Shown one piece after another: positions 1 to 59,149 of a stretch of DNA of 59,149 nucleotides. Source of the stretch: an uncultured Verrucomicrobia subdivision 3 bacterium (lineage in GTDB: Bacteria > Verrucomicrobiota > Verrucomicrobiia > Limisphaerales > UBA11358). The stretch spans positions 1 through 59,149 of the forward strand of contig CAILMI010000015.1 in assembly GCA_903835255.1 (NCBI GenBank), given 5' to 3'. Numbering within the stretch: position 1 is the stretch's first letter; every line of letters begins with the position of its first letter. Under the pieces are notes generated by a model, which was not told the DNA's origin, searched no databases, and saw nothing but the letters and a program-made list of their open reading frames with translations. The position numbers and the translations under genes are program-made.

Positions 1-126
1 GAGTTTTATCAGCGGCTGCGCGCAGCCGGAAAACCCGCCAAAGTTGCGCTCACTGCCATCATGCGCAAACTCATTGTCTTGATGAACCACATCCTTAAAA
101 ACCCTAACTTTGCACTCCAAAATTAA
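1..126 (+). CDS. IS110-family transposase, C-terminal end (partial)
   Basis: An open frame enters from the left edge and stops with TAA at 124-126, giving 41 residues. The segment AGKPAKVALTAIMRKLIVLM is characteristic of the C-terminal end of the Transposase_20 domain of IS110/IS116/IS902 DEDD recombinases. These catalyse excision and insertion of the element without terminal inverted repeats; the start and catalytic DEDD core lie outside the window. The stop is followed immediately by dispersed repeat DNA rather than a host gene. Identification rests on a short but distinctive tail. Confidence 0.75.
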   Translation, partial: EFYQRLRAAGKPAKVALTAIMRKLIVLMNHILKNPNFALQN

Positions 127-332
127 ATACCGTTGCTCCCCACTCAAGCTTTCGCGGGGCGAGGGGGAGAACCTGAGCTTGGCCCGCCTCATTCGGCCGC
201 CTCAAGGGGTTCAAACTCGATTCGGGAGGGGAGCTGGAAATGAAGCGGCGCGGTTCGACTGCCACTCCCTCTCTTCCATGAAAATGGAGGAGAGGGCTGG
301 GGAGGCGCTGGGGCTCCGAGAGCCTGGCCCGC
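127..332 (-). repeat. Diverged R2 repeat, inverted relative to the copies at the right end
   Basis: Read on the minus strand, 136-200 resembles the GAGGCGGGCC...CCTCGCCCCGCGAA part of the R2 units at 58749-59149. Positions 264-322 match the CCCTCTCTTCCATG...GGAGGAGAGGG part. The 65 bp between (including GGGGTTCAAACTCGATTC and GCGGTTCGACTGCC) resemble the R2 spacer. The block is therefore an old copy of the same tandem family in opposite orientation, directly behind the IS110 transposase. The open frames it contains (for example 104-397 minus) are low-complexity by-products and were not called as genes. Confidence 0.65.
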
Positions 333-347
333 TTCGGAGTTCGGGTT
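333..347. repeat. Isolated R1 terminal inverted repeat
   Basis: TTCGGAGTTCGGGTT differs at one base from the right terminus TTCGGAATTCGGGTT of the R1 element at 58655-58669, and both are followed by AAAA. The rest of R1 is not recognisable here. R1 and R2 sequences are neighbours at both ends of the window, in mutually inverted arrangement. Confidence 0.55.
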
Positions 348-438
348 AAAACCGGCGATGGTTCAGAGGAGGTGCGGATCAAATACGCCTGCCCCATTCG
401 GGCTCATTTGAACCCAACCGACGAGATCTGCCTGGAAA

Positions 439-549
439 TCACATCCCGAGGCGCGGAAAAAAAACGGCCAGAAACGCTAGAACCGCAATGCCCAGCAACA
501 AGCCCAGTATATAATAGCCGGAATTGTTTTTAAGATTTTTGATTTTCAT
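439..549 (-). CDS. Small single-span membrane peptide (36 aa), hypothetical
   Basis: Reading leftward from the ATG at 549-547 to TGA at 441-439 gives a 36-residue peptide: a basic, polar N-terminus (MKIKNLKNN), a hydrophobic stretch of about 21 residues (YYILGLLLGIAVLAFLAVFF) and a short PRLGM tail. A good ribosome-binding site, AAAGGGGC, ends 5 bases before the ATG. The shape is that of a small inner-membrane protein with one transmembrane helix and a positive N-terminus. I do not recognise a family. It lies alone between repeat DNA and argS. A chance ORF is possible, but the ribosome-binding site and clean hydrophobic segment argue against it. Confidence 0.5.
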   Translation of the reverse strand: MKIKNLKNNSGYYILGLLLGIAVLAFLAVFFPRLGM

Positions 550-1015
550 TTTTCGCCCCTTTCAAGTTCATGGGCCGCACTCTAATTCAGCAGGGCGCTT
601 GGAATCTAATGGGGTCTTTTCTCATTCTAAACTAAGGCAATATCCATCGGCGGGCGCTTCCACGGGGCGGGAGCATGATCTGAAAACGGATTCCAGGCAG
701 GGAAAAGCCCGGGCTGATTTCAAAGTTCCCACCTCCCGAGCGTGCAAGTGACTCAGGCTATAATTATTACGTCGCCGGCGGCAATAAGGGGATGGTTTAG
801 AGATGACTAGGCAAAACAACTATACCACAGCAGTTCTTGGCAACGGTGGGACAGGTGGGGCGCTCCGTGCGCGCCGTCGCGGCAAACCCGCACGCGTGGG
901 TTGGCAGCGGTGGCGGGCAGGAGACTGCACGCCCTACCCGCCGATGGGCCAAGGTTCACTGCCATAGATGGAGCCTCTGTCTGCGGGGAAGCAATCGAGG
1001 GCCTGGAAGGGCGCT
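550..1015. other. Intergenic region of 466 bp with one R3 repeat
   Basis: No convincing gene is seen. The ORFs here (for example 524-751 plus, 622-819 minus, 837-1229 plus) lack recognisable protein character. The right half holds the R3 repeat copy at 831-956. The left half is AT-richer unassigned sequence that may carry the promoter of the small leftward peptide gene. Confidence 0.5.
831..956. repeat. R3 dispersed repeat, copy a
   Basis: This 126-bp block aligns without any gap to 52761-52886, in the same orientation, with roughly 107 of 126 bases identical by hand count. It runs from CAGTTCTTGG to CCAAGGTT and contains the shared core CACGCGTGGGTTGGCAGC. Its internal inverted symmetry is more decayed than in the other copy. 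Confidence 0.8.
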
Positions 1016-1039
1016 AAAAACGGGAAGGAATCTTCCCCG
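1016..1039 (-). terminator. Intrinsic terminator of argS
   Basis: On the minus strand, about 55 nt after the argS stop codon, a hairpin (CGGGGAAG / CTTCCCG with a 4-nt loop and one bulge) is followed directly by TTTTT (plus-strand AAAAA at 1016-1020). This fits a Rho-independent terminator of the leftward argS transcript. Confidence 0.65.
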
Positions 1040-1093
1040 CCGGCGACGGGCAGTCATCCCAACTGGGACGGCCCCCGCTGGCTCAGGGAGCAT

Positions 1094-2866
1094 CTACATT
1101 TGCTCGACGGTTTCGATGCCGAGCGTTTCCAGCCCCAGTTTTAAAACGCGCGCGGTGAGGTCGCACAAAGCCAGCCGGGAAGTCCGCGTGGCAGGGTCCT
1201 CAGCTTTTAACACGGGGCAGTTCTCGTAGAACCCAGTGAACTGGCCGGCGAGTTCGAACAGATAATTGCACAGGAAGTTCGGCCGATATTCCCCGGCCAC
1301 GGCCTCGAGCGTCAGGCCGAAGTTGAGCAGGTGTCTGGCCAGCGCGAGTTCGGCGGGATGCGCCAGAACAATGGCCCCCGGCGCCTGTCGGAGGGCGGAT
1401 TCCGCCTCCGATTTTCGAAAAATACTTCGGATCCGGGCATACGCATAGAGGAGATAGGGCGCGGTGTTGCCTTGCAGCGCCAGCATTTTGTCCCAGCTGA
1501 AAATATAATCGCTTTGGCGGTTGGGCAGCAGGTCGGCGTATTTGACCGCGCCCAGGCCGACGACGCGGGCGATTTCCCGGCGTTGGGCTTCGGGCAGGTC
1601 GCCGCTCTTTTCGGAGACCGTCTGGAAGGCGCGCTCCTCGGCCTCGTTGAGCAAATCGCCCAGCTTGACCGTCCCCCCGGACCGGGTCTTGAAGGGCTTG
1701 CCGTCGTCGCCGAGGATTTTTCCGAAGCCGACATGGACGAGCTTCGTGGTCTTGGCCGCCTCCGGCTTCCAGCGGGCGAAAACATCAAACAGCTTTTTGA
1801 AATGACCGGCCTGGCGGTCGTCCACCACATAAACTATTTCCTGCGGCGCCCATGTCTTGAGGCGGTAATCCACCGTCGCCAAATCCGTGGTCATGTAGTT
1901 GAAACCGCCGTCGCTCTTGCGCACGAGCGCCGGGTCGGGAATCCATTCTCCATCGCGGCTGACCAGGAACGGGTCTTCCCGGGGAGGCAGCGTCCCGTCG
2001 CTGAACACGCCCACCGCGCCCTCGCTCTCGCGGGCGAGGCCCCGCGCGAGCAGGTCCGCGACGACCGCAGCGAGCTGCGGATTGTAAAAACTTTCCCCGA
2101 GCGCCTGATCAAATTTTACGTTAAGCCGGGAATAAATCGTGTCGAACTGGACCTGGGACAGGCGGATCATTTCCTGCCAGAGGGCGATGTTTTCCGGGTC
2201 GCCGGCCTGAAGCTTTACCAGTTCCGCTTTAGCCTCCTCAAGGCGCGCAGGAGAAGCGTCGCATTCGGCATTAATGGCCTGGTAGAGACGCTCCATCTCG
2301 GCAATCGGGTCGGAGCGGAGCGCCTCACGGTTCAATATCTGTTTCCAGCCCAGCAGTAATTTTCCAAACTGCGTGCCCCAGTCCCCAATGTGATTGTCGC
2401 TGATGACAGGGTGACCCAGCAGGCGCAGCGTGCGTTGCAGCGCGTCGCCAATGCCGGTGGAACGGATGTGGCCGACGTGCATCGGCTTGGCGACATTGGG
2501 CGAACTGAAGTCCAAGACCACCGTGCGAGGCGCAGCGGTCCGGTCAAAAAACAGGTGCTCGCCGCGCGCCGCCGCTTCGAGCGTCTGCGCAAGAACGGCG
2601 GGTTTCAGCCGGAAATTCAAAAATCCCGCGCCCGCAATCTCCACCGCCGAGCAGAGGTCGGCCACATCGAGCCGGGCGAGCGTGTCGGCAGCGAGCTGGC
2701 GCGGATTCAGGCGGCGCACCTTGGCCAGGGACATGAGCGCATTGCTCTGGTAGTCGCCGAATTTGGCGTCGCAGGGACGGACTAAAACGGCGGCGACATC
2801 CGCATCAGGCAGGACCGTGCGGACGGCGGCCTGTAGCTTTAATTCAATTTGTTGGTGAGGTAACAC
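1094..2866 (-). CDS. argS: Arginyl-tRNA synthetase
   Basis: This cytoplasmic class I aminoacyl-tRNA synthetase charges tRNA-Arg with arginine. The 590-residue length is normal for ArgS. An N-terminal Arg-specific additional domain (about residues 1-95) precedes the catalytic core. The HIGH-type signature HVGH is at residues 130-133 within SSPNVAKPMHVGHIRST, followed by DNHIGDWGTQFGKLL. KTRSGG stands where other class I enzymes have KMSKS. A DALR anticodon-binding domain follows NTAPYLLYAYARIRSI. The start is GTG; no better ATG exists upstream of the conserved N-terminal domain. It lies 84 bp downstream of the PTS IIA-like gene on the same strand and ends in the hairpin at 1016-1039. Confidence 0.96.
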   Translation of the reverse strand: MLPHQQIELKLQAAVRTVLPDADVAAVLVRPCDAKFGDYQSNALMSLAKVRRLNPRQLAADTLARLDVADLCSAVEIAGAGFLNFRLKPAVLAQTLEAAARGEHLFFDRTAAPRTVVLDFSSPNVAKPMHVGHIRSTGIGDALQRTLRLLGHPVISDNHIGDWGTQFGKLLLGWKQILNREALRSDPIAEMERLYQAINAECDASPARLEEAKAELVKLQAGDPENIALWQEMIRLSQVQFDTIYSRLNVKFDQALGESFYNPQLAAVVADLLARGLARESEGAVGVFSDGTLPPREDPFLVSRDGEWIPDPALVRKSDGGFNYMTTDLATVDYRLKTWAPQEIVYVVDDRQAGHFKKLFDVFARWKPEAAKTTKLVHVGFGKILGDDGKPFKTRSGGTVKLGDLLNEAEERAFQTVSEKSGDLPEAQRREIARVVGLGAVKYADLLPNRQSDYIFSWDKMLALQGNTAPYLLYAYARIRSIFRKSEAESALRQAPGAIVLAHPAELALARHLLNFGLTLEAVAGEYRPNFLCNYLFELAGQFTGFYENCPVLKAEDPATRTSRLALCDLTARVLKLGLETLGIETVEQM

Positions 2867-2950
2867 GAGACGAGTTTAACTCTGAAGGACCATGGCTTGC
2901 CACGACGAAATGAGGCCGGGGCGGGAGGGGATTCCGCACCAGGAATTAAA

Positions 2951-3415
2951 TTATTTCTTCCCGTGCTCGCGGATGATGGCGAGCATGGCGTCGGTGGTGG
3001 GCGCTTTTTCAAGGAGCTCCCGGAAATCCGCCTTGTGCAGCAGTTTGGCGATGTTGGCGAGGGTGTGGAGATGCTTTTGAAACTGTCCCTGCGGCACGAG
3101 AAACAGCATGACCAGCTTGACGGGCTGGTTGTCGAGCGCGTCAAAGTTCACGCCGGTGCGGGAGCGGCCTAGGGCGCCGACGACTTCATAGATCAGATCG
3201 GTGGAGGCGTGGGGGATGCCGATGCCGAAGCCGATGCCGGTGGACATGGAGGTTTCCCGTTTCCGGACGGCGGCGGTCACGGCCGCGCGGTCGCCGGGTT
3301 GGATTTTACCGGTCACCACCAGGGTATCGATCAATTCGTCAATCGCTTCCCATCGGTTCGATGCTTTGAGTTCGGGGACGATTTGCTCGCGTCCCAAGAT
3401 GTCTGCCAAATCCAT
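2951..3415 (-). CDS. PTS EIIA (fructose/nitrogen-type) domain protein
   Basis: The product is a stand-alone phosphotransferase-system IIA domain of 154 residues. The active-site histidine is in GIGIPHAST (about residue 69), the phosphoryl acceptor in the mannitol/fructose IIA family. With no IIB or IIC partner nearby, a regulatory PtsN-like role is more likely than sugar transport (inference). A longer frame begins at 3451, but MDLADILGREQIV at 3415 matches the usual N-terminus of the family, so that start is preferred. Possibly co-transcribed with argS downstream. Confidence 0.85.
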   Translation of the reverse strand: MDLADILGREQIVPELKASNRWEAIDELIDTLVVTGKIQPGDRAAVTAAVRKRETSMSTGIGFGIGIPHASTDLIYEVVGALGRSRTGVNFDALDNQPVKLVMLFLVPQGQFQKHLHTLANIAKLLHKADFRELLEKAPTTDAMLAIIREHGKK

Positions 3416-3617
3416 ATCTAAATGAAAGCATGAAGTGAAACGCCCGGACAATTCAAGGCTGAATTGCGAACAAATTTTTTGCCACGAGTGCGGAAGTTAA
3501 ATAATCATCACGGCGCTCACCTGACACTGGCCGGTTTTAACCGGAAAAGGCGAGCCCCCCCCCTACGAGGATGTGGCCGTTATCGGAGAGGACTGTCGGA
3601 GCACCAGCGCTGCTCAG

Positions 3618-4283
3618 CTAAATCATTCTCTGCAGCGCATGAAAAATGACGACGGTGTCTTTCACCCACCAACTGAGCATGTCTCCCAAGCTCAGTTTGG
3701 CCGTCAGCAGGGGGATGCCGAACAGGAGCCCGCAGACGTTGCCGAGAAAAATCACCACCGCCGAGAATAAATAACCCTGGCTGGTGATATCGGTCTGCCG
3801 CGTCTGCAAGACATGGAAGGTCAGGGTGAGGTGAAAGGCATACGCCGCGCCAACGCAGAGATGGAACCATGCCAGATAGCCGTGCCAGTTCCAGATCAGG
3901 TTGCCCACGGCAAACACAGCCACCACCAGCACGACATAGAGGGGGAAAAAATACGGGGCGAGTGCGATGAGGAAATTTGTGCGGGAGATAATCACATGGC
4001 CTCCCTGGGAGCTGACCTTCATTTTTTTGACTTCACCTCCACACATCCAGGTCCACAGCGCATGGGTCAGCTCGTGGCCGAGGACATAAACCCACATCGG
4101 CTTGGGCAACAGCCAGAAGACCACCATCCAGCATCCGGCGCCGCCGAGAATGGGAACCCAGGTTGTGTCCGCTCCGCCGCACGCGCGCAGGACCTTCGCT
4201 AGCGCCACTGACGCCCCGCCGCACACCGGCAGCAGCAGGATCGCAATGATTAATTTGACCCACTTGGGCATGTGCAAAAGCAT
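3618..4283 (-). CDS. M50-family (site-2-type) membrane metalloprotease-like protein
   Basis: The product is a 221-residue polytopic membrane protein with about five hydrophobic segments. HELTH at residues 70-74 lies in a membrane segment and fits the HExxH zinc motif of M50/M50B peptidases. CGGEVKKMKV follows, as in M50B proteins. The second metal-binding motif of classical site-2 proteases (NxxPxxxxDG) is not evident; the closest stretch is LAPYFFP. It is either an atypical member or a non-proteolytic relative. The gene is isolated: 202 bp separate it from the PTS IIA-like gene downstream. Confidence 0.7.
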   Translation of the reverse strand: MLLHMPKWVKLIIAILLLPVCGGASVALAKVLRACGGADTTWVPILGGAGCWMVVFWLLPKPMWVYVLGHELTHALWTWMCGGEVKKMKVSSQGGHVIISRTNFLIALAPYFFPLYVVLVVAVFAVGNLIWNWHGYLAWFHLCVGAAYAFHLTLTFHVLQTRQTDITSQGYLFSAVVIFLGNVCGLLFGIPLLTAKLSLGDMLSWWVKDTVVIFHALQRMI

Positions 4284-4698
4284 TCAAAATCCAGGAATCA
4301 GAAGCCAGAAGAAACCGATCCCCCCGGATATAGCATTGCTTGATAACTGCGGAACAGGTGGGGCGCGACTCCGAGTGCAAGAAAGCGGGTTGGAGGGAAG
4401 GAGCAGGCAAAAGTTCACCTTGGAGTGCCGCGTCTGGCGGCGCAAAGGACGGAGTGTGAACGGAAAGCTCAAGCCCATCGTGCCATAGAAGGCTTTTAAG
4501 GCACAATGAATCTGCCACACCCCCCGAATCCCGAAAAAACGAAAACCAACAGCACAGGCAGCGTCATCCATAGTGCCAGCGCTCCCGGAAAGCTCCATCC
4601 CGACAACTTCGAATGAGCGCTCGCTAATGATGGGAGGCCGCCGCCGCTGACAGGATTCAGACTTGTTCCGGGGGCTGCAGTTGGTTAATCAAGTGGGA
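4284..4698. other. Divergent intergenic region, probable repeat remnant
   Basis: This 415-bp gap lies between two divergent membrane-protein genes and should contain both promoters. Positions 4338-4455 (GATAACTGCGGAACAGGTGG ... CTTGGAGTGCCGCGTCTGGC) look like intergenic repeat DNA. ACAGGTGGGGCGC is shared with the R3 repeat at 831-956. The 104-aa leftward frame at 4284-4598 reads through this block, looks repeat-derived, and was not called as a gene. Confidence 0.4.
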
Positions 4699-6000
4699 AT
4701 GCTTAAGTATTTTAAGGGCTCGGCTTTCTCCCTGCTGATTATGGCGGCGGTCATCTTGATAGGCCCGGATGGGTGGGCGGCGACGCCAATACCCTCCCCG
4801 GACGGCGGAATGACGGCGGGAGGCGAGGCGGCAACCAACCCGGCACCCGCCCTCTCCCCGGAACGGCTCAAGACCTGGGCAACGACGCAGTGGGTCCAAA
4901 ACTGGACGCAGGACTGGCCGTTTCTGCAGCATCGACTCATGGGGAACGAGCTCTGGAAGTATCTTTTTTCGTTCGCCTATGTTTTCCTCGCATTTTACGT
5001 CTCCAAATTCCTCGATTATGCCACGCGGGTCTGGCTCAAGAAATGGGTCGAAAAAACAGAGACCCAACTGGATGATCTGCTCCTGACGGTGTTGAACGGG
5101 CCCATCAAAATCATCTCCTTCGTCATTTTCCTGCGCATCGGGCTAGATGTCTTTGACTGGCCAGCCGTGGCGCAAAATATCTTGTCCAAGGGCTTCACCG
5201 TCGCCGTCGCCGTCACGATCACCTATGCGTCGATGAAGCTAGTAGATCTGTTGATGGGCTACTGGCACCTGAAAGCGGCGGCGGATTCCGACCGGGAATT
5301 CCGCGAACAGATTTTTCCCATCATCCGCAAGACCCTGAAGGCGTTTGTCGTGGTAGTGGCGGCCCTGGTGACGCTATCCAACGTGGGCATTGACATCACG
5401 GCCGTCATCGCCTCGCTATCCATCGGCGGACTGGCCGTGGGCCTGGCGGCGCAGGACACGCTGGCGAACCTGTTTGGCGCGGTGGCCATCCTGCTGGACA
5501 AGCCGTTTCGCATCGGCGACCAGATCACCGTCGACGGCCTGACCGGTGTAGTGGAAACCATCGGCCTGCGCAGCACCCGGATCCGCAATCTGGATGGACA
5601 TCTGGTGACCATTCCGAACAAGACGATCGGCAATGCCACTCTGACCAACGTGACCAGCCGGGCGAACATTAAAACAACCATGAACATCGGCATCACCTAT
5701 GACACCCCGGCGGAAAAAGTGAGGCGGGCGCTGGCTCTGCTGGAGGAGATCTACAAAGGCCATCCGAAAACGGCTGACCTGCTCATCAGCTTCAATAAAT
5801 TTGGCGATTCGGCCTTAAACCTCCAGGTGATCCATTGGTGGGGCGCGACCGACATGAAGGACTACCTAGCCGGGATGCAGGACATTAATCTGGCCATCAA
5901 AGATCGCTTTGACGCCGAAGACATCAGCTTCGCATTCCCAACCCAGACGGTTTATTTGAAACAGGATTCCATCCCAGGCCGCAGCGGGCCAGCCGCTTGA
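4699..6000 (+). CDS. Small-conductance mechanosensitive channel (MscS family)
   Basis: This inner-membrane channel would open under membrane tension to release solutes during osmotic downshock. The 433 residues begin with a signal-like segment (MLKYFKGSAFSLLIMAAVIL), then a periplasmic linker and several transmembrane helices. The pore-lining helix and beta domain follow: GLAVGLAAQDTLANLFGAVA, then DKPFRIGDQITVDG and NLDGHLVTIPN, the hallmark region of MscS. A TTG 36 bp upstream extends the frame, but the ATG at 4699 gives a clean N-terminus. Divergent from the M50-like gene. Confidence 0.9.
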   Translation: MLKYFKGSAFSLLIMAAVILIGPDGWAATPIPSPDGGMTAGGEAATNPAPALSPERLKTWATTQWVQNWTQDWPFLQHRLMGNELWKYLFSFAYVFLAFYVSKFLDYATRVWLKKWVEKTETQLDDLLLTVLNGPIKIISFVIFLRIGLDVFDWPAVAQNILSKGFTVAVAVTITYASMKLVDLLMGYWHLKAAADSDREFREQIFPIIRKTLKAFVVVVAALVTLSNVGIDITAVIASLSIGGLAVGLAAQDTLANLFGAVAILLDKPFRIGDQITVDGLTGVVETIGLRSTRIRNLDGHLVTIPNKTIGNATLTNVTSRANIKTTMNIGITYDTPAEKVRRALALLEEIYKGHPKTADLLISFNKFGDSALNLQVIHWWGATDMKDYLAGMQDINLAIKDRFDAEDISFAFPTQTVYLKQDSIPGRSGPAA

Positions 6001-6139
6001 ATCCGCCCATGGCCGGGGATGCCTTCCTACGCTGCTGAAAATACCGACCCCTGCCAAGAATCTAACCTCAGTGCCCGCCCGCATGGGATTAGAAGCACCG
6101 CATCTTCCTCCCGACATCGCAATGGAAGGAATACAAGGA

Positions 6140-6673
6140 ATGAAACCAGGAAAAACTGAAACGACTGGCGCTGATCACCCAGCAGAGAGCGACCCCGGCG
6201 CCGGCGGGATCAAGCCGGTCTGGAGGGAGGACGGGGTTTTGGACCAGATACAAATCATCTCACGCAGCCTGAAATACTGGACGGGACGCGACCTGCTGCC
6301 GGGTCACTGGGCCGGAGCGGAACTTGCGGGGAAAATTTTCCAGGCGCCCTTCGTGCTGGTCTCTCACGGAACGGAAGCGGATCCGGTTTTGAACTACGGG
6401 AACGCCGCCGCACTCGCCCTCTGGGAAATGTCCTGGACGGAGCTGACGCGCACGCCGTCCAGGCTCACTGCCGAGGCCCCCAACCGAGAAGAGCGGGCGC
6501 GCCTGCTAGCGGCGGTAACCGCCCGCGGATTCATCGATGATTATTCCGGCGTGCGGATTTCAAAGTCGGGCCGACGCTTCAGAATTTCCCGGGCGACCGT
6601 GTGGAATTTGCTGACGGAGGACGGACGGCCCTGCGGGCAGGCAGCTCAGTTTGGCGCGTGGGAATTTCTTTGA
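6140..6673 (+). CDS. MEKHLA domain protein
   Basis: The 177-residue product matches the MEKHLA (PAS-related) family. Key stretches are HWAGAELAGKIFQAPFVLVS, DPVLNYGNAAALALWEMSW and, near the C-terminus, RRFRISRATVWNL. In this family the domain is usually a complete small soluble protein of unknown biochemical role. The start at 6140 is chosen because AAGGA lies 10 bases upstream; in-frame ATGs at 6122 and 6071 are alternatives. It precedes the M48 protease gene by 58 bp on the same strand. Confidence 0.75.
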   Translation: MKPGKTETTGADHPAESDPGAGGIKPVWREDGVLDQIQIISRSLKYWTGRDLLPGHWAGAELAGKIFQAPFVLVSHGTEADPVLNYGNAAALALWEMSWTELTRTPSRLTAEAPNREERARLLAAVTARGFIDDYSGVRISKSGRRFRISRATVWNLLTEDGRPCGQAAQFGAWEFL

Positions 6674-6731
6674 ACCCAGCGGGGTTGCAATCCCTCGGTC
6701 TTTTCATTTTCCGTGGTCCCGAAAAAAAATC

Positions 6732-7535
6732 ATGAAGGCTAAATTCTTTTTGAAGTTTTGGTGTTCCTGCGGCATCGCTGGGCTGGCGGTGGTCTTGAGC
6801 GGTTGCGATACCGTTCCCATCACCGGCCGGTCGCAGCTGAACCTCATGTCCAGCGGCCGGGAAGCGGAACTGGGCCTGACCCGCTTCAACCAGCTGAAAA
6901 AAGAAATCCCCATCAGCAAAAACACCGCCGCGAATCTCTTGGTACAAAAAGTCGGCCGCCAGATCGCCGCCGCTGCGGACAAGGACATGCCAGGTGCGCC
7001 GTGGGAATTCGTGGTGTTCGAGAGCAGGGAGGCGAACGCGTTTTGCCTGCCGGGCGGCAAGGTCGGCGTTTATACGGGCATCCTGCCCATCACCCAGGAT
7101 GAGGCGGGCCTGGCCACAGTGATCGGCCACGAGGTGGCCCATGCGGTGGCACGCCACGGAGGCGAACGAATGACCGAGGCGCTGCTGATGCAAACAGGGG
7201 GGCAGATTTTGGGCGCGACCTTATCGAATAGCGATCCCCGGATGGAGTCGGCGGTCAACGCGGCTTATGGCCTCACCGCTCAAATCGGGGTGACCCTGCC
7301 CCATAGCCGCGCGCAAGAATCGGAGGCCGACCACATCGGACTAATTTATATGGCGCGGGCGGGATACGATCCACGAATGGCGGTGGCGTTCTGGCAGCGC
7401 TTTGCCGATTTCGAAAAGAGGCAGGGCGGAGCCACCCCGGCCTTCCTGCGAACCCATCCCACCGACGCCAAACGCATCCAGCAGCTCTCCGTCTGGTTGC
7501 CGGAGGCGGTGGGGCAATATCATCCGGCCCCTTAA
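6732..7535 (+). CDS. M48-family metalloprotease, lipoprotein (BepA/YcaL/LoiP-like)
   Basis: The product is a periplasmic zinc protease anchored as a lipoprotein, probably for envelope protein quality control. The 267 residues begin with a signal peptide ending in the lipobox VLSGC (Cys25), followed by DTVPITGRSQLNL, typical of this group. The zinc motif HEVAH is at residues 133-137, and the third ligand lies in ESEADHIGL. A frame from 6651 adds 27 residues ahead of the signal peptide; the ATG at 6732 places the lipobox correctly. Confidence 0.9.
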   Translation: MKAKFFLKFWCSCGIAGLAVVLSGCDTVPITGRSQLNLMSSGREAELGLTRFNQLKKEIPISKNTAANLLVQKVGRQIAAAADKDMPGAPWEFVVFESREANAFCLPGGKVGVYTGILPITQDEAGLATVIGHEVAHAVARHGGERMTEALLMQTGGQILGATLSNSDPRMESAVNAAYGLTAQIGVTLPHSRAQESEADHIGLIYMARAGYDPRMAVAFWQRFADFEKRQGGATPAFLRTHPTDAKRIQQLSVWLPEAVGQYHPAP

Positions 7536-7667
7536 AGCTGGCTGCCAACTGCGCGGCGGAAATCATGGCGCGTTCCGGTCTGCCCGGTCTTACCCGCAAG
7601 CCCCGGCGAGGTCGGCCCCTTATTTTTTGCTATTGGCGAATCCGCCGCAGATCGGCAGACTGGCATC

Positions 7668-8153
7668 ATGAATTTCCGCGCAAAAATTATCGGCTGGGAT
7701 GAACTCCCGACCTGGCGTCAGGCCCTGCGCGCGGCGGGCAAAAAACTGGTCGTCACCAACGGCTGCTTCGACCTGCTGCATCTCGGCCATGTCACCTACT
7801 TGGAGAAGGCGCGCAACTTTGGCGATGCCCTGCTCATCGGCGTGAACAGCGACGCAGCCGTGCGCGCGTTGAAAGGCGCGGCACGCCCGGTGAATTCCGA
7901 GACCGACCGTGCGGCAGTATTGGCATCGCTGCAAAGCGTGGACGGCGTCTGCATTTTCGCCGATACGGCGGCGACGCGGTTTCTCGCCGCCGCCGCGCCA
8001 GACCTCTACGTCAAGGGCGGCGACTACACGCTGGAGACGCTGAACCAGGACGAGCGACGCGCGGTTGAGTCGGCGGGCGGCAAGATTGTGCTGGTGCCGT
8101 TTGTGCCGGGCAAATCCACGACGTCGCTGCTGGAGAAAATTTCGCGGCTGTGA
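7668..8153 (+). CDS. rfaE2: D-glycero-beta-D-manno-heptose 1-phosphate adenylyltransferase (RfaE2-type)
   Basis: Transfers AMP from ATP to heptose 1-phosphate, making ADP-heptose for LPS inner core. The 161 residues are the stand-alone cytidylyltransferase-like half of HldE. The nucleotide-binding signature is TNGCFDLLHLGHVTYL, with HxGH, and later YVKGGDY and VPFVPGKSTTSLLEKI. The kinase half (HldE1) is not in the window. It overlaps the downstream glycosyltransferase by 4 bp (GTGA), so the two are almost certainly co-transcribed. It sits beside the leftward heptose operon. Confidence 0.88.
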   Translation: MNFRAKIIGWDELPTWRQALRAAGKKLVVTNGCFDLLHLGHVTYLEKARNFGDALLIGVNSDAAVRALKGAARPVNSETDRAAVLASLQSVDGVCIFADTAATRFLAAAAPDLYVKGGDYTLETLNQDERRAVESAGGKIVLVPFVPGKSTTSLLEKISRL

Positions 8154-9214
8154 AGATCCTCGTCATTTCTCTGGCCGGCATCGGCGACACGCTGATTGCC
8201 ACGCCGCTCCTGCATGAACTGCGTCTGAATTTTCCGGAGGCGGTTATTGACGTGTTAACGATGTGGCCTGGCTCGAAGGATTTGCTGGAGGGCAATCCGC
8301 ACATCAACCGCGTATTCCAGAAAAACCTGATCCGCTGCGGCAAATGGGAAGCGGTGCGCTTTCTGTGGTCCCTGCGCCGCCACGGCTATCAACTTTCCAT
8401 CTGCACCCATCCGCAAAGCCGCATCCATTACCGCGTGGCAGCCTGGCTCGCGGGCGCAGGCGTCCGCATCAGCCATGAATATGAATGTTTCCGCTGGCTC
8501 GACCGCCGGCTGGCCACCGTCACCCTGCCTCAGGATTACACCCGGCATTCGATTGAGAACAATTTGGATATATTGCCGCTGATCGGCGCGCGCCGGAAAC
8601 TGGCAGCGCATGAAATGGAATTGTTCCTGAAACCGGCGGAAGAGCGTTTTGCCGAAAACTTTCTGGCCCAACCGGCGTTGTCCGGAAAAAAAATTCTCGG
8701 CCTGCATGTGGGGTCGGGCGGCACGAAGAATCTCCCCCTGAAACGCTGGCCCCTGATGCATTATGCCGAGCTCGTGCGACGGTTGAATCAAGAGCGGCCG
8801 GACCTCCGCATGCTGCTTTTTGGCGGACCGGAGGAGGGCAAAGATCATGAGATCCTGCTGTCGCAGGCGAACCGGGAACGGACGCAGGAGGCCCGGACAA
8901 AAAACCTCCGGGAAACGGCGGCCCTGATTCAGCGCTGCAGCGCCTTCCTGAGCGTGGACACGGCACTGATGCACCTCGCCGCGGCGCTGAAAGTCCCGAA
9001 CCAAATCGTCATCGAGGCCCCCACCCTCAACGTCACCAACTGGCCTTATGGAAACCCCTTCACATTGGTTCGCAACCCGCGGGTGAATGGGCGCGGGCTG
9101 GATTTCTACCGCTATGACGGAGGCGATATCCGGGGCACCCGCGAGGAGTTGATTGCCTGCATGGCGTCGGTGCAGGTTGCCGATGTCTTCGCCGCCGTGA
9201 CGAAGTTGATTTGA
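8150..9214 (+). CDS. Glycosyltransferase family 9 (heptosyltransferase-like)
   Basis: Predicted to add an ADP-activated heptose to a lipid-A-core acceptor at the cytoplasmic face. The 354 residues show the GT9 pattern: N-terminal ILVISLAGIGDTLIATPLL, a central LGLHVGSGGTKNLPLKRWP donor-site region and SVDTALMHLAAALKVP near the C-terminus. The start is GTG, overlapping the adenylyltransferase stop. It converges on the transaldolase gene, leaving 68 bp between stops. The exact acceptor cannot be read from sequence. Confidence 0.85.
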   Translation: MKILVISLAGIGDTLIATPLLHELRLNFPEAVIDVLTMWPGSKDLLEGNPHINRVFQKNLIRCGKWEAVRFLWSLRRHGYQLSICTHPQSRIHYRVAAWLAGAGVRISHEYECFRWLDRRLATVTLPQDYTRHSIENNLDILPLIGARRKLAAHEMELFLKPAEERFAENFLAQPALSGKKILGLHVGSGGTKNLPLKRWPLMHYAELVRRLNQERPDLRMLLFGGPEEGKDHEILLSQANRERTQEARTKNLRETAALIQRCSAFLSVDTALMHLAAALKVPNQIVIEAPTLNVTNWPYGNPFTLVRNPRVNGRGLDFYRYDGGDIRGTREELIACMASVQVADVFAAVTKLI

Positions 9215-9282
9215 GCCGCAACAGGAGAGCCCGGGAAGCTTGTTTCAAAAACAGATGCGGGAAGCCCTGGCGGGCTCGGCGC

Positions 9283-10005
9283 CTACAGCGAAAAACCTGC
9301 CGCCCGGGCGTCCCCCGCAAACATCTTCACGGTATCCAGCGACAGTTCGGTCAAATCCATGCCCGCCATCTTGATCGCTTTGCCCAGAATATCATGCGGC
9401 ACGGTGACGATGTGAGATCCGCAGTCGTTGGCCTGGAAAATATTGAGCACTTCACGCACGCTCGCCCAAAGCAGTTCCGCCTGCGGCAGGTTTTTTAAAA
9501 TCATTTTGCTCTCGGTCATGATCCCGACCGGATCAACTCCCGTGTCGGCGATGCGTCCGGCAAAAACGGAAACGACCGCAGGGACTTTGGGATTCAATGC
9601 CGCCGTCACGCCTTCCACCTGTGCCAACGTGAGAATCGCGGTGATGTTCAGCTTCACGCCTTCGGCGGCGAGCTCTTTGATGAGCGGCAGCGCGGATTCC
9701 CCGCGCGAATTGGTGATGGGAATTTTGACGTAAACATTCTTCCCCCAGCCATTGATCTTCAATCCTTGGCGCTTCATTTCTGAAAATTCGTCCGAAAACA
9801 CTTCAAGCGACAGCGGCTTGACTGTGATGGTCTGGAGGATGTCGCGCGCGAACGCCTCGAAATCGGTCAGGCCCGCCTTGCGCATGAGCGTCGGATTGGT
9901 CGTAAGGCCCTGGATGAGCGGATTGGCGTTGAGTTCCAACATGCCTTTTTTATCCGCGCCATCGGCAAAAATTTTTACCGATAAATCTTTCAGTGTTCGC
10001 TTCAT
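9283..10005 (-). CDS. Transaldolase / fructose-6-phosphate aldolase family protein
   Basis: Class I aldolase of the small transaldolase subgroup, 240 residues. The Schiff-base lysine is expected in NVYVKIPIT, and TTNPTLMRKAG and LNITAILTLAQ are family motifs. True transaldolases interconvert sedoheptulose 7-phosphate and fructose 6-phosphate. The gene is the last of the leftward heptose operon, 4 bp after gmhB, so it may supply sedoheptulose 7-phosphate to the GmhA-like isomerase (inference). An FSA-type activity cannot be excluded from sequence alone. Confidence 0.85.
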   Translation of the reverse strand: MKRTLKDLSVKIFADGADKKGMLELNANPLIQGLTTNPTLMRKAGLTDFEAFARDILQTITVKPLSLEVFSDEFSEMKRQGLKINGWGKNVYVKIPITNSRGESALPLIKELAAEGVKLNITAILTLAQVEGVTAALNPKVPAVVSVFAGRIADTGVDPVGIMTESKMILKNLPQAELLWASVREVLNIFQANDCGSHIVTVPHDILGKAIKMAGMDLTELSLDTVKMFAGDARAAGFSL

Positions 10006-10009
10006 AAAT

Positions 10010-10549
10010 TTACTTTTTTATTTGTGACAAAATAATGTCCGCGGCCTCGGTCAAATAGCGAGCCGTAAAATCAGGCTTCTGCTTGAGCTTCTCGTCATAA
10101 TTGCCTTCGATGAAAACCGTCCGGCAGCCCGCCGCGTGTCCACAGTCCACATCGCGCCAACGATCGCCGACCATCCAGCTTTGCGCAAGATCAATGCCCA
10201 GCGCCTTCGCCGCGTTGAGCAACATCCCCGGCTTGGGCTTGCGACAATCGCAATCCGACGCGCCGCGGCCGGGATGATAACAAACCTCGATGCGATCCAG
10301 CTCGACGACTTTTGACACTTCGGCATTCATCGCTTCCACCAGTTCGCGCGGGACAATGCCGCGGCCCACATCGGGTTGGTTGGTGGTGAGAACGAGCAAA
10401 AACCCAGCAGCTTTCAATTTCGCACACGCTTCGGGAACGCCGGGGATAATTTCAAAATCCTCCATGCTCATCGGCGGAAACGGCAAGCCGTCGCGCGTGA
10501 TAGAACGATTGACAACTCCGTCGCGGTCGAGAAATACAGCGCGCTTCAT
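10010..10549 (-). CDS. gmhB: D-glycero-D-manno-heptose 1,7-bisphosphate 7-phosphatase
   Basis: HAD-superfamily phosphatase that removes the 7-phosphate of heptose 1,7-bisphosphate. The 179-residue length is typical of GmhB. Seen are the nucleophile motif FLDRDGVVN, TTNQ, the zinc-binding CYHP...CDC cluster peculiar to GmhB, KPKPGM and the metal motif GDRWRDVD. It is located 31 bp after the gmhA-like gene and 4 bp before the transaldolase. The alpha- or beta-anomer preference, which decides between the GDP and ADP pathways, cannot be judged here. Confidence 0.9.
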   Translation of the reverse strand: MKRAVFLDRDGVVNRSITRDGLPFPPMSMEDFEIIPGVPEACAKLKAAGFLLVLTTNQPDVGRGIVPRELVEAMNAEVSKVVELDRIEVCYHPGRGASDCDCRKPKPGMLLNAAKALGIDLAQSWMVGDRWRDVDCGHAAGCRTVFIEGNYDEKLKQKPDFTARYLTEAADIILSQIKK

Positions 10550-10580
10550 TCAGCTTTCAATGGTGGCCGCCCGCAATAAC

Positions 10581-11177
10581 TCACTTGGTGGATTCCCACT
10601 TCGTCTGCGCAACTTTGAGTTTCGGATGCGAAACGAGCAGATGCCAGATGACGCCCTGAAACGCCTCGCTGTGCGGTGTGATGTGCGCGGGATTGACCGT
10701 CGGCACGATGACGCACGCGGCCGCCTGCTGGGCGGTATAGCCGCCGTCGCGGCCGACAATGCCGACGACGGATGCGCCAACTGATTTGGCGACTTGAATC
10801 GCGCTGACGAGATTCGGGCTGACGTTCTTTTCCAGATTGCCGCCGCCGACAGAGAAAATCAGCAAGCCGTCCTTCGCGTTGATGCGGCTGCCTTTGAGCC
10901 ATTCTGAGAAAACCGTCGCCCAGCCTTCGTCATTGGTGCGCGCGGTAAGCTCCGACACATTGTCCGTGGGCGCGTAGGCCTCGAAGCCGCAGATCTTGCG
11001 AAAGTCATTGACGGCATGGCCGGCATTGCCCGCGCTGCCGCCGACGCCGAGAATGAAAAGGCGCCCGCCGCGTTCACGGATGGCGGCCAGCGCGTCCGCG
11101 CATTTTTCGATTGCCTGCACATCGAGCTGCGCGACCACCTGCTGGACTTCGGCTAAAAATTGTTGGGTGAAGTTCAT
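10581..11177 (-). CDS. gmhA: SIS-domain sedoheptulose 7-phosphate isomerase (GmhA-like)
   Basis: Predicted to convert sedoheptulose 7-phosphate to D-glycero-D-manno-heptose 7-phosphate. A single SIS domain spans the 198 residues. Phosphosugar-binding stretches are FILGVGGSAGNAGHAVNDF and IFSVGGGNLEKNVSP; TPHSEAFQGVIWHLLV lies near the C-terminus. Overlaps the upstream nucleotidyltransferase by 4 bp (ATGA). Family and context agree well with GmhA. Confidence 0.85.
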   Translation of the reverse strand: MNFTQQFLAEVQQVVAQLDVQAIEKCADALAAIRERGGRLFILGVGGSAGNAGHAVNDFRKICGFEAYAPTDNVSELTARTNDEGWATVFSEWLKGSRINAKDGLLIFSVGGGNLEKNVSPNLVSAIQVAKSVGASVVGIVGRDGGYTAQQAAACVIVPTVNPAHITPHSEAFQGVIWHLLVSHPKLKVAQTKWESTK

Positions 11178-11890
11178 TGTTTTTTTGATTGTAGCAATGA
11201 TTCCAATTCTGCCAAGCCTTCTGGCGAGCCCATTTCGTAGAAGCGCTCCCGCACCTCATAGCCGGCCAGCTGTTTTTCACGGACCAGCTGGCTCATGACT
11301 TCCGCCAGATCAAACGCCTGATCGGCCCCGTACGCAGCGAACACCCCTGCCCGGAACAGGCTTAAGCCATAATCAATATGACGCATCTCCGGCAGACGGA
11401 CTTTCTTGTCGTAAATTTTGATCTCATTTTCGGCGAAGACCACGTTGCTCGTGTCATAAAGACCCTCGTTGCGATAGACCGTCATCAGGCCGGGCTTGCC
11501 GCTGCGATGAAAAAATTCCGCGACGGGCTCGTATTGAATAGGCAGATACGAATCGCCGTAGAGCACGAAAAACTCCGGACCCAGCAATGGCAGGGCGCGC
11601 TTGAGGGCGCCGCCGGTGCCGAGCAATTTTTCGCCGTCGAAGGAATACTCCAGCTTAATGCCGCAGGCCTCGCCGCCGAATTCGCGCTGGATCATCTCCC
11701 CAAGATGGCCGATACAGAGGACGCAGCGACGGACTCCCTGCGCGTGGAGCATCTCGAGTTGATGCGAGAGAATCGGCCGCCCCGCGACGGGCACGAGCGA
11801 TTTTGGAATTTTTTCTGTAAGGGGACGCAGGCGCGTGGCGAGCCCACCGGCGAGAAGGGCCACGGGAATATCTGCAAGGTTCCGGCTCAT
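11174..11890 (-). CDS. hddC: Sugar-phosphate nucleotidyltransferase (HddC-like heptose-1-P guanylyltransferase)
   Basis: A 238-residue nucleotidyltransferase with the signature ALLAGGLATRLRPLTEKIPK, then GTGGALKRALPLLG and FFVLYGDSYL. The position between the HddA-like kinase and the GmhA-like isomerase, with 4-bp overlaps on both sides, points to activation of heptose 1-phosphate with a nucleotide (GTP in HddC). Nucleotide specificity cannot be read with certainty; hexose-1-phosphate substrates are possible. Confidence 0.75.
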   Translation of the reverse strand: MSRNLADIPVALLAGGLATRLRPLTEKIPKSLVPVAGRPILSHQLEMLHAQGVRRCVLCIGHLGEMIQREFGGEACGIKLEYSFDGEKLLGTGGALKRALPLLGPEFFVLYGDSYLPIQYEPVAEFFHRSGKPGLMTVYRNEGLYDTSNVVFAENEIKIYDKKVRLPEMRHIDYGLSLFRAGVFAAYGADQAFDLAEVMSQLVREKQLAGYEVRERFYEMGSPEGLAELESLLQSKKQ

Positions 11891-12867
11891 GAGATTACGA
11901 GCTTGGTCCCTTCAAAATCGAAGCGGAAGCGCACCTCCTTCAAGCCCGCCGTGCGCATGGCGTGGCGCAACCGGGCCTTGTCCTCCGCGTAAAACATCAG
12001 GAATCCGCCCCCGCCCGCGCCGATGAGCTTACCGCCGAGCGCTCCGCTGGCCAGCGCGAGGTCATACCACTCGTTGATCTTGGGATTGCTCATGCCGCCG
12101 CTGCGCTGTTTTTTGCGCTGCCAGTGCACATCCATCAGCCGCGCGAACTCTTGCAGATTGTCGCTTTCGAGCGCCGCCTGGCTTTGGAGCCCCAGGTCTT
12201 TGACAAAATGGAGGTTTTCGATCATGGCTCGGTCATCCGATTTCGACTTCTGATCCTGCTCCTTCAAAATTGCCGAGGCGCTGCGCGAGTAACCGGTGAA
12301 AAAGAGCAGCAGATTGTCCTCCAGATTGTCGCGCGTCTCCTCGGAAACTTTCAGAGGCCACGCCTCCACCCTGCCGTCGGGCAGAAAATTGAAGCAGGTC
12401 AACCCGCCGTAGGCCGCAATGTATTGGTCCTGCTTCCCTATCGGCTCCCGCAACCGGTTTAACTCGATGTCGCAGGCCTGGGCCGCCAGTTCCGCGGGGT
12501 GAACCAGGTTTCTCTTGTGCGCATGCAGCGCTTTCAGCAGGGCCGTCGTGAAACTGCCGGACGAGCCGAGGCCCGTGCCGGAGGGGATGTCCGCCATCGA
12601 GGTCAACTCAAGCGAACGCCCATCGAGTCCGGCCAATGCAAACGCCTCGCGGAAGATCGGGTGCTTCAACTGGGCCGCTTCCGGCACGCGCTCAAGCTCG
12701 GAATACTTCACGATCAGGTCCTGCACAAAGGTTTCGTGCAGGGTGATATAAACATAGCGGTCAATCGCGGCCGCGATGAGGAACCCCCCGAATTTCTCAT
12801 AATACGACGGCAAATCGGTGCCGCCGCCACCGAGGCTGATGCGCAAAGGGGACCGGGCAATAATCAT
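11887..12867 (-). CDS. hddA: GHMP-family heptose 7-phosphate kinase (HddA-like)
   Basis: A GHMP small-molecule kinase of 326 residues. The N-terminus is ARSPLRISLGGGGTDLPSYY, the ATP loop is SGTGLGSSGSFTTALLKAL and the C-terminal glycine-rich motif is LIGAGGGGFLMFYA. This arrangement is typical of D-glycero-alpha-D-manno-heptose-7-phosphate kinase, which makes the 1,7-bisphosphate in the GDP-heptose route. It overlaps genes on both sides by 4 bp. Family assignment is strong; substrate is inferred from neighbours gmhA and gmhB. Confidence 0.85.
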   Translation of the reverse strand: MIIARSPLRISLGGGGTDLPSYYEKFGGFLIAAAIDRYVYITLHETFVQDLIVKYSELERVPEAAQLKHPIFREAFALAGLDGRSLELTSMADIPSGTGLGSSGSFTTALLKALHAHKRNLVHPAELAAQACDIELNRLREPIGKQDQYIAAYGGLTCFNFLPDGRVEAWPLKVSEETRDNLEDNLLLFFTGYSRSASAILKEQDQKSKSDDRAMIENLHFVKDLGLQSQAALESDNLQEFARLMDVHWQRKKQRSGGMSNPKINEWYDLALASGALGGKLIGAGGGGFLMFYAEDKARLRHAMRTAGLKEVRFRFDFEGTKLVIS

Positions 12868-13844
12868 AAATTATTTTGGTAAATTTTTTCCACCACCCTC
12901 AAGGCCGCCGTCGCCTCCCTTAACCCGGGAACCGGACAGCGTTTCAGGCGGATATCCTCAAAAAACTCCGCCATCTCAATTTTCCAGGACTCATCGCCGC
13001 GCGGAAACTCCCAGATGGTCGTCTCCGGCGGACCCATCTGGGGCAGCATTTTATAATAGGTCAGCCGCTCAAGACCATAGCTGCCGCCAAGCCCTTCCCA
13101 GTGCAGCTTGGCATCGCGGCCGTAGATCTCAAGGCTGAACAGATTCTTCCATTCGCTGCAGCTGGCATGCAGCCAAGCGGTGTTGCCGGCGGCATTCCGC
13201 AAACTGAGAAACGCGTTATCTTCCACCGGCATGTTCCAATAATACCTCGTCGCATGCCCCTCCACCGTCGTGAATTCACCGAGAAAAATCCCGGCAAGGT
13301 CAATCAGGTGGACGCCCTGGTCAATCAACTCCCCACCGCCCGAAAGCTCCGGATTCCCCCGCCATTCTTTCTCGTAACCGGGACGGCCGCCCTGGCCGTA
13401 GCGCCCCCGCACGAACATCATCGGGCCCAGCGCCCCGCCCCGAAAAAGCTCGAGCGCTTTCAGACACGCCGGATGATAGCGGTGGTTGTAGCCGATGCGG
13501 ACCAGCGCGCCGGATTTGACGGCGGCGGCGTGGAGGGCTTCCAGTTCAGCGACGCGGATGCCACCGGGCTTTTCGATGAGAACATGCTTTCCCCTCTTCA
13601 CCGCTGCCAGGGCAATGGGCGCCAGGGTGGCATTGAGAGTCGCAACCATCACCATATCCACATGAGGCAGACTGACGGCCTGTTCAAAGGAATCCGTGGC
13701 GACACAGCCGGGGTTCTGCGCTGCGATTTTCCGGGCGCGGTCCAGTTGGGTGTCACAGGCAACCGTGACGCTGCCGGGCGGCAGCAGATTCAGCCGCTTC
13801 TGGCCAATCAGGCCGCAGCCGATGAGGGCAATGCGCAAATTCAT
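12864..13844 (-). CDS. Gfo/Idh/MocA-family oxidoreductase
   Basis: NAD(P)-dependent sugar oxidoreductase, 326 residues. The Rossmann motif ALIGCGLIGQKRL is at the N-terminus, VLIEKPGG provides the conserved EKP lysine and GGGELIDQGVHLIDLAGIF is the substrate-side signature. A much longer frame (to 14159) only reads through the upstream gene; the ATG at 13844 begins one base after the SDR stop (TGATATG). In this operon it probably oxidises or reduces a nucleotide-linked or free sugar, but the substrate is unknown. Confidence 0.85.
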   Translation of the reverse strand: MNLRIALIGCGLIGQKRLNLLPPGSVTVACDTQLDRARKIAAQNPGCVATDSFEQAVSLPHVDMVMVATLNATLAPIALAAVKRGKHVLIEKPGGIRVAELEALHAAAVKSGALVRIGYNHRYHPACLKALELFRGGALGPMMFVRGRYGQGGRPGYEKEWRGNPELSGGGELIDQGVHLIDLAGIFLGEFTTVEGHATRYYWNMPVEDNAFLSLRNAAGNTAWLHASCSEWKNLFSLEIYGRDAKLHWEGLGGSYGLERLTYYKMLPQMGPPETTIWEFPRGDESWKIEMAEFFEDIRLKRCPVPGLREATAALRVVEKIYQNNL

Positions 13845-13845
13845 A

Positions 13846-14706
13846 TCAATTCCATTTTTTGCCGCGGTCTTCCGGAACAATCCGGCGGAGACAATAGATG
13901 TCCGACCGGGCCAGCTCGTCGCGGTGCTTCTGCAAATCGTTCCAGGGATCCCATTGGGCACTGATGAGTTTGCCGGTGATGCCATCGCTTTCCGCGCTGG
14001 CGAGACACACCGCCAGATCCGCCCCCAGCTCCAACGGCACCGCCCCTTTTTCTTTCCACCCTTTGTTCTTCTCGAAAAATGCAGCGCCCACTTTTTCGGG
14101 GCCCGCCAGCAGCACCTCATCGACCAACCGGGTCGCCAGCGCGCCGGGCGCAATGGCATTCACGTCCACGTGAAACTCCCTCAATTCCTCCGCAAGCGTT
14201 TCCATCAGGCGCACGACCGCGGCTTTCGAGGCGGCGTAGGCGCTGATGTTGGGCAGCGGATTGGTCGCGCCCCCCCCGCTCAGCACGATGATCTTGCCGC
14301 GTCCAACTTTCTTAAAATGCGGAATCACCGCGCGGCACGGCAGGAGCACCCCAAACAGATTGATGTCCAGCGCCCGCCGCCAGTCGTCCAGTGAGACGGA
14401 TTCCGTCGGACCCATCGGGCCATAGACGCCCGCGTTCAGGACCAGCGCTTCGAGCGAACCGAGCTCTCTCAGCGCGAAGACGATGAGCTCGCTGACCTGC
14501 GATTCATTGGAGACGTCACAGATCCGGGCGGAAATTTTTCGCTCAGGGAACTTTGCGGCGAGCGCATCGCGGGCGGAGGTTAAATCCTTCCCGCTGCGGG
14601 CGCAGAGCACGACGTTTGCACCTTCGCGCAGGAAATGTTCCGCAATGGTTTTGCCGAGTCCCTGGCTGCCGCCAGTGACGAGCGCGTTAAGATCCTTGAG
14701 TTTCAT
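13846..14706 (-). CDS. Short-chain dehydrogenase/reductase
   Basis: Classical SDR of 286 residues. Cofactor loop ALVTGGSQGLGKTIAEHF is near the N-terminus, the active-site serine is in IIVLSGGGATN and the catalytic pair is in SAYAASKAAVV. The start at 14706 follows the upstream stop by one base (TGATATG), the same junction as at the next gene. The C-terminal 50 residues are less typical of the family. Substrate unknown; the setting suggests a sugar or nucleotide-sugar carbonyl. Confidence 0.85.
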   Translation of the reverse strand: MKLKDLNALVTGGSQGLGKTIAEHFLREGANVVLCARSGKDLTSARDALAAKFPERKISARICDVSNESQVSELIVFALRELGSLEALVLNAGVYGPMGPTESVSLDDWRRALDINLFGVLLPCRAVIPHFKKVGRGKIIVLSGGGATNPLPNISAYAASKAAVVRLMETLAEELREFHVDVNAIAPGALATRLVDEVLLAGPEKVGAAFFEKNKGWKEKGAVPLELGADLAVCLASAESDGITGKLISAQWDPWNDLQKHRDELARSDIYCLRRIVPEDRGKKWN

Positions 14707-14707
14707 A

Positions 14708-15976
14708 TCAGGCACAGCCGACGGAAAGATGCTCCACCCCGGGAATGGTTTTCAATTCCTTTTCCAGAAAACGATTGGCATCCACAAAGACCGGCCGGCG
14801 CATCAGGGGAATAATTTTTTCCCAGTCCGCCCGCCGAAACTGAGGCCATTCGGTGCACACCACCACAGCCTCCGCGCCAGCCAGCGCATCAGAAACATCG
14901 GCTGCCAGCGCGGCGGAGCCGAGTTCGGGAGGGAGCTGGCTCACCGCCGGGTCAAAGGCGGATACCGTGACGCCGGCGGCGAGCAGTTGCTGGCAAAGTT
15001 CAATCGCAGCGCTCCGGCGGAGCGTGTCGGTGTCCGGCGTGTAAGTCAGACCGAGCACGGAAATCTTTTTGCCGCGCAAATCGCCCAACCGCGATTGCAG
15101 CCGGCGGAAGGCCCAGCCGCGGTGCAGGTCGTTGCTCTGCTTGATGGCCGGGATGACACAGACCGTCTCGCCTTTGAGTTTAGCGAGTTTGGAAAGCGTC
15201 ACCACGTCCCGGGCCAGCGTGCCTCCGGCGAACGCTCCCCCCGGCCCGAGATAGGCCTTGGGACCAATCCGCGCCTCACTCTTGAGACCCATCGAAACCT
15301 CCTTGGCATCCGCGCCCACGTGTTCGCAGAGGCGCGCGATTTCGTTGATGAAGGCGACGGAGAGGGCGAGGAACGAATTCAGCGCGTGTTTCACCATCTC
15401 CGCCGATTCAGTGCGCATGAAAATAATCTGGGCGGCGAACGGCTTGAAGAGCTGCTCGAGCAAGGGCTTTTTCGCGTCGGTGCGGATGCCGACGATGGCG
15501 CGCTCGGCTTTTTCGAAAGAGCCAATTGCCCTGCCCAGCCGGAGATTCTCCGGCGAGCTGGCAAAATGGAATTGCGGATATTCCTTTTCCAACCCGGCAC
15601 ACGTGCCGACCGGCAGCTGGGCAGAAACCAAAACCAACGTTCCCTTCGGCAGATGAGGCAGGGTTTTGCGCAGGGGAGTGAGCACTGATTCCACGTCCGA
15701 CTCGTCACTATCATTGACCGGCGTGTCGTAAGCGAGCCAGAGCACATCCGCATTGGCGCAGGCGATTTTGGGATCCGTGGTGAAGGAAAGTTTTTTGGAG
15801 GCGAGGCCGGAGGCGATGAGTTCGTTCAGTCCGGGTTCGAGCAGAGGCGCCTGACCGGCATTGAGTTGGGAAACCGTCGCGGCGTCAAAATCCAGCCCCA
15901 CCACTTCAAAATGTTTCGCGCAGCAGGCCGCCGTGACGCTGCCGAGATGCCAGAGGCCTAGGACCGTGACGTTCAT
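14708..15976 (-). CDS. UDP-glucose/GDP-mannose dehydrogenase family protein lacking the catalytic cysteine
   Basis: A 422-residue homologue of UDP-sugar 6-dehydrogenases. It has an N-terminal NAD fold (MNVTVLGLWHLGSVTAACCA), a central domain with conserved ESAEMVKHALNSFLA and a C-terminal UDP-binding domain (GKKISVLGLTYTPDTDTLR). Where active enzymes carry GFGGSCFPKD, this protein has AFAGGTLARD at 248-257, so Thr253 replaces the nucleophilic cysteine needed for the second oxidation step. It may stop at the aldehyde or do different chemistry. The ATG overlaps the epimerase stop (ATGA); a longer frame from 16015 overlaps the epimerase and is rejected. Confidence 0.82.
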   Translation of the reverse strand: MNVTVLGLWHLGSVTAACCAKHFEVVGLDFDAATVSQLNAGQAPLLEPGLNELIASGLASKKLSFTTDPKIACANADVLWLAYDTPVNDSDESDVESVLTPLRKTLPHLPKGTLVLVSAQLPVGTCAGLEKEYPQFHFASSPENLRLGRAIGSFEKAERAIVGIRTDAKKPLLEQLFKPFAAQIIFMRTESAEMVKHALNSFLALSVAFINEIARLCEHVGADAKEVSMGLKSEARIGPKAYLGPGGAFAGGTLARDVVTLSKLAKLKGETVCVIPAIKQSNDLHRGWAFRRLQSRLGDLRGKKISVLGLTYTPDTDTLRRSAAIELCQQLLAAGVTVSAFDPAVSQLPPELGSAALAADVSDALAGAEAVVVCTEWPQFRRADWEKIIPLMRRPVFVDANRFLEKELKTIPGVEHLSVGCA

Positions 15977-16947
15977 GGACGCTTTTCGTAGACCCACTGG
16001 TTCTGCTGGAGCCATTGCAGTGTGCGGCCGATGCCCTGCTCGATGGTCAGTGAGGTTTTCCAGCCGGTGGCCTGGATTTTTTGCGTGTCGAGGAAGATGA
16101 ACGGATTGTCGCCGACCCAGCCGCGCGCGCCGCCGGTGTATTCCAGCTGCGGGTTCAAGCCGAGCGCGCCGCAGATGTGGCCGACGGAGTCGTTGACCTG
16201 CACGTATTCCGGCGTGCCGAGATTATAGATTTCAACGCCATGTTTGGCACGCTGCGCCGTGCCCTGACCGATAACCTGGAGCATGGCATTCACGCAATCC
16301 TGGACGTAGAGATAACTTTTCCGCTGTTTGCCGTCGCCAAGGATTTTCAGGCGGCCGGGATGTTCGAGCAGCTGTTGGTAAAAATCAAAAATATGCCCGT
16401 GCGTGTAGCGCTCGCCCAGAATAGAGACAAAACGGAAAATGTAGCCCTCAAACTTGAATCCCTCGCAGTAGGAGGAAATCATGCCCTCTCCGGAAACTTT
16501 GGACGCCGCATAGAGCGAGGTCTGCACCGGAAACGGCGCGTCCTCCGGCGTGGGAATCACGGCCGCTTCCCCATAGACGCTGCCGGTGGAGCTGAAGGCG
16601 ATGCGGCGGACGCCGTTGGTGCGCATGGCCTCGAGCACATTGAAGGTGGCGACGGTGTTTTGCTGCAAATCTTTCGAGGGATGCTCGAGCCCGAAGCGGA
16701 CATCCGCATTGGCAGCGAGATGAAAAACCGTGTCGCAACCCGCCATCGCGCGGGTCAGCGCCGGCAAGTCCAGATTATCCCCTTCCGCCAGCTTGAAATT
16801 CTTGTTCCGCAACGCACCGTCGAGAAACCGTCTCTGCCCGGTGGAAAAATTGTCCCAGCCGACCACGGTTTTTCCGTCCGCCAGCAATCGGTCCACGAGG
16901 GTGCTGCCGATAAAACCAGCGGCGCCGGTGACAAAAATAGCCTTCAT
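15973..16947 (-). CDS. NAD-dependent epimerase/dehydratase (UDP-glucose 4-epimerase-like)
   Basis: Extended SDR of 324 residues acting on a nucleotide sugar. The cofactor motif is FVTGAAGFIGSTLVDRLL, the serine lies in FSSTGSVYGEA and the catalytic Tyr/Lys in SLYAASKVSGEGM. It is the first gene of the leftward nine-gene operon that runs to 9283. The 80 bp upstream of it should hold the operon promoter, though no strong consensus is visible. Substrate probably a UDP-hexose or UDP-uronate (inference). Confidence 0.87.
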   Translation of the reverse strand: MKAIFVTGAAGFIGSTLVDRLLADGKTVVGWDNFSTGQRRFLDGALRNKNFKLAEGDNLDLPALTRAMAGCDTVFHLAANADVRFGLEHPSKDLQQNTVATFNVLEAMRTNGVRRIAFSSTGSVYGEAAVIPTPEDAPFPVQTSLYAASKVSGEGMISSYCEGFKFEGYIFRFVSILGERYTHGHIFDFYQQLLEHPGRLKILGDGKQRKSYLYVQDCVNAMLQVIGQGTAQRAKHGVEIYNLGTPEYVQVNDSVGHICGALGLNPQLEYTGGARGWVGDNPFIFLDTQKIQATGWKTSLTIEQGIGRTLQWLQQNQWVYEKRP

Positions 16948-17028
16948 TTAATACCCCAAGTTTAGCGAACTCCCGGCCCCCAGCGCCAGCAATTCCGGAA
17001 TAACAAAAACCACATTCCCTCATTCCCA

Positions 17029-19377
17029 TCACCGGCGGCGACGGCGGAAGCCACCCGCACTGCTTGACGGGATGAGCGGGCGGGCCGGGGTCGGAAAATG
17101 ACCCGAGGCCGGCTTGGAGGCGGGAGGGCGCGCGGAGGGCGGACGGGTTGGGGCCGGACGCGAGTCGGGGCGGCGCGGGCCTCCCGCGCGGGGGGGCGGC
17201 GGACGTTTTGAATCCCGTCGGGGCCCGGTCGGATTTTTTGAATGGGGCGAAAAACCCTTCGGCCGCGGAGGACTTGTTTTCCCCTCCCCGGCCGCCAGGC
17301 GGAAATCCACCTGTTTTTTGAAGCTGTCCACCTTGGCCACCTGCACGGCGAGCCTGTCGCCCAGCCGGATCACGCGGCGCGTGCGGCGCCCCACGAGATG
17401 GCTTCGCGATTCATCGAAAATATAAAAATCATCCTCAATCGTGGACAACGGCACCAATCCGCTCATGGCCAGCCCCGGCACATCCACAAAAAAACCAAAG
17501 TTGCGCACGTCCGTCACCAGGGCGGGATATTTCACCGGCGCGCCGGAGGCGATCTGCGCCCTCAGAAACGCGAACAGCTTCACATCCTTGCTGTCCCGCT
17601 CGGCATCGGCGGAATTGCGCTCAGTCACAGAGATGTGCTCGGCTACCGATTTGAGAGCCCCTTCCTTGGGCGCGGCTTTATCGAACAACGCGCGATGCAC
17701 CACCAGATCGGCATAGCGTCGGATGGGAGAGGTGAAATGCGTGTATTTCTTCTTGGCCAGCCCGTAATGGCCGAGGGGTTCGACCGCATAGCGCGCGCGC
17801 ATCAGCGATTTGAGGAAACCGATCTTCAGCGCCGCGCCGATGGGCAGGGTGCCCAATTTGTGCAGCAGCTTCTGCACCTCAGCGGGCTGGCTCAGATTGC
17901 CGCAGGGCACGTCATGGCCCAGCACATCCTGCCGGTATTCCTGCAGGCGCCGCGCATCCGGCTCCTCGTGAATCCGGTAAATCGCCGGGGTGCGCAATGC
18001 CATCAGGCGCGCCGCCACCGCCTCATTGGCGAGCAACATGCATTCCTCGATCAACTGGTGCGACACGTCATTCTCGTTCTTTTCAATGCGCAAAATCCGG
18101 CCCTGTTCGTCCAAACGGATTTTGGTTTCGGGGAAGTCGAGGTCCAGGGAACCGTTCTTGAACCGGTGGCGGCGGATTTTTTGCGCCAGCTCATGCGCCC
18201 GATGCAGCATCTGCTCGATCGGGTCATCCGCGGGGGCGCGCTGTAAAATCTCCAGCACCTGCGCATAGGCGAAGCGGCGTTGCGAATGGATCACAGCGGA
18301 ATGAAACTTCGTCCCCAGCACCCGGCCGTCCCCGGACACCAGAAACTCCACGCACTTCGTCAACCGGTCCACGTTGGGCTTGAGCGAGCACAGCTCATTG
18401 CTCAAGGCCTCCGGCAGCATGGGGATGACGCGGTCCACCAAGTAGGTGGAGTTGCCCCGCCGCTGCGCCTCCGCATCCAGCGCCGTGCCCGGCTTGACGT
18501 AATGCGACACGTCCGCGATGTGCACCCACAGCCGCCATTGGTCCGGCGCCACCCGCTCCAGGCAGATCGCATCGTCAAAGTCCTTCGCGTCATCCGGATC
18601 AATGGTGACCACGTTATGCGCACGGCAATCCAGCCGGTCCGCCAGGTCCTGGGGATGGACCGTCGAGCCGATGGCCTGCGCCTCGTGCAGCACCGGCTTG
18701 GGAAAGTGCAGCGGCAGATCATACTGGCGCAGCACCGACAGCATGTCCACCCCCTCCGCATCCGGCGCGCCCAGGACTTCCACGATTTCGCCCTCGGGAT
18801 GGGTGTGGCGCGATTCCCATTCCCGCAATTCGACCACCACCTTGTCCCCGATGCGCGCGGGCCGGCCCACGTCCCGGGCCGGCGGCACATACAGGTCATG
18901 CGGCATCCGGGGATCGTCGGGGATGACGTAAAGCGAGGTGCGGCCCTGTTGCAACGTGCCCACGATCCGCGTGCGTTTGCGCTCGAGGATGCGGACGACC
19001 GTGCCGGTTTCCGGGGCGTCGGCGCGGAAGCCTTTCCGCCGAACATCCCGGCGCACCAAAACCCGATCCTCATGCAGCGCCGTGCCGGTGGCGCTTTCGG
19101 GGATGCTTATTTCCTTCAAGCCCCCATCGTCCGGCTGGAGAAATCCCTTGCCCGCGCGATTCATGCGGATGCGGCCGGGAATGAGATCCGCGTCGCTGGC
19201 GCGGACGTAGCGGCTGGCCTTAATTTGCACGACCTGGCCCTCCCGTTCCAGCCGGCGCAGCGCCCGCTCAAACTCCGGCTCGCGGTCCGGCGACACACGC
19301 AGATGGCGGCGTAGGTTCTCCGCGCTCAGCGGGACGTACTCTTTTTGCTCCAGCAGCCGGAGGATTTGTTCGTTCAT
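17029..19377 (-). CDS. rnr: Ribonuclease R
   Basis: Processive 3'-5' exoribonuclease of the RNase II/R family that degrades structured RNA. Of its 782 residues, 1-60 form a winged-helix segment and 65-230 cold-shock domains. Residues 250-575 are the RNB catalytic domain with the acidic cluster TIDPDDAKDFDDA, and HFTSPIRRYADLVVHR sits near its end. Residues 615-697 are the S1 domain. The tail, 698-782, is rich in Pro, Arg and Ser and probably disordered and RNA-binding. It lies alone between the heptose operon (80 bp away) and a 246-bp gap. Confidence 0.95.
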   Translation of the reverse strand: MNEQILRLLEQKEYVPLSAENLRRHLRVSPDREPEFERALRRLEREGQVVQIKASRYVRASDADLIPGRIRMNRAGKGFLQPDDGGLKEISIPESATGTALHEDRVLVRRDVRRKGFRADAPETGTVVRILERKRTRIVGTLQQGRTSLYVIPDDPRMPHDLYVPPARDVGRPARIGDKVVVELREWESRHTHPEGEIVEVLGAPDAEGVDMLSVLRQYDLPLHFPKPVLHEAQAIGSTVHPQDLADRLDCRAHNVVTIDPDDAKDFDDAICLERVAPDQWRLWVHIADVSHYVKPGTALDAEAQRRGNSTYLVDRVIPMLPEALSNELCSLKPNVDRLTKCVEFLVSGDGRVLGTKFHSAVIHSQRRFAYAQVLEILQRAPADDPIEQMLHRAHELAQKIRRHRFKNGSLDLDFPETKIRLDEQGRILRIEKNENDVSHQLIEECMLLANEAVAARLMALRTPAIYRIHEEPDARRLQEYRQDVLGHDVPCGNLSQPAEVQKLLHKLGTLPIGAALKIGFLKSLMRARYAVEPLGHYGLAKKKYTHFTSPIRRYADLVVHRALFDKAAPKEGALKSVAEHISVTERNSADAERDSKDVKLFAFLRAQIASGAPVKYPALVTDVRNFGFFVDVPGLAMSGLVPLSTIEDDFYIFDESRSHLVGRRTRRVIRLGDRLAVQVAKVDSFKKQVDFRLAAGEGKTSPPRPKGFSPHSKNPTGPRRDSKRPPPPRAGGPRRPDSRPAPTRPPSARPPASKPASGHFPTPARPLIPSSSAGGFRRRRR

Positions 19378-19623
19378 AATTGTTTGAATTAACCACCGGT
19401 CAGGAGGACTAAAGCCCCTGTGTTAAAGCTCGCCTGATATGACGGCAAGTTGAGCAGGATGGCGTTCCGCCCGGGAGCGAATTGGCACTTCCGCAGATGA
19501 GATCCGCCGTGCGCATGGCCGCCACCTTACGCCTTGAGGCCGAAACGGTCAATGCTTCCAATTTTGGCTCCCCCCACCAGCGAACGGAGCTCTCGGGACT
19601 CCGCTGCCGACAGATTTATCCCT

Positions 19624-20490
19624 TCACTGCTTTGCCCCTGGCGCCCACGCGGCATTATCCAGAAGTTGAATTCCGGGCTTGAGAAAGGCAATCCTGCGGC
19701 TCTTGTAAAGTTTCCCCAGCGCCTGCTTGAACGCTTTTTTGCTCACGCCAAACGCCGACCGGACGGCAGCAGGGGTGCTGTCATCATCAAAAGCGAGTTT
19801 GCCGCCACCCGCCTGCAGGGCCTCGACAATCTGATGGGTCAGGGGCGCGACGCGTTTGTAGCCAGAGGCGTCCAGACTCAGATCGATCTTGCCGCCGGGC
19901 CGCACCGTGCGCACAAAACCTTTCAGCTTCTGTCCCGTCTTCAAGGCTGCAGCCAGCCCGCTGTGATAGAGCAGACCGCGGTGGGCATTCTCCACGATGG
20001 CGTTGTAGCCGAGCGGCGTTTTGCCAGTGACCAGCAGATTCACGGGCTGACCATCCCGATAGGCGGCGGGCTCTCGGTTGAGGTGCCGGTTCAGCCGCGT
20101 GCTGGCGAGGATGCGGTTGGTGGTCAGATCCAGGCACACGTAGACCATCGCCCAATCGCCGGTGCGCAGGGGGAATTCCTGCTCCCGGAACGGTACCAGC
20201 AAATCCTTCTGCAACCCCCAATCCAGAAAGGCGCCGACCTGCGGATGCAGGCTGATCACCTTCATATAGGCAAATTCACCGACCATCGCGTGAGGCGTTT
20301 CAGTGGTGGCGACAAGGCGATCTTCGGAATCGCGATACACAAACACATCCATCTTGTCCTTCTGCGCCAGGTTGGCCGGGATGTAACGGCCCGGCAGCAG
20401 GATTTCGCCGAGCTCGCCCCCGTCGAGGTAGAGGCCGGGACTCGATTCCCGGATGACGGAGAGCAGATTGCGTTTGCCGAGGATTGCCAT
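19624..20490 (-). CDS. S1-domain RNA-binding protein (CvfB/YitL-like)
   Basis: A 288-residue protein with tandem S1-like OB folds and a C-terminal winged helix, as in CvfB. Seen are GLYLDGGELGEILLPGRYIP, GAFLDWGLQKDLLVPFREQE, GFVRTVRPGGKIDLSL and a C-terminal FGVSKKAFKQALGKLYKSRR. Family members bind RNA and influence expression post-transcriptionally; the precise role here is unknown. Upstream ATGs (to 20646) give a proline/arginine-rich extension not found in the family, so 20490 is taken. Divergent from the rhamnosidase gene. Confidence 0.85.
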   Translation of the reverse strand: MAILGKRNLLSVIRESSPGLYLDGGELGEILLPGRYIPANLAQKDKMDVFVYRDSEDRLVATTETPHAMVGEFAYMKVISLHPQVGAFLDWGLQKDLLVPFREQEFPLRTGDWAMVYVCLDLTTNRILASTRLNRHLNREPAAYRDGQPVNLLVTGKTPLGYNAIVENAHRGLLYHSGLAAALKTGQKLKGFVRTVRPGGKIDLSLDASGYKRVAPLTHQIVEALQAGGGKLAFDDDSTPAAVRSAFGVSKKAFKQALGKLYKSRRIAFLKPGIQLLDNAAWAPGAKQ

Positions 20491-20698
20491 AGGGGCACAG
20501 GATAAACCCATCCCCCCCGCCATCGGGAGAGAATTCGTCAGGCGCCAGGGGCAATCCAGGGAACGCACCGCCCGCGGAAGCGGCGGCGGAGCGGGGCGGC
20601 CCCGCATTTTGCGCAAAAAAATTGGCAATTTTCCCAAACTCGCCACTCGTCAGCCTGCGGGCAAAACGGTAAATTTTTCAGGCAAAATTATCCCGCTT

Positions 20699-23600
20699 AT
20701 GACCCGTATTGAGCTTTTTCCTCTCCTGCGTTTGTGTCTGTTTCTCGCCGCCAGCCTGTCTTTGGGGGCCGCCCCGAGCGTGGACGCGCTGCGCTGCGAA
20801 CAATTGGTCAATCCCCAGGGCATCGACGTGGCGCAACCCCGCCTGAGCTGGACGCTTCAGTCCCGTCAGCGCGGCGTGAAACAAACCGCCTACCAGATTC
20901 TCGTGGCCACCAGCGAAGCGGGCCTGAAATCCGGGAGGCCGGATTTATGGGACAGCGGCAAAGTTTCCTCTGATGAATCAGTGCTCGTCCCTTATGGCGG
21001 CCAACCCCTGAAGGCACGGACCCCTTGTTTCTGGAAGGTCCGGGTGTGGGACGGCGGCGGGAAACCGGGCGACTGGAGCCCGCCCGCCCAGTGGACCATG
21101 GGACTTCTGGCCGCCAGCGACTGGCAGGGGAATTGGATCGGGCAGGATGGCGTGGAGACCCCTCAGCTTCTCACCGGCACCTCGTGGATCTGGTCGGAGG
21201 AGGCCCGCGTGGAGACCAATTATTTCCGGCGGGTGGTGACGATTCCCGCCGGCCGCAAGATCCGGCGCGCCATTTTTGAATACACCGGCGACAACGAATG
21301 CCGCGGCTGGATTGATGGGTACGACCTGGGCGCGCGGAATAATTTCAAGACCGTCAAATGGAACAACATCACCACGCGGCTCGAACCCGGCAGCACCTAT
21401 GTCTTTGGATTCACCGGCCGGCATGAGGCTTCCGGACAAAACCCCGCCGGCATCATCGGCAAGCTGACGGTGGAGTTCACGGCCGGCGAGCCGCTGATCA
21501 TCCCGACGGACGAAACCTGGAAGGTCTCCCAGCAGCCGGAACTGGGCTGGAATACCGCCGGCTTTGATGATTCCAAGTGGGGGACGCCGAAAATTCTCGG
21601 CCCGGCGGAAATGACGCCATGGACCAATCCCCGTTCGGCGGAAAGCCGCCGCCAGCCCGCACGCTATCTCCGAAAAGAATTCGCCGTGGATAAAAAGATT
21701 TCCCGCGCCACGGTTTCTTTCTGCGGACTCGGCCTGTCCGAGCTGTATGTGAACGGAAACAAAATCGGCGACGCCGTGCTGTCCCCCGCCTTGGCCCAAT
21801 ACGACCAGCGCCAGTTTTATGTCACCCATGACATCACCCAAAATCTCCAGCGCGGTGAAAATGCACTGGGCGTGATCCTGGGCAACGGACGATTCTATGC
21901 CGGTCGCAGCAAAACTTACGCTGGCACGGTGAGCTTCGGCTTTCCCAAATTGCTCCTGAATTTGCGGATCGAATACGCCGACGGCACCCGCAAGGATATT
22001 GTCAGTGATAGCTCCTGGAAGCTCACGATGGACGGCCCCCTGCTTGCCAACAACGAGTTTGACGGCGAAGAATACGATGCGCGAAAAGAATTCCCAAACT
22101 GGAGCAATCCTGGCTTTGATGATTCCCAATGGCCTGCCGCCCAGATCGTCTCCGCCCCGGGCGGCGAGCTCTCCGCCGAGATGCAGCCGCCCCTCCGCGT
22201 CACCGGCACACTCAAGCCGATTTCTGTCCGGGAACTCCAGCCGGGGGTTTTCATCTATGACCTCGGCCAGAACATGGTCGGCTGGTGCCGGCTCCATGTT
22301 TCCGGCGAAGCGGGCGACCGCGTGATATTGCGGCATGCCGAGACCTTGAAGCCGGACGGCTCGCTCTACATGGCCAACCTGCGCGGTGCGGAGGTCACGG
22401 ACAGTTACACGCTCAAAGGCGGCGGCAAGGAAACCTGGGAGCCCCGCTTCATCACGCACGGTTTTCGTTTTGTGGAAGTCTCGAGCGTGCCCGCCCACAA
22501 CCCGCCCCGCTTTCCTGCAATCGCCCTCGAAGGCCGCGTGGTGAACGACGACCTGCCGAGCGCTGGAGAGTTTGTTTGCTCGAATGAATTGATCAACCGC
22601 ATCTACACCAATATCGTCTGGGGCACGCGCGGTAATTACCGGAGCATCCCCACCGACTGCCCGCAGCGCGACGAACGCCAGGGCTGGCTTGGCGACCGCT
22701 CCGAGGAATGCAAGGGAGAGGCCTACCTCTTCGACATCTCCGCTCTTTATACGAAGTGGCGCCGGGACATGAGCGATGCGCAACGCACCAACGGCGTCCT
22801 CCCCGACGTCGCGCCCGCTTACTGGCCGATCTATTCGGACAACGTCACCTGGCCCAGCAGCGCCATCATCATTCCCAGCGCGTTGGAGCGCCAATACGGC
22901 GACCGGCTCTGCTTGGGGCGCGATTACGCGAGCGCTAAACTCTGGATGGATCACATGCTGACCCTGGCGAAGGACCATCTCCTGTCCAAAGACAACTACG
23001 GCGACTGGTGCGTGCCGCCGGAGGAGGCCAAATTAATCCACTCCAAAGACCCAGCGCGCCAGACCGATAAGACACTGCTCGCCACCTCGTATTTTTATTA
23101 CGACCTCTGCCTGATGGAGAAATACGCCCGGCAACTCGGAAAGACGGATGATGCCATGCGCTGGAAACAGTTGGGGGACGCTTTCAAAACCGCCTTTAAT
23201 GAAAAATTCCTCGATCGCGAGAAGGGGCAATACTCCAACGGCACGCAGACTTCCTGCGTGCTGCCCTTGGCATTCGGACTGGTGCCGGACGACATGAAGA
23301 AAACGATTTTTGCGACGCTGGTGGCCAACATTGAAAACGTGACCCAGGGCCACATCGGCACCGGATTGATCGGCGGACAATACCTGAACCGGGTTCTCTC
23401 CGATAATGGTCGAGCGGATCTGTGCTACACCATCGCATCACAAAAAGATTATCCGAGCTGGGGCTATATGGTGGAACAGGGAGCAACCACCATCTGGGAG
23501 CTCTGGAACGGCAACACCGCCGACCCCACAATGAACTCCGGCAATCACGTGATGCTCGTCGGCGACCTCGTGGTCTGGCTCTATGAATATCTCGCCGGCA

Positions 23601-23881
23601 TCGCGCCGGCGTCGCCCGGCTTCAAAACTATTATGATGAAACCCATGCCCGTCGGGGACCTCACCTTTGTGAAAGCCACGCATCACTCCCCCTACGGCTG
23701 GATCTCCAGCGAATGGCACAAGAACGGACACACGTTCGACTGGCAGGTTGTGATTCCGGCAAACACCACGGCGACACTCATCGTGCCAGCTGAAAAACTG
23801 GGTCGCATCACCTGCAACGGAAAAATAGAATCTTCCCCGCTCGAGCTTGGCAGCGGCAAATACCATATTGTTAGCGAATGA
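20699..23881 (+). CDS. Secreted alpha-L-rhamnosidase, GH78
   Basis: Hydrolyses terminal alpha-L-rhamnose from rhamnogalacturonan or rhamnosides. The 1060 residues start with a signal peptide (cleavage after LSLGAA). Then come an N-terminal Ig-like domain (DALRCEQLVNPQGID...PRLSW), beta-sandwich domains, and an (alpha/alpha)6 barrel. The barrel carries the GH78 signature TDCPQRDERQGWLGDRSEEC and YMVEQGATTIWELWNG, followed by a C-terminal beta domain. A longer frame from 20453 runs antisense through the divergent gene's 5' end and is rejected. Its stop overlaps the next ATG by 4 bp. Confidence 0.93.
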   Translation: MTRIELFPLLRLCLFLAASLSLGAAPSVDALRCEQLVNPQGIDVAQPRLSWTLQSRQRGVKQTAYQILVATSEAGLKSGRPDLWDSGKVSSDESVLVPYGGQPLKARTPCFWKVRVWDGGGKPGDWSPPAQWTMGLLAASDWQGNWIGQDGVETPQLLTGTSWIWSEEARVETNYFRRVVTIPAGRKIRRAIFEYTGDNECRGWIDGYDLGARNNFKTVKWNNITTRLEPGSTYVFGFTGRHEASGQNPAGIIGKLTVEFTAGEPLIIPTDETWKVSQQPELGWNTAGFDDSKWGTPKILGPAEMTPWTNPRSAESRRQPARYLRKEFAVDKKISRATVSFCGLGLSELYVNGNKIGDAVLSPALAQYDQRQFYVTHDITQNLQRGENALGVILGNGRFYAGRSKTYAGTVSFGFPKLLLNLRIEYADGTRKDIVSDSSWKLTMDGPLLANNEFDGEEYDARKEFPNWSNPGFDDSQWPAAQIVSAPGGELSAEMQPPLRVTGTLKPISVRELQPGVFIYDLGQNMVGWCRLHVSGEAGDRVILRHAETLKPDGSLYMANLRGAEVTDSYTLKGGGKETWEPRFITHGFRFVEVSSVPAHNPPRFPAIALEGRVVNDDLPSAGEFVCSNELINRIYTNIVWGTRGNYRSIPTDCPQRDERQGWLGDRSEECKGEAYLFDISALYTKWRRDMSDAQRTNGVLPDVAPAYWPIYSDNVTWPSSAIIIPSALERQYGDRLCLGRDYASAKLWMDHMLTLAKDHLLSKDNYGDWCVPPEEAKLIHSKDPARQTDKTLLATSYFYYDLCLMEKYARQLGKTDDAMRWKQLGDAFKTAFNEKFLDREKGQYSNGTQTSCVLPLAFGLVPDDMKKTIFATLVANIENVTQGHIGTGLIGGQYLNRVLSDNGRADLCYTIASQKDYPSWGYMVEQGATTIWELWNGNTADPTMNSGNHVMLVGDLVVWLYEYLAGIAPASPGFKTIMMKPMPVGDLTFVKATHHSPYGWISSEWHKNGHTFDWQVVIPANTTATLIVPAEKLGRITCNGKIESSPLELGSGKYHIVSE

Positions 23882-24990
23882 AACCCACATTATTCATCAC
23901 CGGTGTCCTGATGGCCCCCCTGCTCGCGGGCAGTTTTGGCTGCGCGTCTGCGCCCCCGGTAAAGTCGGCCGCCGTTTTGAAATCAGAATTTATTTTTGAA
24001 TCCGCGCCCTTCCCCTCCTGTCACGCCTCTACCGTGGCGGAGACGCCGTCGGGCCTGGTAGCCGCATGGTTTGGCGGCACCGCCGAACGCAACCCCGACG
24101 TGTGCATCTACATTTCGAGAACTGTGAATGGCCAATGGACGCCGCCGGTCGCCGTGGCGGATGGCGTCGGCTTCGCCACCGACCGCCTGCCGACCTGGAA
24201 TCCGGTCTTGTTCCAGCCAAAGCACGGCCCATTGATGCTGTTCTACAAGGTGGGGCCCAGCCCCGCGACGTGGTGGGGCATGATGACCACTTCCGATGAT
24301 GGCGGCCAAACTTGGGCCCGACCCACCCGCCTGCCCAAGGGCATACTGGGCCCCATCAAAAACAAGCCGGTGGAGCTGGCGAACGGCGACATCCTCTCCC
24401 CCAGCAGTACCGAAGGCAAAGGGGGCTGGCAGGTGCATTTTGAACGCAGCGCCGACGGCGGCCAAACCTGGAGCGCCACACCGCCGGTGAATGATGGCAA
24501 AACGATCAGCGCGATTCAGCCGAGCATTTTGATCCAGCCGGATGGAAGGCTGCTATCCATCGGCCGCACCCAGAATAACAAGCTCTTTGAGATCGGATCC
24601 GGCGATGGCGGGAAAACCTGGGGCCCGATGGCTCTGCTGGAATTGCCCAACCCCAATTCCGGAACCGATGCCGTGACGCTCCGCGACGGCCGCCAGCTGC
24701 TCGTTTATAACCACAACCTCCGCACCGGCTCGAACAACAAGGGCCGCAGCCCACTCAATGTCGCGGTTTCTGCCGATGGAAAAAACTGGGGTGCCGCCTT
24801 AGTTTTGGAGGATGCTCCGAATGCCCCCGCCGGCTTTGCGTATCCCGCCGTCATCCAGTCCCGCGACGGCCTGGTACATATCACCTATACCTGGGAACGC
24901 CAGCGCATCAAACACGTTGTCGTGGATCCGGCCAAACTGACCTTGCGCCCGATTCAAAACGGCATCTGGCCCAAGTCAATTTCAGATTGA
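23878..24990 (+). CDS. BNR-repeat sialidase-like lipoprotein
   Basis: A six-bladed beta-propeller of the exo-alpha-sialidase-like (BNR) family, 370 residues. The signal peptide ends in a lipobox-like AGSFGC, so it is probably outer-membrane or periplasm anchored. Asp-box motifs are visible: SDDGGQTWA, SADGGQTWS and GDGGKTWG. SGLVAAWFGGTAERNPDVCI near the N-terminus is typical of this bacterial subgroup. The pairing with the GH78 gene (ATGA overlap) suggests a plant-glycan rather than a sialic-acid substrate (inference). Its end overlaps the convergent transporter gene by 9 bp. Confidence 0.8.
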   Translation: MKPTLFITGVLMAPLLAGSFGCASAPPVKSAAVLKSEFIFESAPFPSCHASTVAETPSGLVAAWFGGTAERNPDVCIYISRTVNGQWTPPVAVADGVGFATDRLPTWNPVLFQPKHGPLMLFYKVGPSPATWWGMMTTSDDGGQTWARPTRLPKGILGPIKNKPVELANGDILSPSSTEGKGGWQVHFERSADGGQTWSATPPVNDGKTISAIQPSILIQPDGRLLSIGRTQNNKLFEIGSGDGGKTWGPMALLELPNPNSGTDAVTLRDGRQLLVYNHNLRTGSNNKGRSPLNVAVSADGKNWGAALVLEDAPNAPAGFAYPAVIQSRDGLVHITYTWERQRIKHVVVDPAKLTLRPIQNGIWPKSISD

Positions 24991-26340
24991 TGCCGCCTGT
25001 TTTTCGCGCCGCATCCGGAGATCCGCCTGAATCTGCGGTTCCAGCCGCTCAAACTGCTTGTAAAACAAAACTGGAAGGGTGCTTAACGCCAGGCAAATTG
25101 CGGGCAGCCAAAGAAAGCCGAATTCAATCCCACCCAGCGCAGCCGCCGTCTGTTCAGTATTCGGAACATAACCGCTGTTTCCCATGATCCAGAGCGGAAT
25201 GGCGCCGCCCAGACCCGCCCCGGCTTTTAGACAAAAAGAGGCTCCCACGGCGGTCAGCAAGCCCACCGCGCGGACGCCGGTCTTCCATTCGCCGTAATCC
25301 ACGCTGTCCGATAAAATCGAAAACGGCATTGCCATCGCCATGCCGCTGGCGAGAAATCCCACCGTCCAGCCGAACAGAATCAAAGGGATGGAATGCCCCT
25401 GGCTCACCCCTCCATAGAGGATCAATTGCCCGAGGACCATCCCCATCAGACCCAGCGCCCATGCGGTGCGCTTGGAAGTCCAGCGGCAGACCCACGGCAA
25501 CAGGAAAGCGGTGGCGAGCGAAACAAAATCCAGACTGTAGGCGAGCCAGATGAGGTCTTCGCGATGGAGAACATATTGAAAATAATACGGCACGGTGGAT
25601 ACCCGCGCGATGAAGCCAATCCAAAACAGCAGGCTGCTGCTGAAGATGATGAGCCACGGCCAATTGCCTTTCAGCGCCCGGAACGTGCCGAGGACGGGCT
25701 CGGATTTTTTCTCCACCGGAACCACCTCCTTCAAATTTCTAAATGCGAGCAGGTAAAAGAAAATAGAGCCGGCTGCATAAACCGGCAGCGCGAGCATGAA
25801 ACCCCTGCGGTCGTCGCCCTGGCCGAGCCACTGAACCATTTTTAACGCTGTCAGATTGACGATCAGAACGCCGAGCTTGGAGCCGAACATCCGGAAACAC
25901 GTCAGCGTCACGCGCTCCTGCGGATCAGCCGTCAGGCCGGACAGGATCGAAGTCACCGGTGTATTGATGCCGGTGTAAAGAATGTTGCAGACGATATAGG
26001 TGACGGCGGCATACCAGACTTTGGCGGTGTGGCTCAAATCCGGCGTCTGGAACGTCAGCACTCCAAAGGTCGCAAAGGGGACACATAACCATAAAAACCA
26101 CGGGCGGCTTTTACCCAGGCGACTGCGCGTCTTGTCAAAAACGATCCCCCAAACCGGGGCATCGACCGCATCAATCCAGCGCGCGATGGCGATGATGGTG
26201 CCGCAGGTGATGGCGGATAATCCGTAGATGTCCGTCAAAAACTTGCTCAAATAGCCGCCGATGATGAAGGTGAAAACCAGCTGGCCCGCCACGTCGCTCG
26301 CGGCATAACTGAATCGCGTGGAGTAAGAGGTTTTATTCAT
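24982..26340 (-). CDS. GPH-family glycoside/pentoside/hexuronide:cation symporter
   Basis: MelB-like major facilitator of 452 residues with about twelve hydrophobic segments, importing small glycosides or uronides with a cation. The GPH cytoplasmic-loop signature is present as WGIVFDKTRSRLGKSRPW, preceded by IARWIDAVDAP. It is the last gene of the leftward sugar-acid module and overlaps the upstream Gfo/Idh gene by 4 bp. Substrate probably a pectin-derived uronide (inference from neighbours). Confidence 0.88.
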   Translation of the reverse strand: MNKTSYSTRFSYAASDVAGQLVFTFIIGGYLSKFLTDIYGLSAITCGTIIAIARWIDAVDAPVWGIVFDKTRSRLGKSRPWFLWLCVPFATFGVLTFQTPDLSHTAKVWYAAVTYIVCNILYTGINTPVTSILSGLTADPQERVTLTCFRMFGSKLGVLIVNLTALKMVQWLGQGDDRRGFMLALPVYAAGSIFFYLLAFRNLKEVVPVEKKSEPVLGTFRALKGNWPWLIIFSSSLLFWIGFIARVSTVPYYFQYVLHREDLIWLAYSLDFVSLATAFLLPWVCRWTSKRTAWALGLMGMVLGQLILYGGVSQGHSIPLILFGWTVGFLASGMAMAMPFSILSDSVDYGEWKTGVRAVGLLTAVGASFCLKAGAGLGGAIPLWIMGNSGYVPNTEQTAAALGGIEFGFLWLPAICLALSTLPVLFYKQFERLEPQIQADLRMRREKQAASI

Positions 26341-27419
26341 GACGGAAGCAATTCCGCCAGCCCCTGCCGGGCAAGCACCTCTCGGATCTTTACCGGCGAA
26401 CCCTGGGCGCAGGATTCCTCCATCGCCTGCATCAGCGCGACCGTGACAATGCCCTCGCGAACATCCGGCTTGGGCGTTTCGCCGGCCTCAAGGCAGCGGG
26501 CAAAATATTCGATGTAGTTTTGGTATTCGCCCGCATGATGCGAGTGGCCGCCAAAGCGGAAATAGTAATCGTCCTGATCCTCAAACGTCTCCACCACGGA
26601 TTGCCCGCCCATTTTCCAGGCATAGCGCAAATCATAGTAATCGCCCTGGCTGGCGCCATTGGCACAGCGCAGGGTGCAGCTCATGTTGCTGTCGCGTTCG
26701 CAGGGAATGACCGGGCTGTTGAAGGTGCCGCTGACGCGCGCGGGAATTCCGCCGGCCGATTTGAAAATGAACTGAAAGGTATCGTGGTTTTTTAAGCCAA
26801 GCTCGAGGCCGTTCTTACTCAGCGAGGAGTAGCCCATCACTTCCTCGATATCCGGCAGATACCATCGCACTAGATCCACCGGATGGCTCAAGCCGCCATA
26901 AAGCCATTTAAACGCGTCGGTCTTTGCCCAGCCCTTTTTCAAAAACCAGCGGTGGTCCGCATTGTAGTAGGCCTCAACCGTGATCAAGTCGCCGAACTCG
27001 CCGCCTTCAAAGTGCTTCCGCTGGCGCGTGAACGGGGCAAAAAACCGCGAGCTTTGTCCCACCATCACCATCCGGCCGCTCTGCTGCTGGGCTTCGAGCA
27101 CTTCCCGGGCCTGCGACAAGTCGTTGAGGAACGGCTTGGTGCAGATGACATGCTTGCCCGCGCGCAAGGCCTGAAGGATGTGGGTTGCATGCAAATGGTC
27201 CGGCGTGTAAATGCCCACGACGTCCACCTCCGGGTTGGCAAGCATTTCGTCCATCGAAGACGTGAAATTATCCAAGCTGAATTCATGGCTGCGCATCCAG
27301 GCCAGCTCCTCATTTAAATCGCAAAGCTGAACAACTTTCCATAGCTCGCTGTTCAGCGCGCCGGAAATAATGCTGCGCCCTTCGCCCAGACCCAGAACTC
27401 CCAATCCTAGCTTTTTCAT
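26337..27419 (-). CDS. Gfo/Idh/MocA-family oxidoreductase with atypical TKP motif
   Basis: A 360-residue Rossmann-fold oxidoreductase. The nucleotide motif is GLGVLGLGEGRSI, and VVGIYTPDHLHATHILQALR is typical of the family. Where most members have EKP, this one has CTKPF: the lysine is kept, the glutamate is not. GGLSHPVDLVRWYLPDIEEV is the usual substrate-side block. It lies 4 bp after the SDR stop and overlaps the GPH transporter start. Probably acts on a sugar or sugar acid in uronate breakdown; substrate unknown. Confidence 0.82.
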   Translation of the reverse strand: MKKLGLGVLGLGEGRSIISGALNSELWKVVQLCDLNEELAWMRSHEFSLDNFTSSMDEMLANPEVDVVGIYTPDHLHATHILQALRAGKHVICTKPFLNDLSQAREVLEAQQQSGRMVMVGQSSRFFAPFTRQRKHFEGGEFGDLITVEAYYNADHRWFLKKGWAKTDAFKWLYGGLSHPVDLVRWYLPDIEEVMGYSSLSKNGLELGLKNHDTFQFIFKSAGGIPARVSGTFNSPVIPCERDSNMSCTLRCANGASQGDYYDLRYAWKMGGQSVVETFEDQDDYYFRFGGHSHHAGEYQNYIEYFARCLEAGETPKPDVREGIVTVALMQAMEESCAQGSPVKIREVLARQGLAELLPS

Positions 27420-27423
27420 GATA

Positions 27424-28197
27424 TTAAAATCCAATCGCCGCGCCGCCGTCCACCGGCAGAACCACCCCGGTCACAAATTTTGCTGCAGGACTGCACAGAT
27501 AAACCGCCGCCCACCCGATGTCGTCCGGCTCTCCAAATTGAGCCATCGGCGTGCGCCCGAGAATTTTCGCCTTGCGCGCTGCGTCGCCGCTCAGCGCTTT
27601 ATCCAGCATGGGCGAGGCAATCCATCCGGGCGCGATAGCGTTGACGCGCACGCCCTGCGGCCCCCATTCCGTCGCGAGCGAGCGCACCATGCCGACGTAG
27701 GCGGACTTTGCCGCCGAATAAGCGACGACCAGCGGAATGCCAAACAGCGATGCCATGGAGGCCGTGAACAGAATGCTGCCCGATTTGCGTTCGATCATGC
27801 GGCGGCCCGCCTCGCGCGTGAGCGCAAATGCCCCCATCACGTGCGTTTGGAGCACGGCCGCAAATTCCGCGTCGCTGGTTTCCGCCGCCGGTTTTTTAAG
27901 ATGGACGCCGGCGTTATTGATGAGGATGGAAATTGGGCCGGCGAGCTTTTCCGCCTGATCCACCAGCGCGGGCGCGGTGTCGAGCCGGGTCACGTCGCCG
28001 ACGAGCGGAAACGCGTTCCCGCCGATTTCCGCGCAGGCTTTGTCCAGCTCCTCGTTGCGCCGCCCGACGAGCACGACGCGCGCCCCGGATGCAGCCAGGC
28101 AGCGCGCCATGCCGAGGCCGAGGCCCGTGCCGCCGCCGGTAATGAGCGCGGTCTGGCCGGTGAGATTAAAGGCAGGAGTGAGAGGTTTTTTGTTCAT
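27424..28197 (-). CDS. Short-chain dehydrogenase (gluconate 5-dehydrogenase-like)
   Basis: Classical SDR of 257 residues with [18 protein letters not shown], the serine in [11 protein letters not shown] and the catalytic YSAAKSAYV. The C-terminal [14 protein letters not shown] is typical of sugar-acid and 3-ketoacyl-type SDRs. Together with the UxaA-type genes just upstream, it likely oxidises or reduces a keto-deoxy sugar acid, as in gluconate 5-dehydrogenase or 2-keto-3-deoxy-fuconate dehydrogenase (inference). The 83-bp gap before it is largely the R4 palindrome. Confidence 0.85.
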
Positions 28198-28206
28198 AAA
28201 ATTTTA

Positions 28207-28269
28207 GCCGCAAAGAACGAAACGAGTTTTCCAACGTGAGGTGGATTTCATTCTTTGCGTTCTTTGCGA
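28207..28269. repeat. R4 palindromic repeat, copy a
   Basis: CGCAAAGAACG at 28209-28219 is perfectly inverted as CGTTCTTTGCG at 28258-28268, with about 38 bp between. The element fills most of the 83-bp gap between the altronate-dehydratase-like gene and the SDR. The same words form the arms of the repeat at 32168-32290. In RNA it would fold as an 11-bp hairpin in the polycistronic transcript. Confidence 0.8.
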
Positions 28270-28280
28270 TCAAATAACAA

Positions 28281-29495
28281 TCACGCGCGGCAGCCAGCTT
28301 CAAGGCCGGGGGTGTTTTGATGTTTGTACATGATGAAATACTCGCGGTGACCCAGACCCTCCGGCTTGCTGGGCTCGCCCCGGGCCGTGCGGACAATCAG
28401 CTCCAATAGCTCGCGGCCGGCCTGCGGCAGGGTCAGCTCCCCCTCCAAAACCCGGCCGGCATCAAAATCCATGTCCTCCGCCAAAGCGCGGTAGGTGGCG
28501 CGGTTGCCGGTGATCTTGAGCAGCGGGGCGACCGGACTGCCGATGACACTGCCGCGACCAGTGACAAAGAGGACGATCTGCGCGCCGGAACTGATGAGAT
28601 CCATGAGCCCCTCGGTGTCATTGGGGTTGGTGTAGCCGAACTGCATGAAATGATCGTCCGGAACGCTATCCATAATCCACAAGCCCGGACCGCGCGGCGC
28701 CTCGGCCACGCGAATAACCCCCTGGATCGGGCGTGTTCCGCCCTTGGCGAAGGCACCCAGACTTTTCTCCTCAATCGTGGTGAGGCCGCCCGCAAAATTT
28801 CCGGGGGAGACCGACCATTGCCGGACGGCGCGGCAATAACGCTCCGCCTTGTCGTAGGCCCCGGCGAGTTGTTGCCTCGCCTCCGATGAAGCCGCGCGCG
28901 ACAGCAGGGCATCGCGCAACCCGATCATCTCCACCGTTTCCTCAAATACCGCCCTGCCGCCCGCATCCACGAGCAAGTCGAAGAAGGCGCCCACCACCGG
29001 GTTTCCCGCCAGCCCCGAGGTGCCATCCGAACCGCCGCATTCGCACCCGACCGTCAAATCGGCGAGCGTCATCGGCACGCGCGGGGTTTCCCGGCGAATC
29101 CGGTCGCGCAGGCGGAGGACGCTTTCCTTGCCTTTTGCGACGGAGGATTTTGTGCCGCCGGCCTGCTGGATGAAAAACCATTCCGCCGAGCGTCCGGAAG
29201 CTCCCACGGTTTCGGCGAGCTTTTCCGGCTGGGTGTATTCACAGCCGAGCCCGACCGCCAGCACCGCACCCACATTCGGATGCCGCGCCAGCGCGAGCAT
29301 CAGGCGAATGGCGTAGGCGTTGTCATAGCACCCCGGAAAGCCGATGACATGGACATCCTCCTCCCCCGCCGCAATAGCATGCGCGACGTGCCGCGCACAC
29401 TCGACAGTGTAGAGGACCAGCACAAGATTGCGGACGCCCTTGCGACCATCGGGCCGCAGGTAGCCGGACCAGGAGTCAGTGAGCGGGTCAGACAT
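28281..29495 (-). CDS. UxaA-family dehydratase, large (C-terminal) subunit
   Basis: The catalytic part of an altronate/galactarate dehydratase-type enzyme, 404 residues. The family signature [20 protein letters not shown] is present, as are [20 protein letters not shown] near the N-terminus and GLGCEY upstream of the signature. Altronate dehydratase makes 2-keto-3-deoxygluconate in galacturonate breakdown. Here the SAF domain that is normally N-terminal in E. coli UxaA is a separate gene. The longer frame to 29765 only reads through that gene; [15 protein letters not shown] at 29495 is the natural start, overlapping it by 8 bp. Confidence 0.87.
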
Positions 29496-29820
29496 AGGCG
29501 GAAGCGGTGTCCGTGGGGGCACCGGAATGCAGATCGAGCGAACCGGAGCGCTCATCCAAATCGCTGGCGAGATTGTGCAGGTGAACCCAGTTGCCGCGCT
29601 GGATGGGCTGGGTGGCGTGGCCGATGCGGACGCCAAACTTGATGACGGCTTCGCTCGCCGCGATATCGCGCAATGCAACCTTGTGACCGCGCTCGATTTT
29701 TTCCAGCAATCGGATTTCCTGCGGCTTCGCGCCAAGAATGTCGATCGCGCCTTCCGCCGCGTCATCGAGCAGTGTGGCGACGCTGTCCTGAGGCTGGATC
29801 TGAAAAGCGCGCGGTTTCAT
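29488..29820 (-). CDS. UxaA-family SAF-domain small subunit
   Basis: A 110-residue SAF domain, equivalent to the N-terminal domain of UxaA. The segment [20 protein letters not shown] and then [20 protein letters not shown] carry the histidines and the (G)NWVHxHN signature of the family. It overlaps the large-subunit gene by 8 bp, so equal synthesis of two subunits is expected. The start is set at [10 protein letters not shown] (29820); the frame extends 48 bp further without family similarity. Confidence 0.85.
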
Positions 29821-29946
29821 GCCTGCTGATTCAAAAGCAAGGAACAGGGAGCAGTCCTGGAGAACCATTCTCCCTGACGCACCGGGTCACTTCCGTTTTT
29901 GTTGGTGTTGGCCATCTTGTTTTTCTTCGCGCGCCCTGCGGTTAAT

Positions 29947-31080
29947 TCATCTGGCTTTGGTGATCTTATGCTCCACGCACGTTCGGTCAATTGCATCCCA
30001 GTCCAGCTCGACCCCGATGCCAGGCTTTTGCGGGACATGGGCGACGCCGTGTTTATCAATGGGATACTTATCCTTCATCGGGAAGCGGAACGGCTCTTCC
30101 GGCACCAGCAATTCGAAGTACTCGCAGTTCTTGATCGCGCAACTGACGTGCAGGTTGGCGATGTCCATAAATCCCATGGTGGTGCAGTGGATCTCGCAGC
30201 GCATCCCGTGGGCTTCAGCGAGGTGCGCAATCTTGAGCGTGCCGGTCACTCCCGCCTTCCACGAGACGTCGGCGCGCACGATGTCCACGGCGTTGAAGGC
30301 GATGGCCTGCGCCACGCCCCAAGGGCCGCCGCGAGTGGTCTCGGTGCCGGCAATCGGAATGTCCAGTGCCGCGCAGAGCTTGGCGTACTTGGCTAGCTCA
30401 AAATCGCGGAACGGTTCCTCGAACCAATGATAATTCAGTTTTTCCAGATCGCGCCCGACACGAATCGCCTCCTCGAGCGAATAGTCCGCGACCGGATCGG
30501 TCATCAGCACATAGTCGGGCCCGGCGGCCTTGCGAAGCGCTCGGTGAATCTCCATGTCTTTGCGCCACGGACCCGGGGGATGCGCCTTGTAAGCGGTGAA
30601 GCCGCGCTTTTTGTAGGCCCGCAGCTGCTTCACATAATCTGCAGTCTTCGGGAGGAACAGGCTGCTGGCATAAACCGGCAGGCTCGTCCGGCATTCGCCG
30701 ATAAATTGATACAGCGGCAGTCCGGCAGCCTGCGACGCAATGTCCCAGAGCGCCACATCCATCGGGCCGGGCAGATAAACCGGGAAAAAAGTCAGATGCC
30801 GGTCGATGGTCCAGAGCTCATGCCAGATGGCTTCGCGCTCCGTGACCCGCCGGCCCAGGACCACTGGCGCCATCGTCTCATGCAGATACGCCTGGGTGAC
30901 GGTGCTGGAACGCGCCGCGAGAGCCGTGGCGTGGCCGGCGATGCCCGCATCCGTGTGGACCCGCAGCACCACCACGTCCCAGTTCATGGGGCTGCGGCCC
31001 GTGCGCGAGGAGTCGAAGAGGGATTCCTTGCGCTGGCAGCGCCAGGTTTCAAGCTGGGTAATTTTTATGGCGGAAATCAT
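29947..31080 (-). CDS. Enolase-superfamily (MR/MLE) acid-sugar dehydratase 1
   Basis: Mandelate-racemase-type barrel enzyme of 377 residues, probably dehydrating an aldonate or uronate-derived acid. Metal ligands are expected in LMTDPVADY (Asp), HWFEEPFRD (Glu) and AGTETTRGG (Glu). The second-strand motif is YKAHPPG, a K-x-H rather than the common K-x-K. Further along come IVRADVSWKAG and the candidate base His in CEIHCTTMG. It overlaps dehydratase 2 by 4 bp (ATGA). Exact substrate unknown. Confidence 0.85.
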   Translation of the reverse strand: MISAIKITQLETWRCQRKESLFDSSRTGRSPMNWDVVVLRVHTDAGIAGHATALAARSSTVTQAYLHETMAPVVLGRRVTEREAIWHELWTIDRHLTFFPVYLPGPMDVALWDIASQAAGLPLYQFIGECRTSLPVYASSLFLPKTADYVKQLRAYKKRGFTAYKAHPPGPWRKDMEIHRALRKAAGPDYVLMTDPVADYSLEEAIRVGRDLEKLNYHWFEEPFRDFELAKYAKLCAALDIPIAGTETTRGGPWGVAQAIAFNAVDIVRADVSWKAGVTGTLKIAHLAEAHGMRCEIHCTTMGFMDIANLHVSCAIKNCEYFELLVPEEPFRFPMKDKYPIDKHGVAHVPQKPGIGVELDWDAIDRTCVEHKITKAR

Positions 31081-32156
31081 TTCGTCAGTTCCGTGAGTTT
31101 GGCGTCTTTGAAGCTGAAACCCCAGCCGTGGCCTTCGTTGGGATACGCGAAGCCGTCCTTCATGCGAATCGGATTCGTGATCAGGTCATCCACCCAGTCA
31201 AACGATTCCGCCCCGTAAGCGTTCGGCACCGTCATCAGCAACGGGACGTCGTATTCCTTGTAGTAGTGCGGCAGCACGGGAATGTGATGGGCCTGTGCGA
31301 GGGCGGCGGAGGCGCGCCAGGCCTCGACACTCCCCAGACGCAGGAGGTCGGGCTGCCAGAGATCAATCGCCTCGCGCCGGATCAATTCCCGAAGCGTGAC
31401 GGTGTCAAATTCCCGTTCGCCGGTGGCTATGGACATGCCCGCCTGACGCCGGAGCTGCGCATAGCCGTCGTAGTCGGTTCGGTTCAGCGGCTCTTCAAAC
31501 CAGGTGATCCGGAGCGATTGCGCAGCGCGGGCAAGCTCCAGCGCCGCGGGCAGAATCATCCCCTGGTTGGCATCCATCATGATGCGGATGTGCGGGCCGA
31601 CGGCTTCGCGGACTTTCGTCAGGCGTTCGACGTCGCGCTGAATGTCGGGCGAACCGACTTTGACTTTCACGGAACGGAAGCCGCGTTGGACGTAGCGCGC
31701 CACTTCGTCGATCAATTCCGCATTCGAATACGAAAGCCAGCCGCCGCTGCCATAAAGCGGCACGCGGTCATGATAGACGCCGAACATTTTCCAGACGGGC
31801 GCGCCGAGCGTCTTCGCCCACGCATCCCACATGGCAATGTTCACCGAGCCCGCCGCCCACCGGTGCAGCCCCACATTGCCGAAGTATTCGCTCTCCCTTT
31901 CATGGTGCGCGAGAAATTCGCCGGTGCGGCTGACTTCGCGGCCCAGCGCCATCGGGGCGATGTCCCGCAGCGCCCCCAGGATCGCCTGCGGCGAATAATG
32001 GAATGCGAGCAGGTGCCCTTCGCCGGTGACGCCGCTGTCGAGTTCGATCCGCGTGACAATGAAGGCGATCTCCGGAATCTGATGGGTGCTATCGGCGATC
32101 GGCTGCGACACCGAGGAAACCGCTTTGAAGAACGAGATTTTTTTGATCTTCGGCAT
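31077..32156 (-). CDS. Enolase-superfamily (MR/MLE) acid-sugar dehydratase 2
   Basis: A second, clearly different mandelate-racemase-type enzyme, 359 residues. It has the K-x-K motif in SVKVKVGSPD. Metal ligands are in IMMDANQGM (Asp), TWFEEPLNR (Glu) and ATGEREFD (Glu); a histidine lies in VLPHYYKEYD. This pattern fits dehydratases or racemases of the MR subgroup. The start at 32156 (MPKIKKISFFK) is preferred over 32174, which lies in repeat-flanking DNA. Two MR enzymes side by side suggest two epimeric sugar acids or two consecutive steps. Confidence 0.85.
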   Translation of the reverse strand: MPKIKKISFFKAVSSVSQPIADSTHQIPEIAFIVTRIELDSGVTGEGHLLAFHYSPQAILGALRDIAPMALGREVSRTGEFLAHHERESEYFGNVGLHRWAAGSVNIAMWDAWAKTLGAPVWKMFGVYHDRVPLYGSGGWLSYSNAELIDEVARYVQRGFRSVKVKVGSPDIQRDVERLTKVREAVGPHIRIMMDANQGMILPAALELARAAQSLRITWFEEPLNRTDYDGYAQLRRQAGMSIATGEREFDTVTLRELIRREAIDLWQPDLLRLGSVEAWRASAALAQAHHIPVLPHYYKEYDVPLLMTVPNAYGAESFDWVDDLITNPIRMKDGFAYPNEGHGWGFSFKDAKLTELTK

Positions 32157-32167
32157 GAAATTATTGA

Positions 32168-32290
32168 ACCGCAAAGAACGCAGAGAGCGCAGAGAAATGG
32201 AAATGCAGCGTGTCAGCGTTTTCGTGCGGACTATTATTTTTTGCCGTTGTCATGCCCCTTGATTCTTTGCGTTCCCTGTGCTCTTTGCGG
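32168..32290. repeat. R4 palindromic repeat, copy b
   Basis: The left arm (CCGCAAAGAACGCAGAGAGC from 32170) and the right arm (ending CTCTTTGCGG at 32290) are imperfect inverted copies, with about 70 bp between the arms. It occupies nearly all of the 139-bp gap between the RraA-family gene and dehydratase 2. The frame 31128-32294 plus ends inside it and is spurious. Confidence 0.8.
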
Positions 32291-32295
32291 CTGAA

Positions 32296-32961
32296 TTAAA
32301 GGATGCCGTATTTTTTAAATGCCGCCGTGCTGCTCATCCCGGCTTCGATCTCTTTGCGAACGAGCTTTTCCCCGCGCGCCTTGGCCAGCGCGCGCTCGAT
32401 GACTTCGGCTTCAACTTTTTTCGGCACGATGATTACGCCATCGAGATCTCCAAAGACCAGATCCCCGGGCTGCACGCTGACTTGGCCGATTTCGATCGGG
32501 CAGCGGAAATCCGCGACCTGGGTGCGCACGCCGGAGTCCTGCGCAAAGCGTCCGCGCGAAAACACCGGCCAGTTTTGCTCCAGCACTTTCGGCGTGTCGC
32601 GATGAAATCCATTGATCACGGCGCCGACGGCGCCGCGTTTCTTCGCGGTGGCGGTGAGGATTTCGCCCCAGTAGGCGCAGCGCATGTCGCCGCCGCTGGC
32701 AAGGTAGATTTCGCCGGGCTGCAGCTGATCCAGCGCCTCGGTGAGCTGGCCGAATGGTTTCTTCTGCTTGCCGAACACGTCGATCATCACCACTGGCATG
32801 GCGCGCCCGGCGAGCGCCATCTGCTCCCGCAGCGGCTGGACGGGCTGGGGCAGAAACTGGCGGGTGAAGCCAAGGTCATCCAGGATGTCGCCGACCACCG
32901 GCGTGTACAACTCGCGGAGGACAAGGGCGAACAATTCAGAATCAGATTTCCATTCAGACAT
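32296..32961 (-). CDS. RraA-family protein (possible 2-oxo-acid aldolase)
   Basis: A 221-residue member of the RraA / HMG-aldolase-like fold. The C-terminal signature [20 protein letters not shown] and the central [20 protein letters not shown] / [11 protein letters not shown] blocks carry the metal- and substrate-binding residues. Many family members cleave 4-hydroxy-2-oxo acids to pyruvate or oxaloacetate. With two dehydratases directly downstream, an aldolase on a 2-keto-3-deoxy acid is plausible (inference). The alternative is a regulator of RNase E, unlikely in this setting. Confidence 0.82.
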
Positions 32962-33103
32962 ATTTTAGTGACAAATTAAACCGCTCAGCACCCAATGAAC
33001 AGAGAGAAAACCGGCGCACAAAAGTGGGCGGCGCGCTTGCTGGTGCGAGCTTCTCTCGATTTTTTGATTTTCCTGCGCCCTGTCCGGCACCAGGGCCTGG
33101 GGC

Positions 33104-34405
33104 TCATGCTTCAGGCCCTCCCAGTTTCACCGGCTGGAGCTGCGGCGACAGCCAGTGAATGACCGCCAGCGCGGCCAGATAGGCTGCTGAGGCGATCGCG
33201 AACAAGCTCCAATAGCTGCCGGTGACCTCTAAAATCAAACCGGTGGACTCGGAAAACACCATTGCCGCAAGCGCCCCCGCCATCCCGCCCAGACCCACCA
33301 CGGAAGCAATGGCCTGCTTGGGAAATAAATCGGATGCCAGCGCGAACAGATTGGCCGCCCACCCCTGATGCGCGCTGGCGGCCAGTCCGATCAGCAACGT
33401 CGCCAGCCAGAGATTCGAGGCCTGGGCGGCGAAAACGACCGGCACCACGCACACGGCACAGACGAGCATCGCCGTCTTGCGGCTGGCGTTCAGCGTCCAT
33501 CCTTTTCGCAGCAACGCGGATGACAGCCACCCGCCTCCGATGCTCCCCACGCAGGTCATCGAATAAATCACCACCAGCGGCAGGCCGAGCTGGGAGAGCT
33601 GCAGGCCGTATTGCTGGTTCAGGAATTTCGTCAGCCAATAAAGATAGAACCACCAGATCGGGGCGGAAAAAGCGTAGCCGGCGATAAACGCCCAGGTCTG
33701 GCGGTGGGCGAGCAGTAGGCGCCACGAGATTTTCATTTGCGGCGTCTCCGGACCATCCTCCTGGATATGGGCCCGTTCTGCGGCGGACACCCGACGCGAC
33801 CTTTCGGGCGATTCATAAAACAATATCCAGAAAATCAGCCAGACAAATCCTAGGGCGCCCAGAACCAGAAAGGGCATCGGCCATCCCCAGCGCAAAGCCA
33901 TCCATGGCACGGCGACGGGCGCCAGCACGGCGCCGACATTGCACCCCGAATTGAAGATACCGTTGGCCAAGGCCCGCTCGCGGCGCGGAAACCATTCCGC
34001 CACCGTCTTCACCGCCGCCGGAAAATTCCCCGCCTCGCCCAGCCCCAGCGCGAAGCGGGCGGCGCCGAAGCCTAATACCGACCGCGCCCAGGCGTGGGCC
34101 CCAGCCGCCAGGCTCCAGACCACCACGGCCACCGCATAGCCTTTTCGGGTGCCGACGACATCAATCCACCGCCCGAACAGCAGCAGCCCGATGGCATACG
34201 CGGCCTGAAAAGCGACGATGATGTGAGCATACTGGGTTTCGCTCCAGCCGATCTCCTTTTGCAGCGTCGGAGCGAGCAGGCCCAGCACCTGACGATCCAT
34301 GTAGTTGATTGTGGTCGCAAAAAAAAGCAGCGCGCAGATGCACCACCGGTAGGAGCCGGATTTGCCCGATCCATAGCGGGGCATAGATTGCGGTAGCGTG
34401 CCCAT
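33104..34405 (-). CDS. MFS transporter, anion:cation symporter (hexuronate transporter-like)
   Basis: A 433-residue major facilitator with about twelve hydrophobic segments, of the ACS family that imports hexuronates and other sugar acids (ExuT/GudP type). Characteristic are NYMDRQVLGLLAPTLQKEIG near the N-terminus, the loop GRWIDVVGTRKGY and FNSGCNVGAVLAPV. It lies between the DUF3826 gene and the RraA-family gene, so it probably brings pectin-derived uronates to the dehydratase module. The 142 bp downstream contain a GCCCTG/CAGGGC hairpin without a T-run. Confidence 0.88.
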   Translation of the reverse strand: MGTLPQSMPRYGSGKSGSYRWCICALLFFATTINYMDRQVLGLLAPTLQKEIGWSETQYAHIIVAFQAAYAIGLLLFGRWIDVVGTRKGYAVAVVVWSLAAGAHAWARSVLGFGAARFALGLGEAGNFPAAVKTVAEWFPRRERALANGIFNSGCNVGAVLAPVAVPWMALRWGWPMPFLVLGALGFVWLIFWILFYESPERSRRVSAAERAHIQEDGPETPQMKISWRLLLAHRQTWAFIAGYAFSAPIWWFYLYWLTKFLNQQYGLQLSQLGLPLVVIYSMTCVGSIGGGWLSSALLRKGWTLNASRKTAMLVCAVCVVPVVFAAQASNLWLATLLIGLAASAHQGWAANLFALASDLFPKQAIASVVGLGGMAGALAAMVFSESTGLILEVTGSYWSLFAIASAAYLAALAVIHWLSPQLQPVKLGGPEA

Positions 34406-34439
34406 GGATTGTTATCTTAATGCGTTACTGTACCCGCCT

Positions 34440-35072
34440 TCACTTTGCCGGCGCTGGAGACCCTGCTGCTGACAACTTTTTTTTCTTTTCGGGGTGAATG
34501 CCCTGCTGGGACAGATAGTTGTTGATCTTCCCCTTGCATTTTTGAAAAACAGCCGTCTTCTCCTCGGCGCTCCCGCCATCCATCGCTTCTTCGCGCGCCT
34601 GCTTGAGCAGCTCCAGGATTTTTTGCTCGTGCACTTCAGACAGATGGGGATAGGCCGTCCGGTATCCGGCCAGGGTGAACTGGACCTTGCCATAAGTCAT
34701 CTTATCCTTCACCTGCTCCACCTGCTCCGGCGTGAGATTCACGGAAAGCTCCGAGAGAAAGGCTTCATGCACCGCCTTGAGCGAAGCGCGAATTTGCGCG
34801 ACGGCATTCGTGTCCTTGCCCGCCGCTTTCAGGGACGCGTCATTCGCGTCATGCCAGGCCTTCAGTCCGCGATATTGCCTCAAAAGGATATCGCGGACCT
34901 GAACCATCTGATTCGTATTGGTCAGCGCCAGCACCTTCAAGATGTCCGCCGCGCGGCCTTCAATCGCGTGGGTGTATTTTGCCTCGATCTGTTCCGGGGT
35001 GGCATTTGTTTCGGCTGCCAAGGCGGAGGCGCCAAAGAAGCCCCAGGCAGCCATGAGGAGAAGTTTTTTCAT
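34440..35072 (-). CDS. DUF3826 secreted protein
   Basis: A 210-residue exported protein with signal peptide MKKLLLMAAWGFFGASALAA and a mostly helical, charged mature part. The stretches VRDILLRQYRGLKAWHDAND, LTPEQVEQVKDKMTYGKVQF and YLSQQGIHP match the DUF3826 family. That family is encoded near pectin and xylan enzymes in Bacteroidota and Verrucomicrobiota; its function is not known to me. The ATG overlaps the downstream-facing stop of the GH43-like gene by 4 bp, so the two are translationally coupled. Confidence 0.8.
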   Translation of the reverse strand: MKKLLLMAAWGFFGASALAAETNATPEQIEAKYTHAIEGRAADILKVLALTNTNQMVQVRDILLRQYRGLKAWHDANDASLKAAGKDTNAVAQIRASLKAVHEAFLSELSVNLTPEQVEQVKDKMTYGKVQFTLAGYRTAYPHLSEVHEQKILELLKQAREEAMDGGSAEEKTAVFQKCKGKINNYLSQQGIHPEKKKKLSAAGSPAPAK

Positions 35073-36028
35073 TCAGGTGTTTTAAATTCGGCCGGCGCTC
35101 TTTTCAGCAAACCATCCAGGATTTCACGCGGCACCGGGAGCGCGGTGCCGTGCTTGTGGTTTTCGGGGAAGGAAACCTCCCGGGTGACGTCGGTGAACGT
35201 TTTGAAATCCCGCGTCTTCAGGGCGCCGTAAACCTTCTCCCGATAGGCGTCGAAATAAATCAGCCAGTCGCCGCCGACGTTGAGCGCACACGGCCCCTCC
35301 GTAAATTTCTGGGTGAGCGGTTTGGATTCATCCTGCCAGGGGCCCAGGGGTGAATCCGCAAAAGCCACCCTCAGATTCAGATTGGGCCGGGAGTTATCCT
35401 TGCAGAGGAGCACATAGTGACCGGACCCACCTACAATAAAGGCATCGATCACGCTGTGGCCGGGATCGAAAAACAATTTAGCCGGTGAAAATGTTTTAAA
35501 ATCCCGCGTGGTGGTGAAATAGAGCCGGTGATTGTTGTCGTGCTTTTCCAGCAGGTCGGGAAAGCGACCGGGAATCGTCGAGGCCCAGACCACAATGTAT
35601 TGTCCCGCATCAAAAAATAATTCCGGCGCCCAGACGTTCACCGTCGCCGGCTCGTGGGTCATCACAGGAACAAACTGCTGCTCGGACCAGTGGATCAAAT
35701 CCCTGGATTCGGCATAGCCAAACCCCGGATCGCCATGCCAGCCCGCCGTCCAGACCAGACGAAACACGCCATCCGGCCCGCGCAGGAGGCTCGGATCCCG
35801 GAACTGACGGCTTACCCCGACCGTCGCCTCCAGAAAAGTGCCCGGCACGTTCGTCCAGCGATAGCCATCCTCGCTGTAAAGAAACCGGAGATATTTCTGG
35901 TCGGCATCCCGGAACGAGGTGGATAAAAACGGCCCGCTGCGAGCGGCCGAGAAATGCGAGGTGGCGCAGGACGTGCCGGACAAGGCCAGCAGTGCGGGTA
36001 AAAGCCATTGAGCCATCCATCGGGTCAT
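35069..36028 (-). CDS. GH43-like five-bladed propeller glycosidase, lipoprotein
   Basis: A 319-residue glycosidase of the GH43/62 type. The N-terminus ends in a lipobox-like LSGTSC. Conserved acidic positions appear in QFRDPSLLRG (Asp base), VNVWAPELFFD, SVIDAFIV (Asp) and KFTEGPCAL (Glu acid), the order expected for a GH43 propeller. Likely removes alpha-L-arabinose or galactose side chains of rhamnogalacturonan I (inference). Coupled to the DUF3826 gene by ATGA overlap; separated from the PL1-like gene upstream by 80 bp. Confidence 0.8.
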   Translation of the reverse strand: MTRWMAQWLLPALLALSGTSCATSHFSAARSGPFLSTSFRDADQKYLRFLYSEDGYRWTNVPGTFLEATVGVSRQFRDPSLLRGPDGVFRLVWTAGWHGDPGFGYAESRDLIHWSEQQFVPVMTHEPATVNVWAPELFFDAGQYIVVWASTIPGRFPDLLEKHDNNHRLYFTTTRDFKTFSPAKLFFDPGHSVIDAFIVGGSGHYVLLCKDNSRPNLNLRVAFADSPLGPWQDESKPLTQKFTEGPCALNVGGDWLIYFDAYREKVYGALKTRDFKTFTDVTREVSFPENHKHGTALPVPREILDGLLKRAPAEFKTPE

Positions 36029-36108
36029 GCGTTGATTCTAGGTTTTTATGCCCCGGAACATAATAAAAAAAGTGCCGGATCATTTGGGAATAGTGCCGGA
36101 CACCTCTG

Positions 36109-39100
36109 TCACGGCAGGGGCGGACCGACCTGAATGCGGTAATACTGCGCCGGTAACCCGCCGGCATGGGTGCTCCAAGTGAAGGGCATCACCGCCGGAT
36201 TTGTGGTGAAAATGGCATTCCAATCCACAAGGTTTGAGGAACTCTGCACCGCGTAGTCCGGCCCCACCTGCCCGCTTACTGAAAACCCCATCTGCCCCGT
36301 ATTCCAAACCGGCGCGACCATCGCCGGCGCCGTCAACGGATTCACAATCACGTTAAAACTTTGGGTCGCGCTCAAGATTGGGGAGCCGCTGTCGGCTACC
36401 ACCAGGCTGAAAGGATGAGTCGCGTTCGCCTGCGCCACCTCCGGCCGCCACCGGATCACCCCGCTGGTCGCGTTCACGGTGGCGCCGGCAGGCTTCACCG
36501 GCAGGCTGTAGGCCAGCCCTTGTCCCGCGTCCGCATCGGACGCCTGGTTGGTGATACTTAAAATGACACCGACATTAAGCGTCCGGCTGGATACGGTGCT
36601 GGAAAACACTGGGGCGGAGTTGGGGGCGGCATTGCTGGAAACCAGCCGCACATTCACCGTGTTGGTATAGGAAAAACCTGTGATGTCCGTCACCCTAAAC
36701 TTGAAGCTCCCCAGGCCGTTCGTGCTTAAACCATTGGTGAAAAGGGCTGTTCTACCGCTCAATCCCACGGCTCCCCCGCTCGCACCCCACACGGCATACG
36801 AAGGACTGACGTTCGTGAACCCTCGCGTGTATTGCGTTAACTCCACATTCAACGGCGTCCCGTTCGTGCAGCTATAATTCGGCTTGGCCAGCCAGTTGAG
36901 ATAATCTTCCAGATAGGTATAGCCGTCGCCGTCGGGATCGCTGTTGCTGTCGGAGAAATCACCGGGGGCGGAATTGGCATTCAGCCCTTTGATCTGTTCC
37001 CACCAGTCGGGAAGGCCATCGTGGTCGGTATCGGCGGGAACATTGTAAGTCATATACGGCGGCCACGGTGCATTCGCCGAATAATTTGGAGCTGCCGGAT
37101 TATTGGTGAAATCTTTCACGTCATTCTGCGAATCAATGAACCCAGGGTATTTGGGGCCTGATTTCGGCTGCGAGACACCGTCAATGATATAAGGAGTCCC
37201 GTTGGTGCCGGTGTAATGCGTCGTGCCATCCAGCACCTCGCCCACAATTCGACGATCAATCGCATCGGGCAGCGGCTGATTGCAGCCGGAATCCGACAGC
37301 ACGACCTTGTAGGCGTTGCTGGCACTTTGGGTATCCACATACGAGGGAAAAATCTCCGCGTTGGTCACTGCCAGTCCGGCCAGGGGCAGGCCGTTGACAA
37401 AAGACCCTGTCATCCAGTTGTTCGTGTAATAGCTGGTGCCTTGCAGAACGTTCCCGGTCATGTAGTAAGTCTCCGTGCCCCAATTGGTCTGGATCGCGTC
37501 GAGCTTCAATAGCCAATTCGCCGAGCGGCTCACATTCGCCGGACACGGCTTGTAATAATTGTTCACATAATTCGCGCGCTGGACACCGCCGTCGGTCGTG
37601 CGCCCCTGCCAGTTGTAAATCACATTGTTACGCAGATCGAGCGACCCGGCATAGTGCTGGCTTTGATCAAGGCCGCCGGCCAGCGACCAGTTGCGGTCGG
37701 TCGAATGCGCCAGCAAATTATGGTGGTAACTTCCGATTTCCCCGCTGATCGAACCCGCAAAGGCATGCGGCTCGTAGTTGGTCCGGTTGGCTGCATCGTA
37801 GTGATAAGAATACTGCAGCGGCTCGGAGATCACGTTGTTTTGAAAGGAAATCATCGCCGACTCGCTGCCGACGGCGCCACTCTGGCGGGAACTGGTGGAC
37901 TCATCCATGGTCCAGCTGAGCGAGCAATGGTCGATGACCGAATGCGTGGAATTGCCCAGACCCATGCCGTCCATTGCCTGATGTGCGGCGTCACCCAGAC
38001 GGCAGCGCACAAAGCGGAGGATCACATCGCTGCAACTGCTCAGGCCCGCGCGGTAGTTGGCCAGGCAGATGCCGTCGCCCGGGGCCGTCTGCCCGGCGAC
38101 TGTGAGATAGCCCTTGCCGATGACGCAGGGGCTTTGCAACCGGATCAGGCCGGACACCTTGAACACGACGGTGCGGGGGCCGCTGGCTTCAATCGCCGCG
38201 CGATAGCTACCGGGTCCACTGTCATTGAGATGAGTGACCTCGAGGACCACGCCCCCGCGCCCGCCGCGCGCGAACCGCCCGTAGCCTTCGGCCCCAGGAA
38301 ACGCCAGATGCCGTGTGCGAAAAGACCAAACATAGCCTTTCACCAGATTGGTAATCCCATTCGCGGTGTTCAACTGATCCACACGCCAGTAATAGGTCAG
38401 CGCACTATTCAAATTAGTCAGGTTATAACTATTCGTCGTCCCCAGAAAAGCGGCAGAGGTTCCTTTATATTCCAGCGAAGCGCTGGTGGCATTGGCAACC
38501 GCATCCGCATTGGTACCAAAATAAAGATGGTTCGAAATGGCAAAACCGGCGGACTGCCATTTTAACGTCAAGTAGCCGGAATTTGCCGCGCCTGCAAACG
38601 GTGCGTCATTATTTGCGAACACATGTTCATCGCCCTGCGGCGGAAATACAGCGGTGGCGGTCGTCCCCGGTGGATTAGGGCGGTCAATCTCAAAACCGTT
38701 CAAGATTGTGAAGTCCAACACGCTGCTGTGGTCCGGATCAAAACTGATCACCACGGGCTGCCCGTCATAGCTATTAGTAACATTTAAAAAAGCAAAGCCA
38801 CATTTGCTGTCATTCGTGGAAACCCATGTCGGCGTGTTGGTGAACACCGAAATACCATTGACGCTGACGACGCACTTGCTCATAACGCGGCTGCCATGCC
38901 AGGCAGTGTTAGTTGCCCACAGGTCATTGTGATAGGTCGTGAGTGTATGCGGCCCGGCCGGCAGATTAGAAATAATCAGGCTGATCGCCCCCCCGTTGGT
39001 GTTGGGCTGGTCTACCACAATCGCATCATCCTTCCAGTGCGACCAGCAGCCATCCCCCGACAGACGCCAGCCGGAATTGGGATCGGCGCTAGTCGAGTTG

Positions 39101-39429
39101 CCGTTCTTATTCGCGTAGTTCGCGTTGAGATAATGCGTCGCATCCGAAGCCACCGGCACCGTCATCGTCAACTTGCAGGAAATGATGAGGCTGACGTTTG
39201 TTGCCACCGGCAACCCGCTATCAGGATCCAATGTGTAGGAATAGTTAGTGAACGACCGCGTCGCCGTCTTTCCCCCGGAAATATCCGGCGAAAGATACCA
39301 CGGCGTAAACCCGGGGGCCGTCACATCCGATCTCACCGTGCCATTGATGTCCACGCTCAAGAGCTGGGCCTGGGAAAGCTGGGAAGCCAGTAATCCAGAC
39401 ACGATGGCGAGGCTAAAACTTATTTTCAC
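36109..39429 (-). CDS. Large multidomain secreted PL1-type pectate lyase
   Basis: A 1106-residue secreted lyase. Residues 1-21 are a signal peptide (MKISFSLAIVSGLLASQLSQ). Residues 22-250 are a carbohydrate-binding-like beta sandwich and 255-372 are Fn3-like. Residues 376-790 form a right-handed beta helix opening with AFPGAEGYGRFARGGRGG and VTHLNDSGPGSYRAAIE. At 798-846 are two calcium-binding EF-hand/TSP3-like loops (DTDHDGLPDWWE, DPDGDGYTYLEDYL). At 855-1030 are Ig-like domains (NVGVILSITNQASDADAG). A C-terminal beta domain ends at RIQVGPPLP, with no obvious sorting motif. The start is GTG. It probably cleaves homogalacturonan or rhamnogalacturonan by beta-elimination. Confidence 0.85.
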   Translation of the reverse strand: MKISFSLAIVSGLLASQLSQAQLLSVDINGTVRSDVTAPGFTPWYLSPDISGGKTATRSFTNYSYTLDPDSGLPVATNVSLIISCKLTMTVPVASDATHYLNANYANKNGNSTSADPNSGWRLSGDGCWSHWKDDAIVVDQPNTNGGAISLIISNLPAGPHTLTTYHNDLWATNTAWHGSRVMSKCVVSVNGISVFTNTPTWVSTNDSKCGFAFLNVTNSYDGQPVVISFDPDHSSVLDFTILNGFEIDRPNPPGTTATAVFPPQGDEHVFANNDAPFAGAANSGYLTLKWQSAGFAISNHLYFGTNADAVANATSASLEYKGTSAAFLGTTNSYNLTNLNSALTYYWRVDQLNTANGITNLVKGYVWSFRTRHLAFPGAEGYGRFARGGRGGVVLEVTHLNDSGPGSYRAAIEASGPRTVVFKVSGLIRLQSPCVIGKGYLTVAGQTAPGDGICLANYRAGLSSCSDVILRFVRCRLGDAAHQAMDGMGLGNSTHSVIDHCSLSWTMDESTSSRQSGAVGSESAMISFQNNVISEPLQYSYHYDAANRTNYEPHAFAGSISGEIGSYHHNLLAHSTDRNWSLAGGLDQSQHYAGSLDLRNNVIYNWQGRTTDGGVQRANYVNNYYKPCPANVSRSANWLLKLDAIQTNWGTETYYMTGNVLQGTSYYTNNWMTGSFVNGLPLAGLAVTNAEIFPSYVDTQSASNAYKVVLSDSGCNQPLPDAIDRRIVGEVLDGTTHYTGTNGTPYIIDGVSQPKSGPKYPGFIDSQNDVKDFTNNPAAPNYSANAPWPPYMTYNVPADTDHDGLPDWWEQIKGLNANSAPGDFSDSNSDPDGDGYTYLEDYLNWLAKPNYSCTNGTPLNVELTQYTRGFTNVSPSYAVWGASGGAVGLSGRTALFTNGLSTNGLGSFKFRVTDITGFSYTNTVNVRLVSSNAAPNSAPVFSSTVSSRTLNVGVILSITNQASDADAGQGLAYSLPVKPAGATVNATSGVIRWRPEVAQANATHPFSLVVADSGSPILSATQSFNVIVNPLTAPAMVAPVWNTGQMGFSVSGQVGPDYAVQSSSNLVDWNAIFTTNPAVMPFTWSTHAGGLPAQYYRIQVGPPLP

Positions 39430-39559
39430 GATTTGAACAACCCGAAACTAACCGGTATCCATTTTTTAACAAAAGAAACGGCATCGCAATTTTGCCATTA
39501 AAGTTGACGATCCTGATGACGGCATCCCCAGTTCCTAGGGGTCAAACCATTGAAACCGC

Positions 39560-41080
39560 TTACTGGATTCTCACCCGGACCACGGCCGCAGCAGCCGGCG
39601 GCAAATGGAACCTGAGACGCTCCGCCCCCGGCACCAGAGGCAAGAAAGCCCACTTTCCGCCCCAGCTTCCGTCCTCCAAAATGGGCGCGCCGCCCAAAGT
39701 CACTTCCGAGAATCCGGCGGCGATGTCGTTATCGCGGGCGAGCAGCTCGATCACCTGGGCATTTTCGCCCTTTAACACCTCATCCCACTTGATTTCTACT
39801 TCGGTGTCGGCGGCCGCGCCGCCATGAGCCTTGTTGATGACCGTCACATAAACTGTTTTCTTTCCCGAGAGGCTGGCATAGGCAGCCACATTCCCATTGG
39901 TGGCGCCGGAAACCGTCGCCGGCAGCATTCGGCCCTGCCCTCCCAGCGAAAATAATTTGAGGCCGTAGCCGAGCGGACGGACCTCATAGCCCTTCGGGGA
40001 ACTCACAAAGGCGGCGTAGCGGCAGGGCAGCGTGATCGCCCCGCCCGTCCGGTCGCCGGTATGAAAGTTCAAGCCCGCCGAGCCATGCGACGTCCACCAG
40101 TGCAGATAATCAACAGCCCATAATGCCGAAGCGTACCGGTCGCTCGCCCCTTCCAGCCCGCTGAACCAATAGCTGTTCACCTCGGACATCCGGAAGCTGA
40201 TTGGCGCATCGCCAATCGAGGTCGCGATGCCGTCATAGATTTTCTGGTAAATATCATAAGCCTTGGGCGATAGCATTTTTTCGCGCGCAGCGGCAGCCTC
40301 CACGGGGACCAGCTTGGTCACCTCCTTTTCGCCGGGGTTTTTATACGAACAGCCGAAGGAATAACTGTGCTGCGTAATCTGAACCAGCGGCCCGGCAGGG
40401 GCCCCGGAATTCCGGACCAGCATCCGGCACCACTCGGGGGAGGGATTGTCGTCCGGCCCGCAGAACCGCGCCCCCGGCCAGACGCCTCGCATGGCGTCGC
40501 GGATGGCCGTCCATTTGGCCAGGTAGATGTTGGTGTCCTTGTAATAGCCTTTCGGTTCATTGCCGATGGCGAAACAATCCAGCGCGGCGGCATGGTGCCT
40601 GCGAATGAACTGGGCGATGTCCGCCGCCGAGTGCGGATCGCCATTTTCCAGTCGCACCGTGTAAATCACCTTCACCCCGGCCGCGTCGGCAAATTGGAAA
40701 AGCGAGCGGATGTCCGCTTGGGATGGAACCGGAAACCGGGCGGCATCCACCGAATTGCCGCCTAGGCGCAGGCTCCGGATGCCCAGGGTCCGAAACAGGC
40801 GCACCAGCGGCCGGTTGTCGGGACGGAAATAGCGTACCCCGTGCGTATCCGGCAGCATCAGGCTGGTCTCATAGCTCAAACCCAGCGCCTCCGGGGAGAT
40901 TTCTGCGCCGGGATTTTTTGTCTCCACCGCAACGACCACCGGTTGCGCCCCGGCCGCCGCCAGCGTCAGTCCTAGGAACAGGACAAGCCCATGGAAACCC
41001 TGTCGGGATTTTTTAAAAAACGGCCGGGTCACTCCGGATCCGATCCAACCGTGAGCCAAGGGTGTTGCCTGATGTTTCAT
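39560..41080 (-). CDS. GH79-like clan A glycosidase (beta-glucuronidase type)
   Basis: A 506-residue secreted retaining glycosidase. After a signal anchor (LVLFLGLTLAAAGA) comes GAEISPEALGLSYETSLML, then IRSLRLGGNSVDAARFP. The acid/base Glu is expected in AIGNEPKGYY (Glu175) and the nucleophile in FRMSEVNSYW (Glu300), both in the positions of clan GH-A. A C-terminal beta-sandwich follows. The pattern best fits GH79 beta-glucuronidases; GH30/GH51-type relatives are less likely. An alternative GTG at 41101 overlaps the GH127 stop. In pectin it could remove glucuronic acid caps. Confidence 0.7.
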   Translation of the reverse strand: MKHQATPLAHGWIGSGVTRPFFKKSRQGFHGLVLFLGLTLAAAGAQPVVVAVETKNPGAEISPEALGLSYETSLMLPDTHGVRYFRPDNRPLVRLFRTLGIRSLRLGGNSVDAARFPVPSQADIRSLFQFADAAGVKVIYTVRLENGDPHSAADIAQFIRRHHAAALDCFAIGNEPKGYYKDTNIYLAKWTAIRDAMRGVWPGARFCGPDDNPSPEWCRMLVRNSGAPAGPLVQITQHSYSFGCSYKNPGEKEVTKLVPVEAAAAREKMLSPKAYDIYQKIYDGIATSIGDAPISFRMSEVNSYWFSGLEGASDRYASALWAVDYLHWWTSHGSAGLNFHTGDRTGGAITLPCRYAAFVSSPKGYEVRPLGYGLKLFSLGGQGRMLPATVSGATNGNVAAYASLSGKKTVYVTVINKAHGGAAADTEVEIKWDEVLKGENAQVIELLARDNDIAAGFSEVTLGGAPILEDGSWGGKWAFLPLVPGAERLRFHLPPAAAAVVRVRIQ

Positions 41081-41090
41081 CCCGGGGCAA

Positions 41091-43103
41091 TTATTTTGCA
41101 CGCGGCAGCCAGACGGACATCTCCGACGGGCCGCGATTCTGCCAGACGGAATACGGAATCAATTTCACCGGGACAGGCTTCAATGCCGCCGGCTGAACTT
41201 CGCGATACAGTTTGCCCTGCCAGTTTTCCCCTGACCCTGCCTCAGCCTGGCCTTCGAGCACCACAATGCCGCCCAGCAGCCGCCCGTCGTAGCGCGCCGC
41301 CAGCTGAAGATCGGCAGGAATCCGAACGTCCGAAACGCGCACGCCTGCGGGCAGGTCCGTCGATTCCAGGCAGTACACTACCGGCCCGCGCTGCACGGCC
41401 AGCTGGTTCAAGGTTTCCTCCACCAGCGGGTTGGCCTCCATCAGCCGCACGGGCATCGGCAGATCCAGATCCACCACATCGCCCGGCGCCCAAGTGCGGC
41501 GAATCTCAAAGTAGTTTTCCGGCGCCGCATTTTCGGCCGGACGCCGGTTCACCCGGACGGTGGCGCCCGCAGCCCAGCCAGGAATCCGCAGCCTCAGTGC
41601 GAATTCTTTTTCACCGCAGGCGATAATCCGGATCCGCACGCGGCCGCTCCACGGATATTCCGTTTCCTGTGCCAGCTGGACGGTTTCGCCGTTCGACAGC
41701 TTTGTCACCAACCGGCTGGCCCCGAAAAGATTGACCCAGATTTGATCCCCGGATTTTGCATAGGCATAATCGGCGGATTCCGCAATCGTTCGCACCAGGT
41801 TCGGCGGGCAGCAGAACGAGCTCACGAAGGGCACGCGCTGGCGCGACCAGCGCAGCGCCACCGGCAGGGGATCGGTGACACGCAGCGGATTGGTGTAAAA
41901 GAAGTTGGTTCCATCCAGCGCCATGCCGGAGAGGATGGCGTTGTACAACTCCAGCTCCACCACATCCATGTACTTCGCCGCGCCCGTGGCCAGAAACATC
42001 CGCCAGTTCCACAGGGCATTGCCGATGTTGGCGCAGGTTTCGTTGTGCGCGGTGATGTTGGGCAGCTGGAAGTTGCGCCCATATGCTTGGTGCACACGGG
42101 TGATATTCTTCTGATCCCTGGCAGCATCCGGGGCCGCGCCGTCGTACAGCGCCCCGCAGCCGCCGGTGATGTACATCTTTTCCGTGACCACATTCGTCCA
42201 GATTTGCGCCAGGGGCCTCCACAGGTTGGTGTCCCCCGTCTCCAAAAAGAGATCCGCTGCCCCCGCGTAGAGATAATTGGCGCGCACGGCGTGACCCTCC
42301 GCCTCCCGCTGTTTTGCCAGGGGGATCCGGTCCTGATTATCGCTGACCCCGTCCTTGATTTCGCCGCGCAGCCGCAGGACGGTTTGGGCCAGTTCCAGAT
42401 AGCGGGGGTCCTGCGTTTCTCGATACAGATCCACCAATCCCATCAGATGCGAGGGGCAGACTGAACTACGGGCATTTGCGGGCGCGTTGGAAAACGTTGT
42501 CTCTAGAAAGCCCGCCGCCCGCTGCGCGACGACCAGCAGATTGGTCTTGCCCGTCACCTGATGATGGACCGCCGCCGTCGTCATCAGATGCCCGAGGTTG
42601 TACATCTCAAAATTATTGCGGTCGCCGAACGGGACCGCGTTGGTGTCGCCGGCGCGCTGCTTGATTTGGACCGGCGTGTGCAGGTAGCCGTCCGCCCGCT
42701 GCGCCCGGGCGATGACCGCAATGATCTCATCAAGGCGGGCCTCCAGCGCAGAATTTTTCTCAATGGCCAGCGAGGCGGTCGCCCCCTCCATCCATTTGTA
42801 AAAATCGCCGTCATTGAAGGAGGCCCCCCGCGACCGGCCGGCCGCCTGACCGGCGGCGATTTCAAAGTTGCGGAAAAACTGCGTATCATTAGTTCCCTCC
42901 ATCAACCGCTCCATGCTGGGAATCATCTGCGCGCGGCACAGTTCAAAACGATCGGCCCAAAAGCCGGAGGTCCAGCGCGCCGCACCCAGCGGCAGCGGCT
43001 CCATTTGGGCGAAGCGGCTGGGATTCGCGGCCGGCGCCGGCTGGGCTACCAGCCCGATCATCACTAGAATCCACCCGCTTTTTTTACTCTTTGAAATCTT
43101 CAT
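41091..43103 (-). CDS. GH127-family (DUF1680) beta-L-arabinofuranosidase-like enzyme
   Basis: A 670-residue secreted (alpha/alpha)6-barrel glycosidase. Signal peptide at residues 1-26. In the family a Zn-bound cysteine is the nucleophile. The zinc residues are recognised here in HNETCANIG (Glu355, Cys357) and SSFCCPPNLVRT (Cys431, Cys432), with the same spacing as in the characterised Bifidobacterium enzyme. The motif RVHQAYGRNFQLPN precedes them; a Gln stands about where the acid/base Glu is expected. C-terminal beta-sandwich domains complete it. Removes beta-L-arabinofuranose or a related sugar from pectic side chains (inference). Confidence 0.88.
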   Translation of the reverse strand: MKISKSKKSGWILVMIGLVAQPAPAANPSRFAQMEPLPLGAARWTSGFWADRFELCRAQMIPSMERLMEGTNDTQFFRNFEIAAGQAAGRSRGASFNDGDFYKWMEGATASLAIEKNSALEARLDEIIAVIARAQRADGYLHTPVQIKQRAGDTNAVPFGDRNNFEMYNLGHLMTTAAVHHQVTGKTNLLVVAQRAAGFLETTFSNAPANARSSVCPSHLMGLVDLYRETQDPRYLELAQTVLRLRGEIKDGVSDNQDRIPLAKQREAEGHAVRANYLYAGAADLFLETGDTNLWRPLAQIWTNVVTEKMYITGGCGALYDGAAPDAARDQKNITRVHQAYGRNFQLPNITAHNETCANIGNALWNWRMFLATGAAKYMDVVELELYNAILSGMALDGTNFFYTNPLRVTDPLPVALRWSRQRVPFVSSFCCPPNLVRTIAESADYAYAKSGDQIWVNLFGASRLVTKLSNGETVQLAQETEYPWSGRVRIRIIACGEKEFALRLRIPGWAAGATVRVNRRPAENAAPENYFEIRRTWAPGDVVDLDLPMPVRLMEANPLVEETLNQLAVQRGPVVYCLESTDLPAGVRVSDVRIPADLQLAARYDGRLLGGIVVLEGQAEAGSGENWQGKLYREVQPAALKPVPVKLIPYSVWQNRGPSEMSVWLPRAK

Positions 43104-43121
43104 ATCCTTCAGTGCGCAACC

Positions 43122-45878
43122 TTATTTCACCCCAATCTTCGCATCCCGTTTCTCCAGCGGCACGGATTGGGGGACGACTCCGAGCACGACAAAGCTGCCT
43201 TTCCCGATCAATTCTAACTTATGCCGGCCGGCCTCGTAACGAAACGCGTGGACGTTCACGCTGGGGCACTCATCGATCATCGCCGCATTGCGCAGCAGCA
43301 CATCCACCCCGCCGCGCTCGTCCGCCTGGGACGCGAAATCCAGATTGGGCACCTGCAGCCAGATATCGCGCTCGTTCTGAAAATACCCCACCAGCACGCG
43401 CACGGGCTCGGTGGTTTCAAACTCAATCGGGTCATAATGACCACTCTTTGCCGCCTCGTGGGAAAAGCGGATGCCCGTCAAACCATTTAACTCCGGGGCG
43501 AGTTCGCTGATGAGATATTTGCGATCGGCAAACGGTTTGGAACCAACCTTCACGTTGTAAGTTTCCGCGTTGGTGCTGATGAGTTTGAATTGGGCAGCGG
43601 GCCATGGGCGAATCGGAGCTATCGCTTGCTGCGCCGCCGATTGCGAGTTCGCCAACGCTGCCACCTGCGCGCGGAAATCCGCCACTTCTTTTTCATAGAG
43701 CGGCAGCACGTGCGACCAGTGATAATTGGTGCCGACCCCATTCACCGCGCCGCCAAACGGAATTTTGCGATGCCCGGTCTGCATGGAGTTGGCGAAGTGA
43801 TATGTCTTTTCCGTCAGTTGCGTGAGCTTTACAAACGCCTCAACGCTGGATTGCAGAGCATTTTCAGCGGTTTGGATATTCAACTGGTTTGTAGTTCCCT
43901 GCTGAAAAAGCAAGGCGCTAGCGGCGGGCATCTTAACCGCAAAAAACGCCGCCAAAGTTTCAATGCATGCCACATCGTTTGCGAGGCGCTCAAACTCGGC
44001 GCGATTGCGCGTCACGGCTGGAGCGGCAGCGTTGATGGCTCTCTCCGCTGCCATAGAGAAGGCGGCCGCATCCGCAAGGACACTCACCGGAGTTTCGCCG
44101 ACATGGAGCTGCCCTGCTTTTTCTTTTTGGACATACACATCCAACCGTTCCCCCAGCGGCGCTTGCGATTCCCACAATTCCGAGATCGCATTGTAACGTT
44201 TCGGATTCACCAGTTGATCCAGCGTCATGCCCAGCGACAGCGTCTGACGATTGCCTTCCGTGATGCCGAAACGACGGATCAGCATGGGCGCGACTTCGCC
44301 TGCGGCATTATAAGCATCGAGAATTTTCCCGGCGGCATTCGTATCGCAGCCGTAAAAATCGGCGAGGCGGCCGACCCAATAAGCTCGATCCTCCCCGGCG
44401 GACACATCGGGATTCCACGCGTAACGTCCCCACGCCTCAAACCAGATCCAGTCCCGTTCCCATTGCTTGAGCGGCGGATCGGCGATGTCCGGCGAGTAAG
44501 GCCAGTTCCAATACGCCAGCGGATACAGATGCAGCCCGCTCGCGCCCAGCTGGTCACGCGAGGCGAGCATGGATTTGCGGATGAACTCCGTCGCGCCGTA
44601 GCGGAAGGGTTCGAGGTTCGAGAGAATGTGGACATTCACCAGATGCGGCCCCAGCTTCGCCATGTTGCGATGCGTCTGCGCCGCTTTGCCGCGCGGTTCG
44701 TAAGTGGTGAGTGATTCGCCGTTGTATTTCGTCTCCGTAAACAGATTGGAATACACCGTGAAACATGCGGGCATGATAGCTTCGGGGTTCATCGCATGCG
44801 TGCGAATCACGACGGGCGGCTGCCCCTTAAGTCCGGCGGCTTTCATGCCGTCGAGCACTCCGGGTAAAATCGCGTTCGTCGCCCACGCGATTTGATTTTC
44901 TGTTCCCTGCAATGCTTCGCCGAGACAAACCATCAGGCCGACGTTCGGAAATTCCTTCACGAATTCCGCGATGGATTTGCGGGTATAATCCGTGACCAGC
45001 GGCGTCGGCGCGGAAAGCTGCGTGGAAATGCCGTTCGTCTGCGCGAACGGTTTGGAGACAAAAATATTATAGAACATCTGCACCAGCCAAATGCCGCGCT
45101 TGTCGCACTCGCCCGCGAGCCAGCGGTATTGCTCCTGATTTTTTTGGAAGATGTCCTCCGGCACTTCCACGGCGTAGGGATAATCTTTCAGCCGCACGAG
45201 CGACGCGAACGGGTGCCCATTCCACAGGTAGAGTGTGTTCATGCGGTTGGCGACCAGCGAATCCAGATAATCGCGCCAGAGCCCCTTGTCGTAGAACCAC
45301 GGAAACAGGTCCGGCGTGTAGGGATACTCATACACTTTGCGGCCGGGCAAGATGTAGGTTTTCTGCATCCCCACGCAAGTGCCGCGCAGCGTCATGGCGG
45401 GCTTGTCCGTGATATGGATCTCCCGGGGCAGCCCGCCGGATTCTTGGATGCGTTTGACCAGCTCCAGACAGCCATACAGCGCGCCCGAATCATCTCCGCC
45501 CGCCACTGCCACCCGCCCGCCCAGGCGACTGGCGGTGATGACGAAGCCCTCTTTTCCCGGCTCGCTCCCCTTCCAATCCAATTGGTTGGCTTCCTCCAAT
45601 TCCCGCAGAGTCGCCTGATGCGCCACGCCGATGAGAACAGTGGATCCTGAATGCCCGCTGGGGCCGCGGCTTAACCAGGATTTCGCGCCGGCGGCGTTCA
45701 AAGCGTCCACCACTTTTTGAGCCCCGAACTCAATCCGCGGAGATGCATTCTCTTCAATCGCGACCGCAATATTTTGGGCGGCGGCAGACGCCATCCAAAA
45801 AAAACAGGGCGCAAATAGCAAACCCAACATCCATCGGCCGGAACCCTTTCGTCTCATTTTGTATGTTTCAGGATTCAT
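43122..45878 (-). CDS. Secreted alpha-glucuronidase-like glycosidase (GH67/GH20b-type N-domain)
   Basis: A 918-residue exported enzyme, signal peptide ending near WMASAAAQ. Residues 36-165 form an N-terminal domain as in GH67/GH20 (GFVITASRLGGRVAVAGGDD, SGALYGCLELVKRI). Residues 170-520 look like a TIM barrel (MTLRGTCVGMQKTYI, DSLVANRMNTLYLWNGHPF, GLMVCLGEALQGTEN). A helical region and a C-terminal beta domain follow. Probably cleaves uronic acid side groups; the exact GH family is not certain. AAGGA 5 bases upstream of the ATG supports the start at 45878, one base after the preceding stop. Confidence 0.65.
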   Translation of the reverse strand: MNPETYKMRRKGSGRWMLGLLFAPCFFWMASAAAQNIAVAIEENASPRIEFGAQKVVDALNAAGAKSWLSRGPSGHSGSTVLIGVAHQATLRELEEANQLDWKGSEPGKEGFVITASRLGGRVAVAGGDDSGALYGCLELVKRIQESGGLPREIHITDKPAMTLRGTCVGMQKTYILPGRKVYEYPYTPDLFPWFYDKGLWRDYLDSLVANRMNTLYLWNGHPFASLVRLKDYPYAVEVPEDIFQKNQEQYRWLAGECDKRGIWLVQMFYNIFVSKPFAQTNGISTQLSAPTPLVTDYTRKSIAEFVKEFPNVGLMVCLGEALQGTENQIAWATNAILPGVLDGMKAAGLKGQPPVVIRTHAMNPEAIMPACFTVYSNLFTETKYNGESLTTYEPRGKAAQTHRNMAKLGPHLVNVHILSNLEPFRYGATEFIRKSMLASRDQLGASGLHLYPLAYWNWPYSPDIADPPLKQWERDWIWFEAWGRYAWNPDVSAGEDRAYWVGRLADFYGCDTNAAGKILDAYNAAGEVAPMLIRRFGITEGNRQTLSLGMTLDQLVNPKRYNAISELWESQAPLGERLDVYVQKEKAGQLHVGETPVSVLADAAAFSMAAERAINAAAPAVTRNRAEFERLANDVACIETLAAFFAVKMPAASALLFQQGTTNQLNIQTAENALQSSVEAFVKLTQLTEKTYHFANSMQTGHRKIPFGGAVNGVGTNYHWSHVLPLYEKEVADFRAQVAALANSQSAAQQAIAPIRPWPAAQFKLISTNAETYNVKVGSKPFADRKYLISELAPELNGLTGIRFSHEAAKSGHYDPIEFETTEPVRVLVGYFQNERDIWLQVPNLDFASQADERGGVDVLLRNAAMIDECPSVNVHAFRYEAGRHKLELIGKGSFVVLGVVPQSVPLEKRDAKIGVK

Positions 45879-45879
45879 C

Positions 45880-47466
45880 TCATTCCTTCACTCGCTTGAT
45901 GCGGATTGCCATATAAGGTTTACCCGGCAGCGTTATGCTGCTGCCATTCTTGTCCGCGTAATAATAGCTATCCTTCTTCTGGAGTGTGAACACGCCGTCC
46001 ACCGGGGTGACGGTCATGTTCCAGGTATCGAGGACGTCCGCCGAGAATTTCATACCATCCGCGGGCGGCTGACCTTTCCCCTGCGGCGGCTTCGGGAGTT
46101 TGAACTCCCAAGTCGTCGGCGCTTCCTTGCCGAGATACACGAGGTAATAGTCCGCCGGTTTGCCTGCGATAGGACACTCCTGCCACTTGTCCACCGGGTC
46201 AATGCCTTCGGCGGGCGAGTCGTCCAAAACCTTTTTCAAGAACGCCAGGCGCGCGGGACTTTGGCCCTTCAACACGCCGCCCTTGGACCACCAAAGAATC
46301 TGGTCGTCGCTCTTATAGGTTTCGCCGTGGCCGCAATACGTCCCGGCGATGGCGGCATTCCAGAAACGGAAAACCATTTCCTCTGCGCTCAACTGCCCCC
46401 AGCGATTCGCGATATCGCCCTCGTATTTCACCTCATCATAGACGACGGGCTTGCGATACGCGTCGCGGTAGAGCTCCGCGCGGCCGAACTCCGCCACGGC
46501 CGCGCCGTTCTGAATGCTCGCGTGGGTGATCCACGGGCGCGTCTGGTTAAAGATGATTTTGCCATTATGGATGCCGAGCAGGCGGTGAAACGGGTCGCTG
46601 CCCGACACGAGCTGTCCGATGCGCTCCCAATCGTCCTCGGTCTTGAACTTCATGAAATCGTATTCGTTCGCGAGCGACCACCAGACGTTGCGATACGCCG
46701 CCAGCCGCGCGACGACATAACGCAAATAACGGTCATCCTCCACTGCCGTCATGCGATCAAAACCCCACGCGCCGTCGTCGTAGGGATGCAGCAGAATGAC
46801 GTCCGCCTCGATCCCGAGCTTTTGCAGATCCAGGATGCGCTGCTCGAAGTGCTGGAAGAATTTGGGATTGAACCGCGCGGTGTCGAAGTTGCGCGCTTGG
46901 CCCTCGAAAGGATACATCGCCGGCTCATTGGTGTTCCAGGTGTAGCGCTTCGGAAACACGCACATCCGGAGCTTGTTAAACGGCGACGTCGCGAGCGTCT
47001 TGAGAGTCTGCTCCTGCAGCGCCTCCGGCTGGTGCGTCCAGACGTAGCACGTCGTGCCGAGCTGCTTGTAGGGCGTGCCATCGGCATAGGCGAAGTGGAA
47101 GGTGTTGGCCACGCGCACCGGGCCGTGATTTGCGCCCGAAGGCTTGATCACAATAAACTCGCCTGTCTTGCCACTGAGTTCCGCAGTGCCGCTGATGGTT
47201 TCATAACTCCACGCGCCCAATTTTTCCGGACTAAAACGAACGCGATAGATGCCGTCGCCATCATAAAATCCTGGCACCTCCACCGAGTCGTACCCCTGCG
47301 TGAAGCGGGCGGCGAAGCGCACGTCCAAGAACGGGTTTCCGTTGGTTGGACCTTTCAGCGCGACCTCATAAACTCCCCAGCGCTCCACCGTTGGGGCGGA
47401 GGAGGCCGCCGACGCGATCCCGATCAGAGCGAGGCCCGACAGTATTTTTGCGAGGAATGTCTTCAT
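45880..47466 (-). CDS. DUF5060/DUF4038 glycoside hydrolase-like protein (apiosidase-related)
   Basis: A 528-residue secreted protein. A signal peptide (to about ASAASSA) precedes a DUF5060 beta sandwich (VERWGVYEVALKGPTNGNPF, FYDGDGIYRVRFSPEKLGAW). A DUF4038 TIM barrel follows (YKQLGTTCYVWTHQPEALQE, NVWWSLANEYDFMKF, KPVVYDEVKYEGD). A DUF5605-like C-terminal beta domain ends in PYMAIRIKRVKE. Likely catalytic acids lie in ANEYD and YDEVKYEG. DUF4038 includes the GH140 apiosidase of rhamnogalacturonan II, but this subgroup's substrate is not established. Overlaps the upstream isomerase-like gene by 4 bp. Confidence 0.75.
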   Translation of the reverse strand: MKTFLAKILSGLALIGIASAASSAPTVERWGVYEVALKGPTNGNPFLDVRFAARFTQGYDSVEVPGFYDGDGIYRVRFSPEKLGAWSYETISGTAELSGKTGEFIVIKPSGANHGPVRVANTFHFAYADGTPYKQLGTTCYVWTHQPEALQEQTLKTLATSPFNKLRMCVFPKRYTWNTNEPAMYPFEGQARNFDTARFNPKFFQHFEQRILDLQKLGIEADVILLHPYDDGAWGFDRMTAVEDDRYLRYVVARLAAYRNVWWSLANEYDFMKFKTEDDWERIGQLVSGSDPFHRLLGIHNGKIIFNQTRPWITHASIQNGAAVAEFGRAELYRDAYRKPVVYDEVKYEGDIANRWGQLSAEEMVFRFWNAAIAGTYCGHGETYKSDDQILWWSKGGVLKGQSPARLAFLKKVLDDSPAEGIDPVDKWQECPIAGKPADYYLVYLGKEAPTTWEFKLPKPPQGKGQPPADGMKFSADVLDTWNMTVTPVDGVFTLQKKDSYYYADKNGSSITLPGKPYMAIRIKRVKE

Positions 47467-48383
47467 GGTTTTTGGAACACTGATTTCAAGTAAGCCGTAT
47501 TGGCGCCAAAATTTTTCCGCACATTGCGGGCGTCCCGGGCGTCCCGGGAACGCTCGATCACCAGCCAGCCGCTCCAGCCCATCTCATCCAGCGCCCGCTT
47601 CACCTGGGGCATGTTGATCTTGGGATCGTTTTCCAGCCACACGCCGTCCTCATCCGTGGCGTGGATCTGGCAGAGCCGGTCTTTTCCAATACGGCGCAGT
47701 TCCTCCGGCACATTGCGGCCCGCTCCCAGGGCGTTGGAAAAATTGAAATAGCACTTCACCGCCGGCGACCCGATTTCATCCAGCAATTGGATTTCCTCCG
47801 CGGCCGGCAGCGAGGTTTCCAGGCCGAGAATCACGCCGGCTTTTTCCGCTGCGGGAGCGATGGCCTTCAAGCGCGCGACAATCGCCGGGCGCAGCTCGGG
47901 ATGCTTCACCAGATCGCCGCGGACGCCCAGGGGGAGAAAAGCAATTTTCACCTTCATCGCCACCATCGTATCGATGCAATCCTGCACCATGCGCGGCACC
48001 GTGGGGCGGTCGGCGAAGGATTGCGCGTAAAAGCCCGACATGGCGAGCGACGGAATTTCCAGATTCAGTTCGCGGGCCTTGTCGAGAAACTGCTGGCGCA
48101 GGACCGCGTTGGTCGTAATGGCGCTGACAAAGGTCTCGTTGGTGCCCAGCGAGCCCATGTCCACTTCCACCCCATCCGCGCCGATATCCTTCGTCAGCTG
48201 AAAGGCGCCAAGCTTCTGGCGCTTGAGAATCATCCAATCGCACAGCGCAATTTTGTAGCGCGCCGCGGAAATCGACGGAGCAGCGGCCGGGGGCGCGTCT
48301 GCCGCCGGAGCCATTTCCGGGTAAAATACCAAGGCCGCCAGCAGGGCGATTCCACCCGACGTGAATGCTATTTTTTTGTTCAT
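47463..48383 (-). CDS. Exported TIM-barrel sugar isomerase/epimerase-like protein
   Basis: A 306-residue member of the xylose-isomerase-like / AP-endonuclease-2 TIM-barrel family. LTKDIGADGVEVDMGSL, KAGVILGLETSLPAAEEIQL, CQIHATDEDGVWLENDPKIN and GWSGWLVIERSRDA carry the metal-binding Glu, His and Asp positions. Unlike cytoplasmic relatives it has an N-terminal signal segment (MNKKIAFTSGGIALLAALVF ... APAADAPPAA), so it should act in the periplasm or be membrane-anchored. It lies 6 bp after the DUF6298 gene and is coupled to the DUF5060 gene. Confidence 0.8.
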   Translation of the reverse strand: MNKKIAFTSGGIALLAALVFYPEMAPAADAPPAAAPSISAARYKIALCDWMILKRQKLGAFQLTKDIGADGVEVDMGSLGTNETFVSAITTNAVLRQQFLDKARELNLEIPSLAMSGFYAQSFADRPTVPRMVQDCIDTMVAMKVKIAFLPLGVRGDLVKHPELRPAIVARLKAIAPAAEKAGVILGLETSLPAAEEIQLLDEIGSPAVKCYFNFSNALGAGRNVPEELRRIGKDRLCQIHATDEDGVWLENDPKINMPQVKRALDEMGWSGWLVIERSRDARDARNVRKNFGANTAYLKSVFQKP

Positions 48384-48389
48384 AATTTT

Positions 48390-51300
48390 TTATTCTCGAG
48401 TTAGCCAGACCACAGTGGTGTCCGGCAATGTTACTTTCGCGCCTGCCCTGACCGTTCCCCCCGGGGTGGCCGTGCCGGTTTGCGGATCAATCAACCTCAC
48501 GCGAAACTCTCCCGTCTCTCCGGTCAAATCGAGCTCCGTGCTGCCGAAAACCAGATACTGTCGGCCCGCCTCCCGCAATACCCAGCTCCCGGCCCGCGCG
48601 GCCTCCGTCCACGGCCGCATCCCGGGAATGGCGGCGAGCAGTTGAGGGTCGGTGGTTCCCGGCAAGCGCGGCAGGGATCCGCCCGCGCACACCCATGCCC
48701 AGCCGGCCGCATCAAAATCGCAGATCACCGGCTTGAGCGGAAACCGGGCGCGATAGTCGGCCGCCATGCCCGCCAGATTCCGATCATTGGGCCGGCCCCC
48801 CTTCCACTGGCGCTCGAATTGCCGGGGGGACAGGTTTTTTCCGCCCTCGGGCGCAAACAGGCCCTGGTCCGTCCGCCACCAGTAACGGAAATCGATCAGG
48901 TCCACGGTGGCGGCCCGCGCCGGATCCGCCAGGATGGCGTCCTGCACATCCTTGGTGCCGCTCAGGGCGACGAGCGGTTGATGGTTTGGCTGCTCCTTTT
49001 CCCAAGCCGCAATGGTCTCGAGCCAGAATTCCATGAAGGGCAGCGGGCCAGTGAACTCCGCGCTGGTGAACTGGATCACGTTTGCGTTGCCTTTGAAGGC
49101 TTCCAGGTTCTGCCGGATAAAACCCTCATGCAGTTTCCGCCGGACGGGCTGGGTCACATCATAAAACAGTTCCGCCATGAAAATCCGCTTGTCGCCGGCA
49201 AACGGCGGGGGCTCCGGAAAACCCGTTCCGTTGATGTTGTTGGCCGTGCGCCATGGGCAATCCACCCAATGCGCCCCGGCCTCAATGATATTATGCTGAA
49301 AATAATTTTGGTTGAATAAAACCCGCCCACTTTCGTCTGCCAGACCGGCAAACTGCTGCAGGCGGGACCAATACCAGGGATTGAACCGGGTCAGGTCATA
49401 TTGACTCAACCCGTCCCACGCCCGTCCCTGCCCGCTGCGGGCGAACGGCTGTTCAAAAAAGGGCGCAATTACATCGCCCGTCATGCGGCGCACGCGCTCA
49501 TGATCGTCGCGCCGCCGGTCATACCAGAGACCATAATGCTGATCAAAGGTGACGCGACCCTGACGCTCCATTGTTTGTATCAGCTCGGCGAGATCATCCG
49601 TCAGACCCACCCCGGCGCTGCCGGGAGCGAAGCGGGTCAGCGCCGGGCCATAGGTGGAAGATTCCGCCGGGCGGATACTCCCGCGCCACCAGATTGTCTC
49701 CATGCCGGCGCCGGCCAGCAGCCGGCCCTCGCAAACCAGCCAGCCGTTGGAGAGGGATATCCTCCGTTTGACAGGGAGCGGTTCGGGTTTTTTGGGGGGA
49801 AGATCTTCGATGCGCAAAGCCTTGCCGGGTTCCGCCGGGATAGGATTCCGGCTTCCGGCGGCGGCGATATAATCTGCAAGCTGCGGTGCCGGCCGGCGCG
49901 AGGCCGCCATCAGCGCCGCCGCTTCTTCCAGAGTGGGGTTGCTGCTTTCCCGCGCTGCCCGCGACAGGATCTCCACGCGACGGCCATTGCGTTCGGCCAG
50001 CTGCGCACTGTAGAGGCTTTCCGGCCGCATGAAACCGTTTGAATTGCGCCAGACGCCATCGCCCTCAAACCCGCCCCAGGACCCGAACGCCCAGTTCTGC
50101 GCCCCGGGCGGATTCCAGCAGCGTAGGATTGAGGCGCTGCAATTCCATAACACCGAATTTGCCGCCGCCCAGCCAATCCGCTCCATGTTGCCCGGACGAT
50201 AGCCAAGCGACAGCGCGTTGCCATCGATCCGCACACCGTCGAACAGCGTGCCGGAGGACACGCTCTGAATCGCACCGCTATCGCCCAGCGGCGCGCTCGC
50301 CTCGCATTGGACGAACGCATTCGGACCGGCGGCGCAGTCGCCCACGGCAAAATCGTGCCGTCCCTGTTCTGAGGTGCAACGGAGAAAGAGCGTCTGCTGG
50401 CCCATCGAGAAAAACGTGTTCCGCCGGCTGCCGCCCTCCTCGGAAACCGGCTCAAAGGATCGACAATCTTCCACCGTGATCCGCTGGCAGCTTTCATAGA
50501 GCGCCACGGCCGAGCCGGCGAAATGCCTGAACTCAACCTGCCGCACCCACGCATCGGCCGTGTTCTCCATCGTCAGGGCAAACCAGCAATGATTCTCATC
50601 CTTCAGTTTTCCGGCGTCAAAAGTGGATTCGAGGCCGAGATGTTCCACGCCCACCTCTCGGAGACGGCCCGGCTGGGAAACCGCTTCAACCCAGCCCCCG
50701 CCCAAATCCGTTTCGATCGCCAGAGTGATCGGCGCATCCAGAGTGATGAAAGTTCCCGGGGCACTGGGCCCGGAATTTTTTCCAGATGCGGCGCCCGGGC
50801 CGATGGATTGGATGGTGCGATTCCAAACGATGTCATAGCGGCCCGGTTTCCAGCCGCCGCCTTCCCCGCCGCCAAAATCATTCGCGCCCAGCCGATCAAT
50901 CCAAGCCTGCGTGCTGGGACGGACGACGCGGATCGCATCGCCCACTTTAAGACCCTCCACCGACTGAAGCCGAAAGCGGGTTGCGCCCACCGGCACATAA
51001 TCCTCCGCAATCCGCCAGGACGGATTCTTGCGGGGGACTAGATCTTTCAGGCCCGAGATCTGGAGCAGCGTGCGCCGATCCTGCCCTGTGGCCGCCAGGA
51101 TTGTCCCATTCTGCCCCGGCCCTTGACCGCGCAGCACCACACCAGAGCGGGCCAGCGTCAGACCCCCGGACACCTCATGCCGGCCTTTCAATAAAAGCAC
51201 GGCCCCGCGAATTCCCTTCGCATCGGCGGGCAGGCTGCCGACGTAATCGAGGGCGCGCTGGATACGATCCGTTTCATCGCCTGGCACCGGCGCGACCACG

Positions 51301-51479
51301 ACCCGCACCGGCGCGTCCGGGATCTCCCGGTCCGCCCCGGCATAACCGCAGCTGGAAAAATCCGGCACTCGATTGCCCCGGGCGTCGGCATCATAGATCA
51401 GCTTACCGTCTTTGCCGGTCGCAACGAGGGCCGGAGGGGCGGCCTCCAGCGCGAGCGCCCCACCCATCAACAGCAACAT
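48390..51479 (-). CDS. Secreted beta-helix protein with DUF6298 domain
   Basis: A 1029-residue secreted protein. The first half is a right-handed beta helix of the pectate-lyase-3 type (GDETDRIQRALDYVGSLP, GGLTLARSGVVLRGQGPGQN). The second half is a DUF6298-type domain (RISLSNGWLVCEGRLLAG, WYWSRLQQFAGLADESGRVL) probably with a TIM-barrel fold. The start at 51479 gives a signal peptide MLLLMGGALALEA. The frame stays open to an ATG at 51689, adding 70 residues that are simply the translation of R1 repeat DNA. Substrate unknown, plausibly pectic. Residual spacing and the R1b case support the shorter start. Confidence 0.75.
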   Translation of the reverse strand: MLLLMGGALALEAAPPALVATGKDGKLIYDADARGNRVPDFSSCGYAGADREIPDAPVRVVVAPVPGDETDRIQRALDYVGSLPADAKGIRGAVLLLKGRHEVSGGLTLARSGVVLRGQGPGQNGTILAATGQDRRTLLQISGLKDLVPRKNPSWRIAEDYVPVGATRFRLQSVEGLKVGDAIRVVRPSTQAWIDRLGANDFGGGEGGGWKPGRYDIVWNRTIQSIGPGAASGKNSGPSAPGTFITLDAPITLAIETDLGGGWVEAVSQPGRLREVGVEHLGLESTFDAGKLKDENHCWFALTMENTADAWVRQVEFRHFAGSAVALYESCQRITVEDCRSFEPVSEEGGSRRNTFFSMGQQTLFLRCTSEQGRHDFAVGDCAAGPNAFVQCEASAPLGDSGAIQSVSSGTLFDGVRIDGNALSLGYRPGNMERIGWAAANSVLWNCSASILRCWNPPGAQNWAFGSWGGFEGDGVWRNSNGFMRPESLYSAQLAERNGRRVEILSRAARESSNPTLEEAAALMAASRRPAPQLADYIAAAGSRNPIPAEPGKALRIEDLPPKKPEPLPVKRRISLSNGWLVCEGRLLAGAGMETIWWRGSIRPAESSTYGPALTRFAPGSAGVGLTDDLAELIQTMERQGRVTFDQHYGLWYDRRRDDHERVRRMTGDVIAPFFEQPFARSGQGRAWDGLSQYDLTRFNPWYWSRLQQFAGLADESGRVLFNQNYFQHNIIEAGAHWVDCPWRTANNINGTGFPEPPPFAGDKRIFMAELFYDVTQPVRRKLHEGFIRQNLEAFKGNANVIQFTSAEFTGPLPFMEFWLETIAAWEKEQPNHQPLVALSGTKDVQDAILADPARAATVDLIDFRYWWRTDQGLFAPEGGKNLSPRQFERQWKGGRPNDRNLAGMAADYRARFPLKPVICDFDAAGWAWVCAGGSLPRLPGTTDPQLLAAIPGMRPWTEAARAGSWVLREAGRQYLVFGSTELDLTGETGEFRVRLIDPQTGTATPGGTVRAGAKVTLPDTTVVWLTRE

Positions 51480-51481
51480 TA

Positions 51482-51675
51482 AACACGCATTCCGAAATGG
51501 GGTGGGGATGGCGCGCGGCGCCGTCCCGGTCGCCGAGCGCAGCGCCGGGCGACGAAATGAGTGATGGAACGGGTGAAACCTGGCACCATTTGTTCCGCCC
51601 TCTCCGCGCGGGCGGGGACAGCGCAGCGCGCTGTCCCTACCATTTTGCTTAAAAACTCGCCGCAGAATTCGGGTT
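51482..51675 (-). repeat. R1 MITE-like element, copy a (194 bp)
   Basis: Inverted copy of the element at 58478-58669, alignable end to end. The termini AACACGCATTCCGAA (51482-51496) and CGCAGAATTCGGGTT (51661-51675) are worn versions of the 15-bp inverted repeats of the other copy. It fills 194 of the 215 bp between the PL10 stop and the DUF6298 start codon, leaving 2 bp before that ATG. No coding capacity of its own is seen. Confidence 0.85.
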
Positions 51676-51694
51676 AAAAAAAATTTCATGGAGT

Positions 51695-52753
51695 TTAGGG
51701 CGTTGGCTTAAGCCATTTTTTGGACCATGCAGCGTAATCCGCAGCGACGGACACGCCCCATGAGCCGTACCACGCATAACCGTTGATGCGCTCGGATTCA
51801 ATCTCGGCGAGGGCGTGATGGGGGACGCTGTCGCGACCAGAGAACAGCGGCTGGCCGGTATCGATTTCGTAGAACCGCGCCCAGAGCGGCGGCGCTTGGG
51901 GATCCGCGACCATCACCTTATTGCCATCCCTGCGGGTTTGGCGGACGCCGTTGATTTGAGAGGACGCAAACCAGGCCGCGCCGCCTTGGATGGTGCGAGA
52001 CACCTCGGGGCTGGGAGAGTCCAGCGACATCAACAGGTGCAGAATCCCGGCGCTTTCGGAGCCGCTCAGGGAAACGAGTTCGAATTTGCGGGCCGGTCGC
52101 GGGCTCAAATCTTTTTCATCATGCTGAGCGCACCAGACCGTCAGCTGGCCATGGACCCGGATCTGGCACTTGAGGATGCATGCAATGCCCCGATCAAATG
52201 CGTTTTGCGCCGCAGCGCGACGCGCGGAGTCCACGAAGTCAAACTCCGGGGAAGCAGCGACTTGGCGCAGGGTCTCCAGCAGCCGAACCATGGCGTTGTC
52301 GTTGAATGTAATATAACGATGATACGTGTTGGATGGCGGGGGCGAGTACTGCGGCCAGCCCCCGGTCGGATATTGCGCGGCTAGGATATGGTCGAGCCCA
52401 CGGAGAACGGCGGCCTGGTAGCGCGTCTTCTGCGCGGCCTGATTCACCCGGGCCAGATAGCGGATCTCGCCGGTGGTCGCGCCGTTGTCGAACGTGCCCT
52501 GAAGCGATTTCGGGTCACCTTGGTAGGGCCGGCTCACCGTGTCCCCGTTTTTTGGCCAATCGCCGGCGGGCGCCTGCCACGTGAGGATATTGTCCGCAAT
52601 CCGGCAGGCTTCAGACGTCTTGAACCAGGCCGCTTCTTTTTTGAGATATTGGTTCGCAGTGGCGCCGATGACGGGGCTCGCCTGAACGAGATTCCACGCC
52701 AGAGCAACAAATCCCAACCTGATCCACGGGGTGATGATCGCGGTTCGTTTCAT
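51695..52753 (-). CDS. Secreted pectate lyase, PL10-type
   Basis: A 352-residue (alpha/alpha)-toroid lyase that cleaves polygalacturonate by beta-elimination. Signal peptide near the N-terminus (GFVALAWNLVQASPVIGA). Family blocks are present in order: WPKNGDTVSRPY, TFDNGATTGEIRYLARV, QYPTGGWPQYSPP, YHRYITFNDNAMVRLLETLR, VWCAQHDEKDLSPRPARKFE and INGYAWYGSWGV. The ATG at 52753 is chosen; the longer frame to 52882 translates the R3 repeat. The R3 element ends 7 bp upstream of this ATG. Confidence 0.9.
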   Translation of the reverse strand: MKRTAIITPWIRLGFVALAWNLVQASPVIGATANQYLKKEAAWFKTSEACRIADNILTWQAPAGDWPKNGDTVSRPYQGDPKSLQGTFDNGATTGEIRYLARVNQAAQKTRYQAAVLRGLDHILAAQYPTGGWPQYSPPPSNTYHRYITFNDNAMVRLLETLRQVAASPEFDFVDSARRAAAQNAFDRGIACILKCQIRVHGQLTVWCAQHDEKDLSPRPARKFELVSLSGSESAGILHLLMSLDSPSPEVSRTIQGGAAWFASSQINGVRQTRRDGNKVMVADPQAPPLWARFYEIDTGQPLFSGRDSVPHHALAEIESERINGYAWYGSWGVSVAADYAAWSKKWLKPTP

Positions 52754-52760
52754 GTTATAG

Positions 52761-52886
52761 CAGTTCTTGGAAACTTTGGGACAGGTAGGGCGCTCCATGC
52801 GCGCCGTCGTGGTCAATCCGCACGCGTGGGTTGGCAGCCGCGGCGGGCAGAGGATTGACCGCCCTGCCCGCCGATGTCCCAAGGTT
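52761..52886. repeat. R3 dispersed repeat, copy b
   Basis: Gap-free match to 831-956. It fills most of the 150-bp space between the six-hairpin glycosidase gene and the PL10 gene. This copy has clear internal inverted symmetry: TTGGGACA near 52777 against TGTCCCAA near 52875, GGTAGGGCG against CGCCCTGCC, and GGTCAATCC against GGATTGACC. It could fold into a long imperfect hairpin in RNA. Confidence 0.85.
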
Positions 52887-52903
52887 TAGTTTTTTAACTG
52901 CCA

Positions 52904-54493
52904 TTACTGGGGGAGCCTTCCGGAAACGGGTTTGAATTGGCGGCTGCGGGCGATTTCTTTTCCATCCGCAAAAATCACCAGCCCGGCTCCGCGGCCATAC
53001 CGCGTGCCGTCCTTGTCCCAGAGGATGGTCAACGAATGGCCGTGATAGGCCACGCCCTCCAGGCAGAACCAATCCCAGGTTCCCGGCGGCAGCAACGGAT
53101 TGACTTCCACGACCTCCCCGGCGCTCGGACGCAAGCCGACCACGCCCGTGATGAGGAGGTCGGCAAACGTGGAGTGATTATAATAACGGCTGCGGCCGCC
53201 TTTGCCATTGACCCAATCGCCCGTGACCTCGTCGAGATATTCCCCGATGTAAGGCTTACCCTGCGCATGCTGGCTGTGGACGTAAGCCATGAAGACATCA
53301 AAGTAATCCTGCGATGTGACGCGGTTTTGCCGGCCGGCGCGCAGCACTTCGGCCAGTCCATAGAGCGTCTGGCAGGTGCCAAACGGCCAGACCGCGCCAT
53401 CCCATTCGCACGTGCCGACGCCGTGGGAGCGAAACAGCGGATGCCGTCGCTCGGCGGTGGTGACGCCGGCGGGCGCCGCAAACCCCTGCGGATCGGTCAG
53501 AAAACCCCAGGCGGCACTGTACTTTTTAACGGGATCCGGGAGGCCAAACATCCAGGGGACAAACCCGATTTCCTCGCGCACGTTGGAAAAACTCCCGTCG
53601 GGACGGCGCACCTCGAAAAACTGGGCATCGCTGTTCCACAGGGTTTCCTGAGTGCGCTTCTGTAATTGGGCGGCTTTTCCGGCAAATTCTTTCGCCACCG
53701 CCGAGTTTTTTGCCAACCGCGCAATTTCAGCGATGGAGCGCGCATTGGCGAACATGTAGGCGTTGATCGTGGGGCGCGCGTTTTGATCCTTGCGAGAGCC
53801 GCTGATGGATTCCTCCATGCCGTCGCGCACGTCAAACTGCCAGAACAAGCCGTTGGTCAGCTGCCGTTCTGTTTCCCAGGCCCGGTAGTCGGCGACCAGA
53901 TCCGGCAGCAGGTTCGTCAGGAATGCCGTGTTGCCGTTCACCAGGGAGCGCTCGTAAACTGCGGTGGCGAACCAGCTGCTGAAGGCGTGAAACTTTTTCT
54001 GCGGCTGACCGTGATTGCCGCGGAGCCAGAACACCGTGTCCTCATCCATGTATTTTGAGTCATGGAGCCAGCGGCCCTCAGCCAGATGAAATCCCGCTGC
54101 GCAGCTGATGGCGTTAAAGGCGGCGGCGTGCCGGACAGGCGTCAGGAATTCCGTAACGACGTAGCCCTGGGGCGTCTGCACGAGATGCTTTCGAAAAGAC
54201 CACCAGCGAAAATAATACATCTCCTCCACCTCCGGATCCGGGCACTCGAAGAAGGGGATTTCCTGCTGCAGCCAGGCCCAGGAATCCGTGTTGGACACGG
54301 CGTTGGTAACGTTCTCCGGCTCCATTCCGTTGAAGCGTTCGATGTGATGGGCGAACGATCCGGGCTTGAGGACAGAACTCTCCACCGCAACGGCACCCTG
54401 AACCAGGAACCCCATAAAACAGGCGAGCCATAGGAGCTGGCGCAAACGCCATTGCCCATTCGTCTGTTCCCCGTGTTTCCCAGTCCGGCGCAT
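52904..54493 (-). CDS. Secreted six-hairpin glycosidase (MGH1-like)
   Basis: A 529-residue exported enzyme, hydrophobic signal at about 20-36 (LLWLACFMGFLVQGAVA). The mature part is a six-hairpin (alpha/alpha)6 barrel like the MGH1/GH63-type glycosidases. Stretches with candidate acids are QFDVRDGMEESISGSRKDQN, GTCEWDGAVWPFGTCQTLYG, KPYIGEYLDEVTGDW and YYNHSTFADLLITGVVGLRP. A short beta domain closes it. Substrate unknown. It follows the aldolase gene after 7 bp and is followed by the R3 repeat. Confidence 0.75.
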   Translation of the reverse strand: MRRTGKHGEQTNGQWRLRQLLWLACFMGFLVQGAVAVESSVLKPGSFAHHIERFNGMEPENVTNAVSNTDSWAWLQQEIPFFECPDPEVEEMYYFRWWSFRKHLVQTPQGYVVTEFLTPVRHAAAFNAISCAAGFHLAEGRWLHDSKYMDEDTVFWLRGNHGQPQKKFHAFSSWFATAVYERSLVNGNTAFLTNLLPDLVADYRAWETERQLTNGLFWQFDVRDGMEESISGSRKDQNARPTINAYMFANARSIAEIARLAKNSAVAKEFAGKAAQLQKRTQETLWNSDAQFFEVRRPDGSFSNVREEIGFVPWMFGLPDPVKKYSAAWGFLTDPQGFAAPAGVTTAERRHPLFRSHGVGTCEWDGAVWPFGTCQTLYGLAEVLRAGRQNRVTSQDYFDVFMAYVHSQHAQGKPYIGEYLDEVTGDWVNGKGGRSRYYNHSTFADLLITGVVGLRPSAGEVVEVNPLLPPGTWDWFCLEGVAYHGHSLTILWDKDGTRYGRGAGLVIFADGKEIARSRQFKPVSGRLPQ

Positions 54494-54500
54494 GATTATC

Positions 54501-55427
54501 TTAGAGGTTGAAGCGGGCCATCTCGGTTTCGATTTCTTTTAATCGGGTCGCGACCAGTTCCCGCTCGGTGTCCCGAAAGCGATGGAACGGTTCGGCCATG
54601 AAATCATTGCAAATGCCCTTGGTCGCCAGCACGCACTTAATACCCTTGATGATGGAGGAAGCGTGCCTGCCGACCCGGTAAAACGAATCGCTTACCCGCT
54701 GAATCTGCTGCTGCAATTCCCCCGCGCGGGCCAGATTTCCGGCGCGGTAAGCCTCGACCACCTGGACGTACAGTTTCGGGAACAGGTTCGCGCCGCCGCT
54801 GACGCCGCCATTGCCGCCCAGCTGAAGCGTGGCCAAAAGCTTTTCCTCAGGGCCGATCAGCAGCGGCCAGTCCGGACGATGCCGCCGGATGAGTTCGGCG
54901 GCATTCTTGAAATAATCCAGATCGCCGGAACTGTCCTTGAGGCCGATGATGCGCGGATTGTCCATCGCGCGGCGGAGGGTGTCGGCCTCGATGGTGACTT
55001 TGGTGAGCGCCGGCATGTTGTAGATGTACAGCGGCAGCGGCAGCTCGGGCACGAGATGGTCCAGATACTCCTGAAGCTCCGGCTGCGCCTCGGGCAGATA
55101 ATACGGGGGCGCCAGCACAACGGCGTCCGCTCCGAAATCCGCCGCCGCGCGCGCGACGGCCACGGACTCGATGAATGCGGTGTCGGTGATGCCGACCAGC
55201 ACTGGCACGCGCCGCTTCACCTGCTGACAGACGCGCTGGATCAATTCACGGCGGAGCCGGTAGCTCAGACTCGGGCCTTCACCGGTGGTGCCCAGGATGA
55301 ACAGCCCGGCCACGCCGCCGGTAAGGATGTGTTCAATCAGCCGCTCCAGCCCGGCCACGTCCAGCTCATCGCGGCCGCGCAACGGGGTGATCATCGGGGG
55401 GACAATTCCTGTAAGGGGTGCTTTCAT
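54501..55427 (-). CDS. DapA/NanA-family aldolase (2-keto-3-deoxy acid type)
   Basis: A class I pyruvate-dependent aldolase or dehydratase of 308 residues. GTTGEGPSL is the pyruvate-carboxylate loop, the catalytic Tyr is in PLYIYNMPALT and the Schiff-base lysine in IIGLKDSSGDLDYF. Members include dihydrodipicolinate synthase, 2-keto-3-deoxygluconate aldolase and 5-keto-4-deoxyglucarate dehydratase. Because it sits between an MFS transporter (4-bp overlap) and a secreted glycosidase in a pectin locus, a keto-deoxy-sugar-acid aldolase is more likely than a lysine biosynthesis enzyme (inference). Confidence 0.85.
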   Translation of the reverse strand: MKAPLTGIVPPMITPLRGRDELDVAGLERLIEHILTGGVAGLFILGTTGEGPSLSYRLRRELIQRVCQQVKRRVPVLVGITDTAFIESVAVARAAADFGADAVVLAPPYYLPEAQPELQEYLDHLVPELPLPLYIYNMPALTKVTIEADTLRRAMDNPRIIGLKDSSGDLDYFKNAAELIRRHRPDWPLLIGPEEKLLATLQLGGNGGVSGGANLFPKLYVQVVEAYRAGNLARAGELQQQIQRVSDSFYRVGRHASSIIKGIKCVLATKGICNDFMAEPFHRFRDTERELVATRLKEIETEMARFNL

Positions 55428-56659
55428 AAAATGGATTCCGCAGAGGCGGGCCGGGGTTTCAAAAACAATATCAGCAGCGCGCTGAGCAGGGCGACCGCCG
55501 CCGACACCGCGAAGGCGATGGAAAAGGGGATGTGCTGGTCGCGCATCCAGCCCAAGACCACCGTCGCCCCGGCGCCGACGCTGATGCTGACGAGGTTCAT
55601 GAAGCCATAGCCGGTGGCGCGGTGTTCCGGGCGTGCGATCTGGCAGAGGATCGGCATGTTGTTGCAGTCAAAAAAACCCCAGCCCAGCCCGAATAAAATC
55701 ATCGCAAAGATGGCAACTCCCAGGCTGCCGGCATAGCCCAGCCCGAGCAGCGCCGGCACCAGCAGCAGCACCCCGAGCGCACTGGTGTAGATGCGGCCGC
55801 GCTGCGTCCGGCGCATCCACCCGTCCGCCACCACGCCGCCGAGGAGCACTCCCACGAACGAGGCGATCTGGATGTAGCCGGTGGCCGAGAGGCCCGCAGG
55901 CCCCTGCTTGAGTTGAAAGGTGTCCGCGAGATACGTGGGCAGCCAGTTTTTGGTGACCCAGCCCGCGATGGCGGGCAGCGTGAAATAAACCACGAGTATC
56001 CAGAACGCCGGCTGCGACCAAAGGGCGCGGCAGGTTTCGCCGATCCGGATGGGGACCTTCGCCGTCGCCTGTCTTCCGCCCTCCCGCAAAGCCAGCATCA
56101 GCACCACGGAATAAATCACCCCGGCCGCGCCGAACCAGGTGAAACAATTCCGCCACGAACTTGTCTGGGCGATGTAGCCGCCCACGCCGCCGAGCGCGAG
56201 GCCCACATAGATGCCGCTCTGATGGATCCCGATGGCCCGGGCGCGCGTGCCGCCGGTGTGAAAATCCGCGATCAGCGCCAGCGCGGCAGGAATGTAGAAC
56301 GCCTCGCTGATGCCCATCAGCGCCCGCAAGGTGAGCATCTGCGAATAGGTCTGGGCATGACCGGTCGCCCAGGTCACCGCCGACCAGACGAACAAACTGC
56401 CGATGACCATCCAGCGGCGGTTGAACTTGTCGGCCAGGAATCCGCCCACGGGACTGAGAAATGCGTACACCCACATGAAGACGGCCATGAGCGTGCCGAA
56501 ATCCTGGTCGTTGGCGATGCTCGGGATGTCGGCGCGGATGGAGGAGCGGATGGAGGAGACCATCTGCCGGTCGAGATAGTTCAGCAGAACCACCGGCCAG
56601 AGCAACGCCACCACAGCCCACGCATAGGAGGTGATTTTTTGAGGGCCCGTAGTCATCAT
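55424..56659 (-). CDS. MFS transporter (sugar-acid symporter-like)
   Basis: A 411-residue major facilitator with about twelve hydrophobic segments. LLNYLDRQMVSSIRSSIRAD and VYAFLSPVGGFLADKFNRRW are typical of anion:cation symporters for hexuronates, and LVFAIMILFGLGW-like segments continue in the second half. Three candidate starts lie together (GTG 56662, ATG 56659, ATG 56656). It overlaps the DapA-family aldolase gene by 4 bp. The 116-bp gap upstream contains a truncated R1 element. Confidence 0.85.
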   Translation of the reverse strand: MMTTGPQKITSYAWAVVALLWPVVLLNYLDRQMVSSIRSSIRADIPSIANDQDFGTLMAVFMWVYAFLSPVGGFLADKFNRRWMVIGSLFVWSAVTWATGHAQTYSQMLTLRALMGISEAFYIPAALALIADFHTGGTRARAIGIHQSGIYVGLALGGVGGYIAQTSSWRNCFTWFGAAGVIYSVVLMLALREGGRQATAKVPIRIGETCRALWSQPAFWILVVYFTLPAIAGWVTKNWLPTYLADTFQLKQGPAGLSATGYIQIASFVGVLLGGVVADGWMRRTQRGRIYTSALGVLLLVPALLGLGYAGSLGVAIFAMILFGLGWGFFDCNNMPILCQIARPEHRATGYGFMNLVSISVGAGATVVLGWMRDQHIPFSIAFAVSAAVALLSALLILFLKPRPASAESIL

Positions 56660-56688
56660 CACGAATTATTTCAAACGCATCCGTATTA

Positions 56689-56770
56689 AACCTGAATTTC
56701 GCAGGGGGAGTCTCGCCAATAATGGCGCGGAGAGGGTGCTGCCCCTGTCCACGCTGGGCGATCTACGGGT
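56689..56770 (+). repeat. Truncated R1 element, copy c
   Basis: AACCTGAATTTCGCA at 56689-56703 matches the R1 terminus AACCCGAATTCCGAA at 12 of 15 positions. The following bases (AATGGCGCGGAGAGGGTGCT ... CCTGTCCACGC) track the internal R1 sequence AATGGTAGGGAGAGAGCTGC ... CTGTCCCCGCC. The far half of the element is missing. It lies in the gap between the PL1-like gene and the MFS gene. Confidence 0.5.
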
Positions 56771-56778
56771 TGGATAGT

Positions 56779-58464
56779 TTATTGGTTCCGCTTGTCCACA
56801 TTGTTCTTCAAATTCGTCCAATCCACCTTCCGGGCTTGCGGGTCGAGGCCATTGATAAAATCTTCGATGTTGGTGTAGCCATCGCCATTCAAATCGGCCG
56901 CGGCATCCGAGGCATCCTTCGGGTTCAAGCCGTGCGCCACTTCCCAATCGTCGGGCATGCCGTCGCCATCCGTATCCAGATAGGGCGTGCCTTTGTAATC
57001 CGGCCAGCCGCCCACTTCGCTGGGATCCGTGATGAACCCCTTGGGGACCAGCCCGGCCAGCTCATCGGTCCACTTTTGGGCATACCCATAGAACTTGGCC
57101 TTCTCCTGCGAACCCTTGGCGATGGTGAAGGGCGGAATGACCCCCGTCCGCACTTCCTGGATAATCCGCTCATCGACCGGATCCCGGTGCGGCAGCGTGG
57201 CGCCAGCATTGGAAAGAACGTACGGATAAGCAGCAGATGCCGGTATGAGGTCCAGCGGCGCGTGCAGGAAAGGCTCATTCACCCGAATCTTGGCGAGCGC
57301 CGTCTTGAGAGACTCGGATCTGACCCCGGGCTGCACCCCGCCATCCCAATTATCCTTGGTCACGTTGTCATGCCCCTCCACGACGTTGCCGGAGACATAA
57401 GCTTTTCCAAAGTGGTCGATGACCGTCTTGCTGCGTTCGGATTCGGGCTTGAGCAGGCGATACGCCACCTCACTGTCCGGCGTGCCGGGGCCGGGCTTCA
57501 GATAATTATTAATGATGTTATACAAGCTCATGTGATCCCCGCCGTCGATGGTCCGGTGACGGTAATTAAAGAGCACGTTGTTCACAAAAGTGAAATCGCC
57601 GTACATGCCCACGCTGGGATTCCGCCCCGTATTGCAGGCCCAGAGATTGCGCAGGAACGTGCTGTTCAGGCCGCCGATGGTGGAGCCGAACGAATGATGG
57701 AAAATATTGAGCGATTCCGAAGAGATAGAGTTCTGGATGGTGACGTTGACGGTGGGCAGCTTGAGATCCTTGCCTCCAGCCGGCGGATGATACATGTGGC
57801 GATACATGGAGATGTTCTCGTCCAAGCTCCACGAGGCGGACACGTGATCGATGATGAGGTTGCCCACCGGATTGCCCCCGAAAGAATCGTCGCGGTCCGC
57901 CGCCTCGGTCTTGCCGCGGCGAAAACGCATGTGCCGGACGATGATATCATGGGTATTCAACTCCACGGTGTTACCCGCGATGCAGATGCCGTCGCCAGGA
58001 GCGGTGTTGCCCGCGATGGTGACATAGGGCGCGCGAATGCTGACGGCGGCTTTCAGGCGGATGATGCCCGAGACGTTGAAGACGATGATGCGCGGCCCGC
58101 CCTGCTCGCAGGCGTCGCGAAAGCTTCCCGGCCCGCTGTCGTTCAGGTTCGTGACGACAAGGACTTTGCCGCCGCGACCGCCGAACGAATACATCCCGCC
58201 ACCCCAGGCGCCGGGAAATGCGGGAATTTTGGCCTGCGGCAGATCCCAGGGCTTGGCGGCGCCTGGAAGGTAGGGCTTGCCCTTGGCCGCCCACTCCTGG
58301 ATTACCGGCAGCGCGCGCTGAAAGGCTTCATTGGACAAATTACTTGCCGCCGCCCGCTCGGCCCGGGACGCCTCCATGATATCTGACGGCACTTGAGGAT
58401 AGCCTTGAGCTTGGGCGGAAAGCGCCATAGCGCCCATCAAAACAACCAGCATTATTTTTTTCAT
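56779..58464 (-). CDS. Secreted PL1-type pectate lyase
   Basis: A 561-residue secreted lyase. The signal peptide is MKKIMLVVLMGAMALSAQAQ. The beta helix at about 80-470 opens with IPAFPGAWGGGMYSFGGRGG and VTNLNDSGPGSFRDACEQGG; HDIIVRHMRFRRG and LIIDHVSASWSLDENIS are typical of the PL1 active-site side. Residues 496-540 carry calcium-binding loops (DTDGDGMPDDWE, DLNGDGYTNIEDFI). The organisation matches the catalytic part of the lyase at 36109. It is the first gene of the leftward pectin cluster; the R1 copy b ends 13 bp upstream of its ATG. Confidence 0.87.
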   Translation of the reverse strand: MKKIMLVVLMGAMALSAQAQGYPQVPSDIMEASRAERAAASNLSNEAFQRALPVIQEWAAKGKPYLPGAAKPWDLPQAKIPAFPGAWGGGMYSFGGRGGKVLVVTNLNDSGPGSFRDACEQGGPRIIVFNVSGIIRLKAAVSIRAPYVTIAGNTAPGDGICIAGNTVELNTHDIIVRHMRFRRGKTEAADRDDSFGGNPVGNLIIDHVSASWSLDENISMYRHMYHPPAGGKDLKLPTVNVTIQNSISSESLNIFHHSFGSTIGGLNSTFLRNLWACNTGRNPSVGMYGDFTFVNNVLFNYRHRTIDGGDHMSLYNIINNYLKPGPGTPDSEVAYRLLKPESERSKTVIDHFGKAYVSGNVVEGHDNVTKDNWDGGVQPGVRSESLKTALAKIRVNEPFLHAPLDLIPASAAYPYVLSNAGATLPHRDPVDERIIQEVRTGVIPPFTIAKGSQEKAKFYGYAQKWTDELAGLVPKGFITDPSEVGGWPDYKGTPYLDTDGDGMPDDWEVAHGLNPKDASDAAADLNGDGYTNIEDFINGLDPQARKVDWTNLKNNVDKRNQ

Positions 58465-58477
58465 AAATTAATTTTCA

Positions 58478-58669
58478 AACCCGAATTCCGAAGCGAGCCT
58501 TTGCTGAAAATGGTAGGGAGAGAGCTGCGCTGTCCCCGCCCGCGCGGAGCGGGCGGAACAAATTGTGCCCGGCTTCACGCGCCACCCCACTCGTTCCGTC
58601 GCCTGGCGCTGCGCTCGGCGACCGGGACGGCGCAGCGCGCCATCCCTACCCCATTTCGGAATTCGGGTT
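58478..58669 (+). repeat. R1 MITE-like element, copy b (192 bp)
   Basis: Bounded by perfect 15-bp inverted repeats, AACCCGAATTCCGAA at 58478-58492 and TTCGGAATTCGGGTT at 58655-58669. A second inverted pair lies inside (GGTAGGGA / TCCCTACC). The element carries no plausible gene. It lies 13 bp upstream of the ATG of the first gene of the pectin cluster. A 194-bp relative in opposite orientation is at 51482-51675. Confidence 0.88.
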
Positions 58670-58748
58670 AAAACATCAGACTGATAAATCACAAAACTAT
58701 CCATTGGCTTACAAACCCTCAAACGCCTTCGATCACGGTATTCTTTCG

Positions 58749-59149
58749 CCGAACGAAGCGGGCCACGCTCTCGCATAGGCCTTCCCCCTCGCCTCGCGAA
58801 GCAGGAGCGGGGAGAGGGCCGGGGAGAGGGGCAGCCCTACGAACCAAGCGAGCCCCCAAGCGCCTCCTCTCCCCGCCCTCTCCTCCATTGCATGGAAGAG
58901 AGGGAGCAATGGCAATCAAACCACGCCGTTGCATCCCGCGTTCAACGTCAGAATCTAATTTGAAATAAACCCCTTTCACCCACCGAACGAGGCGGGCCAC
59001 GCTCTCGCACAGGTCTTCCCCCTCACCCCGCGAAGCATGAGCGGGGAGAGGGCCGGGGAGAGGGGCAGCCCTACGAACCAAGCGAGCCCCCAAGCGCCTC
59101 CTCTCCCCGCCCTCTCCTCCATTGCATGGAAGAGAGGGAGCAATGGCAA
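58749..59149 (+). repeat. R2 tandem repeat, 234-bp period
   Basis: CCGAACGA(A/G)GCGGGCCACG begins at 58749 and again at 58983, and the block ending CAATGGCAA recurs exactly 234 bp later (58915 and 59149). After a slightly diverged first 60 bases, the units are essentially identical up to CAATGGCAA. Each unit is about 167 bp of GC-rich repeat plus a 67-bp spacer; only one spacer (58916-58982) is inside the window, and the array continues past the right edge. A diverged inverted relative is at 127-332. The leftward frame of 124 codons here is a by-product. Confidence 0.88.

What the first reader, a model, noticed from the sequence alone, without database searches (positions are those of the whole stretch)
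14708..15976. UDP-sugar dehydrogenase homologue with Thr in place of the catalytic cysteine
The active-site motif GFGGSCFPKD is AFAGGTLARD here, while the Lys/Asn positions in MVKHALNSFLA are kept. Without the thiol the usual four-electron oxidation to a uronate should fail, though a single oxidation to the aldehyde is possible. Its place between an epimerase, SDR and Gfo/Idh gene suggests a new nucleotide-sugar branch.
Basis: partly seen in the sequence, partly recalled or inferred. Interest (0 to 1): 0.6.

Follow-up and report, generated by a model that had tools for sequence, protein, structure and literature searches.

The report
Cysteine-free UGDH-like enzyme, octose-type operon
A sugar-oxidising enzyme that has lost the cysteine its textbook relatives need is one of a large, old and intact family that sits in a conserved operon very like the one Streptomyces uses to build the eight-carbon sugar of lincomycin, so it most likely turns a secondary alcohol into a ketone rather than making a sugar acid.

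Summary
It encodes a 422-aa UGDH-superfamily protein with Thr253 at the catalytic Cys position. This is not a lesion. All 43 relatives in the clade have Thr, written with four codons, and the gene is under purifying selection. The clade is monophyletic (100/99) against Cys-bearing UGDHs, one of which the same genome also encodes. Residues used in the first oxidation (Lys196, Asn200, Asp257) are kept, as are Arg236 and Glu143. Those tied to the second oxidation (Cys276, Thr131 and Tyr10 of known UGDHs) are all replaced.

The neighbourhood is a conserved nine-gene operon in Verrucomicrobiota, Lawsonia and Rhizobium plasmids, and viral contigs: epimerase, UGDx, SDR, Gfo/Idh, GHMP kinase, nucleotidyltransferase, SIS isomerase, HAD phosphatase, transaldolase. 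This matches the lincomycin GDP-octose pathway (LmbM, L, Z, P, O, N, K, R), with an SDR where LmbS would be. The transaldolase and SIS genes occur in exactly the same 33 of 387 genomes. My reading: UGDx oxidises the secondary C6-OH of an NDP-octose (less likely NDP-heptose) to a ketone. That needs no thiol and yields no aldehyde or uronate. The sugar's size, the reaction and LmbL's active site were not testable here.

The parts
14708..15976 (-). UGDx: Cys-free UGDH-superfamily dehydrogenase, 422 aa, Thr253 at the Cys position (codon 15220-15218)
15973..16947 (-). EPI: NAD-dependent epimerase/dehydratase family (LmbM-type role); YAASK motif present; its 3' end overlaps the UGDx start by 4 bases
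13846..14715 (-). SDR: classical short-chain dehydrogenase, YAASK motif; stands where lincomycin has an aminotransferase
12864..13844 (-). GFO: Gfo/Idh/MocA oxidoreductase (LmbZ/CcbZ-type role); EKP motif present
11887..12867 (-). GHMP kinase, HddA-like (LmbP-type role)
11174..11890 (-). sugar-1-phosphate nucleotidyltransferase, MurU/HddC-like (LmbO-type role)
10581..11177 (-). SIS-domain ketose-phosphate isomerase, distant from GmhA (47 bits against a cut-off of 209) (LmbN-type role)
10010..10549 (-). HAD-IIIA phosphatase, GmhB-like (LmbK-type role)
9283..10005 (-). small transaldolase, TIGR02134 (305 bits, cut-off 282), a second transaldolase of this genome (LmbR-type role)
7668..9214 (+). 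neighbours on the other strand: HldE C-terminal-type nucleotidyltransferase (7668-8153) and GT9-like glycosyltransferase (8150-9214); linked to the operon in many relatives

Best explanation
UGDx is an NAD-dependent C6 oxidoreductase of an NDP-activated higher-carbon sugar, most likely GDP-octose. The operon would run as follows. Transaldolase plus SIS isomerase make an octose 8-phosphate; GHMP kinase, HAD phosphatase and nucleotidyltransferase turn it into an NDP-octose; EPI, UGDx and Gfo/Idh then edit it, and the SDR reduces a keto intermediate where lincomycin's LmbS would aminate it. In an octose (or heptose) C6 bears a secondary OH, so UGDx takes two electrons and stops at a 6-ketone. It needs neither the Cys thioester nor a second NAD turnover, which explains the coordinated loss of the Cys276, Thr131 and Tyr10 equivalents with the Lys220, Asn224 and Asp280 equivalents kept. 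The ketone may then be used for epimerisation or 6,8-dehydration. Shown here: the sequence facts, clade, selection and operon conservation. Inferred: substrate, C6 ketone and product.
For: Thr in 43 of 43 clade members against Cys in 18 of 18 others; Glu143, Lys196, Asn200, Arg236 and Asp257 conserved in both; clade-fixed changes W9G, H10Y, Q120T, S141N, N144F, A250G, G252S, T253C, L254F, A255P, R256K (UGDx/canonical). One clade, 100/99; purifying selection. UGDH roles of Cys276, Asp280, Lys220 and Thr131 (PMC3184952). Same operon in subdivision-3 loci, 14 further Verrucomicrobiota genomes plus Lawsonia and two Rhizobium plasmids and viral contigs. Lincomycin gene roles (PMC4351081); LmbM, LmbL, CcbZ and CcbS convert GDP-octose to GDP-lincosamide (PMC12945683); LmbR makes octulose phosphate from R5P (PMC5854111). 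Transaldolase and SIS in the identical 33 of 387 genomes; all 15 UGDx genomes among them. This genome has a separate transaldolase, a separate GmhA-like SIS protein and a canonical Cys UGDH.
Against: No LmbL or other Lmb sequence was reachable, so kinship to LmbL and its active site are untested; the match is by gene content. The kinase, phosphatase and transferase models hit include heptose models, so a C7 product is not excluded. 18 of the 33 transaldolase+SIS genomes lack UGDx, and several of those keep EPI, SDR and Gfo/Idh, so UGDx is not indispensable to the pathway. The Rossmann GxGxxG is GLWHLG, so NAD binding itself is inferred. The structure model has pLDDT below 50 across residues 236-256 and cannot show the active site.
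Confidence: 0.62

Rival explanations
1. Same chemistry (C6 secondary alcohol to ketone, two electrons) but on an NDP-heptose: the operon is a GDP-heptose pathway of the HddA/GmhB/HddC kind with extra editing enzymes, and the transaldolase merely supplies sedoheptulose 7-phosphate.
For: Kinase, phosphatase and isomerase best match heptose models or solved heptose enzymes, and HddC is among the transferase's best models; HldE-type and GT9 genes lie next door.
Against: The genome already has another transaldolase and a GmhA-like isomerase. A transaldolase tied one-to-one to the SIS gene in 33 of 33 genomes is not needed for ordinary sedoheptulose 7-phosphate. The operon SIS scores 47 bits on gmhA against 174 for the second copy.
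Confidence: 0.22
2. One reading: a Cys-less dehydrogenase that oxidises a primary C6 alcohol (or a terminal one) once and releases an aldehyde.
For: Lys196, Asn200 and Asp257 are kept, enough for a first hydride transfer.
Against: Operon content points to a sugar whose C6 is secondary. In human UGDH the C276A variant does not complete the reaction from UDP-glucose (PMC3184952).
Confidence: 0.07
3. Thr253 acts as an alternative nucleophile (hemiacetal/ester) and the enzyme still makes a uronate.
For: C276S of human UGDH builds up a covalent adduct (PMC3184952); Thr is invariant here.
Against: Thr131 and Tyr10 equivalents are replaced too; the Ser variant stalls rather than turning over.
Confidence: 0.04
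4. UGDx is a non-catalytic pseudoenzyme or scaffold.
For: Catalytic Cys and the central Gly of GxGxxG are gone.
Against: Five other active-site residues are conserved in the 43 bacterial members and dN is far below dS.
Confidence: 0.05

Closest known systems
Lincomycin/celesticetin octose pathway (LmbR, N, P, K, O, M, L, Z, S), in particular LmbL ('C8 dehydrogenase')
   Same: Same set of enzyme types: transaldolase, isomerase, kinase, phosphatase, guanylyltransferase-type enzyme, epimerase, dehydrogenase, second oxidoreductase (PMC4351081).
   Different: An SDR replaces the aminotransferase LmbS; found in Gram-negative bacteria and viral contigs beside glycosyltransferases, not in an antibiotic cluster; sequence kinship to LmbL not tested.
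UDP-glucose 6-dehydrogenase (PDB 3gg2, 4a7p, BceC 2y0e, human UGDH)
   Same: Three-domain fold, about 31% identity to the closest, conserved Glu, Lys, Asn, Arg and Asp of the active site.
   Different: Cys, Thr131, Tyr10 and the SCFPKD loop replaced; GxGYVG is GLWHLG; separate clade.
GDP-D-glycero-alpha-D-manno-heptose pathway (GmhA, HddA, GmhB, HddC)
   Same: Isomerase, kinase, phosphatase and nucleotidyltransferase of the same superfamilies.
   Different: Dedicated transaldolase and four extra oxidoreductases or epimerases; SIS far from GmhA.
PHROG phrog_9148 'UDP-glucose dehydrogenase'
   Same: Matches viral UGDx homologues, including shortened ones.
   Different: Annotated as UDP-glucose dehydrogenase although the members seen here lack the Cys.

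Membership tests
UDP-glucose/GDP-mannose dehydrogenase superfamily (PF03721, PF00984, PF03720; TIGR03026) | All three domains over the curated cut-offs | tested here: met
   best folds are UGDH structures
UDP-glucose 6-dehydrogenase (four-electron NDP-sugar dehydrogenases) | Catalytic Cys in GGSCFPKD | tested here: not met
   Thr253 here and in all 43 clade members
UDP-glucose 6-dehydrogenase (four-electron NDP-sugar dehydrogenases) | Lys220, Asn224, Asp280 and Glu161 (human numbering) | tested here: met
   Lys196, Asn200, Asp257, Glu143 conserved
UDP-glucose 6-dehydrogenase (four-electron NDP-sugar dehydrogenases) | GxGYVG dinucleotide-binding motif and Thr131 | tested here: not met
   GLWHLG and Gln120
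LmbL-type C8 dehydrogenase | Sequence clade with LmbL/CcbL | not testable with these tools
   no Lmb sequence in the reachable collections; a Streptomyces locus could not be used as a search centre
Lincosamide-type NDP-octose pathway | Linked transaldolase, SIS isomerase, GHMP kinase, HAD phosphatase, nucleotidyltransferase, epimerase, UGDH-like and Gfo/Idh genes | tested here: met
   roles from PMC4351081
Lincosamide-type NDP-octose pathway | Aminotransferase LmbS | tested here: not met
   none in the operon; an SDR stands there
Lincosamide-type NDP-octose pathway | Eight-carbon product | not testable with these tools
   needs enzymology; indirect support from transaldolase/SIS co-occurrence
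GDP-heptose pathway (GmhA) | SIS protein over the gmhA cut-off | tested here: not met
   47 bits against 209; the genome's other SIS protein scores 174, also below the cut-off but far closer

The most novel reading that the evidence does not exclude
Gram-negative bacteria (Verrucomicrobiota, Lawsonia, rhizobia) and some phages make a previously unrecognised NDP-octose, probably for surface glycans, by a lincosamide-like pathway in which a UGDH-fold enzyme without cysteine acts as a C6 ketone former (perhaps a redox-neutral epimerase or 6,8-dehydratase).
Probability: 0.42. Interest if true: 0.75.

Novelty: new variant of a known kind. Interest (0 to 1): 0.6.

Why it matters
If right, a large clade now annotated 'UDP-glucose dehydrogenase' or 'nucleotide sugar dehydrogenase' does not make uronates, and eight-carbon sugar biosynthesis, known to me in this form only from lincosamide antibiotics, is a recurrent trait of Verrucomicrobiota and also occurs in an animal gut pathogen, rhizobia and phages. 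It shows how the UGDH fold can be re-purposed from a two-step acid former to a one-step ketone former by losing the residues of the second half-reaction. It gives an exact, testable substrate prediction.

Tried and rejected
The 2020 PNAS paper on LmbM/L/CcbZ/CcbS and the two JACS papers are not held. Looked for an aminotransferase in the clusters that lack the SDR (L071, L073): none recognised from the ORF starts; L073 has an extra GDP-mannose-dehydratase-like protein instead. AlphaFold model with 11 sequences: fold right, but the active-site stretch is of low confidence, so no geometry was used. Rejected: sequencing error, pseudogene or chance; another Cys taking the place; simple heptose supply as the likely role of the transaldolase. 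Terminase search on the viral contigs found nothing with one Pfam family, which is uninformative.

Full report
What is there. The finding is real but lies on the minus strand. Reading 15976 to 14708 gives a 422-residue protein with all three domains of the UDP-glucose/GDP-mannose dehydrogenase superfamily. The best solved relatives are UGDHs such as 4a7p and 3gg2 at about 31% identity. The loop GGSCFPKD is AGGTLARD, an ungapped alignment that puts Thr253 (codon ACG at 15220-15218) where the catalytic Cys should be. No other cysteine aligns there.

It is a family trait. Close relatives came from 27 loci in species-level genomes (mostly Verrucomicrobia subdivision 3), more from a 387-genome survey of the phylum, and others from Lawsonia intracellularis and two Rhizobium plasmids. 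Aligned with canonical homologues, 43 sequences have Thr and 18 have Cys. The Thr is written with all four Thr codons, and dN is far below dS. An IQ-TREE phylogeny of 32 sequences puts all Thr proteins on one side of a single branch with support 100/99. The same genome has an ordinary Cys-bearing UGDH elsewhere (G000:C55).

Which residues changed. Conserved in both groups are Glu143, Lys196, Asn200, Arg236 and Asp257 (human Glu161, Lys220, Asn224, Arg260, Asp280; the numbering correspondence is from my own knowledge plus PMC3184952). In that paper Asp280 holds the water that starts the first oxidation, Lys220 stabilises charge, Cys276 forms the thiohemiacetal and thioester, and Thr131 is proposed to shield the intermediate while NADH is exchanged for a second NAD. 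In this clade Cys is Thr, Thr131 is Gln120, and the Tyr of GxGYVG is His10. PDB entries 2y0c to 2y0e concern that Tyr ('BceC and the final step of UGDs reaction'). So the changes that I can assign a role fall on the second half of the UGDH reaction, while the first-oxidation residues stay. This inference is mine. Also fixed are Trp9 in place of the central Gly of GxGxxG, and SPEN for NPEF.

The operon. In the window the gene order is epimerase (EPI), UGDx, SDR, Gfo/Idh, GHMP kinase, nucleotidyltransferase, SIS isomerase, HAD phosphatase, transaldolase, mostly overlapping or nearly so. The same set recurs in most fetched loci long enough to show it, in 14 further Verrucomicrobiota genomes with varied gene order (L071 and L073 lack the SDR), on Lawsonia plasmid 3 and on two Rhizobium plasmids. 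Such a set is not needed for a uronate. It matches, type by type, the amino-sugar genes of lincomycin: LmbR transaldolase, LmbN isomerase, LmbP kinase, LmbK phosphatase, LmbO guanylyltransferase, LmbM epimerase, LmbL dehydrogenase, LmbZ oxidoreductase (PMC4351081). The exception is LmbS, the aminotransferase, where this operon has an SDR. LmbM, LmbL, CcbZ and CcbS together turn GDP-octose into GDP-lincosamide (PMC12945683). From memory, unverified here, the 2020 PNAS paper lists 6-epimerisation, 6,8-dehydration, 4-epimerisation and 6-transamination as the steps.

Seven or eight carbons. LmbR uses ribose 5-phosphate as acceptor and makes octulose phosphate (PMC5854111). In the 387-genome survey the operon's transaldolase and SIS gene occur in exactly the same 33 genomes (Fisher p = 1.4e-48, not corrected for shared ancestry), and all 15 UGDx-positive genomes are among them. 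This genome has a second transaldolase and a second SIS protein that scores 174 bits on gmhA, against 47 for the operon's. A pathway drawing on ordinary sedoheptulose 7-phosphate would need neither extra copy. I therefore favour C8, without proof; the heptose reading stays open.

Mechanism. UGDH oxidises C6. In an octose or heptose, C6 is a secondary alcohol, so oxidation stops at a ketone after two electrons. No thiohemiacetal, thioester, hydrolysis or second NAD is needed, which fits the pattern of lost and kept residues. The 6-ketone would serve epimerisation, dehydration toward C8, or reduction by the SDR. Shown: sequence, clade, selection, operon conservation, co-occurrence. Inferred: substrate, position and product. 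Against: 18 of the 33 core-positive genomes have no UGDx at the threshold used, and some of those still keep EPI, SDR and Gfo/Idh, so UGDx gives one branch of products rather than being essential to all.

Use of the product. Relatives carry nearby GT2 and GtrA-like genes (Rhizobium L077), GT2 (L060, L068), a weak PMT_2-like membrane protein (L072) and GT9-like genes (L107, L108, L111), which points to surface glycans. This is circumstantial.

Viral relatives. A scan of IMG/VR found relatives in 12 viral contigs. L089 and L090 keep nearly the whole pathway. L091-L098 carry a 245-248-residue form that ends before the C-terminal domain, usually next to an SDR; L099 and L100 have other short forms. 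L100 lies beside head protease, major head and tail genes, so at least that one is phage-borne.

Verdict. The best description is a new variant of a known kind: a UGDH-fold enzyme re-purposed in a lincosamide-like octose pathway.

Noticed in passing
L091-L098 (8001-8744 in L091, L098), L099 7887-8609, L100 7950-8600: Viral contigs encode shortened UGDx proteins (216-248 aa) without the C-terminal NDP-binding domain; GLWHLG has become GHGHLA and AGGTLARD has become TNDTLGRE in L091, L097 and L098, while SPENLR and SAEMVKHALN stay; in L091-L096 and L098 an SDR follows.
   Followed up: partly
L089 7031-13951; L090 5434-12343: Viral-classified contigs (GC 29% and 24%) with almost the whole octose-type pathway among glycosyltransferase-like genes.
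   Followed up: partly
L076 (Lawsonia intracellularis PHE/MN1-00 plasmid 3, NC_008014.1): The full operon, including UGDx with AFSGGTLARD, lies on a plasmid of an intracellular gut bacterium with GT2, ABC-transporter and rfbC genes, annotated only as generic sugar enzymes.
   Followed up: partly
L107-L109, L111: Clusters with transaldolase, SIS, kinase, transferase, Gfo/Idh, SDR and EPI but no UGDx; L107, L108 and L111 have a GT9-like gene beside EPI, and L109 has a second kinase/transferase/SIS set downstream.
   Followed up: no
window 10581-11177 (-): The SIS isomerase has lost GmhA-like motifs (the TSGxS stretch reads VGGGN), while the genome's second SIS protein (L082 1453-2025) keeps them.
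   Followed up: partly
window 20453-24990 (+): Beyond the operon lie a large alpha-L-rhamnosidase-like protein and a sialidase/BNR-repeat-like protein, judged by eye from the translation.
   Followed up: no
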